A DNA stretch of 64,000 nt from Oscillospiraceae bacterium. GTDB lineage: Bacteria > Bacillota > Clostridia > Oscillospirales > Acutalibacteraceae. Below the pieces are notes generated by a model. It worked only from the letters and a program-made list of their open reading frames with translations, was not told where the DNA came from and did not search any database. The DNA is taken from contig WQWM01000001.1 of assembly GCA_009785335.1 (NCBI GenBank), positions 157,202 through 221,201 of the forward strand, written 5' to 3'. Position 1 is the first letter of the stretch, and the number at the start of each line of letters is the position of its first letter. The position numbers and the translations under genes were made by a program. Shown here in pieces: positions 1 through 64,000 of this stretch.

Positions 1-539
1 CTGCGGGTTTCGCCATCCCAGTCAAACGCCGCTAGAGCCAATTCTTTCTCGCCCAATTGCCAATGCCGCTTGGGAAAGAAACGCTGTGCGTGTTCCGCGT
101 TGCAAATATCCATAAAATGCTTGCCGCCGGGCTTAAGCGCACGTGCAATCACGTCAAAAATCTTCAAGTTTTCTTCATCTGTTTCCAAATAGCCAATCGC
201 ACCATCTGCTAGGTTGAGCACAACATCAAATTCGCTTTCAAACTCCACGGCGCGGATATCTGCACAGATAAACGTTGCGTTCAACCCATGTTTCAGGGCT
301 GATTCGCTTGCGTCATCCACCAACTCTTGTGTGATATCCACGCCCACAACGCAAAAGCCTCGGCGTGCAAACGCAAGCGCGTGGCGTCCATAACCACAAG
401 CCAAGTCGAGAATCCGCTCGCCGCCTTGCAGCTGCAACGCTTGGATGATAAATTCCACCTGATTTTCGGTGTCTTCCGTCCACGTTTGATGTTTCATGTC
501 AAGCGACCAGCCGGTTTTATACCAACATTTATCTTGCAT
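1..539 (-). CDS. class I SAM-dependent methyltransferase (truncated by window edge)
   Basis: Reverse-strand translation MQDKCWYKTGWSLDMKHQTWTEDTENQVEFIIQALQLQGGERILDLACGYGRHALAFARRGFCVVGVDIT...; motif I LDLACGYGRHA. Start overlaps the gpmI stop by 11 bp. Confidence 0.85.
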   Translation of the reverse strand, partial: MQDKCWYKTGWSLDMKHQTWTEDTENQVEFIIQALQLQGGERILDLACGYGRHALAFARRGFCVVGVDITQELVDDASESALKHGLNATFICADIRAVEFESEFDVVLNLADGAIGYLETDEENLKIFDVIARALKPGGKHFMDICNAEHAQRFFPKRHWQLGEKELALAAFDWDGETR

Positions 540-2043
540 GAATCAGGCTCTCCCCATCCATCGCGGCTGGCTGCGCAATGCCCATGATGCCAAGCATCGT
601 CGGCGCAATGTCACACAACCTGCCGCCTGTGCGCAATGTGCAATCGCGCCCAGCTACCAAGAAAGGCACTTCATTCGTTGTGTGCGCGGTAAAGGGCGAG
701 CCATCGGGCTCTGCCATTTGGTCAGCGTTGCCGTGGTCGGCGGTCAACAGCATAATGCCGTTTTTCGCAGCCAGAGCATCCCACACACGGCCAACGCAAG
801 CATCCACCGCTTCGGTGGCGGCAACGGCGGCAGCGAAATCACCTGTGTGCCCCACCATGTCGCAGTTGGCAAAGTTCACCACAATCACATCGTATTTATC
901 CTGCGCGATGAGCTGTTCGAGTTTTTCCGTCACAACATACGCGCTCATCTCCGGCTGCATATCATATGTGGGCACGTCCGGCGAGTCAATCAGCACGCGA
1001 TCCTCACCGGGATACACCGTCTCCGTGCCGCCATTGAGGAAGAACGTCACGTGTGCGTACTTGGTATACTCCGCGATGCGCAGCTGCGTCAGCCCCTGCT
1101 CAGCAATCACCTGCCCCAGCGGGTAATCAAGCGATTGCGGCGCATAAGCCACTTGCACGTTGGGCATGGTTGCATCATATTGCGTCATGCACACGAAGGT
1201 TAAGTCAAGCATGTTTTCACGCGCAAAGCCATTGAAATCAGGGTCAACAAAGGCGCGGGTGAGTTGCCTAGCACGGTCTGGACGGAAGTTAAAAAATACC
1301 ACGCTATCGCCGTCAACGATAGGCTTGGCATCGTTGGCCACGCCGGGCAGCACGAACTCGTCGGTCACGCCAGCGTCGTAGTTGGCCTGCACATATTCTC
1401 GCCCACAGGTGAATTGCTCGCCTGTGCCATGCACCATGGCATCATAGATTTTCTGCACACGGTCGAACTTGCGCTCACGGTCCATGCCATAATATCGCCC
1501 TGCAACGGTCGCGATTTTGCCACCGAGCTCCTGTGTTTTCTGCCAAAGTTCGCCTAAAAAGTCAATACCCGAAGTTGGCGGCACATCGCGGCCGTCTAGC
1601 AGTGCATGCACGTAAACTTCCGTCAAGCCTTGTTGTTTGGCAAGCTCAAGCAACGCATACAAATGCGTGTTGTGGCTATGCACACCGCCGTCGCTAACGA
1701 GGCCAATCAAGTGCAGGGCAGTGTTGTTTTGCTTGGCTTTGTTGATTGCATCAAGCAGCACAGCGTTGGTGAAGAAGTCACCGTCGTCAATCGCCTTGCT
1801 GATGCGCGTGAGTTCTTGATACACCACACGCCCAGCACCGATGTTTGTGTGGCCAACTTCGCTGTTGCCCATTTGACCCTCGGGCAGACCAACAGCCATG
1901 CCGCTGGCTTTGATGGTAGTGTGTGGGTATTTGGCGAACAGCTCGTCCAGCCGAGGGGTTTTCGCAGTCGTGATTGCATTCGCGGACGTGGCATCGGCGA
2001 TGCCGTAGCCGTCCATAATGCACAGGCAGATGGGTTGTTTCAT
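529..2043 (-). CDS. gpmI: 2,3-bisphosphoglycerate-independent phosphoglycerate mutase
   Basis: ORF 529..2139; start placed at MKQPICLCIMDGYGIAD after GGAGGA. Motifs MGNSEVGHTNIGAGRVVYQ, LLDGRDVPP, LLTADHGNADQM. Confidence 0.95.
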   Translation of the reverse strand: MKQPICLCIMDGYGIADATSANAITTAKTPRLDELFAKYPHTTIKASGMAVGLPEGQMGNSEVGHTNIGAGRVVYQELTRISKAIDDGDFFTNAVLLDAINKAKQNNTALHLIGLVSDGGVHSHNTHLYALLELAKQQGLTEVYVHALLDGRDVPPTSGIDFLGELWQKTQELGGKIATVAGRYYGMDRERKFDRVQKIYDAMVHGTGEQFTCGREYVQANYDAGVTDEFVLPGVANDAKPIVDGDSVVFFNFRPDRARQLTRAFVDPDFNGFARENMLDLTFVCMTQYDATMPNVQVAYAPQSLDYPLGQVIAEQGLTQLRIAEYTKYAHVTFFLNGGTETVYPGEDRVLIDSPDVPTYDMQPEMSAYVVTEKLEQLIAQDKYDVIVVNFANCDMVGHTGDFAAAVAATEAVDACVGRVWDALAAKNGIMLLTADHGNADQMAEPDGSPFTAHTTNEVPFLVAGRDCTLRTGGRLCDIAPTMLGIMGIAQPAAMDGESLIHAR

Positions 2044-2078
2044 AATATCCTCCGATGTTTTATTACAGAATTCACCCC

Positions 2079-2107
2079 TTGACAACGCCCTATTATTATG
2101 GTATAAT
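2079..2107 (+). promoter_or_regulatory. consensus sigma-A promoter for a short rightward RNA
   Basis: TTGACA (2079-2084), 17-nt spacer, TATAAT (2102-2107). Confidence 0.75.
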
Positions 2108-2112
2108 AGAGG

Positions 2113-2215
2113 TGTCAAGGGGATTGACGCTGCCGACAAGGTAGCCCCTCGTGATTTTACAATCCCATAAAGACTAACCGCTGCCTTGGCTACTGGAGGC
2201 GGTTAGTCTTTTTTA
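2113..2215 (+). ncRNA. candidate antisense/antitoxin RNA (~100 nt)
   Basis: Starts just downstream of the perfect promoter, has no convincing ORF and ends at a strong hairpin plus U-run (2169-2216). Confidence 0.5.
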
Positions 2216-2216
2216 T
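2169..2216. terminator. intrinsic terminator shared by convergent transcripts
   Basis: AAAGACTAACCGC ... GCGGTTAGTCTTTTTTA; 13-bp stem followed by T-run on the + strand. Confidence 0.8.
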
Positions 2217-2277
2217 TGCGTTTGTCTTCTTGGGTCATCAAAAACAAAATAATTGCCATGATAACTAAGTATTCCAT
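2203..2277 (-). CDS. 24-aa hydrophobic peptide with charged C-terminus; candidate type I toxin
   Basis: MEYLVIMAIILFLMTQEDKRNKKD*, preceded by AAGGGGGTGAG Shine-Dalgarno; stop codon lies in the terminator hairpin. Confidence 0.55.
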   Translation of the reverse strand: MEYLVIMAIILFLMTQEDKRNKKD

Positions 2278-2387
2278 ACGCTCACCCCCTTTCGTTGACC
2301 GAAATCAACGTCCGGAGGAACTAACCACGCCACAGCGCGCCTGCGGCGGGCAGGTCGCTTCGCTGTGTTCTATTACAGGCTCATAAA

Positions 2388-2416
2388 ATTATAGCACAAG
2401 ATTGCGTGGGTGTCAA
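2388..2416 (-). promoter_or_regulatory. consensus sigma-A promoter for the small-peptide mRNA
   Basis: Minus strand TTGACA (2411-2416), 17-nt spacer, TATAAT (2388-2393). Confidence 0.75.
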
Positions 2417-3228
2417 GCGGGCACAAACAGCGGCCGCCAGTCCAACACAATATCCCCTCGCGGGTCAGTGTCATATCTCGCCCAAATGCGCTCAGCTTCT
2501 TCCTCACTAACTGCTATATACATCACAGTTTCCCAGTTATCTCTGCTTTCATGCGTTATATATTGCCGAACATAATGATTCATGTCCTCATCCCAGCTAT
2601 CACGTGAACGAAATCCCACGGCAAAGCGCAGCTGCCCGTCTACAAAATGATAGAGGTCTGTCCAATAGCTGCCCATACGCCCGCCATATTGTATTGCACC
2701 GCCGGGATGAACGCGCATATGTGTGTTGTTTGATACACCCTTTTGCAACTGCTGCACCGCCACGCCATCAACAATGGAGTACATGTCGAACAATACAGGA
2801 AATCCGCCCGCAAAACGTATGAGCAAATCATCCACGCCATTGCCACTAATATCGTACAGCGCATATTCGATGGGCATTCTCATGCCGCTCCAGCCGATTG
2901 AAATCGCATTTATTTCTTCAAATCCCCACTGCGGTTGCATGACAAAATGTTGCTGCAATGGATTTTCTGCTGCACGCAAGAAAGCGCTCTCAAAGTTTTC
3001 TCTAAAATCTTGTATAAACTCCGCATAAGCCCGCAACACAAACGAAAACGGGTCGGCTTCATCCACCTCAACGGCAATGACAAATGGCTCGGTGACGCGA
3101 GCGGGTTGGGTTGTGGTGGCTTCTTCGGTCGTTTCATCAACATAGGTAGGCAGTTCTTCCCCCACAGGCGCAGCACAAGCCGCCAAAAACAGCAAGGCAA
3201 TCACCAGCGTAAGCACACGTTTCATCAT
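2413..3228 (-). CDS. predicted lipoprotein of unknown function
   Basis: MKRVLTLVIALLFLAACAAP lipobox, Thr-rich linker, then globular region. Confidence 0.75.
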   Translation of the reverse strand: MMKRVLTLVIALLFLAACAAPVGEELPTYVDETTEEATTTQPARVTEPFVIAVEVDEADPFSFVLRAYAEFIQDFRENFESAFLRAAENPLQQHFVMQPQWGFEEINAISIGWSGMRMPIEYALYDISGNGVDDLLIRFAGGFPVLFDMYSIVDGVAVQQLQKGVSNNTHMRVHPGGAIQYGGRMGSYWTDLYHFVDGQLRFAVGFRSRDSWDEDMNHYVRQYITHESRDNWETVMYIAVSEEEAERIWARYDTDPRGDIVLDWRPLFVPA

Positions 3229-3230
3229 AA

Positions 3231-3947
3231 TCATCCTCTTTCCATTATAAATTGCCAAAGCAAAATTAAACCCATCAACACTGGCTGGTGCGCGAGATAT
3301 ACCCAAATGGCACGCCGACCCAGCCACGCAAGCGGTCGGCAGCGCGGTTTCGCCAGCCATTCGGGGAATCGCTCGCGCCACAAGCCCACCGCTGTGCCCG
3401 CCAAGAACAAAAACACCCACGGCAGGAGCGGAAAGTAATCCGCTGTGAACCACGCTGTGCTGGGCACACCCACGATAAACAGCACCAGCGAACGCGTGTG
3501 CGGCAACATGGGCATCACCATGCGCGCGACGACGAACAGTACGCCAAAGCACGCCAGTTGCAGCCACGCGGGGAGTTTATCCAACACCCGGCGCAGCAGG
3601 GCGAACAGCAGAATCGCCGCGGCAAGAAAATGCAGCACGCCAAAGAGGATCTCCAGCTGCATGCCAAACAGTCGCAGCGAGAACGTCACGGCTGTGACGC
3701 CCATGGCGATGCCTGCGAGTATTAGCCCGCGCTTGGTGTTGCTGCGCGAAAATCTGCAGCTAATGCCGCACAGAAAAATAAACGTGCCTGCGATAAACGG
3801 CTGCACGGGCATAGCTGCAGTGAACCACCTCGCCCACGGCTGCAGGCCAAACTCAAAGCCCCACAAAAACAGCGCGTGGTAGCATACCATGGCCGCCACG
3901 GCAAGGCCGCGCAGCTCGTCCAATGTGTGGTAGCGTTGTGGTTGCAT
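3231..3947 (-). CDS. DUF1624/heparan-alpha-glucosaminide N-acetyltransferase-like membrane protein
   Basis: HTLDELRGLAVAAMVCYHALFLWGFEFG..., multiple TM segments, WVYLAHQPVLMGLILL near C-terminus. Confidence 0.75.
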   Translation of the reverse strand: MQPQRYHTLDELRGLAVAAMVCYHALFLWGFEFGLQPWARWFTAAMPVQPFIAGTFIFLCGISCRFSRSNTKRGLILAGIAMGVTAVTFSLRLFGMQLEILFGVLHFLAAAILLFALLRRVLDKLPAWLQLACFGVLFVVARMVMPMLPHTRSLVLFIVGVPSTAWFTADYFPLLPWVFLFLAGTAVGLWRERFPEWLAKPRCRPLAWLGRRAIWVYLAHQPVLMGLILLWQFIMERG

Positions 3948-4039
3948 AAAATTTCCTGCGCTTTCTGAAATAGTTACAACATTGTAACTTTACAATGCCG
4001 CACGAGCATGATATAATAGGCAAAAAGGAGGGCATTGCC

Positions 4040-4972
4040 ATGAAATTGATTGCGATGTTGCTGGTGTTGGTGCTGTTGGTGGGCTGCGGCTCGGCGGCAG
4101 TGGTGAACGGTGATGACGACTACACCTCCACGGAGTACATAACCGAAACCACGACTGGAGAGACTGCCACGACCACTCCCGTTTTCCCGCGCGAGGCTTT
4201 CGTTACCTATCTACACGAAACACTGGTGCCGCGCCACGGGCTTGATCAGATTCATAGCGTGTTTTTTCACGACGAGCATATGCTTGTTGTTTATGGGCAT
4301 TTTCCGAGTTCCATAGCAATTTACAGCGTTGATGGCAACGATGTTGTATACGCAGAAACTCTCTCTTTCGGCAGTATACGCGGCGAAAAATATGGTCCCG
4401 ATTTAGTCGCTATTCACGTGTTTGCATTTGAACACAACGAACAACATGGCATTGGCATAGAATATCGCGCCAAATACACCTATTGGGGCTCGATCGACCA
4501 CCACCTATTCATCAACGACGAGCGCATTACTATCACGCACGACACCACCACCGATAATATGCATCTTTGGCACGAATACAACAGCCTCATTACTCAATAC
4601 CTGCCCGGGGCATACATTACTACTCTTCTTGAAGCAACCGACTTTCATACCATCACCGACCATACAAACTGGCAACAGCTGCTCACTGAAGATTTCTACT
4701 ATATTAGCCTGCGCTTCCCCCTTGAATTCGGTTGGACTATTGAGCACGGCAGAGCTTGCTGGCAAACTGGCGAAGGCATGACAGCAGCCGTGGGAACGCC
4801 AATATCCATCGGTGTTTCGTTTCGGGATACCGGCGCCCCGCGCCGATTAACGCGCTGGGCACTCGAACCTGCAGCCAACTTTAGCAACCGCACCGAAGGC
4901 GAAATTCACTGGATAGATTTTATCATGCCCGACCACGACGTGACTGTTGTCATGTATATAGAACTTTTATAG
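4040..4972 (+). CDS. predicted lipoprotein of unknown function
   Basis: AAAGGAGG RBS; MKLIAMLLVLVLLVGCGS lipobox; Thr-rich linker. Confidence 0.75.
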   Translation: MKLIAMLLVLVLLVGCGSAAVVNGDDDYTSTEYITETTTGETATTTPVFPREAFVTYLHETLVPRHGLDQIHSVFFHDEHMLVVYGHFPSSIAIYSVDGNDVVYAETLSFGSIRGEKYGPDLVAIHVFAFEHNEQHGIGIEYRAKYTYWGSIDHHLFINDERITITHDTTTDNMHLWHEYNSLITQYLPGAYITTLLEATDFHTITDHTNWQQLLTEDFYYISLRFPLEFGWTIEHGRACWQTGEGMTAAVGTPISIGVSFRDTGAPRRLTRWALEPAANFSNRTEGEIHWIDFIMPDHDVTVVMYIELL

Positions 4973-5060
4973 GATTCAAGCGCATTGATAATCAAAAAAA
5001 CCTTGCACTTTCCCTCTATCTATGTTATCATTAGTATACCATAATTTAGGGGGATTTGCA

Positions 5061-6230
5061 ATGTACAAGTTATTCTGCCGCGTATTCCAAAAAACCATGA
5101 AATTATCAGCCTGCTTCTTGCCATGGAACGAGCCCACTTTGCTGCACAGCATCGACGAATTGGTGCAGCACATCGCCAAAAGCGGCGCGAAACACGTGCT
5201 AGTCGTCACCGACGAAGTGCTGATGAAACTCAACCTGCCCACAGCCATGCTCGAGGGCCTGCAAGCCGCGGGCGTTGCCGCGCATGTGTATGACAAAACC
5301 TGCCCCAATCCCTCCATCGAAAACATCGAAGCCGCACGCGCGATGTACGTTGAACAAGGCTGCACGGCTATTGTTGCCTTTGGCGGCGGTTCGCCCATGG
5401 ACTGCGCAAAACTGGTGGGTGCACGCATTGCCAAGCCGCACAAAACCGTGGTTAAATTACGCGGGCTGTTCAAAATTTTGAAGAAACTGCCGCCGCTTTA
5501 TGCCGTGCCCACCACAGCTGGCACAGGCTCGGAAGTGACGATTGCGGCCGTGGCCACCAACCCCGCCACGCATGAAAAATTCGCCTGCATGGACCCCAGC
5601 CTGCTGCCCAAGTTCGCCGTGCTGGACCCTGCACTCACCCTTGCATTGCCCCCGCATATGACCAGCACCACCGGCATGGATGCTCTCACCCACGCCGTTG
5701 AAGCTTACATTGGCGGTAGCAACACCAAAAAAACTGCGCAAAATGCAGTGCAGGCAACCAAGCTAGTTTTCGCGCATCTTGAGACAGCCTACCAAGATGG
5801 CAGCAACCTCGAAGCCCGCAAAGCCATGCTTGAAGCTTCTTACATGGCAGGGGTAGCGTTCACCCGCGCATATGTCGGCAACATCCACGCCATTTCGCAT
5901 GCGCTTGGTGCGTTGTATCACGTGCCGCACGGCTTGGGCAATGCAATTGTCATGCCCCACGTCCTACAATTTTACGGCGAAAAAGCACACAAACGCCTGG
6001 GCGAATTAGCCCAAGCGGTTGGTTTAAACACTGCCGAGGAGTTCATCGCCGCCATTCGCGGCATGAATGAGCGCATGCAAATTCCCACTGGGTTTGCGCA
6101 AATCAAGGCTGAAGACCTGCCAGCAATTGCTGCCCGCGCCACCAAAGAAGCCAATCCGCTTTATCCCGTGCCGGTGATCATGACCCGCGAGGATGTGATG
6201 GCGGTTGTGCGTGGGATGATGGAAGCGTAA
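5061..6230 (+). CDS. iron-containing alcohol dehydrogenase
   Basis: FGGGSPMDCAKLVGA, PTTAGTGSEVT, GMDALTHAVEAY, HAISHALGALYHVPHGLGNAIVMPHVL. Confidence 0.93.
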   Translation: MYKLFCRVFQKTMKLSACFLPWNEPTLLHSIDELVQHIAKSGAKHVLVVTDEVLMKLNLPTAMLEGLQAAGVAAHVYDKTCPNPSIENIEAARAMYVEQGCTAIVAFGGGSPMDCAKLVGARIAKPHKTVVKLRGLFKILKKLPPLYAVPTTAGTGSEVTIAAVATNPATHEKFACMDPSLLPKFAVLDPALTLALPPHMTSTTGMDALTHAVEAYIGGSNTKKTAQNAVQATKLVFAHLETAYQDGSNLEARKAMLEASYMAGVAFTRAYVGNIHAISHALGALYHVPHGLGNAIVMPHVLQFYGEKAHKRLGELAQAVGLNTAEEFIAAIRGMNERMQIPTGFAQIKAEDLPAIAARATKEANPLYPVPVIMTREDVMAVVRGMMEA

Positions 6231-6279
6231 AAAGGACAATCGCGCTTCCTGCAAATAGTCAACATGTCTATAATCAGCA

Positions 6280-6363
6280 TGTAGGGGCGGCAGTGATGCC
6301 GCCCGAAAGTTTAATGTTGCTATAATTTAATAGCCTCGGGCGGATTTGCATCCGCCCCTACAT
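6280..6363. repeat. double-hairpin palindromic element, family A
   Basis: TGTAGGGGCGGCAGTGATGCCGCCCG - spacer - CGGGCGGATTTGCATCCGCCCCTACA. Confidence 0.85.
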
Positions 6364-6391
6364 GCTACGGCTCGCAGCAAATTTTATCCAC

Positions 6392-6474
6392 CTGTAGGGG
6401 TGGCAATCTTGCCACCCGGGATTTTTTATTGCGAGTGAAAACAACACGGGCGGCAAAATTGCCGCCCCTACATG
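6392..6474. repeat. double-hairpin palindromic element, family A
   Basis: TGTAGGGGTGGCAATCTTGCCACCCG - spacer - CGGGCGGCAAAATTGCCGCCCCTACA. Confidence 0.85.
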
Positions 6475-6486
6475 TATGCCATTATC

Positions 6487-7323
6487 CTAATCCTGCTCCG
6501 GCGCATCACGATATACCCGCTGCGGTTGCTGCATATACTCCGGCGGCGCAGCGTTGGGCTGGCACGGTGCATGCGCATAACGCGACGGCTCATAATACCG
6601 CGCTGTTTCATATGTATTGCGCTGCGGCTGGTCAAGCATATAGCGTTGCATCAGCAACTGCGATGCCGTCATGCAGTTGTCTTGGCGCGGGCTTTCTTCC
6701 ATCTGCGCGGGCATTGCCACAGGCGCAGCGGGAATATCCACGATTTCGGGCACCGCGGCATCTGTCAAAACGGTTGAGCCCGCTATTGGTGCCACACCGC
6801 CAGTGGGTCCGCACGCCCACCAAGGCATTGCCACAGGAAAACTGCACTCGCGGCCATCCGGCGAGATGATGCGGAAATTGCGCACACAAAACCCGCGGCG
6901 GCATGGGTCGTTGCAGCTTTCGGTGTCGCAGCAACAGTTGCAGTTGGGCATCAGCGGCGGCATGGGCGGGAACGCCGTGGTTGTGCCGCAACACCCGCCG
7001 CCGCCAAATCCGGGTATACCGCAACCGCCCATGGGCACGCAACCCGGAAACATAGAACCGAAGTTATTCATTAATCCACCAAACATATTGCTATTACTCC
7101 CTGTTGTGTTATTCATGTTGTTTGCGTTTGCATTGTTGTTCGTGTTATTGTTTGTGTTGTTGTTGATGTTAACGTTTTGGTTGGCGTTCAGCCCGCCAAA
7201 ACCGCAAGGATTACACAGGCCGCCGCCAAGCCCCCAGCCAAACCCGCAGGGAGCACCACCAAAGGGTGCGCCACCAAAACCCGTGCATATCCCGCCGCCA
7301 AAGCAAGTGCAATCGTTAGGCAT
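6487..7323 (-). CDS. Gly/Cys/Asn-rich low-complexity protein, unknown function
   Basis: MPNDCTCFGGGICTGFGGAPFGG..., NVNINNNTNNNTNNNANANNMNN, CNCCCDTESCNDPCRRGFC; GGGGGA RBS. Confidence 0.75.
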   Translation of the reverse strand: MPNDCTCFGGGICTGFGGAPFGGAPCGFGWGLGGGLCNPCGFGGLNANQNVNINNNTNNNTNNNANANNMNNTTGSNSNMFGGLMNNFGSMFPGCVPMGGCGIPGFGGGGCCGTTTAFPPMPPLMPNCNCCCDTESCNDPCRRGFCVRNFRIISPDGRECSFPVAMPWWACGPTGGVAPIAGSTVLTDAAVPEIVDIPAAPVAMPAQMEESPRQDNCMTASQLLMQRYMLDQPQRNTYETARYYEPSRYAHAPCQPNAAPPEYMQQPQRVYRDAPEQD

Positions 7324-7398
7324 ATGTAAATCCCCCTTGTTGGTATTGTATGCGATAATGCATTCATTGGTGCGGTATGACAACAAGTGAAAAAAATC

Positions 7399-7427
7399 TT
7401 GCGTATTTGTTAAAAATATGTTATACT
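7399..7427 (+). promoter_or_regulatory. sigma-A-type promoter
   Basis: TTGCGT-17-TATACT upstream of 7522 CDS. Confidence 0.5.
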
Positions 7428-7521
7428 ATAAAGTAGTGAGGAATTTTTCGGCAATCGCGCGACAAAGAAGTATGCAAGGGAAAACTAAACCCCTGCAAAC
7501 AAATTTCAGGAGGAAGAACTT

Positions 7522-7986
7522 ATGAAACGCATTGCCCAACTTACCCTCGCCCTGCTGCTTGCCCTTGCCTTGATGCTGCCCGTTGCAGCCATCGCAAACC
7601 TGGACGGCTCTGACCCCGAATGGGATGGCTATGCAAGCATCCGCCCCGCATCCGACATCCTCATCATTGGCGACATTGAGCCCGACGCCGAACCCGACTA
7701 TGACATTGACGCCGACGAACCCAACCGAGCACAATTCGCACGCACCCCTTACGACGACGTGAATTCCGTTGACGTACCCGAACTCGGCGGCAGCGGCATC
7801 ATGGCCATCAGCGGCGAACTCGAAGAAGGCTACATTGGCATCGAACCCATCGATGGCTATTTGGACATCGAGCCCATTAGCGCAAACGTCGGCCACAGCA
7901 TTCCTGTTGCGCTGTTTTATGTTGCATTGGGCGTGGCTGTGCTGGCTTTGTTGCTGGCTGTTGTTGCACTGGTGAAGAAAAAATAA
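7522..7986 (+). CDS. small secreted/membrane-anchored acidic protein, paralog 1 of 3
   Basis: Signal peptide, NLDGSDPEWDGYASIRP, acidic middle, EPISA, C-terminal TM ending VVALVKKK; AGGAGG RBS. Confidence 0.85.
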   Translation: MKRIAQLTLALLLALALMLPVAAIANLDGSDPEWDGYASIRPASDILIIGDIEPDAEPDYDIDADEPNRAQFARTPYDDVNSVDVPELGGSGIMAISGELEEGYIGIEPIDGYLDIEPISANVGHSIPVALFYVALGVAVLALLLAVVALVKKK

Positions 7987-8028
7987 TCATCATTGCATCT
8001 CTCAAACAAAATTTAGGAGGATTATCTC

Positions 8029-8475
8029 ATGAAACGTATTTTTCAACTTGCTTTAGCACTTGTTCTCGCCCTTGCTTTGATGCTGCCCGTTGCGGCCATC
8101 GCAAATCTTGATGGCTCAGACCCCGAATGGGATGGCTACGAAGGCATCCGCCCCATGAGCGATGTGCTCACCATTGGCGAACCCACTGACGAACCTGTGG
8201 ACGCTGTGGACGGTTATTTTGAGCTAGACGACAGCTACGAAATCCCCGAACGCAACCCCCTCGCCCGCGACGCAAATGCCAACGACGAGCTAGACTTCAT
8301 TGACGTGCCCGAACTTGGCGGCAGCGGCATCATGGCCATCAGCGACTATCTGGACATCGAACCCATCAGCGCAGAAACCGGCCACGGCGTGCCTGTTGTT
8401 CTGTTTTATGTTACGCTGGGCATTGCCGTGCTGGCACTGGTGCTGGCCATTGTTGCACTGGTGAAGAAAAAATAA
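8029..8475 (+). CDS. small secreted/membrane-anchored acidic protein, paralog 2 of 3
   Basis: Same layout and motifs: NLDGSDPEWDGYEGIRP, VPELGGSGIMAIS, EPISAETG, TM, VKKK. Confidence 0.85.
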   Translation: MKRIFQLALALVLALALMLPVAAIANLDGSDPEWDGYEGIRPMSDVLTIGEPTDEPVDAVDGYFELDDSYEIPERNPLARDANANDELDFIDVPELGGSGIMAISDYLDIEPISAETGHGVPVVLFYVTLGIAVLALVLAIVALVKKK

Positions 8476-8506
8476 TCATACCGCATCAAACCCTTAGGAG
8501 GAACCC

Positions 8507-8947
8507 ATGAAACGCATTTTCCAACTGGCGTTGATTACGCTGCTTGCAGTGGCACTCATGTTGCCCGCAGCCGCCATCATCAACACCGACGGCTCTGACC
8601 CCAACTGGGATGGTGTCGAAGGCATCGTGCCCGCAATGAACGATATCATCTCGGATGAGTATGACGAAACCGCCAACCATAACGATGATTATCTCGGTTA
8701 TGTTGAAGTGGACGAACATTACGAAGTCCCCGAGCGTCATCCCCTGGCGCGTAACAACGAAGACTACGCAGAGATTGAGCCCATCAGCGCAGAAACTGGC
8801 GGCACCAACGGCTTGTCCAACACAATGGCGATTTTGATTTATTCCGCGCTTGGTTTGGCTCTGTTCGCGGTATTGCTGTCCATCATTGCGCTGGTCAACG
8901 CTGGCCGCAAATCGTCTCGCAAAAAAATCAAGAACGATTTCTTCTAA
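8507..8947 (+). CDS. small secreted/membrane-anchored acidic protein, paralog 3 of 3
   Basis: NTDGSDPNWDGVEGIVP, YEVPERHPLAR, EPISAETGG, C-terminal TM. Confidence 0.85.
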   Translation: MKRIFQLALITLLAVALMLPAAAIINTDGSDPNWDGVEGIVPAMNDIISDEYDETANHNDDYLGYVEVDEHYEVPERHPLARNNEDYAEIEPISAETGGTNGLSNTMAILIYSALGLALFAVLLSIIALVNAGRKSSRKKIKNDFF

Positions 8948-8956
8948 GGAACTGCC

Positions 8957-9796
8957 ATGGCATTACCCACGCAATTGTATGCAATGTTAACGCACGAAAG
9001 CCTCCCTCACGCCTTGTTGCTTGAGGGGGGCACGCAAGCTTTTCGGCGTGAAGTTGCCCTCGAACTCGCACAGGCACTGCTATGCGAAAGTCAGCCGCAC
9101 GACCCTGATCAAGCCAGCCTATTCGGCGAACCCGAGCCCACCCCAAAGCCCTGCAGCAGCTGCAATCACTGCCACAAAGCCCTGCAGAACATACACCCCG
9201 ACCTGCACTTGGCCGAAGGTGGCACCGGCACACGCTCGTTTCATATTGATGCCATTCGCGACATTCGTCGGCAGGCGTCGGTGTTGCCCAACGAAGCCGA
9301 GCACAAAGTCTTTGTGCTGCACAACGCCCACAGCATGACTGCTGAGGCGCAAAACGCGCTGCTAAAATTGCTGGAAGAACCACCCGATTATGTCTGCTTA
9401 ATTTTAACCGCACCGGCACGTAAGCTGCTGCTGCAAACGGTCATCTCCCGCGTGGCGACCGTTAATCTTGGCCCCGCCGCCGAAGAAGCGCTTGACCCCG
9501 AGCGCGAGGCATTGCTGCAACAACATGCCACGGTCATCACGCAGGCGATGTTGCATGGCGGGCGACCCTATGCCATGTTGCAAGCCACCGCTCCTCTCGA
9601 GGGCGACCGCGAGCTGCTGCGCGAGCTGCTGCCCTGCCTGCGCCGTGCCCTGCACGCACGGCTGATAGAAGACATCACCCTGACGCCGCGCGCGTTGCGG
9701 CTCATCGACGAACTGCGCACGCTGGAAGATGCGCTGCACCGTAACGCCAACCTGAATTTGCTCATCACACGGCTGGCGACAATGAACGAGAAATAA
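8957..9796 (+). CDS. holB: DNA polymerase III subunit delta'
   Basis: HALLLEGG, CSSCNHCHKALQNIHPDLHLAEG, VFVLHNAHSMTAEAQNALLKLLEEPP. Confidence 0.9.
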   Translation: MALPTQLYAMLTHESLPHALLLEGGTQAFRREVALELAQALLCESQPHDPDQASLFGEPEPTPKPCSSCNHCHKALQNIHPDLHLAEGGTGTRSFHIDAIRDIRRQASVLPNEAEHKVFVLHNAHSMTAEAQNALLKLLEEPPDYVCLILTAPARKLLLQTVISRVATVNLGPAAEEALDPEREALLQQHATVITQAMLHGGRPYAMLQATAPLEGDRELLRELLPCLRRALHARLIEDITLTPRALRLIDELRTLEDALHRNANLNLLITRLATMNEK

Positions 9797-9841
9797 ACAT
9801 GCGGAGTTTGTTCTGCATTGTCAAATAGAAAGGGAAACCCT

Positions 9842-11191
9842 ATGGCCATCATCATTGGCGTGCGATTTCGCGAAATCGGACGCGTGTATTATTTCGACCC
9901 CGGCGAACACGAGGTAAACAAAGGCGACCGCGTGATTGTAGAGACCGCTCGCGGCATCGAATGCGGCGAGGTTGCGCAAGGCCGCACCGAAGTGCCCGAC
10001 GAAGAAATCAAGAAACCGCTTAAACCCCTGCTGCGCATTGCAACGGAGCAGGATCTCGCAAACGTGGCAGGCAAAGCGGCCAAAGAAGCCGAAGCCTTCA
10101 AGGTTGGCGAAGAAAAAATCGCTAAGCATGCGCTAGACATGAAACTGGTCAACGTTGAATACACTTTTGACGGCAGCAAGATTGTCTTCAATTTCACCGC
10201 CGATCAACGTGTGGATTTTCGCGCTCTGGTGCGCGATCTTGCTTCCAGCTTTCGCACACGCATTGAGCTGCGGCAAATCGGCGTGCGCGACGAAGCCAAA
10301 CTGCTGGGTGGCTTGGGCATTTGCGGGCGACCGTTTTGCTGCAGCACCTTCATGGGCGACTTCCATCCCGTGAGCATCAACATGGCCAAAGGGCAGGGAT
10401 TGAGTCTCAATCCCACGAAAATTTCGGGCACCTGCGGGCGACTGATGTGCTGCCTGAAGTACGAAGAAACTGCCTATGCCGACGCCGCAAAAACGCTGCC
10501 TCGCGTGGGTTCAACGGTGCAAACACCCGAGGGCCCGGGCCGGGTGACGGAAGTCAATGCTGTGTCGCAGGACATCAAGGTCAAGCTTGAAAGTCGCATG
10601 GACGGCCCGCCTACGGTGTTCCGCTATGACAACGAAAAAGGTGTGATTCGCAAGCCTGCCAAGGAAACCGGGCTGCGCGACAACTCTCTGCTGGGCGAGC
10701 TGGATGCCAAACCGCTGCGTAGCTATGCAGAGCCCGCCGCGCCACCGCGCCGCGCCGAACAAAAGCCACAACGCCCGCGTAATCAACCGCGCAACCAAGA
10801 GCAAAAGCCCCGCACGCAGTCTAATCAAACACAAAAGCCCGCAGGCGAGCAAAGCGAAGCTGCACGCCCGCAGGCACGCAGTAATCAACCACAGAAACCT
10901 GCAGTCGAGAGAAGCGAAGCGACTCGCTCGCCGCAGGCGCGCAACAATAACCGCAACCGCAACAACAAAAACCGCAACCCGCAGCAGCAACAAGCTAATG
11001 CTCCCGCCAGACAACAGCAACAAGCCACAACACCTGCGCCAAACCATAACGAAGCAACTGGCACACCGCAGGTGAGACGTGCTAACGCACCCAAGCCTGA
11101 GGGTCAACAGCAGCAGAGCAACCGCCGCCAACCGTGGCACCGAAATAAGCGAAAAAACAACAACAATGGCAACAATAATAACCAAAATTAG
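9842..11191 (+). CDS. ricT: PSP1-domain protein (YaaT/RicT family) with long Gln/Asn/Arg-rich tail
   Basis: GVRFREIGRVYYFDPGEHEVNKGDRVIVETARGIECGEV; CGRPFCCSTFMGDFHPVSINMAKGQGLSLNPTKISGTCGRLMCCLKYE. Confidence 0.9.
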   Translation: MAIIIGVRFREIGRVYYFDPGEHEVNKGDRVIVETARGIECGEVAQGRTEVPDEEIKKPLKPLLRIATEQDLANVAGKAAKEAEAFKVGEEKIAKHALDMKLVNVEYTFDGSKIVFNFTADQRVDFRALVRDLASSFRTRIELRQIGVRDEAKLLGGLGICGRPFCCSTFMGDFHPVSINMAKGQGLSLNPTKISGTCGRLMCCLKYEETAYADAAKTLPRVGSTVQTPEGPGRVTEVNAVSQDIKVKLESRMDGPPTVFRYDNEKGVIRKPAKETGLRDNSLLGELDAKPLRSYAEPAAPPRRAEQKPQRPRNQPRNQEQKPRTQSNQTQKPAGEQSEAARPQARSNQPQKPAVERSEATRSPQARNNNRNRNNKNRNPQQQQANAPARQQQQATTPAPNHNEATGTPQVRRANAPKPEGQQQQSNRRQPWHRNKRKNNNNGNNNNQN

Positions 11192-11201
11192 GAGGAAACC
11201 C

Positions 11202-11381
11202 ATGGCTTTTCGAATCAACGAAGAATGCATTTCCTGCGGCCTTTGCGAGGCCACCTGCCCCAACGAATGCATCAGCGAAGTGGACGGCGTGTTCGTCATT
11301 GACGAAAGCAAATGCGCCGGCGACGACTGCAAAGAGTGCGTGGACATGTGCCCAGTTGGCGCAATTGTGCCCGCGCAATAG
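11202..11381 (+). CDS. 2x[4Fe-4S] ferredoxin
   Basis: CISCGLCEATCP and CKECVDMCPVGAI; AGGAGG RBS. Confidence 0.93.
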   Translation: MAFRINEECISCGLCEATCPNECISEVDGVFVIDESKCAGDDCKECVDMCPVGAIVPAQ

Positions 11382-11394
11382 CCCGCAAAAACAT

Positions 11395-11428
11395 AAACGC
11401 CCCGAAAATTGGGGCGTTTGATTTTTTT
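11395..11428 (+). terminator. intrinsic terminator
   Basis: AAACGCCCCGAAAATTGGGGCGTTTGATTTTTTT. Confidence 0.8.
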
Positions 11429-11453
11429 GTTGTTTTACTTGAGAACAGACCCT

Positions 11454-11539
11454 CGTGTAGGGGCGGCAATCTGCCGCCCGTGACGTTTTATGGCGCATGA
11501 GAGCGATCCCCCGGGCGGCTAATAGCCGCCCCTACACGA
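11454..11539. repeat. double-hairpin palindromic element, family A
   Basis: TGTAGGGGCGGCAATCTGCCGCCCG ... CGGGCGGCTAATAGCCGCCCCTACA. Confidence 0.85.
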
Positions 11540-11553
11540 GATCACATTTCAAC

Positions 11554-12285
11554 TTAATACAATTTCGCCAGCATCTCGCGCGGCCACGCCAATTCAGCCT
11601 CATAGCCGCGTTCACTCAGCCAGTCAATCACGGCTTGCCAAGCGGTGCGCGCTTGTGCAACATTGCCTAGCTCGCTGTGCAGGCAAGCAATCGAGTATAA
11701 CGCATCGACCAGTTCGCGATCTTGTTCGTATGATTGCTGCCACAACGCAAAGGCTTCATCGAAATTCCCCTGCGCTTTGGCGGCGTCTCCTGTCGTAAAA
11801 TACGGCTTTTCGGCTTGCCCCAGTTTGTGCAACAGCAGCATATTCTGTCGCGTAGCTTTTTCACAGCCCAACTCGGCCGCCTGTGCATAGCCCGCCTGCG
11901 CACGCTCAAGATATTCCCAGCCGCGCAGTTCGAGCAAATAGGCATAGCTCAAATGATCTTCAGGGTCATTCTCAGGCAAGCGCTTTTCCAACTCCGCACG
12001 TGCAGCGCGGTAGCTTTCTTCATCACTGCGATCAGCTTCATAGGCCGCAAGCAGCCGCTCGCCACGATGACGATAAGGCGTTTTGCCCGGCTCAAACAGC
12101 GTGTCAATGCGCACGCCCAATGCCTGCGCCAACAAGGGCAGCATGGCAATATCCGGCGCGGTTGTTTCGGTTTCCCACTTGCTAATGGCCTGCGCCGTGC
12201 AGCCCAAACGTGCCGCAAGCTGCTCCTGCGTGAGGTTAAATTCTGCCCGCAGATTCTTAATGTTTGTGCCAAGATGAAGTTTCAT
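11554..12285 (-). CDS. XRE-family HTH regulator with C-terminal TPR-like region
   Basis: IKNLRAEFNLTQEQLAARLGCTAQAISKWETETTAPDIAMLPLLAQALGVRIDTLF. Confidence 0.88.
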   Translation of the reverse strand: MKLHLGTNIKNLRAEFNLTQEQLAARLGCTAQAISKWETETTAPDIAMLPLLAQALGVRIDTLFEPGKTPYRHRGERLLAAYEADRSDEESYRAARAELEKRLPENDPEDHLSYAYLLELRGWEYLERAQAGYAQAAELGCEKATRQNMLLLHKLGQAEKPYFTTGDAAKAQGNFDEAFALWQQSYEQDRELVDALYSIACLHSELGNVAQARTAWQAVIDWLSERGYEAELAWPREMLAKLY

Positions 12286-12339
12286 GGCATATTCTCCTTT
12301 CGGTTGATAATACCATGATACACCAGCGTGCACACAAAG

Positions 12340-13023
12340 TCAATCACCGCGTCGGCAAGCCGCACTCACCGCCCAAGCAAGTGCACAACCCAGCACCACC
12401 CACAGCGGGTTGAACCAAAACATCGTGCCCACAATCACACACAGCAAAACAATCTGATGCCACTTTAAACCCTTGAGCTTGCCATAAGGCACATGCTCCC
12501 ACGCAGTGAAAATCAGCAGCATCGCAAGCGGCGACGCGGGAATGCGCAAAAACAGCTCAGGGATAATCACCCGCGTGGCATCGAAATAGAGGGCAAGGTT
12601 GAGCAGTGTCGTCACGATAATTCCCACCACGCTTGCAGGCAAGAATCGGCGAAGCCGGGGAAATTTACGCGGCCAAGTGATGAGCACCACCATCATGATG
12701 GTAGAAAACAGCACCGTGCGCCAGTTGGGGTGAAAGCCCCACATGCGATAGCTCAACAGCAACTCGTGCATGCTTGCGCCCACCGCGCCTGTGGCGAAGT
12801 AGCCCGCCGTTTGATGCATCGTCACACGCACCGCCAAGCCCATGCCCAGCCCGGGATATAATCCCGGCAACGGCCAAAAGCGCACAGGCAGTTTATGCGA
12901 AACATGCATCGCAACCAGCATCGCAACGCTCACGCCCCATTGCGCAAGCAACACGCGTGGCTCAATCACCAGCACGCTCAGCAGCAGCGGCAGCGCGGTG
13001 AGTATATATCCCAGAATCTTCAT
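12340..13023 (-). CDS. multi-pass membrane protein of unknown function
   Basis: MKILGYILTALPLLLSVLVIEPRVLLAQWG..., several TM segments. Confidence 0.7.
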   Translation of the reverse strand: MKILGYILTALPLLLSVLVIEPRVLLAQWGVSVAMLVAMHVSHKLPVRFWPLPGLYPGLGMGLAVRVTMHQTAGYFATGAVGASMHELLLSYRMWGFHPNWRTVLFSTIMMVVLITWPRKFPRLRRFLPASVVGIIVTTLLNLALYFDATRVIIPELFLRIPASPLAMLLIFTAWEHVPYGKLKGLKWHQIVLLCVIVGTMFWFNPLWVVLGCALAWAVSAACRRGD

Positions 13024-13066
13024 ATAGTTTAGTATAACACACCCGCCCAAGAAAGGCAAGAATTTT

Positions 13067-13909
13067 ATGCGATTATTTGATTTGCACTGCGACACACTAA
13101 CCACAAAAATGGGGCACATCTCACTTGACCACGGCAAGCTATTCAAGCAATGGGCACAGCTGTGGGCGGTCTTCGTGCCCGATACCCTGCAAGGCCAAGC
13201 CGCTGCGGATTATTTCGACCGCATCGCTGCGTCTTACCACACACAGCACAGCGAAATTTCACGCGTTTGCCAGCCTATCCTGGCCCTAGAAAACGGCAAC
13301 GCCCTAGCAGGTGATTTGCAGCGCCTTGACCACATGCATGCGCTGGGCGTGCGCACCATCACCCTCACCTGGAATGGCGAAAACGAGCTTGCCTATGGTT
13401 GCCGCACGGGTTCGTCACAAGGGCTAAAGACCTTTGGCAAGCAGGCCGCGCAGCGCATGGTTGAGCTGGGCATCCACCCCGATGTGTCGCATCTGAACCC
13501 TGCCGGCTTCTGGGATGTCGCAGCCCTCGATAAGCCCATATTGGCCACGCACAGCACCTGTGCAACATTGGCACCCAACTTCGCCTGGCGCAATCTCAGC
13601 GACGACCAGCTGCGAGCTATCTTCGCAAGCGGCGGCCTCATAGGACTTTGTCTGTGCCAAGATTTCCTCGGCGGCGCGGGTGATGCACAAGCTGTGGCGC
13701 AGCATTTGGCGCACATGTTATCGCTGGGCGGCGAAGATTGCGTAGCACTGGGCAGCGATTTCGACGGCTGCACCGTGCACGAAAGCTTGGCAGGGCTGGA
13801 TAAACTGCCGCAGCTGCATGATGACCTGATCAGGCTAGGTTTTGATGAACATGTTCTGCCTAAATTTTTCTGGGAGAACGCTGAGAAATTCTTTATGAGC
13901 CCTGAATAG
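13067..13909 (+). CDS. membrane dipeptidase (peptidase M19/renal dipeptidase family)
   Basis: MRLFDLHCDTLT, LTWNGENELAYG, DVSHLNPAGFWDVA, LGSDFDG. Confidence 0.92.
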   Translation: MRLFDLHCDTLTTKMGHISLDHGKLFKQWAQLWAVFVPDTLQGQAAADYFDRIAASYHTQHSEISRVCQPILALENGNALAGDLQRLDHMHALGVRTITLTWNGENELAYGCRTGSSQGLKTFGKQAAQRMVELGIHPDVSHLNPAGFWDVAALDKPILATHSTCATLAPNFAWRNLSDDQLRAIFASGGLIGLCLCQDFLGGAGDAQAVAQHLAHMLSLGGEDCVALGSDFDGCTVHESLAGLDKLPQLHDDLIRLGFDEHVLPKFFWENAEKFFMSPE

Positions 13910-13951
13910 AACACAGCGAAGCGACGTGCTCCCCGCAGGGGCGACGCGACG

Positions 13952-13985
13952 AAAAAGCCACCCCAGAGGGTGGCTTTTTGTTTTT
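13952..13985 (+). terminator. intrinsic terminator
   Basis: AAAAAGCCACCCCAGAGGGTGGCTTTTTG. Confidence 0.8.
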
Positions 13986-14248
13986 CACGTCCTGCACATT
14001 TCACGGTCTAAGCGTGGAGTGCAATATCATCATAACAAAACGTTAACCACAAGTCAATATATTTCGCGCTGAATTGTTGCAGTGCAGTGCAGAAAAATCT
14101 CGCCTTGGAAAATCCTTCCTGCCTGCTTTGCATCTTACGGAAAATCCTTCATCCACATCACAATTTGTGGCATCACGAATATTCACGCGCGAGAGCGGCA
14201 GAATAAATGCAGCTCTGCACATCAAATCATATAGAAATGAGTGTATTT

Positions 14249-14467
14249 ATGCAGTTTTTTGAAAATATCCGCCGCCGTCGCAGCCGTGCCGCAGCCGCCC
14301 GCCACCGTCAATGGTGGGAAACCGCAGCTGAATTCCCTGTTGAGCCACCTCCGGATTTCGATCCCGACATCGCGAATTTCCCCGCCAGCGAGTTCGACCC
14401 CATGGGCAGCTACACTGGCAACCCAATCGACGGTGGCTCGCCCGTGCAAGACGCCGACGACCTGTAA
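14249..14467 (+). CDS. small protein (72 aa), Arg-rich N-terminus and acidic C-terminus
   Basis: MQFFENIRRRRSRAAAARHRQWWETAAEFPVEPPPDFDPDIANFPASEFDPMGSYTGNPIDGGSPVQDADDL followed by a terminator. Confidence 0.5.
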   Translation: MQFFENIRRRRSRAAAARHRQWWETAAEFPVEPPPDFDPDIANFPASEFDPMGSYTGNPIDGGSPVQDADDL

Positions 14468-14477
14468 GATGGCGCAC

Positions 14478-14513
14478 AAAAACCACTCTGCGTGCTTGCA
14501 GAGTGGTTTTTTA
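14478..14513 (+). terminator. intrinsic terminator
   Basis: AAAACCACTCTGC..GCAGAGTGGTTTTTT. Confidence 0.8.
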
Positions 14514-14524
14514 TGTCATGTTAA

Positions 14525-14632
14525 CTAACAGCAGAAAATAGCCCCGAGAATCCCGCGCAGCACGAAAAAACTGCCCACTACGCCAGCAATGGCTACCAAC
14601 GAACTGGTGATATACGGCCAAACAGTATTCAT
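14525..14632 (-). CDS. 35-aa membrane peptide
   Basis: MNTVWPYITSSLVAIAGVVGSFFVLRGILGAIFCC*; AGGAGTG upstream. Confidence 0.5.
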   Translation of the reverse strand: MNTVWPYITSSLVAIAGVVGSFFVLRGILGAIFCC

Positions 14633-14647
14633 GTCAACACTCCTTTA

Positions 14648-15907
14648 TCATGCAGCATCAGAAGTTATATGCTCCGGCGGCTCTTTTTTGCATGCCCGCT
14701 CAAACAGCAGCAGGAAGCCCAATTGCACCACAAACATCCCTGCTAGGGTAAGATACAAAAAGTTCAACGTCGAGCTTGTTTCTCCAAGCGGGCGCGGTGT
14801 AATGTCTAAAATCATCGTGGCGATTTGCGGCCCCACCAGCGCGGCAATGGCCCATGCCGTGAGCATATAGCCCTGAATGGTGGCCAGTTGCTTCATGCCA
14901 TATTGTTGGTTAAGAATCTCCGGCAAGCACGCAAAGCCTGCGCCGAAGAAAAATTGAACCACAAAGATGATCCCGAACGACGACAAGTAGTGAAGTCCTC
15001 CAATGCCCACAGCCAGCAAGCAAATGGCAATGGATGCAATGGACATCACATAATAGGGCAAATGTTTTTTGTTGGTTTTGTCTTGCGACGACGCCATAAT
15101 CAAGCGGCCCACCAAGTTGCCGCCGCCCGCCGTGAGCGTGCAGAACAGCACAATGAGTGCGCGGTTGAGGTTTTCATCTAGGCCCAGCATGATGTAAATC
15201 TGCTGCTCGTGGCTCATCAACGCCAAGCCAGCCGCAATGTTGATAAACAACACCACCCACAGGAACGCAAACTTGGGCTTGAACACAACCTCTTTGATCG
15301 AAAGCGTGCGTGCAGCAGCCTCGTAGGGCTTGAGCGGAGGGCGGTCAATAATGACATACGCCACAAAACACAGTACGCCATATAGCCCAGTGAGAATGTA
15401 GAACGCTTGATAAACCGTGAATGTTTGCAGCAAAAAGCCGATAATCGGATTACCAATCAGCCCCGCCAAGCCAAACGCAGCAATCGCCAAGCCAGCCGCA
15501 AAGCCTTTGCGGTCGTCAAACCACATCATCAGCGTTTTCACGGGGGTCAAATAGCCAAGACCCAAGCCAATGCCTTGAACCGGCCCAAAGCCGATGACCG
15601 CCACCAGCGGGCTGCCAATTTGCACACCAATGGCGGTAATCAACCAGCCAGCGGTGAAGAAAATGAACGTGTATAACGAAGCACGTTTCACGCTGCGTTC
15701 CACCAGCTTGCCGCCAAAGGCCGCTGTCATGCCCAAGAAAAACAACGCCAGCATGAAGCACAAGGTGAGCAAAAACGGCGTGAACGCAGGAGCATGCAAG
15801 GCAATGTCCTCGCGGAACAACGTCCAGCAATACACGGAACCAGTGGAAAAGCTCATGAATATCATTGGCCAAAAGCCACTTATCCACTTTCCCTTTGGAA
15901 TTTTCAT
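14648..15907 (-). CDS. MFS transporter, OFA (oxalate/formate antiporter) type
   Basis: 12-TM-like protein, MSFSTGSVYCWTLFREDI, GPVQGIGLGLGYLTPVKTLMMWFDDRKGFAAGLAIAAFGLAGLIGNPI. Confidence 0.85.
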   Translation of the reverse strand: MKIPKGKWISGFWPMIFMSFSTGSVYCWTLFREDIALHAPAFTPFLLTLCFMLALFFLGMTAAFGGKLVERSVKRASLYTFIFFTAGWLITAIGVQIGSPLVAVIGFGPVQGIGLGLGYLTPVKTLMMWFDDRKGFAAGLAIAAFGLAGLIGNPIIGFLLQTFTVYQAFYILTGLYGVLCFVAYVIIDRPPLKPYEAAARTLSIKEVVFKPKFAFLWVVLFINIAAGLALMSHEQQIYIMLGLDENLNRALIVLFCTLTAGGGNLVGRLIMASSQDKTNKKHLPYYVMSIASIAICLLAVGIGGLHYLSSFGIIFVVQFFFGAGFACLPEILNQQYGMKQLATIQGYMLTAWAIAALVGPQIATMILDITPRPLGETSSTLNFLYLTLAGMFVVQLGFLLLFERACKKEPPEHITSDAA

Positions 15908-15953
15908 AGCAAAAGTCCTCACTTTTTATAATATATAAATTCCGCTTTTGTCG

Positions 15954-15992
15954 CCCCCTTTGGGGGAGATGTCTCGAAGAGACAGAGGGGGT
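15954..15992. repeat. palindromic repeat family B
   Basis: CCCCCTTTGGGGGAGATGTCTCGAAGAGACAGAGGGGGT. Confidence 0.7.
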
Positions 15993-16000
15993 AACCTTTA

Positions 16001-17032
16001 TTATGTCAAAAAACCAAACACGCGAAACAAGAAGATAAACAGCGTCAGCGTCAGCGCCGAAAACGTCATGGTAATCATTAGCACCGAGCTGCCGATGTAG
16101 GTGTCACCGCCTAACTCCGCCTGCATCACATATGCACCAACGGCCATGGGCAACGCATTCAAAATCATGATGATGGTCAAGTCGCTGCCACGGAAGCCGA
16201 ACGCAAGCGCAATGGCCACCGCAACCACGGGCATCAGCATCAGCTTGAACACTGAGGCGATGATGACATACTTAAACTTGGTGTCGAACCCATGGAACTT
16301 TAAGTTCGCGCCCACGCAAATCATCGCAAGGGGCATCACAATGCCCGCAAGCGCATTGAGCGTGTTGGCCAAGAAATCCGGCAAGGCATCTCCATAAAGG
16401 TTATCACCCAGCGCGTTTTGCCCAACAATCGTGTCGCTCAAGCCCAGCCCCAGCGCATTGAAAATCAGCCCTAAAATCACGCCAATCACAATGGGATTTT
16501 TGATGACCGAAAGCAAAACACTCAGCGACACTTTGCCAATATTTTTGTCGCTGCCTTTGGCATCTTGCACGGCAAACAGCACCGATGCCGTTGCATAAGA
16601 CATAATGAGCAAAATCGACACCGCCAACATGCTTTTGGGCAGCACATCTGGGTCGTGGTAGCCAGTGAACATCAACACAAACAGCGGTGGCGCAACCACG
16701 GATAAGCTGCTGCGATATGCACTGTTCACAAACGCCGAAACCGAGCTTTTGTCGCGCATGAGCTTGGCCGTTAGCAGCCAAACCCCAAAAAAAATCACAA
16801 CCATCAACGCCATGTTGAAGAATATAAACTGCATGTCAAGCACGTTTGACAAATTGGCACGACGAATGGAGTTGAAGATAGTAACCGGGATGCCTGTGTA
16901 GAAGATGACTTTGTTGCCTTTTGCGGCAAATTTGTCGTCAACCATCCCCAGCCGCCGCAACACAATGCCAAGCCCCGCAAGCAAGATGAAGGGCATGGTG
17001 GTGTCTAGGGTGCGAACCATGTAGTCTAGCAC
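16001..17032 (-). CDS. AEC (auxin efflux carrier) family transporter
   Basis: Ten-TM-like protein: LLAGLGIVLRRLGMVDDKFAAKGNKVIFYTGIPVTIFNSI ... GIVMPLAMICVGANL. Confidence 0.85.
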   Translation of the reverse strand: MLDYMVRTLDTTMPFILLAGLGIVLRRLGMVDDKFAAKGNKVIFYTGIPVTIFNSIRRANLSNVLDMQFIFFNMALMVVIFFGVWLLTAKLMRDKSSVSAFVNSAYRSSLSVVAPPLFVLMFTGYHDPDVLPKSMLAVSILLIMSYATASVLFAVQDAKGSDKNIGKVSLSVLLSVIKNPIVIGVILGLIFNALGLGLSDTIVGQNALGDNLYGDALPDFLANTLNALAGIVMPLAMICVGANLKFHGFDTKFKYVIIASVFKLMLMPVVAVAIALAFGFRGSDLTIIMILNALPMAVGAYVMQAELGGDTYIGSSVLMITMTFSALTLTLFIFLFRVFGFLT

Positions 17033-17272
17033 AGTGATTACTCCTCAAAAAAGCAGCGAAGCACTTCACAGTGCCCCACCGCGGGGTGGATGTGCGGTGA
17101 AACGGGCCTCTTGCACGTGCTCAAATAGAACACAGCGAAGCGACTTTTGCGCGCCTTAGCGTGCACAAAGTAGAGCCCCACCGCAGGTGGTTTTTCGCTA
17201 GGCAAGGCTTGAGCAAGGGAAGTGTACAAAGGTACACGACCGAAGCGAAAACGCAGCATAGCGGAAAAAGAA

Positions 17273-17364
17273 TGGCGGAGAGCAAGGGATTCGAACCCTC
17301 GGTACGTTTAAGGCGTACACACGATTTCCAATCGTGCTCCTTCGACCAACTCGGACAACTCTCC
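17273..17364 (-). tRNA. tRNA-Ser (anticodon GGA), CCA encoded
   Basis: Minus strand GGAGAGTTGTCCGAGTTGGTCGAAGGAGCACGATTGGAAATCGTG...GGTTCGAATCCCTTGCTCTCCGCCA; long variable arm. Confidence 0.95.
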
Positions 17365-17376
17365 ATATAATACACT

Positions 17377-17405
17377 ATTATAGCACAGCCCTGCGATGAT
17401 GTCAA
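17377..17405 (-). promoter_or_regulatory. sigma-A promoter of tRNA-Ser
   Basis: TTGACA-17-TATAAT on minus strand. Confidence 0.75.
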
Positions 17406-17474
17406 CTAAAATTTCGCGCAGACGGCAAAACCCCAGCAGCAGGTGAGCTGCCGGGGTAGCGTAGTTGACAAAAG

Positions 17475-18158
17475 TTACTTAAAGAAAAAGCTTAAGCCGG
17501 AGAACAACGCTGCCGTGCCTGCGCTGCTGGCTGCTTTGCCGGCCAGTGCCGCCGTTTGCGCTTGCAACAGCAGGGCTTCTTCGCTGTTTGCTTCTAGTTG
17601 CCACCTGTGCAGCTGTTCTTCGTAGAGATTCACGGCTTCTTTCCATGATTCCGCCCTGAAGTTGACTAAGTAAGAGTAAATCTCATTCAGCGCAAGCGGA
17701 TAGCGATAGTTTGGCGGAATCAGGTTTACGTACTCCATTTTTGCGATGAGTGCATCTTCAAACGGTTTGCGTTTATAGTCCATATAACGCTGCAAAACGC
17801 CCTTTTCCTCAAACAGTTCTCGCAATTTTAACGACGTTAAAGACAATGGTATCTTGCCGTTTAGTATACGATTGATGTCTTTTTTCTGCTTTTCACTTAT
17901 GTCGAAGCAGGCGTTTAACTCATAGAAATTGCGAAATTCGCATACATCGGATATTTCTTCACGTTTTATCAACTGGTATAGATATTGGTTCGCGGGAATT
18001 GCTTTATATTGCATCTGAAGCGCATCAACAAAATCCGATTCCGATGCTTCCAAATACGGCGTAATCACCGAATTCGCGGTTTGGATGACCTCTAACAGCG
18101 TTGGTGTATCTAGGGTTAAAACCGACGCTGCTTGCGGAATGGAAAGTGCTGTTGACAT
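17475..18158 (-). CDS. hypothetical protein behind a poly-G-tract promoter
   Basis: GAGGAGA RBS; MSTALSIPQAASVLTLDTPTLLEVIQTANSVITPYLEASESDFVDALQ...; no family recognised. Confidence 0.75.
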   Translation of the reverse strand: MSTALSIPQAASVLTLDTPTLLEVIQTANSVITPYLEASESDFVDALQMQYKAIPANQYLYQLIKREEISDVCEFRNFYELNACFDISEKQKKDINRILNGKIPLSLTSLKLRELFEEKGVLQRYMDYKRKPFEDALIAKMEYVNLIPPNYRYPLALNEIYSYLVNFRAESWKEAVNLYEEQLHRWQLEANSEEALLLQAQTAALAGKAASSAGTAALFSGLSFFFK

Positions 18159-18192
18159 AACAAAAAATCTCCTCTGTGAAATAGTAACTAAA

Positions 18193-18223
18193 ATTATACC
18201 CCCCCCCCCCTTGTTTTTGTCAA
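18193..18223 (-). promoter_or_regulatory. promoter with 12-nt poly-G tract in the -35/-10 spacer
   Basis: Minus strand TTGACA (18218-18223), AAAACAA + G12, TATAAT (18193-18198); spacer 19 nt. Confidence 0.7.
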
Positions 18224-18278
18224 GCCTTTTCGACAAAGTTTTTCATGTTTGTGAAAAACGACGAAAAACGCGCAGCAC

Positions 18279-18307
18279 TTGACAGGCTTTGCATTTCGTG
18301 ATAATAT
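18279..18307 (+). promoter_or_regulatory. sigma-A-like promoter for 18341 CDS
   Basis: TTGACA-17-TAATAT. Confidence 0.5.
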
Positions 18308-18340
18308 AGTATATGTAACAAGGATGGGGAGGGTTGCGAA

Positions 18341-18565
18341 ATGAACAAAGTAATTTCAATCGCACTGTTGGTTGCTGGGTTGATTTTGGTCGGCATGTCT
18401 GGCTACTACATCGTGCAAATCATCCGCCTTAACCTGTGGGATGACGTGATTTTCCGCGTGGTTAGCGTGCTGGCGTTCATCGGCGGCGGCGTTTTTGTCG
18501 GCCTCAGCAGAACAATACGAAACCAACAAACCTTGATAGAGCTGCTGCGTGACAAAGGAGAATGA
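18341..18565 (+). CDS. small two-TM membrane protein
   Basis: MNKVISIALLVAGLILVGMSGYYIVQIIRLNLWDDVIFRVVSVLAFIGGGVFVGLSRTIRNQQ... Confidence 0.7.
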   Translation: MNKVISIALLVAGLILVGMSGYYIVQIIRLNLWDDVIFRVVSVLAFIGGGVFVGLSRTIRNQQTLIELLRDKGE

Positions 18566-18668
18566 CATGAAATTTCTCATCCTCATCGACAACTCCGCTC
18601 TTGCGCCTGATGTGGTTGCTGGTATGATAAAAGATAATTTTTCACTGTAACATAACAAGGAGAACCCC

Positions 18669-18992
18669 ATGGCAAACTTCACCGTCTGCGAAACCAACCA
18701 AGTGACATATCTCGACATCCGCATGGCGATGGTGCAAGGCCTGCGCACGCCAGATGAAATCAAAGCCGCAACAAATGCTTGCGGCACGTGCGATGGCTGC
18801 AATGAGCATCTGCCGTGGATTTTAACCACCGTGTGCCGCTGCTTGGATATCACCATGACCGCAGTGATTGAAGCCATGCAAAACGGAGCCGACACCGTGG
18901 AAAAAGCCTGTGCGGCAACCACCGCAGGCACAGCACCAGATTGCGGACGCTGCAAAATCTTGATTGAGAACATTGTGGCCATTGGCCGATAG
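18669..18992 (+). CDS. (2Fe-2S)-binding BFD-like domain protein
   Basis: Two half-domains: ACGTCDGCNEHL and VCRCLDITMTAVIEAMQNGADTVEKACAATTAGTAPDCGRCKILIENI. Confidence 0.75.
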   Translation: MANFTVCETNQVTYLDIRMAMVQGLRTPDEIKAATNACGTCDGCNEHLPWILTTVCRCLDITMTAVIEAMQNGADTVEKACAATTAGTAPDCGRCKILIENIVAIGR

Positions 18993-19001
18993 GAGGAAAA
19001 T

Positions 19002-19499
19002 ATGGACAGACCAACCAAACCATTCGCCGAGGTGGCAGCCTTGCTCGGCCAAGCCACCCCCGCATGGGAGGCGCTCACCGGGCAAATTCGCTATCATTAC
19101 GAGATCGACGAAATCTGGCAAGAGGGCAAACCCACCCATAAGCACTACAACAACTTGTTTTTCAAGCGCAGCGGCAAAGCCCTGATTTCTTTGCACTTAC
19201 GTGAGGGCTATTTTCTTGCTTGTGTGGTGTTGGGTGCAGCCGAACGCGCAAAATTTGACGAGCAGCGCGCCGACTTTAGCGCAGCAATTTGCCAGGTATA
19301 CGACGAAGCTGAGGTTCTGCACGACGGCAAATGGCTTGGCTTTGAACTACGCGATGATGCTCTCGTGGATGACATCTTCCGCCTGCTGCCGCTCAAGCGC
19401 AAACCCAACCGCAAAGTTTTCCCCGCAAGCGTTGATGTGTGCGGCCAGCTCGACATCGGCTTGGCGCACGGAGATATTACGCAAATTTTGATGAAGTGA
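19002..19499 (+). CDS. DUF3788-like protein
   Basis: WEALTGQIRYHYEIDEIWQEG...YNNLFFKRSGKALISLHLREGYFLACVVLG. Confidence 0.65.
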   Translation: MDRPTKPFAEVAALLGQATPAWEALTGQIRYHYEIDEIWQEGKPTHKHYNNLFFKRSGKALISLHLREGYFLACVVLGAAERAKFDEQRADFSAAICQVYDEAEVLHDGKWLGFELRDDALVDDIFRLLPLKRKPNRKVFPASVDVCGQLDIGLAHGDITQILMK

Positions 19500-19510
19500 A
19501 GGAGAATAAC

Positions 19511-19852
19511 ATGAACAACATACAATCTCGCTGCGGTCTTTGTTGCGACACTTGCGAATACAAAGTTTCCGCAGGTTGCAAGGGATGCATCGCCAGCGCA
19601 GGTTTTCCGTTTTGGGGTGAGTGCAATGCGGCGAAATGCTGCATGGAAAAAGGTCATGCACATTGCGGCGAATGCAAAAAATTGCCGTCACTTATCTCTG
19701 TCGACACGCGAACATATGACGCAACCATGTGCAACGAAATTTACGGCATGTCAATCGGCGACGGCGAGGACGAACACAACGACACTCCGCCTGGCAAGCG
19801 CATAGACCAATGCAGAGAATGGGCAAAGCAAGGCGCAAAGATAGGGGAGTAA
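19511..19852 (+). CDS. DUF3795-like Cys-rich protein
   Basis: RCGLCCDTCEYKVSAGCKGCIASAGFPFWGECNAAKCCMEKGHAHCGECKKLP. Confidence 0.75.
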   Translation: MNNIQSRCGLCCDTCEYKVSAGCKGCIASAGFPFWGECNAAKCCMEKGHAHCGECKKLPSLISVDTRTYDATMCNEIYGMSIGDGEDEHNDTPPGKRIDQCREWAKQGAKIGE

Positions 19853-19853
19853 T

Positions 19854-20249
19854 ATGATGACAAACCCAAACAAAAACATGCTCGTAACCCTCGGCGTGCG
19901 AGATGTGGCAAAGGCCATCGACTTTTACAATGGACTAGGATTCAAGGTGACTTTTGATGGCGGCGCAATGGGCGACTTTGAAATGGACGGCGTTAGGGTC
20001 GCATTGTACTGCCTTGACGCATTGGCAAACGATGTGAATGTGCACAATCCGCCCAAAATCTCAACTGGTTTTTCTGGCATCACATTAGCATATAATCTTG
20101 ATTCAAAAGAAGCCGTTGATGAAATGCATGCAAAAGTGAAAGCGTTGGGCGGAAGCGTGGAGCACGCGCCAGAAAAAGCAAAAGACTGGAACGGCTACCA
20201 CTTTTACTTCAGAGACTTAGATGGACACTATTGGGAAATCGCCTACTAA
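19854..20249 (+). CDS. VOC family protein (glyoxalase/bleomycin-resistance-like)
   Basis: NMLVTLGVRDVAKAIDFYNGLGFKV ... FYFRDLDGHYWEIAY. Confidence 0.88.
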   Translation: MMTNPNKNMLVTLGVRDVAKAIDFYNGLGFKVTFDGGAMGDFEMDGVRVALYCLDALANDVNVHNPPKISTGFSGITLAYNLDSKEAVDEMHAKVKALGGSVEHAPEKAKDWNGYHFYFRDLDGHYWEIAY

Positions 20250-20268
20250 TGAGCTAAAGGAGACCACC

Positions 20269-20646
20269 ATGCTTATCCCCCACTTGCATTTTCGCGGCAA
20301 ATGCGCACAAGCTATTGCGCTGTATGAAACCGCATTCAACACCAAGGCATACGACATCGTAAGCAACCACGATTACGACCCCGAAGCTTACGAGGGCGAC
20401 ACACAAATTGCCCACGCGCGCATGCAAATCTGCGACCAAACCGTGTTTTTGAATGACCGCACAGACTTCGCGCATCCCGCGCATTTAATCGTACAATTCC
20501 CCAGCGTGGAAACCCTAATGGCGTGCTATGAGCATTTTAAAGATAACAGCAAAATCATCGATCCGTTTGAGCAAACCTCGTATAGTGCCTTAGTGGGCAA
20601 TTTCATGGACAAGTTCGGCATTCTATGGGGCTTTATGGCCGTGTAA
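20269..20646 (+). CDS. VOC family protein (PhnB-like)
   Basis: MLIPHLHFRGKCAQAIALYETAFNT... FGILWGFMAV. Confidence 0.82.
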   Translation: MLIPHLHFRGKCAQAIALYETAFNTKAYDIVSNHDYDPEAYEGDTQIAHARMQICDQTVFLNDRTDFAHPAHLIVQFPSVETLMACYEHFKDNSKIIDPFEQTSYSALVGNFMDKFGILWGFMAV

Positions 20647-20668
20647 ACAATAAGTTAGGAGAACATAT

Positions 20669-21847
20669 ATGAACCGCAAACTTTTCACATCCGAATCCGT
20701 CACCGAGGGCCACCCGGACAAGCTCTGCGACGCCATAAGCGACGCCGTGCTTGATGCCATTCTCGCGCAAGACCCACAAAGCCGCGTGGCCTGCGAATGC
20801 GCAACCACCACCGGCATGGTCCTCGTCATGGGCGAAATCAGCACCACGAGCTATGTCGACATCCCCAAAATCGCGCGGCAAGTGATTAGCGATATCGGCT
20901 ACAACGGCGGCGCGGCAGGCTTTGACGGCAACACCTGCGCCATCCTCACCGCCATTGACGAGCAATCGCCCGACATCGCCATGGGTGTGGATAAATCGCT
21001 TGAAGACAAAGCCTGCGGCAGCGACCTCGAAGGTGGCGGTGCTGGCGACCAAGGCCTGATGTTCGGCTACGCCTGCGATGAAACACCGGAGCTGATGCCC
21101 CTGCCGATTTCGCTCGCGCATGCCTTAGCTCGTCAATTAACTTTGGTGCGCAAGAACGGCTCGCTGCCCTATCTGCGGCCAGACGGCAAGACCCAAGTGA
21201 CCATCGAATACGATGAAAATGACAATCCCGTGCGCTGCGATGCCATTGTAGTGTCGTCGCAGCACTGCGAAAGTGTGAGCCTTGAGCAAATCCGCGCAGA
21301 TGTTACCCAACACGTGATTAAACCCATCGTGCCCGCCAATCTGCTCGACGACGCCACAAAACTTTACGTCAACCCCACGGGACGCTTCGTTGTGGGCGGC
21401 CCAGTGGGCGACAGCGGACTGACCGGCCGCAAAATCATCGTGGACACCTACGGCGGTTATGCTCGCCATGGCGGCGGCGCGTTTTCCGGTAAGGATCCCA
21501 CCAAAGTTGACCGCTCGGCGGCCTATGCTGCGCGCTATGTGGCGAAGAATATCGTCGCCGCAGGCCTTGCGCGCAAGTGCGAAGTGCAGCTGGCCTATGC
21601 CATCGGCGTGGCTCGCCCGGTGAGTGTGCGCGTAGACACCTTCGGCACCGGCAAGCTTGACGAAGCGCAGCTAGCTACGCTGGTGCAGCAGCACTTTGAC
21701 CTGCGCCCCACGGCCATCATCAACCGCTTCAACCTGCGCCGACCGATTTACAGGCAACTGGCAGCCTTAGGGCATGTTGGCAGAACCGACATCGACCTGC
21801 CTTGGGAAGCCCTTGACATGGTAGACACACTGAAGAACGCACTGTAG
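20669..21847 (+). CDS. metK: S-adenosylmethionine synthetase
   Basis: [85 protein letters not shown]. Confidence 0.97.
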
Positions 21848-21869
21848 GGGCGGATGCAAATCCGCCCGC
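21844..21869. repeat. single hairpin of family A
   Basis: TGTAGGGGCGGATGCAAATCCGCCCG immediately after the metK stop. Confidence 0.7.
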
Positions 21870-21979
21870 ATCACAAAAACACAAACGCCCCCGCCGCTAC
21901 CAACGTGCAAAGTTTTGCTTGCGTGATGGGCGTGGGTGTGCTATAATAAAAGTAATACTATTACGGAGGACATTTTACA

Positions 21980-22939
21980 ATGATCAGTAAACGCGATATG
22001 CAAAAAGTAGATGAACTTTACCGTGCCGCTATGCAGAACAATGATGAAGCTCTAAATCAACTCAAGCGTCTTGCAGAAAATGAATGCTGGTACGCACAGC
22101 TTTATTTTGCAACGATAGCCGCGCTTCGTTACACAGAATTTGTTGCTTCGTGTTCGGTTGGTCTAATCGGCATGTGTGATAGACAACAGGATGGCGATTT
22201 TGAACGATTGTGGCAATGGCTCTGGAATGGTGCAATCAATACGGTCAAAGAACATAGGCAAAGCCTACAAGCAACTATAGATGTACATAATACCGCATAT
22301 AAATACAACCAAACCGAATCTCAGATTTTTATCATATTAGCTAAATATCAAGCTTTTGCACGCGCCCATAGTGCAAAACGATATAAGACCGCGATATTTA
22401 ATTTAGTACAATCATTTTTTGCTGATGCGGATGTTCAAAACGCCGCAGATGCCTATCTTGATAGTTACTACAAAGAAAAAGTGTTTGTCGGTGGCAACTC
22501 ACGACTAAAAGAAATTTTGGAAAGTTCATATTCGGAACAACTCAGCAGAGCCTCAAAAGATTTATTGGAGTGTTTTGGTAACGACGGATTCACGTATGCT
22601 TGGAAAGCACTATATGCATTATTGACTGCCGACAAAGCTTTTTCGGACTCGGAAGAGCATAAAAAGTTGTTGTTCGAAACTTTAGACGTGTTTGGACTTC
22701 ACACTCTAATCAATTCATGGGCGGACGGAAACGATTCCACCTTGGAAGATAGTTTTAACAATTTTGAAAAACGTTTTGGGCCTCAATACAAAGCCCAAAC
22801 TTCCTCCACAAATCAAGAAAAATCACCTCCGCACAAAATGAAGGTCCACTGCAAGGTTTGCAACGCTTATGTATGGGTAGAACATGGTTTGGGCACATGT
22901 CCGCTCTGTCAAATGCCCAACGACTACAGATATGATTAA
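21980..22939 (+). CDS. hypothetical protein with C-terminal zinc-ribbon-like motif
   Basis: VHCKVCNAYVWVEHGLGTCPLCQMP at the C-terminus; own TTGCGT-17-TATAAT promoter and GGAGG RBS. Confidence 0.75.
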   Translation: MISKRDMQKVDELYRAAMQNNDEALNQLKRLAENECWYAQLYFATIAALRYTEFVASCSVGLIGMCDRQQDGDFERLWQWLWNGAINTVKEHRQSLQATIDVHNTAYKYNQTESQIFIILAKYQAFARAHSAKRYKTAIFNLVQSFFADADVQNAADAYLDSYYKEKVFVGGNSRLKEILESSYSEQLSRASKDLLECFGNDGFTYAWKALYALLTADKAFSDSEEHKKLLFETLDVFGLHTLINSWADGNDSTLEDSFNNFEKRFGPQYKAQTSSTNQEKSPPHKMKVHCKVCNAYVWVEHGLGTCPLCQMPNDYRYD

Positions 22940-23034
22940 AAAGAACTAAGTGTAGTCCTATGCCGCCGCAAACTCATAAAACCAACCGCCCTGCTCCATC
23001 GGCAAGGCGGCTTCTCCTATTCCCTTTATCCCCG

Positions 23035-24618
23035 TTATGCTACAAAATTAACCGTAAAGTGGTGCGAACGCACCGTGCGCGAGCCAAAAAAGTTCATGCG
23101 CGCATTTCCACCAGTGAAGATTCTGTCGCCGATCCTCACCTGCTCCACATAGCCATGCGGGCATGTGCTCAGCACTTCAAACCATTGTGCCGCGTTGTTG
23201 CCCAGGGTGATTGCATTCCCCGGGAACCTGCGATTATAATCATCCACCATGCGTTGAATTTCCTGCGTGGTAAAGCTTGGGCTGCTGCGATTCACCGTTT
23301 CGGGGCTGGTTCGCCCACCGCGCAAATACGGCGAAGGCGGGCCGCCGCTCCATGCCCACTGTGCGCTGGCTGTGTGCCCCGCGCTGCTGGCAAAATACAG
23401 CGCATCGGCCACTGACCCATTATGGCTGACATACGTGCCGCGCACGCTGTTTGCCAAGGCCAACATGGGCGCGTGGAACTGCTGCGCAAAGCCTGAATTC
23501 CATTCTCCGTCAGACAAAATATGATGATTCACTTCTGTGGTGCGAAAGTTGTTGCGCTTGGCAATGGTATAAGCCGCAACCATCTGCGCCCGCATGGCTT
23601 CATCTGGCACGTTACCGCTGTGCCCAATTTCACGCCAAGCAATGCGTGCAATATACTCATCCAGCGGGAACTGCCGCCCCTCATGCGTCACAGTTGCTGG
23701 TGGGCTGGCATGTTGCGCAATGCGAATGCCGGGCGCATAGTAATAGTGCTGCAAAATCTGGCGATAGCTCCAGCCGCGGCGCGCAAACTCCATGGCACCT
23801 TCTTGGCTCATGCCAACGCCATGGCCAAAGCCCGCCACCTGGAACTGAAACGTTCCCTGCGTCACTGGCTGTTGTTGCCCGGGCGGTTGAATAATCGATG
23901 GCCGATTAAACGCATTGCCCAGCATATTCACCACATCTTCCACATGCTGCCGTGCCGGTTGCGCAAAAGCCTGCGGCAGCTCCACTGCATATTCCACAAC
24001 GGGTGGTGCAGCAGGACTTGTGGCGGCAAACTGCGTGGTTAAGCCTGCACCGCACAACAGCACCGCTGCCGTTAAACTGGTTGCCGCCAGTGCACGCACG
24101 CGATGACGCCGTACAGACGAATCTTGCGGCGCGGGTGCTATGTCCTGCAGCTCATGCTGGTTGCGTGTGAGATAGGCGTAGATTTGTCGGCGCTGTTGTT
24201 CAAGACGTTGCGCACAAAGCGGCAACATCACAATTTCCTGGTTGCCGCAGTGCAGCGCGAACCCGTTAAACAGGCCATCCGGCGAAAGAAACGCTTTGGC
24301 ACCAATCGGGAAAGCTGCATCTTCAGGCGAGGGCGCAAGCTGTGTGTCCAACACATGCGCACGCACATGAGACGTGTAGCCCAACGCGTGCAGTAACGTG
24401 CGCTTAAGCGCGTTAAATTGGGCAGGCTCAGTGGCGATGACAAACACATCGCGGCGGCGCAAAAAAGTCGCTAGATTTTCCAGCAAGGCCTCGGCAGTCA
24501 ATGCCGCCACCGTGGGAGGTGGTTCTCCACCAAAACACCGCGTGCACAGCTCCCGCAGGCACGCAACTTCTTGCGGCCACGGCTGCGTTTGCAGCGTGAA
24601 CAGCTGTATTTTTTTCAT
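23035..24618 (-). CDS. SpoIID/LytB-like protein with permuted motif order, N-terminal cytoplasmic domain and one TM
   Basis: FGHGVGMSQEGAMEFARRGWSYRQILQHYYYAPGIRI precedes LDEYIARIAWREIGHSG..AMRAQMVAAYTIAKR. Confidence 0.8.
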   Translation of the reverse strand: MKKIQLFTLQTQPWPQEVACLRELCTRCFGGEPPPTVAALTAEALLENLATFLRRRDVFVIATEPAQFNALKRTLLHALGYTSHVRAHVLDTQLAPSPEDAAFPIGAKAFLSPDGLFNGFALHCGNQEIVMLPLCAQRLEQQRRQIYAYLTRNQHELQDIAPAPQDSSVRRHRVRALAATSLTAAVLLCGAGLTTQFAATSPAAPPVVEYAVELPQAFAQPARQHVEDVVNMLGNAFNRPSIIQPPGQQQPVTQGTFQFQVAGFGHGVGMSQEGAMEFARRGWSYRQILQHYYYAPGIRIAQHASPPATVTHEGRQFPLDEYIARIAWREIGHSGNVPDEAMRAQMVAAYTIAKRNNFRTTEVNHHILSDGEWNSGFAQQFHAPMLALANSVRGTYVSHNGSVADALYFASSAGHTASAQWAWSGGPPSPYLRGGRTSPETVNRSSPSFTTQEIQRMVDDYNRRFPGNAITLGNNAAQWFEVLSTCPHGYVEQVRIGDRIFTGGNARMNFFGSRTVRSHHFTVNFVA

Positions 24619-24695
24619 ATTTACATCCTTTGTTTTTTCACATCTTTTTTCTGGGAGACGCAAGCGCAACGGCTAACGTAAACTGACTATAACAC

Positions 24696-24744
24696 AAAAA
24701 AGCCAAGAAATCAAGCGGTTAACGCAAGGTTTTCTTGGCTTTTT
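24696..24744. terminator. intrinsic terminator (bidirectional appearance)
   Basis: AAAAAAGCCAAGAAA ... TTTCTTGGCTTTTT. Confidence 0.7.
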
Positions 24745-24841
24745 CATGAACAATTTTTCGTTTGCCGGCATTTGCCGAAAAGAGTGTTAGCGAGCGGAAA
24801 AGCAAGGGCACGCTTTCCCGGAATTTTCCGTTTCGCCTATG

Positions 24842-24946
24842 TTAACCCAATGTGCTGCGAAGCAAAACGATGATTGCTGAAACAATCGTGACAACCAAAG
24901 CAATTACCGGCGAAAAGAAAAGCAGAAAGAAAAAGATATCACCCAT
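24842..24946 (-). CDS. 34-aa membrane peptide (tandem cluster 3)
   Basis: MGDIFFFLLFFSPVIALVVTIVSAIIVLLRSTLG*; GGAGGAG RBS. Confidence 0.6.
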   Translation of the reverse strand: MGDIFFFLLFFSPVIALVVTIVSAIIVLLRSTLG

Positions 24947-24957
24947 AAAACTCCTCC

Positions 24958-25068
24958 TTATTGAAAAAACCAAGCGAACATTGCAAATAGGATAATGGGC
25001 AGCAAAATAATTCCCCCAATGATCACGCCCCAAGAGGCCAGTAGGCCATGCCAAGGTTCACTAAACAT
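24958..25068 (-). CDS. 36-aa membrane peptide (tandem cluster 2)
   Basis: MFSEPWHGLLASWGVIIGGIILLPIILFAMFAWFFQ*; GAGGAGA RBS. Confidence 0.6.
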   Translation of the reverse strand: MFSEPWHGLLASWGVIIGGIILLPIILFAMFAWFFQ

Positions 25069-25097
25069 AAAAATCTCCTCCTCAAATCTTGTAACAG

Positions 25098-25226
25098 TTA
25101 GACACCCGCCGCCCATTGAACCGCATAATACATCGCCGAAAAGCTTGCAAAGATGATAAGACCAGAAACCACTAATAACGCAGCACCCAAGAGAAAGTAT
25201 ACAACCCAAAACAGGGTTTGTGACAT
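25098..25226 (-). CDS. 42-aa membrane peptide (tandem cluster 1)
   Basis: MSQTLFWVVYFLLGAALLVVSGLIIFASFSAMYYAVQWAAGV*; AAAGGAGA RBS. Confidence 0.6.
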   Translation of the reverse strand: MSQTLFWVVYFLLGAALLVVSGLIIFASFSAMYYAVQWAAGV

Positions 25227-25267
25227 GGTGTTCTCCTTTCTTCATGCTTTGTCGGAATCTATGCCAA

Positions 25268-25294
25268 TAGGGGCGGATAAAATCCGCCCCTACA
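25268..25294. repeat. single hairpin of family A
   Basis: TAGGGGCGGATAAAATCCGCCCCTACA. Confidence 0.7.
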
Positions 25295-25302
25295 AACTAG
25301 TA

Positions 25303-26463
25303 TTAACTGCTTCTGCCAATGGGGTGCCAAACATCGCTGGGGTCAAAGGGATTTTGGCGGCCCTGTCGGTCAAACATGATTTGCGGCAAGCGCGGGTTGG
25401 GATTGTTGCGTATCGCTCCTGAGGAAAGACTGGCGGTTTCGCCGGGGCGTACGCGACGACCAAATACATACAAGAATGCATCCGGGAAGTCATAAATGCA
25501 GGTTTGCAGCGTGATGAGATAATCGCCCCAGCTCACATCAAGGTCAACCTCAACCAGGCTGCGTTGACGAATGGCACGAATAAAGCCATCAAAGTTCACC
25601 GCCGTGGGGAAATCTGGCGTGTTGGCGCGGAACATATAGAAATTGTCGTGCTCCAACCGCCCATTCACAATCACCGAGGCAAAAATGAGATATTGATGCA
25701 CATCACCGTTCTCAAGGGTGAGAGTGATTAGCGGGTTGCGGCGCACGCCGTCTGCCGTGCGGAAACGTGGCAGGCGCGAGAAGATGGTGCCGTCGCGCAT
25801 GTGGTGGCCGTAGATAATCAGGTTGGTGGACATGGGCGTGGTGCGCACGCGGTTGCGGAAATCAAAAAACGGGTTGCCGTGGCGCGATGGGCGGCCATGC
25901 AAATCACGGTAAAGATAAAAGTCGTTGTCACGCGCCTGCACCACCGGCAAGTCAATGTCTGCGCCGGGCACTTCAAGCCAAGCCATCACGTCACGATTGA
26001 TGTCATGCAACTCTTCAAACGAGTAGCGGCCAATACGCACACGCGGTGCAATTATATTGCGATATCCCGCTGCGGGATGCTCCGGGGCTTCGGGGTCCTG
26101 TTCGGGCGGATTCTCGGCGCAAAATGCACAGTAGTCCATGTCCTCGGGCCATGGATTGCGGCACACGCTGCACTCATAGCCATATATCGGCACCGGACGA
26201 GCTTCAATCGCGTCCTGCATGGTGCGATGATGCATCCACGGCAACACCCCGGCCCAAACAATGAGAAAAACGGCAGCACCCACCGCAACCAGCGCAAACA
26301 CATCAAACAGAATTTTGCGCAGGCGCTCCTTTGGGCTGTCGCCTTTGAGCGGGAACATGTGCTGCTCAAAAAAGGTTTTGCGCTTGCGTCCGCCTTCGAT
26401 CACCGCTTCTGTGGCGTCGATGGCTTCTTGCGATTCGGGCAGATCCCATGGGTTTTCGTGCAT
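25303..26463 (-). CDS. class B sortase with zinc-ribbon-like insertion after the TM
   Basis: NLIIYGHHMRDGTIFSRL (catalytic His), LITLQTCIYDFPDAFLYVFGRRV (catalytic Cys/Arg), CSVCRNPWPEDMDYCAFC. Confidence 0.88.
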   Translation of the reverse strand: MHENPWDLPESQEAIDATEAVIEGGRKRKTFFEQHMFPLKGDSPKERLRKILFDVFALVAVGAAVFLIVWAGVLPWMHHRTMQDAIEARPVPIYGYECSVCRNPWPEDMDYCAFCAENPPEQDPEAPEHPAAGYRNIIAPRVRIGRYSFEELHDINRDVMAWLEVPGADIDLPVVQARDNDFYLYRDLHGRPSRHGNPFFDFRNRVRTTPMSTNLIIYGHHMRDGTIFSRLPRFRTADGVRRNPLITLTLENGDVHQYLIFASVIVNGRLEHDNFYMFRANTPDFPTAVNFDGFIRAIRQRSLVEVDLDVSWGDYLITLQTCIYDFPDAFLYVFGRRVRPGETASLSSGAIRNNPNPRLPQIMFDRQGRQNPFDPSDVWHPIGRSS

Positions 26464-26475
26464 AATTTACCTCCA

Positions 26476-27756
26476 CTATATCATCAATTGTCGTACTAAG
26501 TCAAGTGCGTGTTTCGTTGCCACGCTGCGGTTATAGGCGCGGTCACTTCGGCCGGTTTCAAGCTTAAGCGATTTGTGCTGGCTGCCATCTGTCGCATGCA
26601 GGAAAATTAATCCTGCGGGCTTGTCTGTGTCATCAGCTGGGCTTGCCATGCCAGTGACCGCGAGGGCCAAGCTTGCACCCGAACGAACTAGTGCCCCCAG
26701 TGCCATTTCTTGTGCACATTCGGCACTGACTGCGCCGAACCGTGAAATTGTTTCACATGAAACATTTAGCAAATTTTGCTTGGCTTCGTTGGCATAGGTA
26801 ATAAATCCCCAGCCAAACACTTGTGACGCGCCGGGCAGGTCGGTCAATCGCTTGCAAATGCTGCCGCCAGTGCAGCTTTCTGCGATGGCGAGGGTTTTGT
26901 GCTGTGCATGCAACAGCTCAAGCACAACCTGCTCCAATGGTTTGTCGACGGAATAGGCGTAATTTCCTAACACATGTTGCAATTTTTTTATCGTGCAGTC
27001 ACACATGTCCTCTGCCTGGGCTTGAGTAGCAGCCGCAGCACTGATGCGCAGATAGGCTTCACCTTCTTTTGCGTAGGGCGCGACGGTGGGGTTTGTGCTG
27101 CTTAAAAAGCTGTCACACAGCTCTGCCATGCGGCCTTCGCCAATGCCCATGGTGCGCAAGTGGTGCGACACAATCACACCGTCGCTGCATTGCTGTAACA
27201 TAGGCGCAAGCATATTGGCAAACATGTGCTGTAACTCACGGGGTGGACCGGGTAGTAGAACCACGATTTTGGTTGCCCCCTCAGTCGCGCAGTCGCGCGC
27301 CAGCTCCCCCGCATGCGGTGGAGCCTGTAAGGTTTCGATGTAAATGCCCGGGGCGGTGCCATTTTCGTTATATAATACCGTGCAGCCTTGGGGCACCATA
27401 GCCTGTTTACGATTGCTTTGCACGCAGGGCTGACAACGTACACGGAAAAAATCCTCAATGCATTGCATCTGCTTGGCGTCTTCTTGCAGCAGCAAGCCCA
27501 GTGCTTCGGCAACCACCTCTTTGGTTAAGTCATCTTGTGTGGGACCAAGCCCGCCCGTTAAAATAACGATGTCACTGCGCCCTAGCGCAAGCATAAAATC
27601 CTCGCGCAGGCGTTGTGGGTTGTCACCCACGGTGTTCACGCGTTGCACAGAAATGCCCATGGCTGCCAGCTCGCGGCACAAAAACTGCGCGTTGGTGTTG
27701 AGGATTTCGCCCAGCAGCAGCTCCGTGCCGACGTTAATGATCTCGCACACTTGCAT
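26476..27756 (-). CDS. cinA: CinA (competence/damage-inducible protein, NMN amidohydrolase domain)
   Basis: IINVGTELLLGEILNTNAQFLCRELA, DIVILTGGLGPTQDDLTKE, AIAESCTGGSICKRLTDLPGASQVFGWGFITYANEAK. Confidence 0.95.
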   Translation of the reverse strand: MQVCEIINVGTELLLGEILNTNAQFLCRELAAMGISVQRVNTVGDNPQRLREDFMLALGRSDIVILTGGLGPTQDDLTKEVVAEALGLLLQEDAKQMQCIEDFFRVRCQPCVQSNRKQAMVPQGCTVLYNENGTAPGIYIETLQAPPHAGELARDCATEGATKIVVLLPGPPRELQHMFANMLAPMLQQCSDGVIVSHHLRTMGIGEGRMAELCDSFLSSTNPTVAPYAKEGEAYLRISAAAATQAQAEDMCDCTIKKLQHVLGNYAYSVDKPLEQVVLELLHAQHKTLAIAESCTGGSICKRLTDLPGASQVFGWGFITYANEAKQNLLNVSCETISRFGAVSAECAQEMALGALVRSGASLALAVTGMASPADDTDKPAGLIFLHATDGSQHKSLKLETGRSDRAYNRSVATKHALDLVRQLMI

Positions 27757-27854
27757 ACAAACTCCTCCAAACAAATCTAGAACAGCGCGAAGCAGCTAAA
27801 GTTCTTTTGGTTACTTTTCTTTCAAAAAAAGTAACGCCTGCGCGGCGAGCGCAA

Positions 27855-29027
27855 TCATGCATCAATCGCCATATATTTCGTGCCCTCAATGGCCTCATCT
27901 ATCATTGTATCCAAGTCAAGTGCCGATTCTGCTTGTTCAACCAAAGAAAGTTTGGGGCGCGTGCGCGGGCGACGCGGCGTGAACACCGTGCAGCAATCTT
28001 CATAGGGCAAAATAGAGATATCAAATGTGCCGATTTGCCGAGCAATTTGCACGGCTTCGTCTTTGTCCATGCCAATTAGCGGACGAAACACAGGCATGGT
28101 GGTTGCGGCATCCGTGCAAGCGAGGGCTTCGAGTGTTTGACTGGCCACCTGGCCCAGACTTTCCCCTGTGATGAGCGCCCCGCAGTTTTCACGCTGGGCG
28201 ATGATCTCGCTCACGCGCATCATCACGCGGCGCATGATGAGCGTAAATAGCTCCTCGGGGCAGCGGGTTTTGATTTGCTCTTGAATGGCCGTAAACGGCA
28301 CCACAAACAGACGAATGCGTCCGCTGTAACCCGCCACTTGGCCGAGCAGCTTATGCACTTTTTCCTCTGCGCGCTGGCTGGTGTAGGGCGGGCTGGCAAA
28401 GTGAATGGCCGCAAGCCGCAAGCCGCGCCGCGCCATCATCCAGGCAGCCACAGGGCTGTCAATTCCCCCGCTGATGAGAATAGCCGCATCACCTGCGGTG
28501 CCCACGGGCAAGCCGCCCGCTCCGCGGATTTGATTGGCATGGATGAAGGCGTACTGATCACGCACTTCAATGTTCACCGTCACGTCGGGCTTGTGCACGT
28601 CTACTTTAAGATGAGGAAAGGCATTGAGCAATTGCTCACCCACTTTTGCACAAATCTGCGGCGAGTTGAGTGGGAAAGTTTTGTCTGCCCGCTTGGCTTC
28701 GCACTTGAAGGTGCGAACACCAACGAGCTGCTCGTCCAGATAAGGCGCGCAGTGTTCTAGGATGGCATCCATACTTTTGGGCAGGCGCAGAGCACGGCTA
28801 TAGCCCGCGATGCCGAAAACTTGTCCCACATGCGCGGCAGCCCGGTGCATGTCCATTTGGCTGTTGGCAGGAATCACTTGCAAAGTGGACTGTTGCAAGC
28901 TAAATTGCCATTGGCCCAGTGGTTCAAGCGCACGCCGCAGGTTGCGCACAAGCTGTTGTTCGAAGGTGCGGCGGTTGTTGCCCTTTAGCACCAGCTCGCC
29001 GGCTTTGATCAAGAGAATTTCAGTCAT
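27855..29027 (-). CDS. thiI: tRNA 4-thiouridine synthase
   Basis: MTEILLIKAGELVLKGNNRRTFEQQL, AILISGGIDSPVAAWMMARRG, IGTFDISILPYEDCCTVFTPRRP. Confidence 0.95.
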   Translation of the reverse strand: MTEILLIKAGELVLKGNNRRTFEQQLVRNLRRALEPLGQWQFSLQQSTLQVIPANSQMDMHRAAAHVGQVFGIAGYSRALRLPKSMDAILEHCAPYLDEQLVGVRTFKCEAKRADKTFPLNSPQICAKVGEQLLNAFPHLKVDVHKPDVTVNIEVRDQYAFIHANQIRGAGGLPVGTAGDAAILISGGIDSPVAAWMMARRGLRLAAIHFASPPYTSQRAEEKVHKLLGQVAGYSGRIRLFVVPFTAIQEQIKTRCPEELFTLIMRRVMMRVSEIIAQRENCGALITGESLGQVASQTLEALACTDAATTMPVFRPLIGMDKDEAVQIARQIGTFDISILPYEDCCTVFTPRRPRTRPKLSLVEQAESALDLDTMIDEAIEGTKYMAIDA

Positions 29028-29049
29028 GGTTATATCTTTCATTTGTTAT

Positions 29050-29078
29050 ATGTAGGGGCAACCGTTCTCGGTTACCCA
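29050..29078. repeat. degenerate family A hairpin
   Basis: TGTAGGGGCAACCGTTCTCGGTTACCC. Confidence 0.5.
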
Positions 29079-29108
29079 TCGTTGCTAAGCGTGCACAGCG
29101 AAGCGGCT

Positions 29109-30239
29109 TTATCTTCTTAATAAAGTAGCTAGGGCTTCTGCCAGCGCATAGAGAAACGCGTCAATTTCTTGCCAAGTCGTCAAGCGCGATAGGCTGATGC
29201 GCAACGCGGAGGTCACGTAGCTGTCGGGCAGGCCCATTGCTTGCAACACGCGGCTTTTGGAGCCCTTTGCACAAGCTGAGCCCGACGACACATGCACATT
29301 GCGCTCGGTGAGAAAGTTGATCATCACTTCGCTGGGCAAGCCAGGCACTGAAATATTGGTGAGATACGGCAACGCATCAGACGGGGAGTTGATGAACACA
29401 CCCGGCATAGCTTGCAGCCCGGCCACCAAGCGGTCACGCAGTGCGGTGACATGGTTAAAGGCCTGCGTATGATCAGGGATGGCGGCAACAGCGGCGGCAA
29501 AGCCGGCAATCGCGGGGATGGGCTCGGTGCCGGGACGCAGGCGTTGTTCTTGCGAGCCGCCAAATAGGATTGGGCTGATTTTCACGCCGTTGCGGACATA
29601 CAATGCACCTGCACCCTTGGGGCCGTGGATTTTGTGCGAACTGACCGTGAGGAGGTCTGCGCCCAGTTGCTGTGGATGAATGGGCAGCTTGCCAAAGGCC
29701 TGCACGGCGTCGCAGTGGATAAGTGCAGGGGCACCCGCTCGCCGCACCATGCGGCGAATCACATCAATGGGCTGCACGGTGCCCACTTCATTGTTCACAG
29801 CCATCAGGCTAACTAAGATGGTGTCGCGGTTGATGGCCGCAGCCAGATCTTCTTCTTTTACGCGGCCGGTGTGATCCACGCCGAGATAGACGACATCGTA
29901 ACCACGACTGGCAAGTTCAGCACAGCTTTCGGCAGTGGAGGAATGTTCAACGCTGGAGGTAATGATACGACAGCCTTGTCTTGCACGGGCGGTGGCAGTG
30001 CCCAGCACGGCGAGATTGTTGGCCTCGGTGCCGCCTGAGGTGAAAATGATTTCACCGGGCAAACAAGACAAACCGGCCGCCACGGTAGCACGGCATTGGT
30101 TAAGCAAGTGCTCGGCCTGCAAACCAATGCGATGCATGGAACTGGGATTGCCCCACGTGACGCTAATCGCCTGTTGCATGGCTTGCACCGCCTCGGTGCA
30201 AACCGGCGTGGTTGCACTATTATCCAGATAAACTTCCAT
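29109..30239 (-). CDS. cysteine desulfurase (NifS/IscS-like)
   Basis: MEVYLDNSATTPVCTEAVQAM, VSSHKIHGPKGAGALYVRNGV, HVSSGSACAKGSKSRVLQAMG. Confidence 0.95.
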   Translation of the reverse strand: MEVYLDNSATTPVCTEAVQAMQQAISVTWGNPSSMHRIGLQAEHLLNQCRATVAAGLSCLPGEIIFTSGGTEANNLAVLGTATARARQGCRIITSSVEHSSTAESCAELASRGYDVVYLGVDHTGRVKEEDLAAAINRDTILVSLMAVNNEVGTVQPIDVIRRMVRRAGAPALIHCDAVQAFGKLPIHPQQLGADLLTVSSHKIHGPKGAGALYVRNGVKISPILFGGSQEQRLRPGTEPIPAIAGFAAAVAAIPDHTQAFNHVTALRDRLVAGLQAMPGVFINSPSDALPYLTNISVPGLPSEVMINFLTERNVHVSSGSACAKGSKSRVLQAMGLPDSYVTSALRISLSRLTTWQEIDAFLYALAEALATLLRR

Positions 30240-30320
30240 GGTTTGTACCTCCTTTGCCCGGTAGTGTTCTTCTATTATACATGGTTATTGCTCCTATTTC
30301 AAGTCGGTAAGGGGAAAAAA

Positions 30321-30458
30321 ATGAAAAAATGGCACCTGCCGGGGATTTTTGGGGCGGCTTTGGCCGCATGGCGAAGATTTTTTTACAGCTTTTGTCTTCT
30401 ATGCACAGTATATGCGAAAGATCCGGACATGACATACTGCCAAACTTTCCCGCTGTGA
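30321..30458 (+). CDS. possible 45-aa small protein
   Basis: AAGGGGAAAAAAATG start; MKKWHLPGIFGAALAAWRRFFYSFCLLCTVYAKDPDMTYCQTFPL. Weak. Confidence 0.25.
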   Translation: MKKWHLPGIFGAALAAWRRFFYSFCLLCTVYAKDPDMTYCQTFPL

Positions 30459-30642
30459 AGCGCGGAAGTTCCCAAGGCTTGGAAAGACATGTTTTTACTC
30501 TGTGAATTTATCGCATTATTTCGGTGAAGTTATTGATTTTCATGCGTTGAAGCGTTATAATGCAATTACCCTTATTGCGGGAAACATATCGGCAATCATG
30601 GGGATTTGGAAAACATGGACGTGCCTGGAAGGGTGGGAAAGG

Positions 30643-31989
30643 ATGAAATCATTTTCTGTGCATCAACAAATTGTACCCGTCTTGTTGCTGCAACACGCAA
30701 ATTTGCCGCAGCAAGAGTGCCTGCTGCCCTTGCGAGCACAACCCGAGCGCTTGGCCAACCCTGACCAATTTTCTATGCAACTGTGCAGTGCGTTGCGCCG
30801 TAGCAACATCGTGGTCATCATCGGTGGTTTCTTTGGCGAAACCATGGCTTCCATCTCCGCCGTGCGCGGCGTGATGGCCTATACCGCCGCTGTTACTGAA
30901 ACTCGCGTAAAATGGCGATGGCTGCATGAAGGTGAAACTCGGCTTGGCGCGCAAGTGTGCGCACGCAAAATGATTGTCTACACCGTGCCCAACGAACCAG
31001 CCCTCGCATTGCCCATGCTGCGTTACATCGCCTGGGCACACGGCACACCAACCATTACACAACAGCCGTTCAGCGATGACAAAGCCAAAAAAGCCGCCGC
31101 TGAAACAGCACCCCCGGCAAAGGTTGCAACGCCCAAACCACCGCGTGAACCAAAACCACGCCGAAAAATCAGCGCGATGGCCGCGATGATACTCATCGTG
31201 GCGGTGCTGGTGGCCATCGCAAGCGGTGGATGGCTCCTTAGCTTTGCCTCAGAGGCCGCGCGCAACCAAAATATCAACGACAACTTGTCCTCGCAGTTTC
31301 ACAACGATCGTGAGCAGGAACAGCAGCAGCCCCCAACACCCGAGCCGCAACGACTAAGCCGCTTCGCAAGCCTATATGAAGAAAACAGCGACATTATAGG
31401 TTGGATAAACATCCCCGCGGCAGACGTTGATCTGCCAGTGCTGCAAGGCGACGACAACGAGTTCTATCTCTACCATGACTTTAACGGCAGGTTTACGCGC
31501 TATGGTTCAATCTTTCTGTGCGCGGGCAAAGACATTCACCCCAACCGCATGACGCAAAACCTCAGCGTATACGGCCACAACACACGCAACGGCAGCATGT
31601 TCGGTCGGCTGAGCAGGTTTCGCAACATCGACACACTGCGCAACAACCCTACGTTCACATTCACTACGCTGTATGAAGAAATCGAATGGGTGATCTTCGC
31701 ACTGTTTATCACGAATGCCGACCCCGCACAAGACAACGGCAACTTCTTTGAGTATCGCGAAACAGTGACGCAAGAACTGCTGGATGAAATCCACGCGCGC
31801 AGCATGATTACCACCGGCGTGGCGGTGGCCCCCAACGACCAACTGCTGAGCCTAACCACCTGCACGTATGAATTCAATGATGCGCGACTGGTAGTGTTTG
31901 CACGCAGAGTTAGCCCTGGCGAAACCTTCAACCTCAGCGGTGCGCAGCACAACCACGGCTTCCGCCGCCCGGCCGCTTGGCGGCGCTAA
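30643..31989 (+). CDS. class B sortase with large N-terminal cytoplasmic domain
   Basis: NLSVYGHNTRNGSMFGRLSRF (His), LLSLTTCTYEFNDARLVVFARRVSPGE (Cys/Arg); single TM MAAMILIVAVLVAIASGGWLL. Confidence 0.88.
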   Translation: MKSFSVHQQIVPVLLLQHANLPQQECLLPLRAQPERLANPDQFSMQLCSALRRSNIVVIIGGFFGETMASISAVRGVMAYTAAVTETRVKWRWLHEGETRLGAQVCARKMIVYTVPNEPALALPMLRYIAWAHGTPTITQQPFSDDKAKKAAAETAPPAKVATPKPPREPKPRRKISAMAAMILIVAVLVAIASGGWLLSFASEAARNQNINDNLSSQFHNDREQEQQQPPTPEPQRLSRFASLYEENSDIIGWINIPAADVDLPVLQGDDNEFYLYHDFNGRFTRYGSIFLCAGKDIHPNRMTQNLSVYGHNTRNGSMFGRLSRFRNIDTLRNNPTFTFTTLYEEIEWVIFALFITNADPAQDNGNFFEYRETVTQELLDEIHARSMITTGVAVAPNDQLLSLTTCTYEFNDARLVVFARRVSPGETFNLSGAQHNHGFRRPAAWRR

Positions 31990-32073
31990 ATCACAACTAA
32001 TATTTCCTTCGGGAGTTTATAATAAATCGCAAGTATGAAGAAAGTAAAATACTCTAAAAATGGAGGTCAAAAA

Positions 32074-35000
32074 ATGAAAACTTTCTGGCAAGCAAACGTA
32101 GAAAAAAGACGCAAGGTGAAAATGTCCCTTGTGGCTTTGCTTAGCGTTGTTGCGTTGCTGCTCACGCAAGTTAGTGTGTTGTTTACCACGACGTTTGCAA
32201 CAGCAGCAACAAACGGAACATTTACTATGAATGACGATGGGATTATTACCAGCGTCAATAATGGTCAAATCTATTTCTGTCTAGATGCCGGCATTGCTTT
32301 TCCGGAATGGCAGGATGGAAGTGGCAACATACGCCAATTGGTGCCGCAGGATCCCGCTCGTTTTACGGCAACCCGAAGAATGTGGGTTAGCTTGGCGCAG
32401 TATTATGCCTTGCACCACAATGGCGGCTTAACGGGTAGCCTCGCAGTAAACAATGCGCTTGTCGCTTTGTATATGTGGGAAACCATTGGTGGCCCTGGCC
32501 GGGAACCCGGCAGACGTCCCAGTGCAGCTGGCAATGGCTGGAATCTACCCTGGATTTACCGCGCCGAGGCATGCCCATGGGGCCATGCGCCTGCTGGTTG
32601 GATTACCGCAGCACAGCAAAACCAAAATCTATCTGAATGGGCTGCAGCCGTAACCGAAACACAGTATGACCAATTAATGAACTTAATTAGCCGTTCTTTG
32701 TTTTTGAACGGCCCAACATTCCACACCACGGAAGATGGACATAGTACTGGCACGCATTTCCCGCCAGATTATCCTGATGGATTTGTGAGCTCACCTTCCA
32801 ACATGATTTTCGGTCGTTATGCCCTCACATTCATTCCCGGCACAACCATTGCCGTGCTGCCGTTGTTTGGCAACACTGCATTGATCGACTCGGGCATAGA
32901 ATTTGAGTTGGTGTTTAATAATGCTCAGGTTAGCTCCCTAACCCGTGTTTATGCTCCTGGAGATCACGTTCGGCTGCGCGCCAACGGCACCGCAGGCAAC
33001 CCAGGTGAAGAAGGTCTTGTGTATGACCGCGAGTTGGGCGACAGAGAGTTTTTGTTTGTGATCGTAGACCCGCAAACAGAGAACTTTGATTTAACCTTTA
33101 GACCAGTGTTTGACGACCATTTTGCGCAATTCAATCGCCCCTTCACCGTTTGGCGCATGCCCGGTGATGCTGGTGAGCGATACCAAGACGTGGGCGGCGG
33201 CTTTGAACTGGGGCGGATTCGCTACCATTTCCAATTCCGCTTGATTCAAACGGAACTGGAACTGATTAAAAACGTAATCTATCCGCCGCGTGGCACAAGC
33301 GTGAATGCTGCAACCACCGAGTTGCCAGTAGGCCTGACGGGCGAAGATTTTTCAGGCTTCATAGACTACAGAATTACCCTGCGTAATAACTCTACACAGT
33401 CACAGTCGCTGGGTCTATACCGTATTTTCGATGCCCTGTCGCAATACGTTGACTTTGTGGGCTTTATCAACCCCGAAACGCGTCTGCCCATCGGAACGCC
33501 CAATGCGCATCCTCAGCCGCATGGCTCATGGATTCGTAACATTGGCAACGGCTTCCAAGGTATGTATGACCCGGTAACCCACCGAGTCATTCTTGAAGTG
33601 GATCCGGACAGAACCGACAACATGCTGCCAAACGAGCGCTTCGACTTTGGTATTCGCGTACGCGTGCGCCCCATGCAGGGCGATCACCCGCGCCGTATCA
33701 TCAACGTAGCGTATGACACGGATGGCCAAAAAACAATTCCTGTAGAACACACCCAAAACCCGAATGTGGTCTACGTGGTAAAAGAAGCCGACCCTGTGCA
33801 TGGCAGTTGGGTGGACCAAGGCGACACCATTCGCTACACCATCACCGTGCACAACCGCGGCAGCAATCCCATTACTGCTGAAGATGAAATGCATCTGCGT
33901 GATGTGATTCCTCCTGGCACCACCTTGATTCCCACCTCTATCGAAGGCCCAGGCGATATGTCCTTCGTGCCTGCCGGTGGTCCTAGCACCGCCACGCGTG
34001 AGATTATTTGGGAAAACTTTGAAATTGCACCTAACAGCTATGTTATCTTCAACTTTGAGGTAACAGTTGACGACCTGCCCAATGGCATGCACATGCGTGA
34101 GCTCATCAACCGCGTATACCTCAACCATGTTTTCCACATGGATACGCGCCACTTTGTGCACAGCGGACAACTGCATTTTAACAAAGCTGCTACCACAACC
34201 AATCCCGAACGCGGCATTGTGAGTGAAGGTGACGAAATCACCTACACCATCACCGTGTATAACCGCGGTCCGGGTGCCATTCAAGACATCAATGTGCGTG
34301 ACTGGGTACCTGCAGGCACAGCGTTTGTTTCGGCTTCCGAAGAATATCGAGTGTCTCAGCCTGCAGCAGTTTATCCTCACCCCGACTCCCACAGCGGTGA
34401 AGTGCATTGGACTATTCCCACCTTGGCCGCAAGCGGGCGCGTGCAGTTTGAATTTGTTGTTCGTGTGCTGCCCATGCCGTCAAGCTTAACGTCGCGCGTT
34501 ATCCGCAACGCTGCTTCGGTCAATGATATTCCCACCAATGACGTGGAAATTGATCAATACAGCGGAAAATTGCAGTTCAACAAAACTGCAATGCCGCCCG
34601 CAATGCAACCCGTGCGCGAAGGCGACCCGATTGTCTACACCATCACCGTGTATAACCGTGGTCCCGAACCTGTGCACAATGTCAGTGTGCGCGACCAAGT
34701 GCCCGCAGGCACAGCGTTTGTTGATGCCCGCATTGTTCTTCCCACCGTGCCCGCTAGTGTTGCTGGCACCATTGAGATAACCTCACCTAGCGTTGGTGCC
34801 GAAAACGGCGAAGAAGTGCTCTGGTATATCCCCACTTTGCCGTCAGGCGCACGCGTGCAAGTTCAACTTGAAGTGGTTGTGCTTGAGCTGCCCACCAATG
34901 TGCAGCAACGCACGATTCGCAACGCTGCAACCGTGAACGATATTCCCACCAACACGGTGGAGCATCCGCAATATCCCGGCCGTTTAACCTTCTACAAAAC

Positions 35001-38000
35001 GGCAATGCCGCCGCATGGTTCAACTGTGCAAGAAGGTGAAACAATCACCTACACCATCACCGTGCATAACGAAGGCGCGGACGTGCTGTACAACATTCCC
35101 GTCACCGATCATATCCCCGCTGGCACAGTGTTGGTGCCCAACAGCATCAGCCACAGCGGCACGCTAACCGATAGCCCCTGCGGGAATTACCCCAATAGCG
35201 TCATCCGCTGGGTTATTCCGGAACTGGATAGAGATTCAACCATCCATCTCACGTTCCAAGTTACCGTAAGCCGCATGCAATTAAACATGCAAAACCGCGT
35301 TATCCGCAACCTTGCACAAGTGGCTTATCGCAACACAAACGAAGTGCAACACTTCCAATACACTGGTCAACTGTCTGCCCACAAGCAGGCTACGCCGCCG
35401 CATGGCGCATTCGTGCGCGAAGGCGACACCATCACCTATTCCATCACTGTGGTTAACGAAGGCCCTGATGTGATGCACAACGTCATCGTGCTTGACCAAG
35501 TGCCCGACCACACCACCTTTGTTGCTGGCAGCCTGCGCGGCACATCGCGCTTGGGCGTTGCAGAAAACACCCCCTTCCTTGCGCTCAGCGCCACCCCAGT
35601 GGCAACGTCAACTGGCACTAACCTAAGTGCAGAATTCCACGCTGCCCCCAATGTTTGCCCCATTAGCGGCTTAACTATCCACAACGATGTGGTCACATTC
35701 CGCATGGACCGCTTGTTACCTGGCGAAGTGGCAACACTGAATTTCTCGGTAACCGTGGATCGCATGCCCTCCAACCTTGAGCAGCGCTATATCCTCAACC
35801 AAGCACAAGTGGGCAACTTTGATGTGGAAACCGGCAACGTTTCGGTCAGCTTCCTCACCAATGTAACACGCCACCTGCAAACCAACCACTTGCTGTTTGG
35901 TCAAAAAAGCTCGCACCGCCTCGACGGTTCACCTCGTCCAGACGGCAGCCGTGTACACGTGGGCGAACCCATCCTCTATCGCATTGAAGTCATTAACCAT
36001 GGCTCAGACACGGCTCGCGATGTAGAAGTGCGTGACATGATACCAGATGGTACGACTTATCGCCCTGGTCACACCACCAACACCGCCGATGTTGTTGAGC
36101 TGATTCAAAACCACACCCATCCCTCCCGCGAGCTAATCTGGGTGATCAGAGCGCTTGAACCCAACGAGCGTATCATCATTGAGTTTGCTGTGACCACCAA
36201 TGATCTGCGCGATGGCGAATTGTTTGGCGTAATTGTCAACTATGCTTTCACCGATGAACTGGTCACCAACACCGTTACGCATGAAGTGCGCCGCGGCCAG
36301 TTGGAGTTTAGCAAACGCGCCGAGCCCCCCAGTGGCTCCAGCGTGATGGAAAACCAACGCATCACCTATTTCATTCGCCTGCGTAACACCGGCGACATGA
36401 ACGTGCGCGGCGTGGTTGTTTACGACAACATTCCCGCAAACACCATACTTGTTCCCGACAGCATTAGCCATGGCGGACAAGCCAGAGCAGGCCTCAACGG
36501 CACCGGTGCGATCTTGACCGGCGCTGCTGAAGCAAACGCCCAAAGTATTAGCTGGTCCTTCCCCAACTGGTCGATGAACTACGATCAAGAGCTTCGCTTC
36601 TCTGTCATCGTTGACTACATCGATCGCACCGCCGTAACCACCAATCCCATCACCGGCGAACATCACATCGTCAACGTGGCGTATGTGAATTATTCAGACA
36701 CATATAATCCCCAAGAACGCAAATATGCTGAAGATCAACCCACCAACGAAGTGCACCACTATGTGCGCAAACCTTTGCTGGGCATCTACAAGCACGCAAA
36801 TCCCACCACCGGTGGAATAGTGCGCCGCAATAGCATCATTACGTACACTATTGAAGTGGTGAACTATGGCACTATGCCCGCGCTGAACACATTAATTATT
36901 GACCCGATCCAAGAGGGCCTGCTCTTTGTGCCCGGTTCCATCACGCACACCGGCACTGGTTTGGCCATGTTTGAAGCCATGCCTACCAACCAAGTGCGCT
37001 GGACAATTCCATACATTCCTGCAGCATCGTTCCGTGGCACAGACCACGACGAACCCATGCCTGCGCGTGTGTTCCTGTCCTTCCAAGTGCAAGTCATTGG
37101 CCCCGTGGCTCGTCCCGGTCAAGCAGCCAATTTTGTGCGCAACCAAGCGTTCATGTGGGGCTATGACCACGACGGCACCGGAAGCAACATAACCGAGCAT
37201 GAAATCGTAGACGCTTACGTTACCTTGGTGAAAGATTCAGTTCCACCACCAGGCAGCGAAGTGAACTCGGATGGCGCCAACGGCCTGCCCAGCACCATTC
37301 GTTACTACATTGACGTAACCAACGAAACCAACTATCAACTGCTTGATGTGTGGGTTTGGGATACCATACCCATTGGCACCACCTATGCAGAAGCCTCGGC
37401 CACCTGCACCTGTTGCGGAAACATCAGAGGCTCAATGGTGAACGCTTCCATTGGCGTGCCGCAACCACGCGTGGAATGGATGATTCCCGTGTTACAGCCC
37501 GGCGACACAATTACGCTGCTATTCGAGGTAACCGTTAACCCCTTGCCTGTCGGCCAATATAGAACGGTCATCACCAATGTGGCAATATCCAATGAAGGTG
37601 GCGGGCGCACAGTTGAACCGTTCGTGCGTTCAAACCTTGTAACACACCATCACCGTCGCCCTGTGCTGCACATTGAAAAAACGGGCACTCCGCCCAGTGG
37701 CAGCTATGTGGTTCCCGGCCAAGAAATCACCTACACAATCACCGTCAGAAACACATCCGGTATGCGCCTGTACAACATTCAAGTGCGCGATACCATGCAC
37801 GACGGCGTAATTTTCCCGCCGGTTTCGGTCACCCCCGGCTTCACGCCCGACGGCAGAACAGTGGTGTGGACGATCCCCGAGCTTGACTATGACGCAATCT
37901 GGGTAGGGGAAATAACAGTAAGAGCTGGTGAACTGCCACCTGGCATGGCGCGTCGCATGATTTATAACGAAGCACTTGCTATCGTTGACGGCCAACGCTT

Positions 38001-41000
38001 GTACTCCAACCAAGTTTTCCACTATATACAAGCAGCCCCGCCGATTGATGCTGAAAAAACGGCAGTTCCGCCGGAATTCCGTCTTGGCGTAGACTCTGGC
38101 GAGGTTGTGGCAGGCCAAGAAATCGTGTACACCATCCGTATCACCAACGATTCGGAAGACGACATCACACGCAATATCTTTGTGCACGACGATATTCCGA
38201 ATTTCACCACATTCACACGCTTCCCCACTCCACATTATACGGCGCCTGACGGCACAGGGGTTACAGCTAACTTTAGTGATACGCTCAACCGTATTTCGTG
38301 GACTATCTCCGGCGGTCTTGAAGCCGGCGCAAGTGTTTACCTATACTTTGTGGTAACCGTGAACCCCGATGCCCCTGCCGGCGCACTTGTCATCAACCGC
38401 GCCATTGTTGACGGCGGCTCAAGCAGTTACCTAACCACCACACACGTGGTTGTGAGCCCAACTATCTATGGCGTGAAAACTGCCTACAGCGCAGTGACAC
38501 CATCACTCATGCCGTGGCCAAACGGCTTGGCCGTTCCGAACAACCCCGGCAACCGCATTTTCTACCGCATTACGGTGCACAACACTGGCACTGTGAATAG
38601 CGGCCCAGTTGCAGTGCGTGACGTGCTGCCAACTTGGGCGATACCCGGCTCCATCTCAGCGCTCGCTGCGCCCTGCTTCTGCGTTGGCACCAACTGCGTA
38701 ACAGGTCTTAGTGGTGCTGGTGGCGGCAGCGACCGCCAAGTGGTGGGCAACGAAGTGCTTTGGACAATCGGCAACATTCCACCCGGTAGCAGTGCTACCG
38801 TATGCTTTAGCGTGGAAATCGAAGAATTCATTCCGCCCAACCTCGCGTTCCCTCACAATATGCGTCCGATCATCAACCACGCTTTTGTGAACAACCTGAG
38901 GACCAACGAAACCCTGCACTATCAATTTGCAGGCGGCTCCATGCAGTGGGAAGGCATCAAACGCGCCTACCGCGGTGGCGACTGGCTGCCGAACGGTGAA
39001 ACGGTATACGCCGGTGAACTCATCACCTACCGCATTACCGTAACCAACCGCAGCAGCCTCACGCGTCACCTGTCGGTCGTCGACGTGGTGCACAGTGCAT
39101 TAACCATCGAGCCTAGCTCCATTGTTCCAGTGCCAGGCATGCCCCACACAGTAACCGGCCAAACGATTGAGTGGAGCACCAACTTCCCCGGCGGAACCGC
39201 ATTCACTCCCGGTGAAAGCCGCGTGCTGGAGTTCAGCGTGCGCGTGTCGGATATGCCGCAAGATCTCAATCGTCGCATCCTTCCAAACTTCGCCACGATG
39301 AACCAAAGCGTTCGCACCAACGAAGTGAGGCATACCCAGTACTCACCCTTTGTGGACCCATTTAAGCGCAGCAATCCCCCCACGGCACCTGGTCCTGGTA
39401 TTGCTCAAGTGGTTGCAGGCCAAATCATTCGCTACTACATCGAGCTAACTAACACACACAATGCGCCGGTATCAGTTAATATCCTAGACAGTATACCCGG
39501 AGGCACCGAATTTACCGGCACTCACGGTCAGAGCGCAAACATCTTGCCAGGCACTTCGTTTGTGCATAACACGACCATCGATCAACTGCAATGGACTGTC
39601 ACGGTTCCGGCAAATTCTTTCTCGTTTGTGTACTTTGAAGTAGAAGTGCTTAATATAGAGCGCGCTTCCAATTACATCATCAACCGTGCATGGGTTAACG
39701 GTTTCCCCACCAACGAAACCAGACATCGCTTAGACAGACCCGCGATCAGCGTGCGTAAGTACGCCAATCCACAACATATGTCTGAAGTGCGCGTTGGCGA
39801 ACCGATCGTCTACACCATCCGTGTGCGCAACATCAGCAATGTGATTGCAAACAACGTGATTGTGACCGACCGCGTGGAAAATCTGACGCTGTTGCCCGGC
39901 TCCCCGAATCAACCGACGGGAGTAACGATGACGTACTGGTTCACCGGCGACCCGGATCCCATGTCCCCTGACCGTTTTTACGACATCGAATGGGTAATTG
40001 AAACCCTGTTGCCTGGCCAAGAGGTCGTGTTGGAATTTGCCGTGGTCACCCGCGCGCAAGAAGTTGCTCGCCGCAGTGTTTACAACACAGCAAGATACGG
40101 CATCGGCAACAACGACAATGAATCCAACACCGTCATTCACTTTGTGAACCAAGGCATCATTGAGCGCTACAAATCCGCTTATCCTGCCCATGGCAGCACC
40201 GTGCAAGTGGGAAGCATCATTCAGTACACCATCGCACTGCGCAACATCGGCACAGTGACCCAACCGGTTGTTCCTGTGTTCGACGTAATTCCCGAAGGCA
40301 CCACCTTTGTGTGGAACTCCATTCGCAACTCGCACCGCGGCGGCAATGGATTCTACAATAGCGTGCTTAACCGCGTGGAGTGGTCTATCAATAACGTACT
40401 GCCGGGCGAAACGGTATACGTAGGCTTTGCCGTGCGCGTAGATTACGGCGTCGACTTCGACTTTGTCACTTCGCCCATCAACGTTCCAACCGGCCCGCGC
40501 TTCCCTGCCGACTGGACAACAGCACAACGCGAAGATTGGCCGCTAAACTTCCAAGGCAGCGACGCTGGAGATTATCCGTACATTGTTAACTACGGTGTCA
40601 TCTTCAACAATGACCTGCTGACCACCAATCGCGTGGTACATCGCGTGATTGACCAAGAAATCACTGCCGAAAAATCCTCCCAACCGCCCAGTGGAACACC
40701 CACAGTGCCAACCATGGTGCATCCGGGTCAAACCATCCACTATACCATTACCGTTACCAACCACGCAGACAGACCTCTGTTCCAAGTGCCCGTAACGGAT
40801 AATGTTCCGGCCGGCGTATCCTTCATTCCGGGTTCGGCAAGCCATTTCGGCAATTTCAACCCCAACAACCGCCAGATTAACTGGCTGCTCCCACGCATTG
40901 AAATTGGGGAAACCATTGAACTGCGCTTTGCAGCCACAGTGGATCCATTGCCGCTTGGCCAAGCAAGCCGTCGCATTGACAACGTAGCCATGTATGGCAC

Positions 41001-44000
41001 TGGCAGCAATGTGCCTGGTGTGCAACCGCAAATCCCCGACCGCGAAACCAACCACACCCATCACATTACACGGCCGTTCACCTTCTCGGCAATCAAGTCT
41101 GCCGTGCCGCCCAGCGGCACCACAGTGCCCGTTGGCTATCCCATCACCTACACGATCCGCATTCACAACTTCGGCAACGAAACGATGTATGATGTCGTGG
41201 TTGTGGACGAACTTTCGGCCAACTTGGATTGGAGCACAGTTGAGGTTTATACCCTCGACGGTATTGGCGGCACGTTCAATATCGACACCGGTATCATCAC
41301 TTGGCCCAACACCAACCTTGAGCCGCCGCAAGTGCTGAACATTGAACCGGGCGACGTAGTCCTGTTGCGGTTCTCTGCAGAAACGCTTAACGCAAACCAA
41401 ATTCTCAACCAAGCGATTGTAGAGTTCTACAACGCAGACGAAGAATCTGAAGACCGCATCCGTTTGCGCCGCTACACCAACATTACAGTGCACAACGGTC
41501 CAGACGACGGCGGCCCCGACGAGTGGGATCTCCCGCGTCACCCGCATGTGGCTATCGTCAAATCGGCCAACCCAGCGCACCGCGACTGGATTGTTGAAGG
41601 CGATGAGATCACTTTCCATCTGACAGTACACAATACCGGCGAAACAACCGCTGTGAACGTGATTGTGACTGACGTGCTGTGTGTGCACATTAATCTGGTT
41701 CCCAATGTGCCTGTGGACCCTGCTTATGGTGCCTTCATCATCAGCCACGGCGGCGAGTTCAACCCCGCAACACGTGTCATCACCTGGGAACTCGGCGACA
41801 TCAACACAAACCATCAGAGAGACCTGTACTTCCGTGGCTATCTGCCAGCGGGCGCACAACTGCCCAACGGCTACACTGAAAACATTGCGCACGTGCGCTA
41901 CAGTGGCCCTGTTGAAACCGATAGCGGACACCTCAGCGGCAGCCGTTTCTCCAACATCGTGCGTCACTATCAACGCACAGCAGGTCCAAACCTGTCCATC
42001 CGCAAAGATTCGCCCACGCCCACGCGTGTGCAGTTTGGCAGCACGATTACCTACAACGTTGCCGTGCGCAACACTGGCCCCAGCACGGTGCACAATGTAG
42101 TAATCACAGATGTCGTGCCTGAACACACTGAGCTTATCGCGGACAGCGTCAGCCATCCCGCCTTCGTTAACCTTAGCGCAATCGGCGGCGGCCCAACAAC
42201 CATCACTTGGACCTTCCCGAGCATGGCTCCCGGCGAAGAAATCATTGTGAGCTTCAGCGTACGCGCTATGCAAGACGATGTGGAAATGCCTGAAGGCACC
42301 ACCAACGTGGCCAATGTGAGATGGAATGGCGGCCCCACTGGCGGACGCGATTCCAACACCGTGTGGCATGAGTTCATCTGGGGCAACGACCATGACGGCA
42401 CTGGCGGCCTTGAGCTGCTGAAAAGTGCCAGACCTGCGCATAACTCCATTGTACAGGCAGACGACGAAATCACCTACACTATCCGTGTAACCAACACACG
42501 CAACGCCCCAATTGCTAACGTTGTGGTACATGATACGGTTCCTGCCGGAACCACATTGTTGAGTGTTGCTACTCCGCCCGCAGGCGTAACCTACGAAGCG
42601 CCTCCAGTAGATACTACTTTGCCGCCTGCTAGTAGAGTAATCACTTGGACAATCGAAGTGCTGCAGCCCGGCGAGTACGTTGACTTGAGCTTCACTGTAG
42701 TCGTGAATGAACTGCCCGAAAACGTAGCCATGCGCAATATCCTTAACGTGGCCACGGCAAGCAGCGGCAATTTCCGCGCGCGCTCCAACGAAGTGCGTCA
42801 CCCGCAATGGAGAGCAGGCAACCCATCGCTTTCGATCTTCAAAGACGCAAACCCCGTGCGCGGCAGCTTTGTGGAAAGCGGACAAATCATTACCTATCAA
42901 CTGACGATTTTCAACGGCTCGAACGTTGAAGCCACCAACGTGCTGGTGCGCGACCATGTGCCCGCAGGCACAACGTTTGTGGAGGGCAGCACCACACCAG
43001 TTGACCTAGTGCCCGACGACAACGGCGTGCTGGAATGGACCATTCCCAGCATTGCCCCGCGCACAAGCCATGTCATCACCTTCCAAGTTACGGTTGACGA
43101 CGCTGGCTACAGCCGCTGGATTGACAACATGGCCACCGTGTGGCAAGGCAGCAACTCTTGGAACAGCGAAACCGTGCGCCACTTTGTGAAAGTGCCCGGC
43201 GACGGCCCCGTTGGCCAAGTGAGCATCGTCAAAACCTCCAACCCGATTGACGGCACACCAACCGCACCCGGTGAGTTGATTACCTACTTCATCACCGTGC
43301 GCAACAACACCAACCAACCGCAAACCATGGACGTTAGCGACCCCATTCCCGCAGGCACTGTCTTCTGGTCAGTCTATGACGGCGGCGCACTGGTTGGCAA
43401 CCAAGTGGTGTGGGCAAACCTCACGCTTGCAGCTGGCGAGCAACGCACACTGCGCTTCACCGTGCAAGTGACGAATGCCGCAGCCAACTTTGTGCAAAAC
43501 AATGCACGCGTTGTTATCCACGACGGCGACACGATTTACAGTAACCGAGTCATTCATCCCGTGCGTCACCTTGACTTTGATGTGCTTAAATTGTCCAGCC
43601 CGCCGCACGGCAGCAGAGTACCCAATGGCGGCTACATCGACTACACCATCCGTGTATCCAACACCAGCGGACGCGATCTGACTGGCGTGGTTATCACCGA
43701 CTGGGTGCCCGCGAACACCGAGCTGATTGTTGATGATCCCGAGCGTACCCCGCGTGTTTCGGTGGTAGGCAACGTAGCCTATACCTTAGGCGTATACACT
43801 GGCACAGAACCCGGCAGCCGCATCACTTGGACCGTTGAATCCTTCGCAGTTGGCCAAGTGCTTGAAGCAACCTTCCGCGTTCGCGTGGTTCTGCCTGAAG
43901 GCGTAGACGCAGCATTCGTGCGCAACCGTGCACATGTTCAAGTTGGCAACGTCAACCGTCCGTCCAACGAAATTGAGTTGATTGTTGGCGAAGGCGATCC

Positions 44001-47000
44001 ACCGCCCGCAGGCCGCGATTTGGTATTGGAGAAATCCTCCGTGCCGATCTCACACACCTACGTTGCGCCCGGCCAAGAAATCAGGTATATCCTTTCGCTG
44101 CGCAACGATAGCACAACAACAACCTACCACAACTTGCAACTGCGCGACACAGTACCCGAAGGCACAACCTTTGTTCGTGTGCAAAACGGACCCGGCGCTG
44201 ATCGCGGCCACGAAGTTGCCACCGGTGACGTATGGTTCACCATCGCATCTCTGGCTCCCGGCCAAACTGTCCAACGCTACTTCGTTGTACGCGTGGATGA
44301 CGACGCCGAACATGGCCAAGTGATTGACAACGTGGCGCGTTTGTATCAGTACAGCGCTGCAGGCAATCGCATGCACCTGCGTGACTCCAACTGGGTCACA
44401 CACACCGTGCGCCATGGCGCAGGCGTTGGCGAACCCAATGTGTTTGCCATGAAGTCTTCCAACGCAATCACAGGCATCGTGACTCCCGGCCAAACCGTAA
44501 CCTACTTCATTGAAGTGCACAACTTTGGCTCGGCTCCGGCCCTCGATGTACGCGTATTCGACACCATTCCCAATGGCATGGTCTTCAACCCGGCTCGTCA
44601 CCGCATTTCGCACAACGGCGTGCGCGGCACTGGTGATGATGAGCGTAACATTACTTGGACGATTGCAGAAATCCCTGCAGGCGGCAGCGTAATCGTGTGG
44701 TTCGAAGCCGAAATTCCGGCAGACACCGAATACACTGAATTCCGCAACCGTGCAACCTTCCGCGTTGGCGACGGTCCCTTACGCGACACCAACGAGATCA
44801 TCCTCATCATCGGCAGACCCAAGCATGGTGGAGACGTTACACTCACTAAGAGTGCAAACCGCGTGAATGCTGAAGTAGGCGATATCATTACCTTCCGTTT
44901 TGATGTGCGCAACAACAGCAACACAACGCTCACTGATGTGGAAGTTCGCGACGAAGTTCCTGCCGGCACCACCCTGATCGGCGGCAGCGTTTCCAGCGAT
45001 CCTCCAAACGTGACCTACACCTTAGCAGGACGCCTCATCACTTGGACAATCGCAGAGCTTGAGCCCGGTGAAGTCATCACCATGCACTTCCAAGTGCGTG
45101 TGGATGAACTGCCCGGAAATGCTATCACTGGCACGATTGTCAACCAAGGCTCCGTGCATTGGACTGGCGGCAACAACAACTCTAACACGGTGATTGTCAC
45201 TATTGTGCCCCCCGGCGAAGCTTGCCAGCCCGACATGATGCTCATCAAGAGCGCAAGCCAAACACACGCTGAAGCAGGCGATGAAATCATCTTCCGCTTC
45301 ACCGTGCGCAACCACAGCAATGTTGTGCGTGAAAACGTGATTGTTACCGACTATGTGCCCCCGCACACCACACTGGTGACTAACTCCATCAGCGAAGGCG
45401 GAACATCCAGCACGGTTGGCGGACGCGTACGCATCACTTGGGAACTTGGCGACATGGATCCCGGCGAAGAGCGTCAACTGTACTTCCGCGTCACAGTGAA
45501 TGACGACATGCCTGAAGGCGGCTCTCGCCTGCTGGTTAACCAAGGCAACGTGATGTGGAATGGCGGTCACAGCAGCTCCAACACAGTAATTATCATGCAA
45601 GTTGACCCACGTGATTGCTATCACAACTGCGTGCATGAGTGCATCCACAACTGCGTGCACGAATGCAACTGTGAAGGCGGCAACATTACTATCACTGTAA
45701 TTGTCAACTGCAACCACAGCTGCAATTGTTGCCCAACTGGCACAACAACCACAACCACAACGCAACCCGGCACTTGCGGTTGTCCCGGCTGTAACTGTAC
45801 TGGCTGTAACTGCCCTGGCTGTGATTGCGATTGCAACTGCACACCTGGTCAATGCACATGTCCCGGCTGCAACTGCACCTGCAATTGCAACGGCGGCTGC
45901 GTTTGCCCAACCACCACACAGCCTGGCACAACAACCACAACAACCACAACGTCAACGCAACACGTTTGCACTTGTGCCACAACTACAACAACCACGACAA
46001 CCACAACCACGCAACCCAACACTGGTTGTACTTGTCCCACTGGCTGCGGCTGTCCGACCACTACAACAACCACGACAACCACAACCACGCAACCCAACAC
46101 CGGTTGTACTTGTGTAACAACAACCACGCAGCCTGGCACAACAACCACAACGCAACCCAACACCGGCTGCACCTGTGGTCAAGGTCAAACGACGACGACA
46201 CTGCCCAACACCGGTTGTACCTGCGGCAACAACAATAACAATTGTAACTGTGGCAACAACAACAATAACAATTGTAACTGCGGCAACAACAACAATAACA
46301 ATTGTAACTGCGGCAACAACAACAATAACAATTGTAACTGCGGCAACAACAACAATAACAATTGTAACTGTGGCAACAACAACAATAATAATTGTAACTG
46401 CGGCAACAACAATAACAATTGTAACTGCGGCAACAACAACAATAACAATTGTAACTGTGGCAACAATAACAATAATAATTGTACTTGCGGCAACAACAAC
46501 AATAACAATTGTACTTGCGGCAACAACAACAATAACAATTGTAACTGCGGCAACAACAACAATAACAATTGTAACTGCGGCAACAACAACAATTGTACTT
46601 GCAACAACCTGCCCGGTGGCGGCGGCAACTGGAACTGGAACTGGAATTGGAACTGGAGCCGTCCGGATGATCGTCCAAACAACAACACCACCACGACCGC
46701 GACTACGACCACTACCGCTCCTGGTGCTACAACTGTTGTGAACAACAACAACAACCAAAACAACCAAGAGCAAGATCAGGGTCAAGGCCAAGGACAGGGT
46801 CAAGGTCAAAACAACAACCAAGAGCAAGACAACAATCAAGAGAATAACCAAGAGAACAACCAAAACCAAGAAAACAACCAGAACGTTAATGTTGAGGTTA
46901 ATGTTAACAATGCTGGCGGCGGTGGCGGCAACGTACAACAATCCACCAACCAGCACAATAACAACAATAATAACAATAATAACAACAACAATAACAATAA

Positions 47001-47142
47001 CAACAACAGCGGCGGCGGGAACATTCCCAAAACCAATGAAGCATCTGCCCTGTGGGCAATCCTGATGCTGGTTGGCTCCTCAAGCCTGGTTGGCCTGGTC
47101 ACAGTTGTACGCAAGGTTACCGGCGGCAAAGAAACCATCTAA
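32074..47142 (+). CDS. giant cell-wall-anchored adhesin-like protein (~5,022 aa): candidate thioester domain, ~29 DUF11-like repeats, Cys/Asn/Thr tail, sorting signal
   Basis: TGGAGG RBS; secretory N-terminus; QIYFCLDAG...ALVALYMWETIG; repeated G-x-x-V-x-x-G-[DEQ]-x-I-x-Y-x-I-x-V-x-N; C-terminus IPKTNEASALWAILMLVGSSSLVGLVTVVRKVTGGKETI. Confidence 0.92.
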   Translation: MKTFWQANVEKRRKVKMSLVALLSVVALLLTQVSVLFTTTFATAATNGTFTMNDDGIITSVNNGQIYFCLDAGIAFPEWQDGSGNIRQLVPQDPARFTATRRMWVSLAQYYALHHNGGLTGSLAVNNALVALYMWETIGGPGREPGRRPSAAGNGWNLPWIYRAEACPWGHAPAGWITAAQQNQNLSEWAAAVTETQYDQLMNLISRSLFLNGPTFHTTEDGHSTGTHFPPDYPDGFVSSPSNMIFGRYALTFIPGTTIAVLPLFGNTALIDSGIEFELVFNNAQVSSLTRVYAPGDHVRLRANGTAGNPGEEGLVYDRELGDREFLFVIVDPQTENFDLTFRPVFDDHFAQFNRPFTVWRMPGDAGERYQDVGGGFELGRIRYHFQFRLIQTELELIKNVIYPPRGTSVNAATTELPVGLTGEDFSGFIDYRITLRNNSTQSQSLGLYRIFDALSQYVDFVGFINPETRLPIGTPNAHPQPHGSWIRNIGNGFQGMYDPVTHRVILEVDPDRTDNMLPNERFDFGIRVRVRPMQGDHPRRIINVAYDTDGQKTIPVEHTQNPNVVYVVKEADPVHGSWVDQGDTIRYTITVHNRGSNPITAEDEMHLRDVIPPGTTLIPTSIEGPGDMSFVPAGGPSTATREIIWENFEIAPNSYVIFNFEVTVDDLPNGMHMRELINRVYLNHVFHMDTRHFVHSGQLHFNKAATTTNPERGIVSEGDEITYTITVYNRGPGAIQDINVRDWVPAGTAFVSASEEYRVSQPAAVYPHPDSHSGEVHWTIPTLAASGRVQFEFVVRVLPMPSSLTSRVIRNAASVNDIPTNDVEIDQYSGKLQFNKTAMPPAMQPVREGDPIVYTITVYNRGPEPVHNVSVRDQVPAGTAFVDARIVLPTVPASVAGTIEITSPSVGAENGEEVLWYIPTLPSGARVQVQLEVVVLELPTNVQQRTIRNAATVNDIPTNTVEHPQYPGRLTFYKTAMPPHGSTVQEGETITYTITVHNEGADVLYNIPVTDHIPAGTVLVPNSISHSGTLTDSPCGNYPNSVIRWVIPELDRDSTIHLTFQVTVSRMQLNMQNRVIRNLAQVAYRNTNEVQHFQYTGQLSAHKQATPPHGAFVREGDTITYSITVVNEGPDVMHNVIVLDQVPDHTTFVAGSLRGTSRLGVAENTPFLALSATPVATSTGTNLSAEFHAAPNVCPISGLTIHNDVVTFRMDRLLPGEVATLNFSVTVDRMPSNLEQRYILNQAQVGNFDVETGNVSVSFLTNVTRHLQTNHLLFGQKSSHRLDGSPRPDGSRVHVGEPILYRIEVINHGSDTARDVEVRDMIPDGTTYRPGHTTNTADVVELIQNHTHPSRELIWVIRALEPNERIIIEFAVTTNDLRDGELFGVIVNYAFTDELVTNTVTHEVRRGQLEFSKRAEPPSGSSVMENQRITYFIRLRNTGDMNVRGVVVYDNIPANTILVPDSISHGGQARAGLNGTGAILTGAAEANAQSISWSFPNWSMNYDQELRFSVIVDYIDRTAVTTNPITGEHHIVNVAYVNYSDTYNPQERKYAEDQPTNEVHHYVRKPLLGIYKHANPTTGGIVRRNSIITYTIEVVNYGTMPALNTLIIDPIQEGLLFVPGSITHTGTGLAMFEAMPTNQVRWTIPYIPAASFRGTDHDEPMPARVFLSFQVQVIGPVARPGQAANFVRNQAFMWGYDHDGTGSNITEHEIVDAYVTLVKDSVPPPGSEVNSDGANGLPSTIRYYIDVTNETNYQLLDVWVWDTIPIGTTYAEASATCTCCGNIRGSMVNASIGVPQPRVEWMIPVLQPGDTITLLFEVTVNPLPVGQYRTVITNVAISNEGGGRTVEPFVRSNLVTHHHRRPVLHIEKTGTPPSGSYVVPGQEITYTITVRNTSGMRLYNIQVRDTMHDGVIFPPVSVTPGFTPDGRTVVWTIPELDYDAIWVGEITVRAGELPPGMARRMIYNEALAIVDGQRLYSNQVFHYIQAAPPIDAEKTAVPPEFRLGVDSGEVVAGQEIVYTIRITNDSEDDITRNIFVHDDIPNFTTFTRFPTPHYTAPDGTGVTANFSDTLNRISWTISGGLEAGASVYLYFVVTVNPDAPAGALVINRAIVDGGSSSYLTTTHVVVSPTIYGVKTAYSAVTPSLMPWPNGLAVPNNPGNRIFYRITVHNTGTVNSGPVAVRDVLPTWAIPGSISALAAPCFCVGTNCVTGLSGAGGGSDRQVVGNEVLWTIGNIPPGSSATVCFSVEIEEFIPPNLAFPHNMRPIINHAFVNNLRTNETLHYQFAGGSMQWEGIKRAYRGGDWLPNGETVYAGELITYRITVTNRSSLTRHLSVVDVVHSALTIEPSSIVPVPGMPHTVTGQTIEWSTNFPGGTAFTPGESRVLEFSVRVSDMPQDLNRRILPNFATMNQSVRTNEVRHTQYSPFVDPFKRSNPPTAPGPGIAQVVAGQIIRYYIELTNTHNAPVSVNILDSIPGGTEFTGTHGQSANILPGTSFVHNTTIDQLQWTVTVPANSFSFVYFEVEVLNIERASNYIINRAWVNGFPTNETRHRLDRPAISVRKYANPQHMSEVRVGEPIVYTIRVRNISNVIANNVIVTDRVENLTLLPGSPNQPTGVTMTYWFTGDPDPMSPDRFYDIEWVIETLLPGQEVVLEFAVVTRAQEVARRSVYNTARYGIGNNDNESNTVIHFVNQGIIERYKSAYPAHGSTVQVGSIIQYTIALRNIGTVTQPVVPVFDVIPEGTTFVWNSIRNSHRGGNGFYNSVLNRVEWSINNVLPGETVYVGFAVRVDYGVDFDFVTSPINVPTGPRFPADWTTAQREDWPLNFQGSDAGDYPYIVNYGVIFNNDLLTTNRVVHRVIDQEITAEKSSQPPSGTPTVPTMVHPGQTIHYTITVTNHADRPLFQVPVTDNVPAGVSFIPGSASHFGNFNPNNRQINWLLPRIEIGETIELRFAATVDPLPLGQASRRIDNVAMYGTGSNVPGVQPQIPDRETNHTHHITRPFTFSAIKSAVPPSGTTVPVGYPITYTIRIHNFGNETMYDVVVVDELSANLDWSTVEVYTLDGIGGTFNIDTGIITWPNTNLEPPQVLNIEPGDVVLLRFSAETLNANQILNQAIVEFYNADEESEDRIRLRRYTNITVHNGPDDGGPDEWDLPRHPHVAIVKSANPAHRDWIVEGDEITFHLTVHNTGETTAVNVIVTDVLCVHINLVPNVPVDPAYGAFIISHGGEFNPATRVITWELGDINTNHQRDLYFRGYLPAGAQLPNGYTENIAHVRYSGPVETDSGHLSGSRFSNIVRHYQRTAGPNLSIRKDSPTPTRVQFGSTITYNVAVRNTGPSTVHNVVITDVVPEHTELIADSVSHPAFVNLSAIGGGPTTITWTFPSMAPGEEIIVSFSVRAMQDDVEMPEGTTNVANVRWNGGPTGGRDSNTVWHEFIWGNDHDGTGGLELLKSARPAHNSIVQADDEITYTIRVTNTRNAPIANVVVHDTVPAGTTLLSVATPPAGVTYEAPPVDTTLPPASRVITWTIEVLQPGEYVDLSFTVVVNELPENVAMRNILNVATASSGNFRARSNEVRHPQWRAGNPSLSIFKDANPVRGSFVESGQIITYQLTIFNGSNVEATNVLVRDHVPAGTTFVEGSTTPVDLVPDDNGVLEWTIPSIAPRTSHVITFQVTVDDAGYSRWIDNMATVWQGSNSWNSETVRHFVKVPGDGPVGQVSIVKTSNPIDGTPTAPGELITYFITVRNNTNQPQTMDVSDPIPAGTVFWSVYDGGALVGNQVVWANLTLAAGEQRTLRFTVQVTNAAANFVQNNARVVIHDGDTIYSNRVIHPVRHLDFDVLKLSSPPHGSRVPNGGYIDYTIRVSNTSGRDLTGVVITDWVPANTELIVDDPERTPRVSVVGNVAYTLGVYTGTEPGSRITWTVESFAVGQVLEATFRVRVVLPEGVDAAFVRNRAHVQVGNVNRPSNEIELIVGEGDPPPAGRDLVLEKSSVPISHTYVAPGQEIRYILSLRNDSTTTTYHNLQLRDTVPEGTTFVRVQNGPGADRGHEVATGDVWFTIASLAPGQTVQRYFVVRVDDDAEHGQVIDNVARLYQYSAAGNRMHLRDSNWVTHTVRHGAGVGEPNVFAMKSSNAITGIVTPGQTVTYFIEVHNFGSAPALDVRVFDTIPNGMVFNPARHRISHNGVRGTGDDERNITWTIAEIPAGGSVIVWFEAEIPADTEYTEFRNRATFRVGDGPLRDTNEIILIIGRPKHGGDVTLTKSANRVNAEVGDIITFRFDVRNNSNTTLTDVEVRDEVPAGTTLIGGSVSSDPPNVTYTLAGRLITWTIAELEPGEVITMHFQVRVDELPGNAITGTIVNQGSVHWTGGNNNSNTVIVTIVPPGEACQPDMMLIKSASQTHAEAGDEIIFRFTVRNHSNVVRENVIVTDYVPPHTTLVTNSISEGGTSSTVGGRVRITWELGDMDPGEERQLYFRVTVNDDMPEGGSRLLVNQGNVMWNGGHSSSNTVIIMQVDPRDCYHNCVHECIHNCVHECNCEGGNITITVIVNCNHSCNCCPTGTTTTTTTQPGTCGCPGCNCTGCNCPGCDCDCNCTPGQCTCPGCNCTCNCNGGCVCPTTTQPGTTTTTTTTSTQHVCTCATTTTTTTTTTTQPNTGCTCPTGCGCPTTTTTTTTTTTQPNTGCTCVTTTTQPGTTTTTQPNTGCTCGQGQTTTTLPNTGCTCGNNNNNCNCGNNNNNNCNCGNNNNNNCNCGNNNNNNCNCGNNNNNNCNCGNNNNNNCNCGNNNNNCNCGNNNNNNCNCGNNNNNNCTCGNNNNNNCTCGNNNNNNCNCGNNNNNNCNCGNNNNCTCNNLPGGGGNWNWNWNWNWSRPDDRPNNNTTTTATTTTTAPGATTVVNNNNNQNNQEQDQGQGQGQGQGQNNNQEQDNNQENNQENNQNQENNQNVNVEVNVNNAGGGGGNVQQSTNQHNNNNNNNNNNNNNNNNNSGGGNIPKTNEASALWAILMLVGSSSLVGLVTVVRKVTGGKETI
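45718..46215 (+). repeat. Thr-tract / PNTGCTC low-complexity coding repeats
   Basis: TTTTTTTTTQPNTGCTCPTGCGCP, TTTTQPGTTTTTQPNTGCTCGQG. Confidence 0.85.
46216..46605 (+). repeat. in-frame tandem repeat encoding C-[NT]-C-G-N(5-6)
   Basis: Repeated TGTAACTGCGGCAACAACAACAATAACAAT units (27-30 nt), about 13 copies by eye. Confidence 0.92.
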
Positions 47143-47288
47143 GCAAAATTAAGCGTTGACTTTATTCGACAAAAGTGGTATAATTAATCTATCACGCGAC
47201 TAAACGTGACGCAAACCCCGGCACGGCAGGGGGTACGCTCCCCGGCGTATCCCCTGCCCCACAAAAAAAGACAGCGGAGGAACCCTTC

Positions 47289-48893
47289 ATGAACCTCAAG
47301 AACAAAAGCAAATCCTTTTGGATCAAAGTGATCGCCATTGTGTTGGTGATCGCACTGGCAGCAGGCACAGGCTTGTTTCTGCTGCTTGGCCGCAGACCCA
47401 CCATGATTGTGGCGTCGCGCAGCGAAATTATCGAAACCTGGGACAACCAGGGCATTACTCGCTGGATGGAAAACCAGCTTGGCGTAAACATCCAATGGGT
47501 AGACTACAGCGAAGACACAGCAGCACGCCTGCAGCTGGACCTCACCCGAGACGGCAGTGATCTGCCCGACGTGTACCTTGGCCTTGGCCTAACCGGACAC
47601 GAACTTGACCTGCTGATTCAGCAACAAGCTTTCCTCAACTTTGAGTACATGCTGAATCTCACCCCAAATTTGCAAAGTATCATCAACCGTGATGTGAACC
47701 GTTTGCCGCAGTTTAGATTAAACGGCAGCATGGTGTCATTCCCATCCGTCAGCGACCATTTCAGCGAGTCTTTCCCGCAAAAAGCGTGGGTTAACCGCGA
47801 TTGGCTGCAACAAGCCGGGCTGGGCATGCCCAACACCCCGCAAGAATTCCTGAACATGCTGCGTGCGTTTTCGCAGCAAAACAATGACGCACCATCGCTT
47901 GGCGTAGCCTATGGCGGCAGCCCTGCAAACCAAACCACACTGGGCTTTTTGGTGCAGTCATTTGTCACCACCGATTTTGACCTGAGCGGCACGGGCAACT
48001 TCCTCAACGTGCGCGACGGTCAAGTATACGCCGGCTTTACACAACCCGAGTTCCGCCAGGCGCTGCAAATGCTCAACACCATTTACAGCGAAGGTCTGGT
48101 AGACGACACGCTGTTCACACAAGGCGGCGAAGTGTTCTTCAGCGGCAGCCGCGGTGCCGAACGCTATGGCGTGATTTTCGCCAACGATCTGTTTGCTCTG
48201 ATGAACGACGCAGACCGCGCTTCAGCTTGGGATCCCCTGCCCCCGCTAAACAACAATGGGCATCGCTCCACCTTGGCACGCCCGAGCGAAGTTCAACTGG
48301 GCGGGCTGATGATTCCCGCACGCATCGGCCAAGAACGCCACGCACGTGCCTTGGCATTCGGTGATGCCCTGCTTTCACCCGCAGGCACGCTGACCGTGCT
48401 GTATGGCACCGAAAACACCGGTTGGTCTGCTGCAAATGCCAATGCGCTTGCCATGGGCAGCGGCCAAAACGCCACCTGGCAGCTTGCAGACAGCGGCTTC
48501 AACGGCCTTGATTTCTACGGTCAGTTCCCCGGTGCGATTCCGTTCTGGATGGACGCCCGCCTGCAAATGGAACGTCAAGCCCCGCAACAAGGCACCAGCT
48601 TGGCCAACACGGCCAACTGGCAAGGCTACTTAAATGTGATCACCCGTGAAGTGTATGAAGCTGTTGGGCTCAACAGCGCACGGTTCTCACTGCCGCAAAT
48701 TGTGCTGCAAACCGCAGACTTCAGTGGCTTGAATATGCAAGGCGTTTCGCAATATCTTACACAGGCATCGCGCGAGTTCATGACTGGCGCACGCAGCCTT
48801 GAAGGCGGCTGGAGTGATTTCGTCGCCGAACTCAACACGCTTGGCCTGCAAGATATTATCGCAGCAGCACAAGCCGCATATGACGCAAGATAA
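47289..48893 (+). CDS. membrane-anchored extracellular solute-binding-like protein
   Basis: One N-terminal TM without lipobox; WMENQLGVNIQWVDYSEDTAARLQLDLTRDGSDLPDVYLG; MVSFPSVSDHFSESFPQKAWVNRDWLQQAGLGMPNTPQEFLNMLRAF. Confidence 0.8.
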   Translation: MNLKNKSKSFWIKVIAIVLVIALAAGTGLFLLLGRRPTMIVASRSEIIETWDNQGITRWMENQLGVNIQWVDYSEDTAARLQLDLTRDGSDLPDVYLGLGLTGHELDLLIQQQAFLNFEYMLNLTPNLQSIINRDVNRLPQFRLNGSMVSFPSVSDHFSESFPQKAWVNRDWLQQAGLGMPNTPQEFLNMLRAFSQQNNDAPSLGVAYGGSPANQTTLGFLVQSFVTTDFDLSGTGNFLNVRDGQVYAGFTQPEFRQALQMLNTIYSEGLVDDTLFTQGGEVFFSGSRGAERYGVIFANDLFALMNDADRASAWDPLPPLNNNGHRSTLARPSEVQLGGLMIPARIGQERHARALAFGDALLSPAGTLTVLYGTENTGWSAANANALAMGSGQNATWQLADSGFNGLDFYGQFPGAIPFWMDARLQMERQAPQQGTSLANTANWQGYLNVITREVYEAVGLNSARFSLPQIVLQTADFSGLNMQGVSQYLTQASREFMTGARSLEGGWSDFVAELNTLGLQDIIAAAQAAYDAR

Positions 48894-48965
48894 ATTAGGA
48901 ACGTAAAATTGTTTGTGGCGGCCGTCCTCGGTCGGTCGCCCACGTGAAAAAGAGTGAAGTTGGAA

Positions 48966-49850
48966 ATGAACGGACAAAAAAGCAATTGGATTTTGAATAT
49001 CCTTTTGGTGCTCTTGGTGTTGGCATTGGGTCTGGGTATCGTGCCAGCATTTTTGGGGGCTGTTAATCCGAATTTCCAAAATACCTGGTACGGTTTTCGG
49101 CCCTATATTGTTGTCAGCGATTCCATGGAGCCTACCATCATGACCGGCGCACTGGTGATTGGCCGCGCGGTGCCCTTTGCAGACCTTGAATACCGCGATA
49201 TCATCACCTTTGACATGAACAACGGCAACGGCCAACCCGTGCTCAACACCCACCGCATTGTGGAACGCCGCACCTACGAAGTCATCACACAAGGCGACCG
49301 CGAAGACATCACGATGCCGGATGCCGCGCCAGTGACGCAATATAACTTCCGTTACCGCGTGGTGTGGTTTTCCAACACCATTCGGTTGGGCAGCACAACT
49401 GGTATCTTGCTGTTTATTGTATTACCGGCCGTCGTGCTGGTGCTGCTGGTGGCCGGGGCGCTTGCGCTGCTGGCAATCATTCGCCGCAAACGCAGCAACA
49501 TTGTGCCGCTTACCCTGCCGGAATATCCCACAGATGAAGAGCAACAATTGCAACCACCGCTTGACGACGAACGCCCGAAAAAGAAACGCCGGGCAAAACC
49601 ATCGCCCATGCTCATGCAACCCCAAGAAGTTGAAAACACTGACGTTGAAGACGATGAATTATGCGACCTGATTGAAGACTCGCTGCGTCCGCCTGCGCCG
49701 CCACCCATGGTGGTTGCCGATGACGACAGCGATGACGACGACAACTTGCTGGCCATGCTCAACCACGTGCTGGCCACGCACAACAACAAGGAGGAACACG
49801 AATGGTTCGACAAATTGATGCGGCAAAAAGGTATAGCACTACCGCACTAA
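48966..49850 (+). CDS. SipW/archaeal-type signal peptidase I
   Basis: YIVVSDSMEPTIMTGALVIGRAV; DIITFDMNNGNGQPVLNTHRIVER; second TM and acidic cytoplasmic tail. GTG at 48954 is an alternative start. Confidence 0.85.
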   Translation: MNGQKSNWILNILLVLLVLALGLGIVPAFLGAVNPNFQNTWYGFRPYIVVSDSMEPTIMTGALVIGRAVPFADLEYRDIITFDMNNGNGQPVLNTHRIVERRTYEVITQGDREDITMPDAAPVTQYNFRYRVVWFSNTIRLGSTTGILLFIVLPAVVLVLLVAGALALLAIIRRKRSNIVPLTLPEYPTDEEQQLQPPLDDERPKKKRRAKPSPMLMQPQEVENTDVEDDELCDLIEDSLRPPAPPPMVVADDDSDDDDNLLAMLNHVLATHNNKEEHEWFDKLMRQKGIALPH

Positions 49851-50326
49851 CCCAAATTGGCAAGCATCGCAAATGGTTTCCGCTTGCGATGGCCGGTGCC
49901 ACGCTCTTGCTTGGCATTTTGCCCATGGCAACCGCGCCATGGATTGGGCTGAACATCAGCGTTTATCAACTTTCATTTTCGGGGGTGCTGCGCTTTGTGC
50001 TTGCCCCGCTGACTATCGCGGCCGTTTGGCTATTTGATCGCTTTATGCAAGACTTCTCACGCTACACCAAAATGGTGTTCACCATTGCGGCAGCGGTGCA
50101 GGTGGTTTCGCTGTGCATGCTGTTGTATTCCGCCAGCAGCACACTAACCCAAGAAGTATTTGCAATTTACTCCAACGCACACGCCATTCCCCAAAGCTTG
50201 GGCGTGGGCGCATGGCTGCTGCTTGCGCTGAGCGCATGGTTCTTGATTGACTGCGGCCTGCAGTTGACCAAGGGCAAAGCAAAAGCCCCCAAACACACCG
50301 ACAGTTCGCCTGTTTCGGCGATGTAA
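49802..50326 (+). CDS. four-TM-like membrane protein, translationally coupled to the signal peptidase gene
   Basis: Overlaps the signal-peptidase 3' end; GGAGGAACACG RBS; MVRQIDAAKRYSTTALTQIGKHRKWFPLAMAGATLLLGILP... Confidence 0.75.
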   Translation: MVRQIDAAKRYSTTALTQIGKHRKWFPLAMAGATLLLGILPMATAPWIGLNISVYQLSFSGVLRFVLAPLTIAAVWLFDRFMQDFSRYTKMVFTIAAAVQVVSLCMLLYSASSTLTQEVFAIYSNAHAIPQSLGVGAWLLLALSAWFLIDCGLQLTKGKAKAPKHTDSSPVSAM

Positions 50327-50351
50327 AAAATACAGGACGTGAAAAAAAGAG

Positions 50352-50387
50352 CGGGTAGCAGGTTATACTGCTACCCGGTTTTTTTGT
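50352..50387 (+). terminator. intrinsic terminator
   Basis: CGGGTAGCAGGTTATACTGCTACCCGGTTTTTTT. Confidence 0.8.
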
Positions 50388-50434
50388 GTTTTTGATAGGG
50401 GGCGCGTGTAGGGCGTGTCTTCAAATAGTCAGCA

Positions 50435-50517
50435 TGTAGGGGCGGATGTGAATCCGCCCGGAAGATTAATATTGCGTTATTTTTATAGCCCGGGCGGATT
50501 TACATCCGCCCCTACAG
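50435..50517. repeat. double-hairpin palindromic element, family A
   Basis: TGTAGGGGCGGATGTGAATCCGCCCG ... CGGGCGGATTTACATCCGCCCCTACA. Confidence 0.85.
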
Positions 50518-50582
50518 GTGGAGATTTCTTCAAATTTGCACAATGCGCCGATTTGAAGACACACCCTAGGGGTGGCAACCTG
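50491..50582 (+). repeat. 92-bp direct repeat, copy 1
   Basis: CGGGCGGATTTACATCCGCCCCTACAGGTGGAGATTTCTTCAAATTTGCACAATGCGCCGATTTGAAGACACACCCTAGGGGTGGCAACCTG. Confidence 0.9.
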
Positions 50583-50658
50583 CCGCCCGTGAATTTTTAT
50601 GACATTGCTTGAGAAGCGGACGCGTCCCTGCATACGGACAAAAGCACCCGCGAAATCA

Positions 50659-50720
50659 TCGCTCCGCGAGCCTTCCTCAGACCGACCCGAGGTCGGCCAG
50701 CTCCTTCCATAGGAAGGAGC
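50659..50720. repeat. palindromic repeat family C, solo copy
   Basis: TCGCTCCGCGAGCCTTCCTCAGACCGACCCGAGGTCGGCCAGCTCCTTCCATAGGAAGGAGCT. Confidence 0.8.
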
Positions 50721-50770
50721 TAAGGCTTAAGAGGATAGCGACAGCGTAACGTTCGGCTGCAAACCCCAAT

Positions 50771-50811
50771 CCCCCTCTTTAGAGGGGGATGTCCCGCAGG
50801 ACAGGGGGTGG
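50771..50811. repeat. palindromic repeat family B
   Basis: CCCCCTCTTTAGAGGGGGATGTCCCGCAGGACAGGGGGTGG. Confidence 0.7.
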
Positions 50812-50843
50812 CGGAATACAGACGCACACGCCATATGACTCCA

Positions 50844-50935
50844 CGGGCGGATTTACATCCGCCCCTACAGGTGGAGATTTCTTCAAATTTGCACAATGCG
50901 CCGATTTGAAGACACACCCTAGGGGTAGCAACCTG
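50844..50935 (+). repeat. 92-bp direct repeat, copy 2
   Basis: Matches 50491-50582 with one visible mismatch. Confidence 0.9.
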
Positions 50936-50946
50936 TTCCAAATAAA

Positions 50947-52347
50947 TTATCGCTTACCGCCGCCCTTGAACGATCCGCCACCCTTGAATGACGATCCGCC
51001 GCTTGGCTTAAACGAACTGCTTGAACCAGCACGACGCGCCATGCTGCCCGCTGCGCCCGCCGCAACCATCGTCGATTGCTGGTTAATACGCACACGCTGG
51101 GTGTTGCTAAACAGGAATGTATCTTGGTTTTTGGTGATGCGGAAATTGCCCATGTAATTGCAGGCAGCCTTTTGCGGCAACGCCGTGTTCATCTGCTTTT
51201 TGAATGCGCTAACCACCGCACTGGCCGTGAACACGCCAATGCCTAGCCCAACCAGCGTCCACAGTAAATCCAACCCGCCAAACAGCAGCAAAAATATCAG
51301 CACAATTGCCGCCGAAATACCACCAAACAATCCCAGCCACCACGCAGCAGCACGCTTTTTGCACACAGGCAACTGTCCCACAAATTTGCCGGTTTGACCG
51401 TTCATGGCAAAGCGGTAATTCTGTCCCTCGAACTTGGCATTAAGATTCCACACGGGCATCAGTGCATAGTTCGCTCGCGCTTGGGTGAGCCATGCCTGGC
51501 TGTTTTCGCGCGTGACTTTATTGTAGTTTCCACGACCACCCTGCGCCTGGGTGATGGCTTGCTCCATGCTTTCGCTGCAACGTTTTTCAATGCGCGGACG
51601 GCATTGCTCGGCCGTCACATCATACATATCCGCCAAGTAGCCGGATAGGAACGTCATCTGAAACGGTTGAATTCCGCTATGATCGAAAGGCTCAATGGCA
51701 TCCATGTAGTTGCTGTCCATCTTGCTGCAGGCATCTACAGGGATTTGTGTGAACGTGGCTTCACCAGCCCGCCGCAGTTGAAAATGGTCGGTTTTGGTGT
51801 AGCGAAACTGGCGATCGCTCCACGTTTTCACGCTGGTGGCACGCCAGGTGCCGCGAGCTTGCGCTTGGCAATCAAACAACCAAAACGGCACATAACTGCC
51901 CACAATTTCGTCCAGCACGCTTTGGTCTGCAAACTGCTTGGGCAGCAGGCGCTTGCCTTTAAGCTTCTGCGCAAACGCAGCCTGTGCCGCAGCCTTGTCC
52001 AGCTTGAAGGGGATGATGCAATCGGGCTTGAACACACCGCTCAACCGCGCGGGCAGCACGGTGGGATTGCCGCAATAGGGGCAGCGGGTGGCGGCAGTTT
52101 TGGTGTCACCCAGCAGTTCACCTGCACAAGACGGGCATGTAAAACCCTGCAAGTCGCTGTCCAGCCATTCTTCGCCGCCGCTTTGCATCCACTGGGTATC
52201 ACGCGGGGCTTCCTCTAGGGCGTTGAACTGCTCAAGCGCGGTGGCTTCAAACTCGGTTTGGCAAAACGGGCACAGCATTTTTTGCAGCGATTGATCAAAT
52301 TCGATACCGCCGGTGCAGTTTGGGCATTTGTATTGTAATACGGCCAT
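50947..52347 (-). CDS. TFIIB-type zinc-ribbon protein with C-terminal TM and Gly/Ser/Lys-rich tail
   Basis: YKCPNCTGGIEFDQSLQKMLCPFCQTEF; FTCPSCAGELLGDTKTAATRCPYCGNPTVLP; ends SGGSSFKGGGSFKGGGKR. Confidence 0.82.
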   Translation of the reverse strand: MAVLQYKCPNCTGGIEFDQSLQKMLCPFCQTEFEATALEQFNALEEAPRDTQWMQSGGEEWLDSDLQGFTCPSCAGELLGDTKTAATRCPYCGNPTVLPARLSGVFKPDCIIPFKLDKAAAQAAFAQKLKGKRLLPKQFADQSVLDEIVGSYVPFWLFDCQAQARGTWRATSVKTWSDRQFRYTKTDHFQLRRAGEATFTQIPVDACSKMDSNYMDAIEPFDHSGIQPFQMTFLSGYLADMYDVTAEQCRPRIEKRCSESMEQAITQAQGGRGNYNKVTRENSQAWLTQARANYALMPVWNLNAKFEGQNYRFAMNGQTGKFVGQLPVCKKRAAAWWLGLFGGISAAIVLIFLLLFGGLDLLWTLVGLGIGVFTASAVVSAFKKQMNTALPQKAACNYMGNFRITKNQDTFLFSNTQRVRINQQSTMVAAGAAGSMARRAGSSSSFKPSGGSSFKGGGSFKGGGKR

Positions 52348-52418
52348 GGGGGTTCCTTTCATTTGCAGGCAAAAAATTGACAGTTTGCAATTTTCGTGGT
52401 CGCAGCGCGACAATTGAA

Positions 52419-52917
52419 TCGCTCCGCGAGCCTTCCTCAGTCGCCCGAGGCGACAACTCCTTCCAGGGGAAGGAGCTTGGGGGCTTGCTGCCGCAAGTCA
52501 GATATTTTCGCTATTTTGTTGCCCACAGCGGGCAAGTCGTTGTCAATCTCACTGTTTCGAAATCGCAAAACTAGTAAATCATGCCCAGCCAAATAAGCAT
52601 CGCGTTCTTTGTCATACTCCATTTGCTGCGGGGTGTTGTGATATTCACCGTCAACTTCAATCACCAACATCGCTTTCGGGCAATAAAAATCCACGATATA
52701 ACTACCAATGATGCGTTGGCGATACCATTTTTCGGGGCGTTTTTTCAGGAATAAGTACCACAAACGATTCTCTTGCGGGGTTGGATGATTGCGCATTTCA
52801 CGTGCGCGTTCAAGCAATGCAACACTGCCCTTTTCAACACTTTCCACCTAAACCCCCAAGCTCCTTTCCCCGGAAGGAGCTGTCGCCTCGGGCGACTGAG
52901 GAAGGCTCGCGGAGCGA
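52419..52917. mobile_element. ~500-bp element: DUF559 nuclease gene between 65-bp inverted repeats (family C)
   Basis: Left arm 52419-52483 and right arm 52853-52917 are near-perfect inverted repeats with few differences; the nuclease ORF fills the interval. Confidence 0.7.
52437..52847 (-). CDS. DUF559 (Vsr-like PD-(D/E)XK) endonuclease-domain protein
   Basis: MRNHPTPQENRLWYLFLKKRPEKWYRQRIIGSYIVDFYCPKAMLVIEVDGEYH...LAGHDLLVLRFRNSEI; GTG start; stop lies in the left inverted repeat. Confidence 0.85.
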   Translation of the reverse strand: MESVEKGSVALLERAREMRNHPTPQENRLWYLFLKKRPEKWYRQRIIGSYIVDFYCPKAMLVIEVDGEYHNTPQQMEYDKERDAYLAGHDLLVLRFRNSEIDNDLPAVGNKIAKISDLRQQAPKLLPLEGVVASGD

Positions 52918-53043
52918 GGATTTCGCTGTCATCCACGTCAGCATGTTGGGGTGGCACGCGAAGTGTGACGGGGTGGTCGTGCTGAGCAAGAAACGCGCGC
53001 GACACCCGAACCACGCAAGGCTCGCGGAGCGATTAAATCAATC

Positions 53044-53958
53044 TTATCTCCTAAATATCTGTATCGCATTGTGCACATTCTCCACCACCACACGGTCGAG
53101 CATGCCGCCGTTTTCACCATCCACTGTCCATGTGGTGGGCTCGGCTAGCTTAAATTCAGCGCGGCGAGTGTGCAGCAGTGTCAGGCTTGGATGCTTGTAA
53201 TCCTGCGCCACCAAACGACCTACCGTGACACTCAGCTCAGCAAAATTTTTCGGGTAACGCGCCAGCAACAACTCAAATTTCCCATCGTTGAGACCAACCA
53301 AACGGCGCGGGATTTTAATCGCCCCACCGATGGAGGACGAGTTGGTCATCGAGCAAAAGATGAAATTTCCCTCAATTTCTTGCCCTTCGGCAGTGGTGAT
53401 ATGCATCTGAATGGGCTTGATGGCACGAAGAGCTGCCGGTGCCTGCGCGAAATAAGCCATGCGGCCCCAGCGATTTTTTTGTTTTTGCGGGGTGTTAAAC
53501 GCAATGTCAATAAACGCACCGCAGGATACGATATAGCTGAAATAGTCACCGCCATTGAAGATGCCCACGTCATTATATAACGGCTGACCATTGAGAATAA
53601 CATCAATGGCTTCGGCGTTGTTGTTGATGGGGATGCGCAGCGTGCGGGCAAGATCGTTGGTACTGCCAGCAGGTATGTAGCCCAGCAGGGGCTGTTTTTC
53701 CAGCTGCATCACGCCGTTGACCATCTCGTTAAAGGTGCCGTCACCGCCACGACAAACGATGATGTCAAAATCGCCGCCGCGCTTTGCCACCAGTTGCTTG
53801 GCATCGCCACGGCAGCGGGTGGTGTAGACGGTGGTCTCCAGGCCTTGTGTGCTGAATAAGTCGGTGATATCAAACAGCTGTTGGTTGGTGGCGCGTTTGC
53901 CCGAAATGGGGTTGATGACCACCAACGCGCGTTTGCCGTCAAAATCGTTCTTAATCAT
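53044..53958 (-). CDS. diacylglycerol kinase-family lipid kinase
   Basis: ALVVINPISGKRA, IIVCRGGDGTFNEMVNGVM, LGYIPAGSTNDLARTL. Confidence 0.93.
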   Translation of the reverse strand: MIKNDFDGKRALVVINPISGKRATNQQLFDITDLFSTQGLETTVYTTRCRGDAKQLVAKRGGDFDIIVCRGGDGTFNEMVNGVMQLEKQPLLGYIPAGSTNDLARTLRIPINNNAEAIDVILNGQPLYNDVGIFNGGDYFSYIVSCGAFIDIAFNTPQKQKNRWGRMAYFAQAPAALRAIKPIQMHITTAEGQEIEGNFIFCSMTNSSSIGGAIKIPRRLVGLNDGKFELLLARYPKNFAELSVTVGRLVAQDYKHPSLTLLHTRRAEFKLAEPTTWTVDGENGGMLDRVVVENVHNAIQIFRR

Positions 53959-53972
53959 GTGCGTTCTCCTTT

Positions 53973-54266
53973 TTACCGGAAAAGCCCCTCCAGTCCACCA
54001 CTGCGGCGGCGCGGGGTCTCCGGACGCAAATAACTGCAATTATTGACCAAAATAATATCGTCGCCAATCACGTCAATGTCTTCCCAGCTAACGAGGACTT
54101 CTTCGCGGCCAAACAAACCAGAACCCTTGCTGCGGCCAATCACCACCAGTGCGATTACGCAGCCCTTGCAGGTGTCAATTTGAATGTCCATCACGCAGCC
54201 AAGGCGTGCACCGGTGGATTTGTTCACAACATCTTTGTTGCGCAGTTCGGTAATACAGCATTGCAT
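53973..54266 (-). CDS. YlmC/YmxH-family PRC-barrel sporulation protein
   Basis: ITELRNKDVVNKSTGARLGCVMDIQIDTCKGCVIALVV ... VSWEDIDVIGDDIILV. Confidence 0.85.
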   Translation of the reverse strand: MQCCITELRNKDVVNKSTGARLGCVMDIQIDTCKGCVIALVVIGRSKGSGLFGREEVLVSWEDIDVIGDDIILVNNCSYLRPETPRRRSGGLEGLFR

Positions 54267-54331
54267 GTGCAATCCTCCTTAAGTTGAGAATTTCTCATGC
54301 TATGCTTATGCGCCGGAGGATTTCTGCATGC

Positions 54332-56077
54332 TTATTCTGCTGCTGCACTCACGCGATACACCTTCACGCCATGCGGTGCAACATTGCAGCGCAGCTCGTC
54401 TTCAATCACAGCACTTTGTTTGCTCCACAGGTCCGTCACGTGGTAGCTTTCGGCAAAGGGCAAGTCAACGAAATCCTTGTTTGCCACGGCATTCAAGCGC
54501 AAGCTGAACGACTTGGTTTCGCTGCTTTTGTTGAAACAGCAAATGGCCACGTCGCCGCCTTGCAGCGGTTTAACGAGCACATCATGCGTCAAGCTGCTTT
54601 GCACGCGCCGCGCCTGCAACCCAAGGGAATCTTGGTTCACAGCAATCATGTCTTTGTTCGTCACAATTTGCAGCGTAGCATTTTTGGGGTCCACCGTGCC
54701 GTCGCTCAGCATAAACTTGCGCACATCATTGCCCAAAATCAGCGGCGCGGCCATCATGCACCACAGGCTGAAATGTGAGCGATTTTCTTCAAAGTTCAGC
54801 CCGCCGTTGCCCACTTCCAACATGTCGGGATCATTCCAGTGACCAGGGCCTGCGTGTTTATGCAGCCGCACGTTCACTTCATAAATCGCCATGATCCACT
54901 GCCAATAAGGCTTGATATCCGGCGTGGTGCGCCACAGGTTGCCCGCTTTGCGCCCCCATTTCCATGGCAGATTTAGCCCCCATTCGCAAATGGAGTAGAC
55001 CATTTTCTTTTCTTCCACACCCGCTGCGGCAGCGTAATCAGCAGTGGCTTTTTTCAGCGCGCGCCCCATTTTGGCGTATTGATACGCGGCGGAATCAAAG
55101 CGTGAGGCAATGGGGTTGTGGATTTTAATGGCGTTGGTGCCGCGGCGCAGGTTCACAATCAACTGATGGCGGCCTTCTTTGGTCACCGCCCAAGTGGGCG
55201 GCACGATGGTGTCACAGGCAAACTGGCCATTCACTTCAATCACGGCGAATTTTTCGCTGTGGCTTTTTTTGCGAATACACAGCGTCAGTGCATGCGGGCC
55301 ATCTTCATCGGCAATCACATTGGGAAACGTCACGCTGCCAGCGGCATAGCTCAGCCCGCCAACGTATACGCCGCTTTCCATCTTTTCATCAGTCACAATG
55401 CAGGCGTTGCCCTCTAGCACGCCGTTTTCAGCAAGATAGAAGGTCTCGTGTCCGCTACCCAGTGTTGCCACAGCAATTTTCTCAATGCACGGCGCGCGAA
55501 AGGGCAACCACTTGTGGTGGCAAAAGTCATATTTAAAGTATTCCACGCCCCACTCTGCTAGGGTGCGTGCGTCTTCGTCTTCATAACCCAAGCTGGCAGG
55601 CAGGTCTTCACAGGTGAGCGTGCCATTGGAGCTATACATACCCAATTTGAGACCCATGGCATTCACCCGCTGTGCCAAAACCGGAATGCCCGATGGGAAG
55701 GTAGCGAAGTCTGGCTGCAGGCGGCCGTTGGCATCGCGCTGCGATGACTGCCAGCAGTCATCCACGTTGATATACTGATAACCCGCGTCAACAAGACCGG
55801 CGGTTTTCATCGCCTGCGCGGTTTCGAGAATGAGTTGCTCGTTAATGCGGTTGTGGAAGGTGTTCCAGCTGCTCCAACCCATGGGCGGCGTGAGCGCCAC
55901 ACCGTTGTTGTAGTCTTCTTCCCCTAGGTCAAGATTAAACTTGACCATGTTGGTCAACTGTTTGGCGTCAGCGGGCAGTTGCTCAATGCGACGCTCCTTG
56001 GCAGCATTGCCCAACCAGCGCCCCACGGCATAACCGCCAGCAATCACTGCCGCCCCGGTGACGAGTTTTTTGATCAT
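54332..56077 (-). CDS. glycoside hydrolase family 27 (alpha-galactosidase-like) with inserted beta-rich domain
   Basis: LTPPMGWSSWNTFHNRINE, YINVDDCWQSSQRDANGRL, YFKYDFC, SICEWGLNLPWKWG, GHWNDPDMLEVGNGG. Confidence 0.9.
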   Translation of the reverse strand: MIKKLVTGAAVIAGGYAVGRWLGNAAKERRIEQLPADAKQLTNMVKFNLDLGEEDYNNGVALTPPMGWSSWNTFHNRINEQLILETAQAMKTAGLVDAGYQYINVDDCWQSSQRDANGRLQPDFATFPSGIPVLAQRVNAMGLKLGMYSSNGTLTCEDLPASLGYEDEDARTLAEWGVEYFKYDFCHHKWLPFRAPCIEKIAVATLGSGHETFYLAENGVLEGNACIVTDEKMESGVYVGGLSYAAGSVTFPNVIADEDGPHALTLCIRKKSHSEKFAVIEVNGQFACDTIVPPTWAVTKEGRHQLIVNLRRGTNAIKIHNPIASRFDSAAYQYAKMGRALKKATADYAAAAGVEEKKMVYSICEWGLNLPWKWGRKAGNLWRTTPDIKPYWQWIMAIYEVNVRLHKHAGPGHWNDPDMLEVGNGGLNFEENRSHFSLWCMMAAPLILGNDVRKFMLSDGTVDPKNATLQIVTNKDMIAVNQDSLGLQARRVQSSLTHDVLVKPLQGGDVAICCFNKSSETKSFSLRLNAVANKDFVDLPFAESYHVTDLWSKQSAVIEDELRCNVAPHGVKVYRVSAAAE

Positions 56078-56115
56078 ATAACGCACTCCTCTATCTATAT
56101 TCTAGCGTCTAAAAT

Positions 56116-57738
56116 CTAGTTGTCCACTTCGCCCCAAACACGCAACAACACGCGGCTGCCCCGCAAGTGTCGTTGCCCTTCCGTCAGCGACACATGCTCC
56201 ACCGTGTTCACCCGGTCGGGGTCGCTATTGGCCACAGGCGTGCCGATATCCACCACAAAGCCCAGTGCCTGCAATTCTTGACGCACTTGGGTCACGTTGC
56301 GCCCCACCACATTGGGCATGATTTCAGTGCCGGGCCCACTGCTAACAAAAAGCGTGATGGCGGTGCCGGGTGGCACTTGCTCGCCCGGGGCGATGGATTG
56401 GTCGGTTACATAGCCCTCCTGCATCGTGTCATGATAAGCATATCGCACGGCAAATTGAAATTGCGTGCTAAACTCATCTTCAACTTCTTCCAGCAACATG
56501 CCGGCAAAGTCAGGCACTTCATATTCCATCGGCTGGGTCACGACCGGTGCTGTGGTAGTTTGCCCCTCAAACAGCCCAAACATGCTCTCCCGCGTGGCAG
56601 GATAGATTAACAGAAAAATGATGGTAACAACAATACCCGCACCCAAGATAATCCCCGCGATTTTTAGCGCAAGAAACTTGCTGTCATCAGCTTGTGGTGT
56701 CGGTGCCTGCACCTGCGGAATATTGCTGGTGGAATGGCGAATGCGCTGCGTGGCCGACTGATGCACAGCCGCCGGCGAGGCAGTGAGCTCTGCGCGGAAT
56801 TGCTCAACCGTGCGCGTGCGATCTTCGGGGAAAACCTGCATGGCGTTAATGAGCGCGTTAAGTACATAAGCCGGGATGCGCTCGGCAATTTGCGCTGGCA
56901 CCATCAGGCGATCGTTGTGGCGGCGGCTGACGGCATCATCGGGGTCTGTGCCCACCAACGCGCGATAAAGCACGGCAGCAAAAGCGTAAATATCCGTCCA
57001 AGCGCCCTGCTTGCCATCCACGCCATATTGCTCCAGCGCGGCATAACCATCAGCTATATTCGCGTTGAGTTCGCCGTGCGCGGTGCGTGCTTGCCAAATG
57101 CTGAACCCGCCAATGCGCACCTTGCCATCCGTGCCATAAAATAGCGTAGTGGGCGAAATGCCGCGATGCAAAATCCCCTGCTGATGCAAGCTGCCCAGCG
57201 TAGACAACACAGGCATCAACAGCGAACGCGCACGATCCCACGTGATATTTCCTTGTTTGCTGCGCAGCAAAAACTCACGAAATGTCACGCATTCACTATG
57301 GTCATATACGGCGTAAACCGTGCCGTTTTCTTCAAACACATCTGTCACCGCAAGCAAAGCCGAAAGCCCGCGCAGCCGCAGCAAATTGCGCCACAGCGCG
57401 GTGAAATTTTGCAAGCACTCCTGCCAAGTGGTTTCGCAACCCTGCATCACAAGGGGAACCAAATCCTCACCGCGCACAGCAATCGCCGCCGGAAAGAATT
57501 CACGCACATACACTGTTTTCTGATATTGCGCGTCAAAAGCCAAGTAAGTAATGCCGTCACCATTTTGCTCCACAGCACGGCCAATGCCAAAGCGCCCCTG
57601 CGCAAGCAATGTGCGCAAAGGCAACAGGGGTGCCGGTTGTTCAGTTTGCGCGGGTGTGCTGCAATGCAAGCATGCGGCTGTTTCATCCAGCGGGCGCATG
57701 CAGGCAGGGCAACGCTGCGCAATGTCGTTGATGAACAA
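56116..57738 (-). CDS. PASTA-domain protein kinase-like protein (probable pseudokinase) with N-terminal zinc ribbon
   Basis: QRCPACMRPLDETAACLHC; kinase-like region HRGISPTTLFYGTDGKVRIGGFSIWQAR; TM; two PASTA-like repeats (VPDFAGMLLEEVEDEF, MPNVVGRNVTQVRQELQALGFVV). Confidence 0.85.
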   Translation of the reverse strand: MFINDIAQRCPACMRPLDETAACLHCSTPAQTEQPAPLLPLRTLLAQGRFGIGRAVEQNGDGITYLAFDAQYQKTVYVREFFPAAIAVRGEDLVPLVMQGCETTWQECLQNFTALWRNLLRLRGLSALLAVTDVFEENGTVYAVYDHSECVTFREFLLRSKQGNITWDRARSLLMPVLSTLGSLHQQGILHRGISPTTLFYGTDGKVRIGGFSIWQARTAHGELNANIADGYAALEQYGVDGKQGAWTDIYAFAAVLYRALVGTDPDDAVSRRHNDRLMVPAQIAERIPAYVLNALINAMQVFPEDRTRTVEQFRAELTASPAAVHQSATQRIRHSTSNIPQVQAPTPQADDSKFLALKIAGIILGAGIVVTIIFLLIYPATRESMFGLFEGQTTTAPVVTQPMEYEVPDFAGMLLEEVEDEFSTQFQFAVRYAYHDTMQEGYVTDQSIAPGEQVPPGTAITLFVSSGPGTEIMPNVVGRNVTQVRQELQALGFVVDIGTPVANSDPDRVNTVEHVSLTEGQRHLRGSRVLLRVWGEVDN

Positions 57739-57853
57739 AGGCTCACCTCCGTACGCCTGCGGCGAGCAAGTCGCTTCGCTGTGCGTTAATCATGTTACAT
57801 CAAGAGTCAGCACTCTGTGATCATTATACCACAACCGTGCGTCATTGTCAAGT

Positions 57854-58540
57854 TTACATATACGCGACCGACACCGCAAACAATGCCTGTGCCGTGAAGT
57901 AAGGAATCAAACACGCAAAATGCAACGACGGCATGGACTGTCCGCGCTTTTCTCGGATTTTTTTGTTCAAGAACAGCACGCTATCTGAAATGGCGAACAA
58001 CACACCAGGCAAGATCATCAACCGGCCAAGCGGGCCGCCCAGCATGGCGATGTTGATGGTGAACATCATCATTGCGCCCAACATGAGCGAATAGCCCAAA
58101 AACGGCAGCAGCATCTTCTCCAAATCAAACACGCGATGCATGATTAAAATCAAAATTGGCAGCAACAACAACAGCGGCAGCAGCAACAGATTCAACGGCG
58201 CAATGGCGGCCAACACCACGATATACGCCACATGGCCAAGAAAAAACGGTATGCCGCCGCTGATGAGTATCTTGTTTTTGAGTTCGGGGCGCACAAAGGG
58301 GTCGAGCCCCAGCAGCAAATCACCAAGCCAGCCCAAGCCAAGCCCAATCAGCATGACTGTAACGGCGGTGCTCCATGCTTCGCTGCGTTGCGTGGCAGCA
58401 ACAAAGCCGGCAGTCAAAAACAGCGTGGCGGCAATCATTTTGCAGATGAGACGGGGCACTTTGTGGCGCGTGCTGCTTAGCGCAGCAGTAGGGATGGACA
58501 TGAGGGCACAGCCAATGGCGAGGAAATAGTATAGCGGCAT
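57854..58540 (-). CDS. YhhN/lysoplasmalogenase-like membrane protein
   Basis: Multi-TM protein; LGWLGDLLLGL, SDSVLFLNK motifs typical of the family. Confidence 0.75.
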   Translation of the reverse strand: MPLYYFLAIGCALMSIPTAALSSTRHKVPRLICKMIAATLFLTAGFVAATQRSEAWSTAVTVMLIGLGLGWLGDLLLGLDPFVRPELKNKILISGGIPFFLGHVAYIVVLAAIAPLNLLLLPLLLLLPILILIMHRVFDLEKMLLPFLGYSLMLGAMMMFTINIAMLGGPLGRLMILPGVLFAISDSVLFLNKKIREKRGQSMPSLHFACLIPYFTAQALFAVSVAYM

Positions 58541-58556
58541 GGGATTCTCCTTATGT

Positions 58557-59012
58557 TTATCTTTTTAGTCGTAGTGTAACATTAATTTGCGGGCAATGTT
58601 GCGCCAGCATTTTGATCAAAGCTTGATGTATTGCATTACCAAACGAGTTGACGTGATATTTTACGCCATTGCGAAAACGAAACACATAATGAAATGCGTA
58701 GCCCTCTCCTACTGGTTCATAAAGCCCTCGGTGCGACATCCTTGTGAACTGTACTTGCTCAAGCTCATGCAGCGGCAATAACACTGCGCTGCCTAGTCTT
58801 TGGCGATAAAACCAGCTTTTGTTCAGCACCGTGCGTCGGATGCCCAGCTTTTCACTCAGCGCAACAAGCCGCAAACCTGGTCTGTCGTGAAACTCTACCG
58901 TTGTTTTCGCAGAAAAACCTTTCTCGATACGGCGAAGCTCCGCTTCAGTAAGATTCAAATGTTGCATGTGCCGCGCATGTTTTCGGCTGCGGCCAATTTT
59001 GGTGATATCCAT
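58557..59012 (-). CDS. hypothetical protein
   Basis: MDITKIGRSRKHARHMQHLNLTEAELRRIEKGFSAKTTVEFHD... Confidence 0.6.
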   Translation of the reverse strand: MDITKIGRSRKHARHMQHLNLTEAELRRIEKGFSAKTTVEFHDRPGLRLVALSEKLGIRRTVLNKSWFYRQRLGSAVLLPLHELEQVQFTRMSHRGLYEPVGEGYAFHYVFRFRNGVKYHVNSFGNAIHQALIKMLAQHCPQINVTLRLKR

Positions 59013-59024
59013 AGGACTTCCCCT

Positions 59025-59255
59025 TTACAGCGTAAATTGCTCCGGCTCAAACTCCGGCAGCAACGGCGCACGCTCGGGCCTGCGCTTGATGGGGTCATAC
59101 TCATATTTCTTGCACAGCGAATCAGGCAGCATCACGCCGCAGTGCGGGCAAAGAATACTGCCGAGATCGGGCGCAGGTTTGCCATGCAGGCACAGCGCAC
59201 AGCTGGGTTCATAGTTTTTGCTGTGAAACAGGGGGCGTGTTTTTTTGTGGCTCAT
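59025..59255 (-). CDS. small zinc-ribbon-like protein
   Basis: SCALCLHGKPAPDLGSILCPHCG. Confidence 0.6.
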   Translation of the reverse strand: MSHKKTRPLFHSKNYEPSCALCLHGKPAPDLGSILCPHCGVMLPDSLCKKYEYDPIKRRPERAPLLPEFEPEQFTL

Positions 59256-59258
59256 GAG

Positions 59259-59915
59259 CTATCTCCTCTTTTGTTTAGCTTGGCGTCTGATATGCTGCCA
59301 AGCACGTTTGTTTTCAGGCGTGTGTCCCACGCGCAGGTCAGGCAGATACTCTTGCAGCAGGTCAATCAGCCGCTGACTCCCCGCTCCTTCTGCACTGAAT
59401 TTTCGGCCATTGCTGGTGTGCACAGTCAGCCTGTTGCCTTTGCGGCGCACCCAAACAACTTTGCTCAGCGGCAACAGCACAATCTTCAGTGAGGGAGACA
59501 ACAACATAAAATTTTCTGTCACTGTTGCGCTGCCGAACTGATCGGCATGCTTGTTGAGTTCAGCATCAAATTGCCGAAAGGCTTCTTCGTCCATGTTAAA
59601 ATCTTGGTGCGTTTGCGCAATTTTTCCGCAAAGCAAAAACAACTGCACCGCCCCAATGAAGGCCGCAAGCGCAGACGGAAACACGGGCGTCGCCAACAAT
59701 ACCACACCAGCACCAAGGAATATCCAGGCGAGGGCAAACATGATTTTTCTCCGCTTAAGGTATATCGCAAATGTTTCTGACAATGCGGATGAAACTATCT
59801 GTTGTTCAACGGCTGGCTCTTGCACGCCAAAGTTCGGGTTTGCAGCTCCGCAGCTTTGGCAGGTTTGCTGCGTGTGCAACAACACATTTTTGCAATATTC
59901 ACAATGATTGTGCAT
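59259..59915 (-). CDS. zinc-ribbon membrane protein, unknown function
   Basis: HCEYCKNVLLHTQQTCQSCGAANP, two TM segments, C-terminal beta-rich region. Confidence 0.7.
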   Translation of the reverse strand: MHNHCEYCKNVLLHTQQTCQSCGAANPNFGVQEPAVEQQIVSSALSETFAIYLKRRKIMFALAWIFLGAGVVLLATPVFPSALAAFIGAVQLFLLCGKIAQTHQDFNMDEEAFRQFDAELNKHADQFGSATVTENFMLLSPSLKIVLLPLSKVVWVRRKGNRLTVHTSNGRKFSAEGAGSQRLIDLLQEYLPDLRVGHTPENKRAWQHIRRQAKQKRR

Positions 59916-59956
59916 AGCAATTCTCCTATATGTTTTATCATTCTATAATCATATTA

Positions 59957-61006
59957 TCATATTTTTCGGCGCAGGTCAAGCTCCAGTATCACAAACACGC
60001 AAAAAATCAGCAGCGCAATGCCCGCAGGCGCCGAAACCGCCCACAACCGCACCGGCATAGACGCTCCCGCCACTGCCGCAACGCTCACCGCCGTGTGCAC
60101 CGGAAAGACCCTCACCAGCACCGCGCATAGCCCCGCTGCCAAGCCACCATGCAGCAGCCGTGCCAGCCAGAATTTCCACAGCGGCAACCCAGTCGATTTC
60201 ACATCCCCCAGCACCTGCGCATGCACGCCCAGCCCGCCCCACGCGAGCCCCGCCGCCAGCATTGGCAAACTCGCCTGCGCGTTCACCATCGCTGCCGTGC
60301 CAGTGCTCACTTCCAACAGCATTTGCAGATAGGGTATCGCGCCCCACCAGCCAAATGGCAACAACTGCAACAAGCTCGTGAGCGCACCAAACAGCACCAC
60401 CCATCCGCAGACCAAGATAATCGACTTTGTGGCTTGGGCCACTGCAATTAACAGCGAACCCGTAGGGGCGACCGTCCTCGGTCGCCCGCCACCCTCAACA
60501 CGCGCATTCGGGCGACCGAGACGTTCGCCCCTAGTTACAAACCGCACACACAATCCCACCAGCAAACTCCCCACTGTCAGCGCAGCCAACACCACCACGC
60601 CCGCCGCGCGATTGCCCAGCATACCCGCACCCACCGCGCCAATCAGAAACCCCGGCCCGGCATTTACGCAAAACAATTGCAACCGCTGCGCTTGTTCCTG
60701 CGTGAGCTGCCCCCGCGCATGCAATTGCGCAACCACTTTCGCGCCCACAGGGTAGCCACCCAGCAGCCCCAACAACATTGCACCAGCCCCGGGGTATTTC
60801 GTTCGCCCCCGCCCGCTCAGCTGCACATATATCGCCGCAATCACGAAAAACGGATACAGCGCGGGAATAATTACATTGCCGCACAGCGCAAGCGCAGCAC
60901 GTGCACCCTGCATAGCAAGCGGCGCATGCAACACCAGCGCAACGGCTAACACAACACACGCAACCAGCGCAAGTGGATTTTTCAAGCGAACAATCATCTG
61001 TTTCAT
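59957..61006 (-). CDS. ylbJ: YlbJ-like sporulation integral membrane protein, with in-frame palindromic repeat
   Basis: NVIIPALYPFFVIAAIYVQL, LLGLLGGYPVGAKVVAQLH, LFCVNAGPGFLIGAVGAGMLGN, VLFGALTSLLQLLP. Confidence 0.82.
   Translation of the reverse strand: MKQMIVRLKNPLALVACVVLAVALVLHAPLAMQGARAALALCGNVIIPALYPFFVIAAIYVQLSGRGRTKYPGAGAMLLGLLGGYPVGAKVVAQLHARGQLTQEQAQRLQLFCVNAGPGFLIGAVGAGMLGNRAAGVVVLAALTVGSLLVGLCVRFVTRGERLGRPNARVEGGGRPRTVAPTGSLLIAVAQATKSIILVCGWVVLFGALTSLLQLLPFGWWGAIPYLQMLLEVSTGTAAMVNAQASLPMLAAGLAWGGLGVHAQVLGDVKSTGLPLWKFWLARLLHGGLAAGLCAVLVRVFPVHTAVSVAAVAGASMPVRLWAVSAPAGIALLIFCVFVILELDLRRKI
60461..60534. repeat. double-hairpin palindromic element, family A, inside ylbJ
   Basis: GTAGGGGCGACCGTCCTCGGTCGCCCG ... 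CGGGCGACCGAGACGTTCGCCCCTAG. Confidence 0.85.
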
Positions 61007-61056
61007 GGTAATAGGTATGTGCGCAACAGAATATGCATGCTTGTGGAGGTGATTGA

Positions 61057-61350
61057 ATGCCAAAGCAAAAGATATCATTTAGCGCAAAGGTTCGGCTGGC
61101 AGGCGAGGCACTGGATGTGCCCGCACGTGCGCTGCCGGGTTTTTGCCATATCGAGTTGATGCAAAATCGTCAGGCCGTCATTGAAGGCGTGAAGGGCGTG
61201 CTGGGCTACAGCGAAGATGAAATCAAGCTGAACATGAGCGATTTGGTGGTCACCTTTCGCGGGCAGGGACTAACCATTTCGGGCTATCAACAGGAAGCAC
61301 TGACCATGAGCGGCACCATTTTTCAATTAACAATGGACAATGGACAATGA
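61057..61350 (+). CDS. yqfC: YqfC/YabP-family sporulation protein
   Basis: LPGFCHIELMQNRQAVIEGVKGVLGYSEDEIKLNMSDLVVTFRGQGLTISGYQQEALTMSGTI. Confidence 0.88.
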   Translation: MPKQKISFSAKVRLAGEALDVPARALPGFCHIELMQNRQAVIEGVKGVLGYSEDEIKLNMSDLVVTFRGQGLTISGYQQEALTMSGTIFQLTMDNGQ

Positions 61351-61462
61351 ACAATTTGGGTTGCCCAACACGCGCAACGCCAGTGATGGGCGATTTAAAT
61401 TGGGTATGGGCGAAGCCCATCAAACATTGTCAATTGTACATTGTCAATTGTACATTGGAGAA
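61326..61462. repeat. short inverted-repeat sequence between yqfC and yqfD
   Basis: TTAACAATGGACAATGGACAATGAACAATT ... CATTGTCAATTGTACATTGTCAATTGTACATTG. Confidence 0.65.
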
Positions 61463-61465
61463 ATT

Positions 61466-62623
61466 ATGCTTTTCATCAAACTCATGCGCTGGCTACGCGG
61501 CTATGTTTGTTTTTCAGCTTCGGATGGATTTCCGGAGCGGTTTTTGAACTTATGCAATCAAGCTGGCATTGCCATGTGGGATGTTGCCTGGCGGGGCTGC
61601 AACATGCACGGCATCACCGACCGCCACGGCTTTGTTGCCATGCAGCAATGTGCCCCTCCCGCAGGCATCACGCTGAAAGTTAGGGGCAAACGCGGGCTGC
61701 CCTTTGCCGTGCATGCCTATCGCAAGCGCACAGGATTACTGGCAGGCGTCGCGGTGTGTTTAATTACCCTGGCGGTGCTGTCTAGCATGATTTGGACCAT
61801 TGAGGTGCAGGGCAACGAAACCATCGCCACCGAGGAAATTCTGCAAGTGCTGCACGAACAGGGCCTGCGCCTTGGCGTGCGCCGCAACAGCCTTGACCCG
61901 CGCAGTATGGCCGAAACCGCACAGCAAGCACTACCCGGCGTGGGCTGGCTAACCGTGAACCTACGCGGCAGCAGCGCGGTCATCGAACTGCGCGAAGAAC
62001 ACAGCGTGCAACCTTGGCTCACCACTGACCAACCGCAGCATATCATCGCGGCAAAGGCTGGGCAAATTCGCATTTTCGAACTCTACCAAGGGCAGGCGGA
62101 AATCATGGTGGGCGACGCGGTGTATGCAGGCGCACTGCTGGCCAATGCCCGCATGCAAAACCGCGATGAAACCTTCCGCTATGTGGCAGCAGATGCCTAT
62201 GTGGTCGCACGCACGGTGGTCACCGGGCACGGTGAAGCCCCTCGCAGCCGCATGGTGCACAGGCTTGCGCCCAGCCGCACGCGCTACCGCTTGCAGGTGC
62301 TGAATTTCACTATTCCCTTAGGCCGACAAACACAGAGCGCGACCATCGACACCACATTTCATCTTGAGCTTGCCGGGCGAATCATGCCCTTGGCGCTGCA
62401 CCGTCACAGCGAAATCACCGCGCAGCCGCAACAGCGCATTCTCACCGACCGCCAGCTGCAACTCTCCGCAGCCGCTGAGTTCTTCAACTGGGCCTACACC
62501 CACACCCGTGCCGCGCAAATGCTGGAGCAAGACATCACCGTTGAGCTCACGCAAGACTACGCCCGCGTGGTGCTGCACGGTGCGGCGTATGAGAACATTG
62601 GCTTTGCGGTTGCGGTGGAATGA
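61466..62623 (+). CDS. yqfD: sporulation protein YqfD
   Basis: LRGYVCFSASDGFPERFLNLCNQAGIAMWDV, WTIEVQGNETIATEEILQVL, directly downstream of yqfC. Confidence 0.88.
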   Translation: MLFIKLMRWLRGYVCFSASDGFPERFLNLCNQAGIAMWDVAWRGCNMHGITDRHGFVAMQQCAPPAGITLKVRGKRGLPFAVHAYRKRTGLLAGVAVCLITLAVLSSMIWTIEVQGNETIATEEILQVLHEQGLRLGVRRNSLDPRSMAETAQQALPGVGWLTVNLRGSSAVIELREEHSVQPWLTTDQPQHIIAAKAGQIRIFELYQGQAEIMVGDAVYAGALLANARMQNRDETFRYVAADAYVVARTVVTGHGEAPRSRMVHRLAPSRTRYRLQVLNFTIPLGRQTQSATIDTTFHLELAGRIMPLALHRHSEITAQPQQRILTDRQLQLSAAAEFFNWAYTHTRAAQMLEQDITVELTQDYARVVLHGAAYENIGFAVAVE

Positions 62624-62747
62624 GCCCCCTCAGTCACGCTGCGCGTGCCAGCTCCCCCACGAGGGGAGCCCTTGGCAAAGCATAGACTTTCGGCTGTCGC
62701 CAGAGTCTCCCCCGAGGGGGAGATGTCGCGGAGCGACAGAGGGGGTG
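62623..62747. repeat. family B palindromic repeats, inverted pair
   Basis: CCCCCTCAGTCACGCTGCGCGTGCCAGCTCCCCCACGAGGGGAG ... CTCCCCCGAGGGGGAGATGTCGCGGAGCGACAGAGGGGGT. Confidence 0.7.
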
Positions 62748-62788
62748 TGCAATGAAAAACCCGACAGCGATGTGCTGCCGGGTGGGTG

Positions 62789-62944
62789 TTATGCTTTGTT
62801 GTCGTCGTTTGCAAAGTGTTGGAGCATCGCCTTCACATCGTCCATCACCTGCTCATCCGTGTCGTACCCACGCGCGGTGGCGAACATGCGGTAAGCCTCT
62901 AATTTTGCGGATAGTTTCTCAATGATCTCAGCTGAGTTTGCCAT
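62789..62944 (-). CDS. small 51-aa protein
   Basis: MANSAEIIEKLSAKLEAYRMFATARGYDTDEQVMDDVKAMLQHFANDDNKA*; GAAAGGAG RBS; terminator downstream. Confidence 0.6.
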   Translation of the reverse strand: MANSAEIIEKLSAKLEAYRMFATARGYDTDEQVMDDVKAMLQHFANDDNKA

Positions 62945-63066
62945 AACTTTTGCTCCTTTCGCAAGTGTTGTTTATATTGTACCACACTTCGCGATAAAAA
63001 TCAAGCAAAAGTTGTTGCATCTAAAACCAGCAGCGGGCGGGCTGCCGGGGTTCCCACAGGAAGGAT

Positions 63067-63831
63067 TTATCCTAACCAATTTATTATCCCAGCTATAACT
63101 CCAACTATAGAGGCAAAACCTACTAGCAATAGCGCTTGACCGACAACATCCACAATCTCGGGGACGTTTCTATCCCCAATTATAGTAGCCAGAATCAAAA
63201 ACACCACAACAGAAAAAATCAACGTAACACTGCTTATAATCAATAACCACGGTGTTGTTGTCCCGCCGCTGCTTGCACCACGCGCAAACCGCGCTTCGGC
63301 AGCAGCCATGTCATTGCACAGGCGGCCTTGGGCAAAGGCAAAGGTTGTGCCCGCAATACCCGCCGAGATATCGGTGGGCAGGTTCATTGTTGCTTCAATG
63401 CGCAGCAAATTCACGCCGCGCACATCAACGTGAATGTACCTTGGCAGTGCAGTTGCATTGATAGTAACTCGCTGCAACAATCGACCATCGCCAAAAAACG
63501 CAATGCTTCCTCCACGAATCCCTGTGCCATCTATGCGTCCAATGTATCCGCTTAATGTCGCATGCTGTCCTCTGAGATTATGCAAAGTAAAAGAACTTCC
63601 CGTGCTTAAGGGACTTGCTTGAACTGGAAAACGCAATGCATTTGCATAGGATACGCCGCCCATAACCGCGCTTCCAACAACGGCATTCCGTCCGATACCC
63701 GTGCTACCAAGTTGATGCGGCGGCACGGCTTGCGTAAGTATCACCTGCCGTGCGCTGGCTTGCGTTGCCAGAGGAATGAGCATCAGCACCGCCAATGCCA
63801 CAGCGAGAATTGATTTGATTGTCTTCTTCAT
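63067..63831 (-). CDS. secreted membrane-anchored protein with NPCBM-like region, behind poly-G promoter cassette
   Basis: Signal peptide MKKTIKSILAVALAVLMLIPLATQASA; LSGYIGRIDGTGIRGGSIAFFGDGRLLQRVTINATALPRYIHVDVRGVNLLRIEA; two C-terminal TM segments. Confidence 0.75.
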   Translation of the reverse strand: MKKTIKSILAVALAVLMLIPLATQASARQVILTQAVPPHQLGSTGIGRNAVVGSAVMGGVSYANALRFPVQASPLSTGSSFTLHNLRGQHATLSGYIGRIDGTGIRGGSIAFFGDGRLLQRVTINATALPRYIHVDVRGVNLLRIEATMNLPTDISAGIAGTTFAFAQGRLCNDMAAAEARFARGASSGGTTTPWLLIISSVTLIFSVVVFLILATIIGDRNVPEIVDVVGQALLLVGFASIVGVIAGIINWLG

Positions 63832-63864
63832 GCGAAACATCTCCTTTGTTAAATAATAACTAAA

Positions 63865-63887
63865 ATTATACCCCCCCCCCCCCCCCC
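63865..63887 (-). promoter_or_regulatory. -10 box abutted by a 17-nt poly-G tract
   Basis: Minus strand G17 then TATAATTTTAGTTATTATTTAACAAAGGAGATG; same leader as at 18158-18210. Confidence 0.6.
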
Positions 63888-64000
63888 TTTTTTTAATTTT
63901 TTTCTCTTTTTTTCTTCGGGGGCAATATAGAGAAAAAAAAGATGGGGCGGGGGGAGGGTTCATGTTTACGGAGAGAGGACTTTCTTTCCTCTTCATGCAA

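What the first reader, a model, noticed from the sequence alone, without database searches (positions are those of the whole stretch)
2079..2416. Compact par/Fst-like type I toxin-antitoxin candidate
Seen: two convergent consensus promoters with 17-bp spacers (TTGACA-TATAAT on + at 2079-2107 and on - at 2388-2416) drive transcripts meeting at one hairpin (2169-2216). The leftward RNA encodes a 24-aa hydrophobic peptide with a charged tail (MEYLVIMAIILFLMTQEDKRNKKD) whose stop lies in the hairpin. Its leader has a hairpin (CGTTGA/TCAACG, 2293-2310), and CCUCC (from 2314-2318) could pair with the GGGGG of the SD (2285-2289), sequestering the RBS. A 7-nt ACTAACC direct repeat (2173-2179 and 2320-2326) gives a second antisense contact. 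Knowledge: convergent RNAs with a shared terminator, leader occlusion of the RBS and short direct repeats are hallmarks of the Enterococcus pAD1 par (Fst) system. The peptide matches no toxin I can name.
Basis: partly seen in the sequence, partly recalled or inferred. Interest (0 to 1): 0.88.

Follow-up and report, generated by a model that had tools for sequence, protein, structure and literature searches.

The report
Multicopy hydrophobic-peptide toxin–antisense RNA family
A gut bacterium carries about 25 copies of a tiny gene for a membrane-type peptide, each paired with an antisense RNA that should keep it silent; the pairing design resembles the Bacillus BsrG system rather than the Enterococcus Fst system first proposed, and the toxins are new.

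Summary
The sequence observation is correct. The locus is one of at least 25 intact-looking copies in this 2.2-Mb Oscillospiraceae-type genome (19 with MEYL peptides, 6 with a second peptide class). Related loci occur in another species of the genus in similar style, in several families of the order, and in one genome outside the order. The peptide is under purifying selection (pN/pS 0.28). It matches no Pfam, NCBIfam or PADLOC family. 'Type I toxin-antitoxin' is well supported by anatomy; toxicity is untested. 'par/Fst-like' is not supported. The 2169-2216 hairpin is mainly the antitoxin's terminator, not a shared one. The toxin RNA evidently continues into the antisense region: its leader pairs with its own 3' UTR in 45 of 50 copies, and wobble pairs show this pairing is selected on the toxin strand (127 G·U against 15 A·C). 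The plan is that of BsrG/SR4, and Rfam's BsrG model matches four relatives full length, below its cutoff. Predicted mechanism: the 3' UTR captures the leader's anti-Shine-Dalgarno and opens the ribosome site; the antitoxin masks the 3' UTR and the site closes. The window's own copy is atypical: a repeat inserted in its leader appears to have broken this switch.

The parts
2388..2416 (-). toxin promoter, TTGACA-17-TATAAT
   Evidence: -35 and -10 conserved upstream of nearly all 50 copies
2278..2380 (-). toxin mRNA leader (start inferred from the promoter)
   Evidence: leader is 50-75 nt in most copies, longer here because of the inserted repeat
2331..2367 (.). REP-like palindromic repeat inserted in the leader of this copy; absent from the ortholog
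   Evidence: (over 30 similar stretches in the genome)
2285..2318 (-). Shine-Dalgarno hairpin: anti-SD CCUCC (2314-2318), stem CGUUGA/UCAACG, SD GGGGG (2285-2289)
2203..2277 (-). 24-aa hydrophobic toxin ORF MEYLVIMAIILFLMTQEDKRNKKD
2169..2216 (+). terminator hairpin of the antitoxin; its U-tract (2209-2214) is read from the toxin's Lys AAA codons
2114..2215 (+). antitoxin RNA (ends inferred), antisense to the toxin mRNA's 3' UTR and last codons
2079..2107 (+). antitoxin promoter, TTGACA-17-TATAAT
2123..2153 (-). toxin 3' UTR segment complementary to the leader in relatives (includes CGAGGGGCUAC, the anti-anti-SD)
   Evidence: in the window copy only part of the pairing survives
2075..2122 (-). 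palindrome CCCCTTGACA...TGTCAAGGGG: probable toxin terminator stem in class A copies, containing the antitoxin -35; no U-tract in this copy

Best explanation
This is a chromosomal, multicopy type I toxin-antitoxin locus built on a BsrG/SR4-like plan. The leftward mRNA encodes a 24-aa membrane-type peptide with a Lys-rich tail. The mRNA reads through the post-stop hairpin, and in the intact relatives its 3' UTR pairs with its leader. In class A copies this pairing captures the leader's anti-SD, so the Shine-Dalgarno sequence is partly freed. The rightward antitoxin RNA (about 100 nt, ending at the hairpin) is fully complementary to that 3' UTR. By binding it, the antitoxin releases the leader, the anti-SD closes on the SD, translation stops and the duplex is open to RNase III. 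Shown by sequence: layout, conservation, purifying selection, strand-specific pairing. Inferred: transcript ends, the switch, toxicity. In the window copy a repeat insertion has replaced the 5' leader segment, so it is probably locked in the closed state.
For: 19 MEYL copies in the genome; 50 copies checked, nearly all with both promoters and a near-constant geometry. Leader:3'UTR duplex stronger than all 100 shuffles in 45/50 copies, cognate -40.5 against non-cognate -28.5 kcal/mol. Mismatches in that duplex are G·U 127 against A·C 15 on the toxin strand; 44 copies show the bias and 1 the reverse. Hairpin wobbles point to the opposite strand. Compensatory changes in the leader:3'UTR core and SD stems. 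Predicted SD exposure falls from 0.27 to 0.13 when the 3' UTR is masked (19 down, 0 up). In class A the real 3' UTR opens the SD (0.43) but shuffled (0.16) or removed (0.17) 3' UTRs do not. pN/pS 0.28. Rfam BsrG matches L060, L056, L121 (E 4e-5 to 4e-4) and weakly L099 (E 0.018), all full length. BsrG/SR4 precedent: PMC6562991.
Against: No transcript or toxicity data. The BsrG matches are below Rfam's gathering score, and the window copy itself has none. SD exposure is a thermodynamic prediction; in class B copies the SD stays mostly closed in all states (0.18 against 0.13). In 20 of 50 copies the toxin strand also has a run of 4 or more T after the hairpin, so some toxin RNA may end there. 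The window copy fails the leader:3'UTR test (z -0.8). The background wobble ratio among non-cognate pairs is itself skewed (846:270).
Confidence: 0.74

Rival explanations
1. A true par/Fst-type locus: both RNAs end at the same bidirectional terminator, and the antitoxin acts through the terminator loops and the short ACTAACC/GGTTAGT direct repeat near the leader.
For: Convergent promoters, SD-sequestering leader hairpin, ACTAACC repeat; hairpin symmetric enough to work on both strands in some copies.
Against: U-tract mostly on the antitoxin strand; hairpin wobbles favour the antitoxin strand 20:5; leader:3'UTR pairing beyond the hairpin is conserved and selected on the toxin strand; no Trp or PxxxG signature; no family-library match.
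Confidence: 0.1
2. hok- or AapA1-like: the 5'-3' closed full-length mRNA is the inert form, and 3' trimming makes it translatable.
For: Strong 5'-3' closure in nearly all copies; in class B the SD stays closed when the ends are paired.
Against: Truncating the 3' UTR makes the SD less, not more, accessible in class A (0.43 to 0.17).
Confidence: 0.1
3. Not a toxin: a repeated regulatory or leader element, for example a transcription module for the downstream gene, whose ORF is a leader peptide.
For: The window copy lies co-directionally upstream of gpmI, with no U-tract after the palindrome; several copies sit just upstream of other genes.
Against: pN/pS 0.28, nearly invariant MEYL start, hydrophobic core and Lys tail over families; dedicated antisense promoter in nearly every copy; tandem copies and unrelated neighbours.
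Confidence: 0.05

Closest known systems
bsrG/SR4 (B. subtilis SPbeta; Rfam RF01412) and the txpA/RatA, bsrE/SR5 group
   Same: Convergent genes overlapping at the 3' end over about 70-90 nt plus terminator; SD held in a short GC stem; leader paired with post-ORF sequence; antitoxin predicted to tighten the SD stem (as reported for SR4, PMC6562991); Rfam BsrG model fits L060, L056, L121 and L099 over its full length.
   Different: Peptide 20-30 aa with no detected similarity to known toxin models; chromosomal and not tied to any detected phage or plasmid; about 25 copies in one genome; in class A the toxin terminator stem contains the antitoxin -35; BsrG matches are below the gathering score.
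par/Fst (pAD1) and Fst/Ldr toxins
   Same: Convergent promoters, RBS-occluding 5' hairpin, small hydrophobic peptide with a charged tail, complementary hairpin.
   Different: Hairpin mainly the antitoxin's terminator; inverted rather than direct repeats; no Trp or PxxxG motif; toxin RNA extends past the hairpin.
C. difficile type I TAs (CD2517.1-RCd8, CD0956.2-RCd10 and others)
   Same: Convergent overlapping toxin mRNA and antisense RNA; Lys-rich tail; more than ten loci per genome; Clostridia (PMC6563280).
   Different: Those toxins are 34-53 aa and several are linked to prophages and CRISPR arrays; not compared by sequence here beyond family libraries.

Membership tests
type I toxin-antitoxin (general) | small hydrophobic peptide gene conserved as protein | tested here: met
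   19 paralogs, pN/pS 0.28
type I toxin-antitoxin (general) | antisense RNA gene with its own promoter and terminator | tested here: met
   sequence-level only
type I toxin-antitoxin (general) | peptide is toxic and the antisense RNA neutralises it | not testable with these tools
   needs expression
par/Fst | shared bidirectional terminator | tested here: not met
   some paralogs ambiguous
par/Fst | direct repeats giving the second RNA-RNA contact at the translation start | tested here: inconclusive
   ACTAACC repeat present in class A; the main repeat is inverted
par/Fst | 5' stem-loop sequestering the SD | tested here: met
par/Fst | toxin signature: Trp between TM and tail, P/D/S/TxxxG motif | tested here: not met
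   against PMC7472228; no NCBIfam or Pfam match
bsrG/SR4 | mRNA fold of RF01412 | tested here: inconclusive
   full-length matches below gathering score in L060, L056, L121, L099; none for the window copy
bsrG/SR4 | antitoxin complementary to the toxin 3' UTR | tested here: met
   inferred ends; cognate complement 72-92 nt after the stop codon
bsrG/SR4 | homologous toxin (TxpA/BsrG) | tested here: inconclusive
   no family-library match; direct sequence comparison not done
bsrG/SR4 | antitoxin binding tightens the SD stem | tested here: inconclusive
   predicted for 19 of 50 copies; not measured

The most novel reading that the evidence does not exclude
A modular RNA chassis in Oscillospirales carries at least two, probably three, interchangeable toxin classes in about 25 loci of one genome. 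Its antitoxin does not target the ribosome site but masks a 3' UTR 'anti-anti-SD' that otherwise switches translation on, with the toxin's lysine codons doubling as the antitoxin's terminator U-tract and, in class A, the antitoxin promoter lying inside the toxin's terminator stem.
Probability: 0.35. Interest if true: 0.75.

Novelty: new variant of a known kind. Interest (0 to 1): 0.62.

Why it matters
It would add a large, undescribed group of type I toxin-antitoxin loci in gut Clostridia, where few are known. Dozens of natural variants of one RNA switch make long-range 5'-3' control of toxin mRNAs testable by comparative probing. About 25 chromosomal copies in a 2.2-Mb genome also bears directly on the open question of what chromosomal type I loci are for: cognate antitoxins share 72-92 nt of complement with their mRNA, whereas non-cognate ones share a median of 9.

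Tried and rejected
Rfam at gathering threshold over the window: only a tRNA. Pfam, NCBIfam and PADLOC: nothing above cut-off. Plasmid, phage and viral collections: no relative. Genome contigs gave the sister MAG WRBQ01 (equal to handle G010 by contig coordinates) and one Erysipelotrichaceae peptide, L065, without the layout. Several weak peptide hits (for example L071, L107, L109) lack the layout and were dropped; hits inside long open frames were not pursued. MAFFT does not align the diverged 5' blocks, so RNAalifold recovered only the core helix and the SD stem; the outer helix was tested copy by copy instead. Considered a transcription-linked C-to-U bias as the cause of the G·U excess: not excluded, but the opposite bias in the hairpin speaks against it. 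No paper in the library mentions MEYL-type peptides as toxins.

Full report
OBSERVATION. The two promoters are the only perfect 12/12 sigma-70-type sites in the first 8 kb. Both predicted RNAs fold much better than dinucleotide shuffles. The 24-aa ORF ends inside the hairpin.

A MULTICOPY FAMILY. The peptide has 13 recognisable copies in the window's own genome by single-sequence search and 19 with a profile. Copies lie on many contigs; some are in tandem (C23:15392 and 15723; C23:24807, 25098 and 25467). Another species of the genus (G010, the MAG Oscillospiraceae bacterium Lab288P1bin84, WRBQ01; matched by contig coordinates) has about 12. Further members with the full layout occur in other genera of the family (G317, G365, G107, G314, G124), in other families of the order (G738, G748, G643, G436, G032) and in G828, outside the order. 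Occurrence is patchy: 21 of 398 family genomes have a match at E 0.05 or better, not all of them genuine. M-E-Y-L is nearly invariant, followed by about 10 hydrophobic residues and a Lys-rich tail. Over 16 close pairs pN/pS is 0.28.

A SECOND PEPTIDE CLASS ON THE SAME CHASSIS. A search of the own genome for TAACCGC-N(6-32)-GCGGTTA gives 20 hairpins, against 1 for the backwards control. Several belong to loci with another peptide, M-x-x-x-FLVYLLVLLVVATRYLxSSDxxxKK, with the same kind of leader, SD hairpin, post-stop hairpin and convergent antisense promoter. Six copies are in this genome, four in G010, and related ones in G002, G004, G009 and G012. C12:63709 (L131) carries a third, longer peptide with the hairpin and antisense promoter. 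Two further loci (L128, L134) look decayed, with a repeat in place of part of the toxin gene.

THE HAIRPIN IS THE ANTITOXIN'S TERMINATOR. On the antitoxin strand the stem is followed by at least four consecutive T in 38 of 50 copies; on the toxin strand in 20 of 50. The U-tract is the complement of the toxin's terminal AAA lysine codons, so coding and termination overlap. Aligning the two arms with symmetric scoring, imperfect pairs would be wobbles on the antitoxin strand 20 times and on the toxin strand 5 times.

THE TOXIN RNA CONTINUES AND FOLDS BACK. In 45 of 50 copies the leader is complementary to the region beyond the hairpin more strongly than in any of 100 shuffles (mean z -4.9; cognate -40.5 against non-cognate -28.5 kcal/mol). 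Outer helices differ completely in sequence between genera yet stay paired (printed). With symmetric alignment, imperfect positions are G·U 127 times and A·C 15 times on the toxin strand; 44 copies show the bias and 1 the reverse. This is expected if one toxin-strand RNA contains both segments. Non-cognate pairs, which share much of the homology, give 846:270 (Fisher p 1e-4). In class A copies the antitoxin promoter lies in a palindrome CCCCCTTGACA...TGTCAAGGGGG, followed in most by a short T-rich stretch such as ATTTT on the toxin strand: a likely toxin terminator with the antitoxin -35 in its stem. The window copy and its ortholog lack that U-tract.

MECHANISM. The SD is held by a leader CCUC/GGGG stem in most copies. 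In class A, the 3' UTR carries GAGG(AA), which competes for the anti-SD. Predicted SD exposure is 0.43 for the full mRNA, 0.16 with a shuffled 3' UTR and 0.17 when truncated at the hairpin (p about 5e-5). Masking the antitoxin-complementary region lowers exposure in 19 copies and raises it in none. So the antitoxin should act by covering a 3' UTR that otherwise helps open the SD. SR4 is reported to lengthen the SD stem of bsrG from 4 to 8 bp on binding the 3' end (PMC6562991), which is the nearest precedent. In class B the effect is small, and repression may rest on the SD hairpin and on duplex decay. Cognate complementarity is 72-92 nt (from the stop codon to the antitoxin start); non-cognate exact complementarity within the genome has median 9 and maximum 37 nt, so most antitoxins should be specific.

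THE WINDOW COPY IS ATYPICAL. It fails the leader:3'UTR test (z -0.8). Alignment with its ortholog shows about 37 extra nt in the leader, containing a REP-like palindrome found in over 30 places of the genome. Its predicted SD exposure is 0.17-0.20 in every state, against 0.68 (full) and 0.17 (truncated) for the ortholog. It is probably a silenced member.

KNOWN FAMILIES. No Pfam, NCBIfam or PADLOC match. Rfam's BsrG model matches L060 (35 bits), L121 (33), L056 (32) and L099 (26) over all 259 positions, on the right strand and in register, below the gathering score of 55. The Fst/Ldr toxin signature and the shared terminator are not met.

LIMITS.

Noticed in passing
window 2331-2367; also 13909-13924 and 17128-17143: REP-like palindrome (GAACACAGCGAAGCGA core) present in over 30 places of the genome; it has entered the leader of this toxin copy and parts of other copies.
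   Followed up: partly
window 529-2043 (-): gpmI-like gene starts just downstream of the toxin locus in the same direction, with no clear terminator between, so the toxin promoter may drive it; the C36 copy also lies upstream of a phosphoglycerate-mutase-like gene.
   Followed up: no
L085:1500, L080:1500, L083:1500: Repeat elements inserted into the loop of the SD hairpin, leaving the stem intact.
   Followed up: no
L128, L134: Apparently decayed toxin loci: antitoxin promoter and hairpin present, toxin start or leader replaced by the repeat.
   Followed up: no
L079 and L062, positions 1350-1705: Orthologous site in two species with toxins of different subclasses (MEYLVMLVLILYML... against MEYLVIMAILLFL...): possible cassette exchange or gene conversion.
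   Followed up: partly
L067 about 1500-1570 (-): Member with ATA in place of the ATG start but an intact leader and antisense gene.
   Followed up: no
L131 about 507 (-): Longer hydrophobic peptide (ending TILQLARSIVEYIKR) with the same TAACCGCC hairpin and a convergent TTGACA-TATAAT promoter: a further toxin class.
   Followed up: no
L149, L153 (genome G012): G012, same genus, has 11 weak matches to the second peptide class; the two read have the leader, hairpin and antisense layout: another expansion.
   Followed up: partly
L065:736-814: Erysipelotrichaceae MAG peptide MEYLVILAIILYLLDRQGPRDRDDE without the promoter-hairpin layout.
   Followed up: partly

Follow-up and report, generated by a model that had tools for sequence, protein, structure and literature searches.

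A candidate phase-variable promoter with a poly-G spacer, one of a genome-wide set, in an Oscillospiraceae bacterium

The poly-G promoter and its gene

The window, as we call the whole 64,000-nucleotide stretch of DNA analysed here, carries on its minus strand a gene for a 227-aa protein preceded by a promoter that contains a run of G (Table 1). The original prediction read this promoter as TTGACA-AAAACAA-G12-TATAAT, and re-reading the sequence confirmed both the arrangement and the spacing, 7 + 12 = 19 nt, which ten G would bring to 17 nt. The homopolymer is located between a consensus -35 and a consensus -10 box, as in the spacer-type promoters of porA and TP0126, and the gene has a ribosome-binding site at the right distance from the promoter, another feature of that type. 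From the tract to the ATG there are 40 nt, with GAGGAGA in between, and the layout at sister loci is similar. The 2.25-Mb genome has a single exact match to TTGACA-Gn-TATAAT and none to the reversed pattern. Only two G-runs longer than 6 are found in the window, both in the context of a poly-G promoter, and two runs together give 13 overlapping G9 matches against a mean of 0.2 in shuffled windows. The promoter of the tRNA-Ser gene that adjoins the 3' side of the controlled gene provides a built-in control for ordinary spacing.

Table 1. Features of the two poly-G loci and their neighbours, in window coordinates
Feature	Position	Strand	Remarks
Conserved upstream element, TTCGTC...CACAAACATGAAAAAC	18238-18265	minus	upstream of the -35 at 18223-18218
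-35 hexamer, TTGACA	18218-18223	minus	read from sequence
AAAACAA, between -35 and G tract	18217-18211	minus	7 nt
G12 homopolymer within the -35/-10 spacer	18199-18210	minus	whole spacer 18199-18217, 19 nt
-10 hexamer, TATAAT	18193-18198	minus	read from sequence
Shine-Dalgarno of controlled gene, GAGGAGA	18168-18174	minus	read from sequence
Controlled gene	17475-18158	minus	ORF of 227 aa, ATG at 18158
tRNA-Ser (GGA) gene with its promoter	17273-17405	minus	promoter 17405-17377, perfect TTGACA-17-TATAAT
Divergent ordinary promoter, TTGACA-17-TAATAT	18279-18307	plus	without G tract; for small gene 18341-18565
G17 tract	63871-63887	minus	directly before TATAAT (63865-63870); second family member in the window
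Gene behind G17 tract	63067-63831	minus	254 aa, signal-peptide-like N-terminus

The 227-aa product has no match in Pfam, NCBIfam or PADLOC, and a defence-gene identity was rejected for lack of a PADLOC match. Unlike most products of the sister genes, it has no apparent signal peptide. Its C-terminal ~85 aa are common to one paralog in the genome and to homologs in three sister species, and the proteins sharing this helical domain have membrane segments. A structure model of the product is all-helical, at low confidence (mean pLDDT 60).

Related promoters in the genome

The genome containing the window (G000) is a 2.25-Mb assembly in 58 contigs and has 33 G-runs of at least 8 nt. In 15 of these, TTGAC precedes the run by 2-9 nt on the G strand, where ~0.5 would be expected (binomial P ~2e-19), and a sixteenth run has TTGAT in its place. 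Five further runs lie near contig ends, leaving only the -10 side readable (TATAAT, TATACT and similar). The reversed-pattern control for the poly-G promoter gave no matches in the genome. Because some G-runs are two halves of one locus, the number of distinct promoters is ~15-18. Alignment of the degraded sequence beyond the tract joins contigs C37 and C31 into one locus, and the same alignment pairs the end of C27 with the end of C1, that is, with the G17 tract of the window; the end of C12 probably pairs with the start of C52, judging from the same kind of sequence. Window position 64000, near the G17 tract, is the last of the contig, and the -35 side of this second promoter would be the TTGACAAAAT-G16 at the end of C27. 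The leader TATAATTTTAGTTA is common to the two window loci. The 254-aa protein encoded behind the G17 tract has no Pfam match. A different architecture is seen at C17:32107, where a G13 run follows a perfect TTGACA-17-TATAAT at a distance of 11 nt and hence lies in the 5' leader, not in the spacer.

In the 13 readable genes behind poly-G promoters of this genome, an ATG with a ribosome-binding site lies 32-56 nt beyond the tract, and many of these genes have signal-peptide-like starts. The products include small secreted-protein families, an RCC1-repeat protein, an SH3/M23 peptidase and lipoprotein-like sequences, and the genes are mostly not paralogous. The arrangement of vlhA, with a repeat upstream of the core promoter of paralogous genes, was not found; the tract here lies inside the core promoter. 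At C1:123790 and C12:65443 in this genome and at C23 in the related genome G010, the promoter, the leader and the signal peptide (MNMKKLLATLLAVLMLA) are conserved and the mature secreted proteins are divergent, as if a promoter-signal-peptide cassette had been reused.

The promoters fall into two branches by their upstream sequence. In the first, which includes the 17475-18158 locus, TTCGTCNNNTTNCACAAACNTGAAAAACTT...AAAANGC stands before TTGACAAAT. CACAAA starts 30 bp before TTGAC in most members, this locus included, 31 bp before it in C16, and 40-41 bp before it, a further helical turn away, in C30 and C46. The genome has five copies of the exact core CACAAACWTGAAAAAC, all of them upstream of a poly-G promoter, so the element was rejected as a feature common to the genome at large. 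Conservation in this branch fades further upstream, and the shared sequence therefore looks like an element with a function or a cassette that was copied, rather than the trace of a gene duplication. Members of the second branch carry AAATT.TT.A.A.AAAAGAC-TTGACTTTTC or TTGACTTGTTAAC. The upstream element of the first branch suggests, in our inference, an additional factor or an UP-like contact.

Ordinary promoters of this genome keep their spacing closely: in 188 kb, the spacer measures exactly 17 nt in 25 of 32 promoter-like pairs that lack poly-G, the tRNA-Ser promoter of the window among them. The six poly-G promoters that are readable on both sides have spacers of 11, 15, 19, 19, 20 and 20 nt, and none of the readable tracts of the genome gives the 17-nt spacer of the predicted ON state. 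This scatter around 17 resembles independently slipping switches whose consensus is mostly off the optimum, but it falls short of proof, because in what is apparently a short-read assembly the lengths called for long G-runs are unreliable. The sequence past long G-runs is degraded, and the two contigs that share the C31/C37 locus disagree, G12 against G14, a difference inseparable from sequencing error. Of the 33 long G-runs, 20 have a contig end less than 300 bp away (P ~3e-28), so the poly-G promoters seem to be a main cause of the fragmentation of the assembly.

Poly-G promoters in other genomes

Among the 14 genomes of the genus that were compared, G004 has four poly-G promoters and G010 has one, and a tract in G002 is cut by the start of a contig. 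The promoter of G010 matches C1:123790 in the -35, the -10, the leader and the signal peptide; the mature proteins have diverged, so the two are a shared cassette more than strict orthologs. The tract is G9 in G010 (17 nt) versus G12 in C1:123790 (20 nt). Another copy in G002, at C152:619 (L251), has the same upstream element and -35, and its tract is broken up by C, A and T (AAATGGCGGGGAGGGTGG); perhaps this copy is a natural locked form. Orthologs in Streptobacillus, with proteins 95-99% identical, share their promoter boxes and have a tract of G10 or G11; between L273 and L283, whose proteins are 99% identical, the flanks are the same and the tract is G11 versus G10. The evidence for tract-length differences thus comes from promoters related to that of the 17475-18158 locus and from Streptobacillus orthologs.

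A poly-G promoter match was found in 5 of 200 genomes of the family and 5 of 399 genomes of a phylum sample, and the reversed pattern in none. A wide scan of one genome per species, covering 85,462 species, matched at least 120 stretches, some of which, with extra spacer bases, are presumably chance matches. Gut-associated assemblies of Bacilli and Clostridia make up most of the matches listed, which also include Candidatus Ancillula, Streptobacillus notomytis, Pumilibacter, Hydrogenoanaerobacterium and Treponema ruminis, the last with one match in a complete genome. In genomes picked for having a match, where counts give multiplicity and not prevalence, there are up to 40 copies per genome: 25 in Ancillula, 18-40 in rabbit-gut Bacilli and 3-16 in Streptobacillus species, with none in the reversed controls. 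The Ancillula tracts range from G9 to G15 between nearly constant flanks. A phage-borne element was rejected, as 2.9 million viral contigs yielded only 3 matches and the leader had none.

Four genomes of uncultured rabbit-gut Bacilli (G437, G438, G450 and G451), 0.9-1.3 Mb each, carry 18-40 near-identical TTGAC(T/A)CC-G7..10-TA(T/A)TATATAAT promoters per genome. Where the downstream genes were read, they encode similar membrane-anchored proteins, and the set is possibly a large switching antigen family. In G437 the range of tract lengths is narrow, G8/G9.

A length-switched spacer and its alternatives

We consider it probable (roughly 0.85), on the basis of sequence comparison, that the G12 tract gives a sigma-A promoter an adjustable spacer and lets slippage switch it, and that this promoter is one of ~15-18 of its kind in the genome, mostly in front of genes for secreted or membrane proteins. 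Replication slippage would insert or delete Gs in the tract, and the changed number of G would shift the distance between the -35 and -10 boxes off the 17-nt optimum or restore it. The downstream gene would be turned up or down in a heritable and reversible way. In this scheme, the assembled G12 state with its 19-nt spacer is probably low and G10 would be high, with G9 and G11 intermediate. The original prediction had proposed such a slippage-variable promoter. That proposal is supported, although not proven, by the family context, the genome-wide sisters, the spacers scattered around 17 nt, the differing tract lengths at related promoters elsewhere, and the interrupted tract in a related species. 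The interrupted G002 tract has the form that a locked copy would be expected to have. Slippage within the population, transcription that depends on tract length and a role in surface diversity would all follow from the model. Some observations speak against it: the 227-aa protein has no apparent signal peptide, the tract lengths are consensus calls, no readable tract of this genome gives a 17-nt spacer, and the G8/G9 range of G437 fits a fixed spacer too.

Alternatively, the promoter could be constitutively weak or dependent on a factor, with the long G-rich spacer tolerated or put to structural use, as a stiff GC spacer or an upstream activator site, and with length variation as neutral noise. 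The conserved element at 30 bp or 40-41 bp before the -35 does suggest a bound factor, and the tracts of G437 are nearly uniform. However, pure runs of G8-25 between constant flanks at many loci would be hard to maintain without selection for mutability. In addition, the spacers run from 11 to 20 nt against 17 nt in ordinary promoters, and the differences between species fall within the run. A fixed spacer would leave the observed lengths unexplained. We therefore regard this alternative as improbable. Switching at the level of translation is still harder to sustain. In that case the gene would extend upstream across the tract, as an ORF of 253 aa that starts at a TTG and reads the tract as Gly4, and indels would shift the frame. 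The frame of the ATG is indeed open through the tract up to the TTG at 18236, but this TTG has no Shine-Dalgarno sequence whereas the ATG at 18158 has a good one, and the tracts are framed by -35 and -10 boxes wherever these are readable. Because the frame is closed between the tract and the ATG in 7 of 13 family members, we think translational switching very unlikely. That the run is an error product of sequencing or assembly, as the crowding of G-runs at contig ends, the degraded sequence after long ones and the discordant C31/C37 lengths might suggest, is very unlikely, because the flanking boxes are conserved and the same architecture is present in assemblies of named isolates (Streptobacillus notomytis, Hydrogenoanaerobacterium, Pumilibacter) and in the complete Treponema ruminis genome, and the 18199-18210 tract lies with clean flanks in the interior of a 221-kb contig; error touches exact lengths, not existence.

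If the spacer is a slippage switch, the set as a whole may form a dispersed phase-variable regulon, a tentative proposal to which we give rather less than even odds. One promoter cassette, consisting of the upstream element, TTGACA, poly-G, TATAAT, the leader and sometimes the signal peptide, would have spread by copying to the genes of ~15 proteins, most of them unrelated and largely secreted. The whole set could be gated by one common factor, with each tract slipping independently of the others.

Homopolymer-based promoter switching has several precedents. The Bordetella fim promoter region, to which the original prediction pointed, contains a poly-C tract and is turned ON or OFF by its length. 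The C tract of fim re-spaces an activator-binding site relative to the -10; unlike fim, the promoter described here has a consensus -35 and its tract in the -35/-10 spacer, and its exact parallels are Neisseria porA and Treponema TP0126. The outer-surface gene porA of Neisseria meningitidis has poly-G between the -35 and the -10 and its transcription is set by the spacing relative to 17 nt (PMC7864442); its variation by poly-G spacer length goes back to van der Ende 1995, as cited in PMC5084427. The location of our tract is like that in porA. Unlike porA, a single promoter of one porin gene, the present set comprises ~15 promoters of mostly unrelated genes in an unrelated lineage, with switching predicted, and one branch of it has a conserved upstream element. 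In Treponema pallidum, several surface genes of one genome are under poly-G promoters; TP0126 has poly-G between the -35 and the -10 and is best transcribed at 17 nt, and a different rule applies to tprE/G/J, for which 8 or fewer G are permissive (PMC7864442). The placement of several genes of one genome under poly-G promoters is shared with TP0126 and tpr, in a different phylum. To our knowledge, no common upstream element is known for the TP0126 and tpr promoters. The vlhA genes of Mycoplasma gallisepticum have many promoters in one genome, with conserved flanks around a variable GAA repeat (PMC6258824). The many promoters per genome and the conserved flanks are like those described here; unlike vlhA, where the trinucleotide lies ~40 nt upstream of the transcription start in one gene family, the tract is in the spacer and the genes are varied. 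The mechanism is therefore known, and what appears new is its use in a dispersed multi-gene promoter set, with the conserved upstream element in one branch, in these lineages; within an open-access library, no report on promoter sets of this kind was found for Clostridia, gut commensals or Streptobacillus.

Most of what is known about phase variation by homopolymers in promoter spacers comes from a few pathogens. Should all promoters of the set switch, surface and secreted proteins of uncultured gut bacteria would be controlled by tens of on/off promoters that act independently, and independent slippage under a shared factor would give thousands of expression combinations. This would amount to unrecognised diversity within strains, hidden by consensus metagenome assemblies, which even break at the tracts. 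TTGAC-Gn-TATAAT offers a simple signature by which the contingency genes of uncultured lineages can be listed. Promoters of this design are also present in gut Bacilli and Clostridia, in termite-gut Ancillula and in Streptobacillus.
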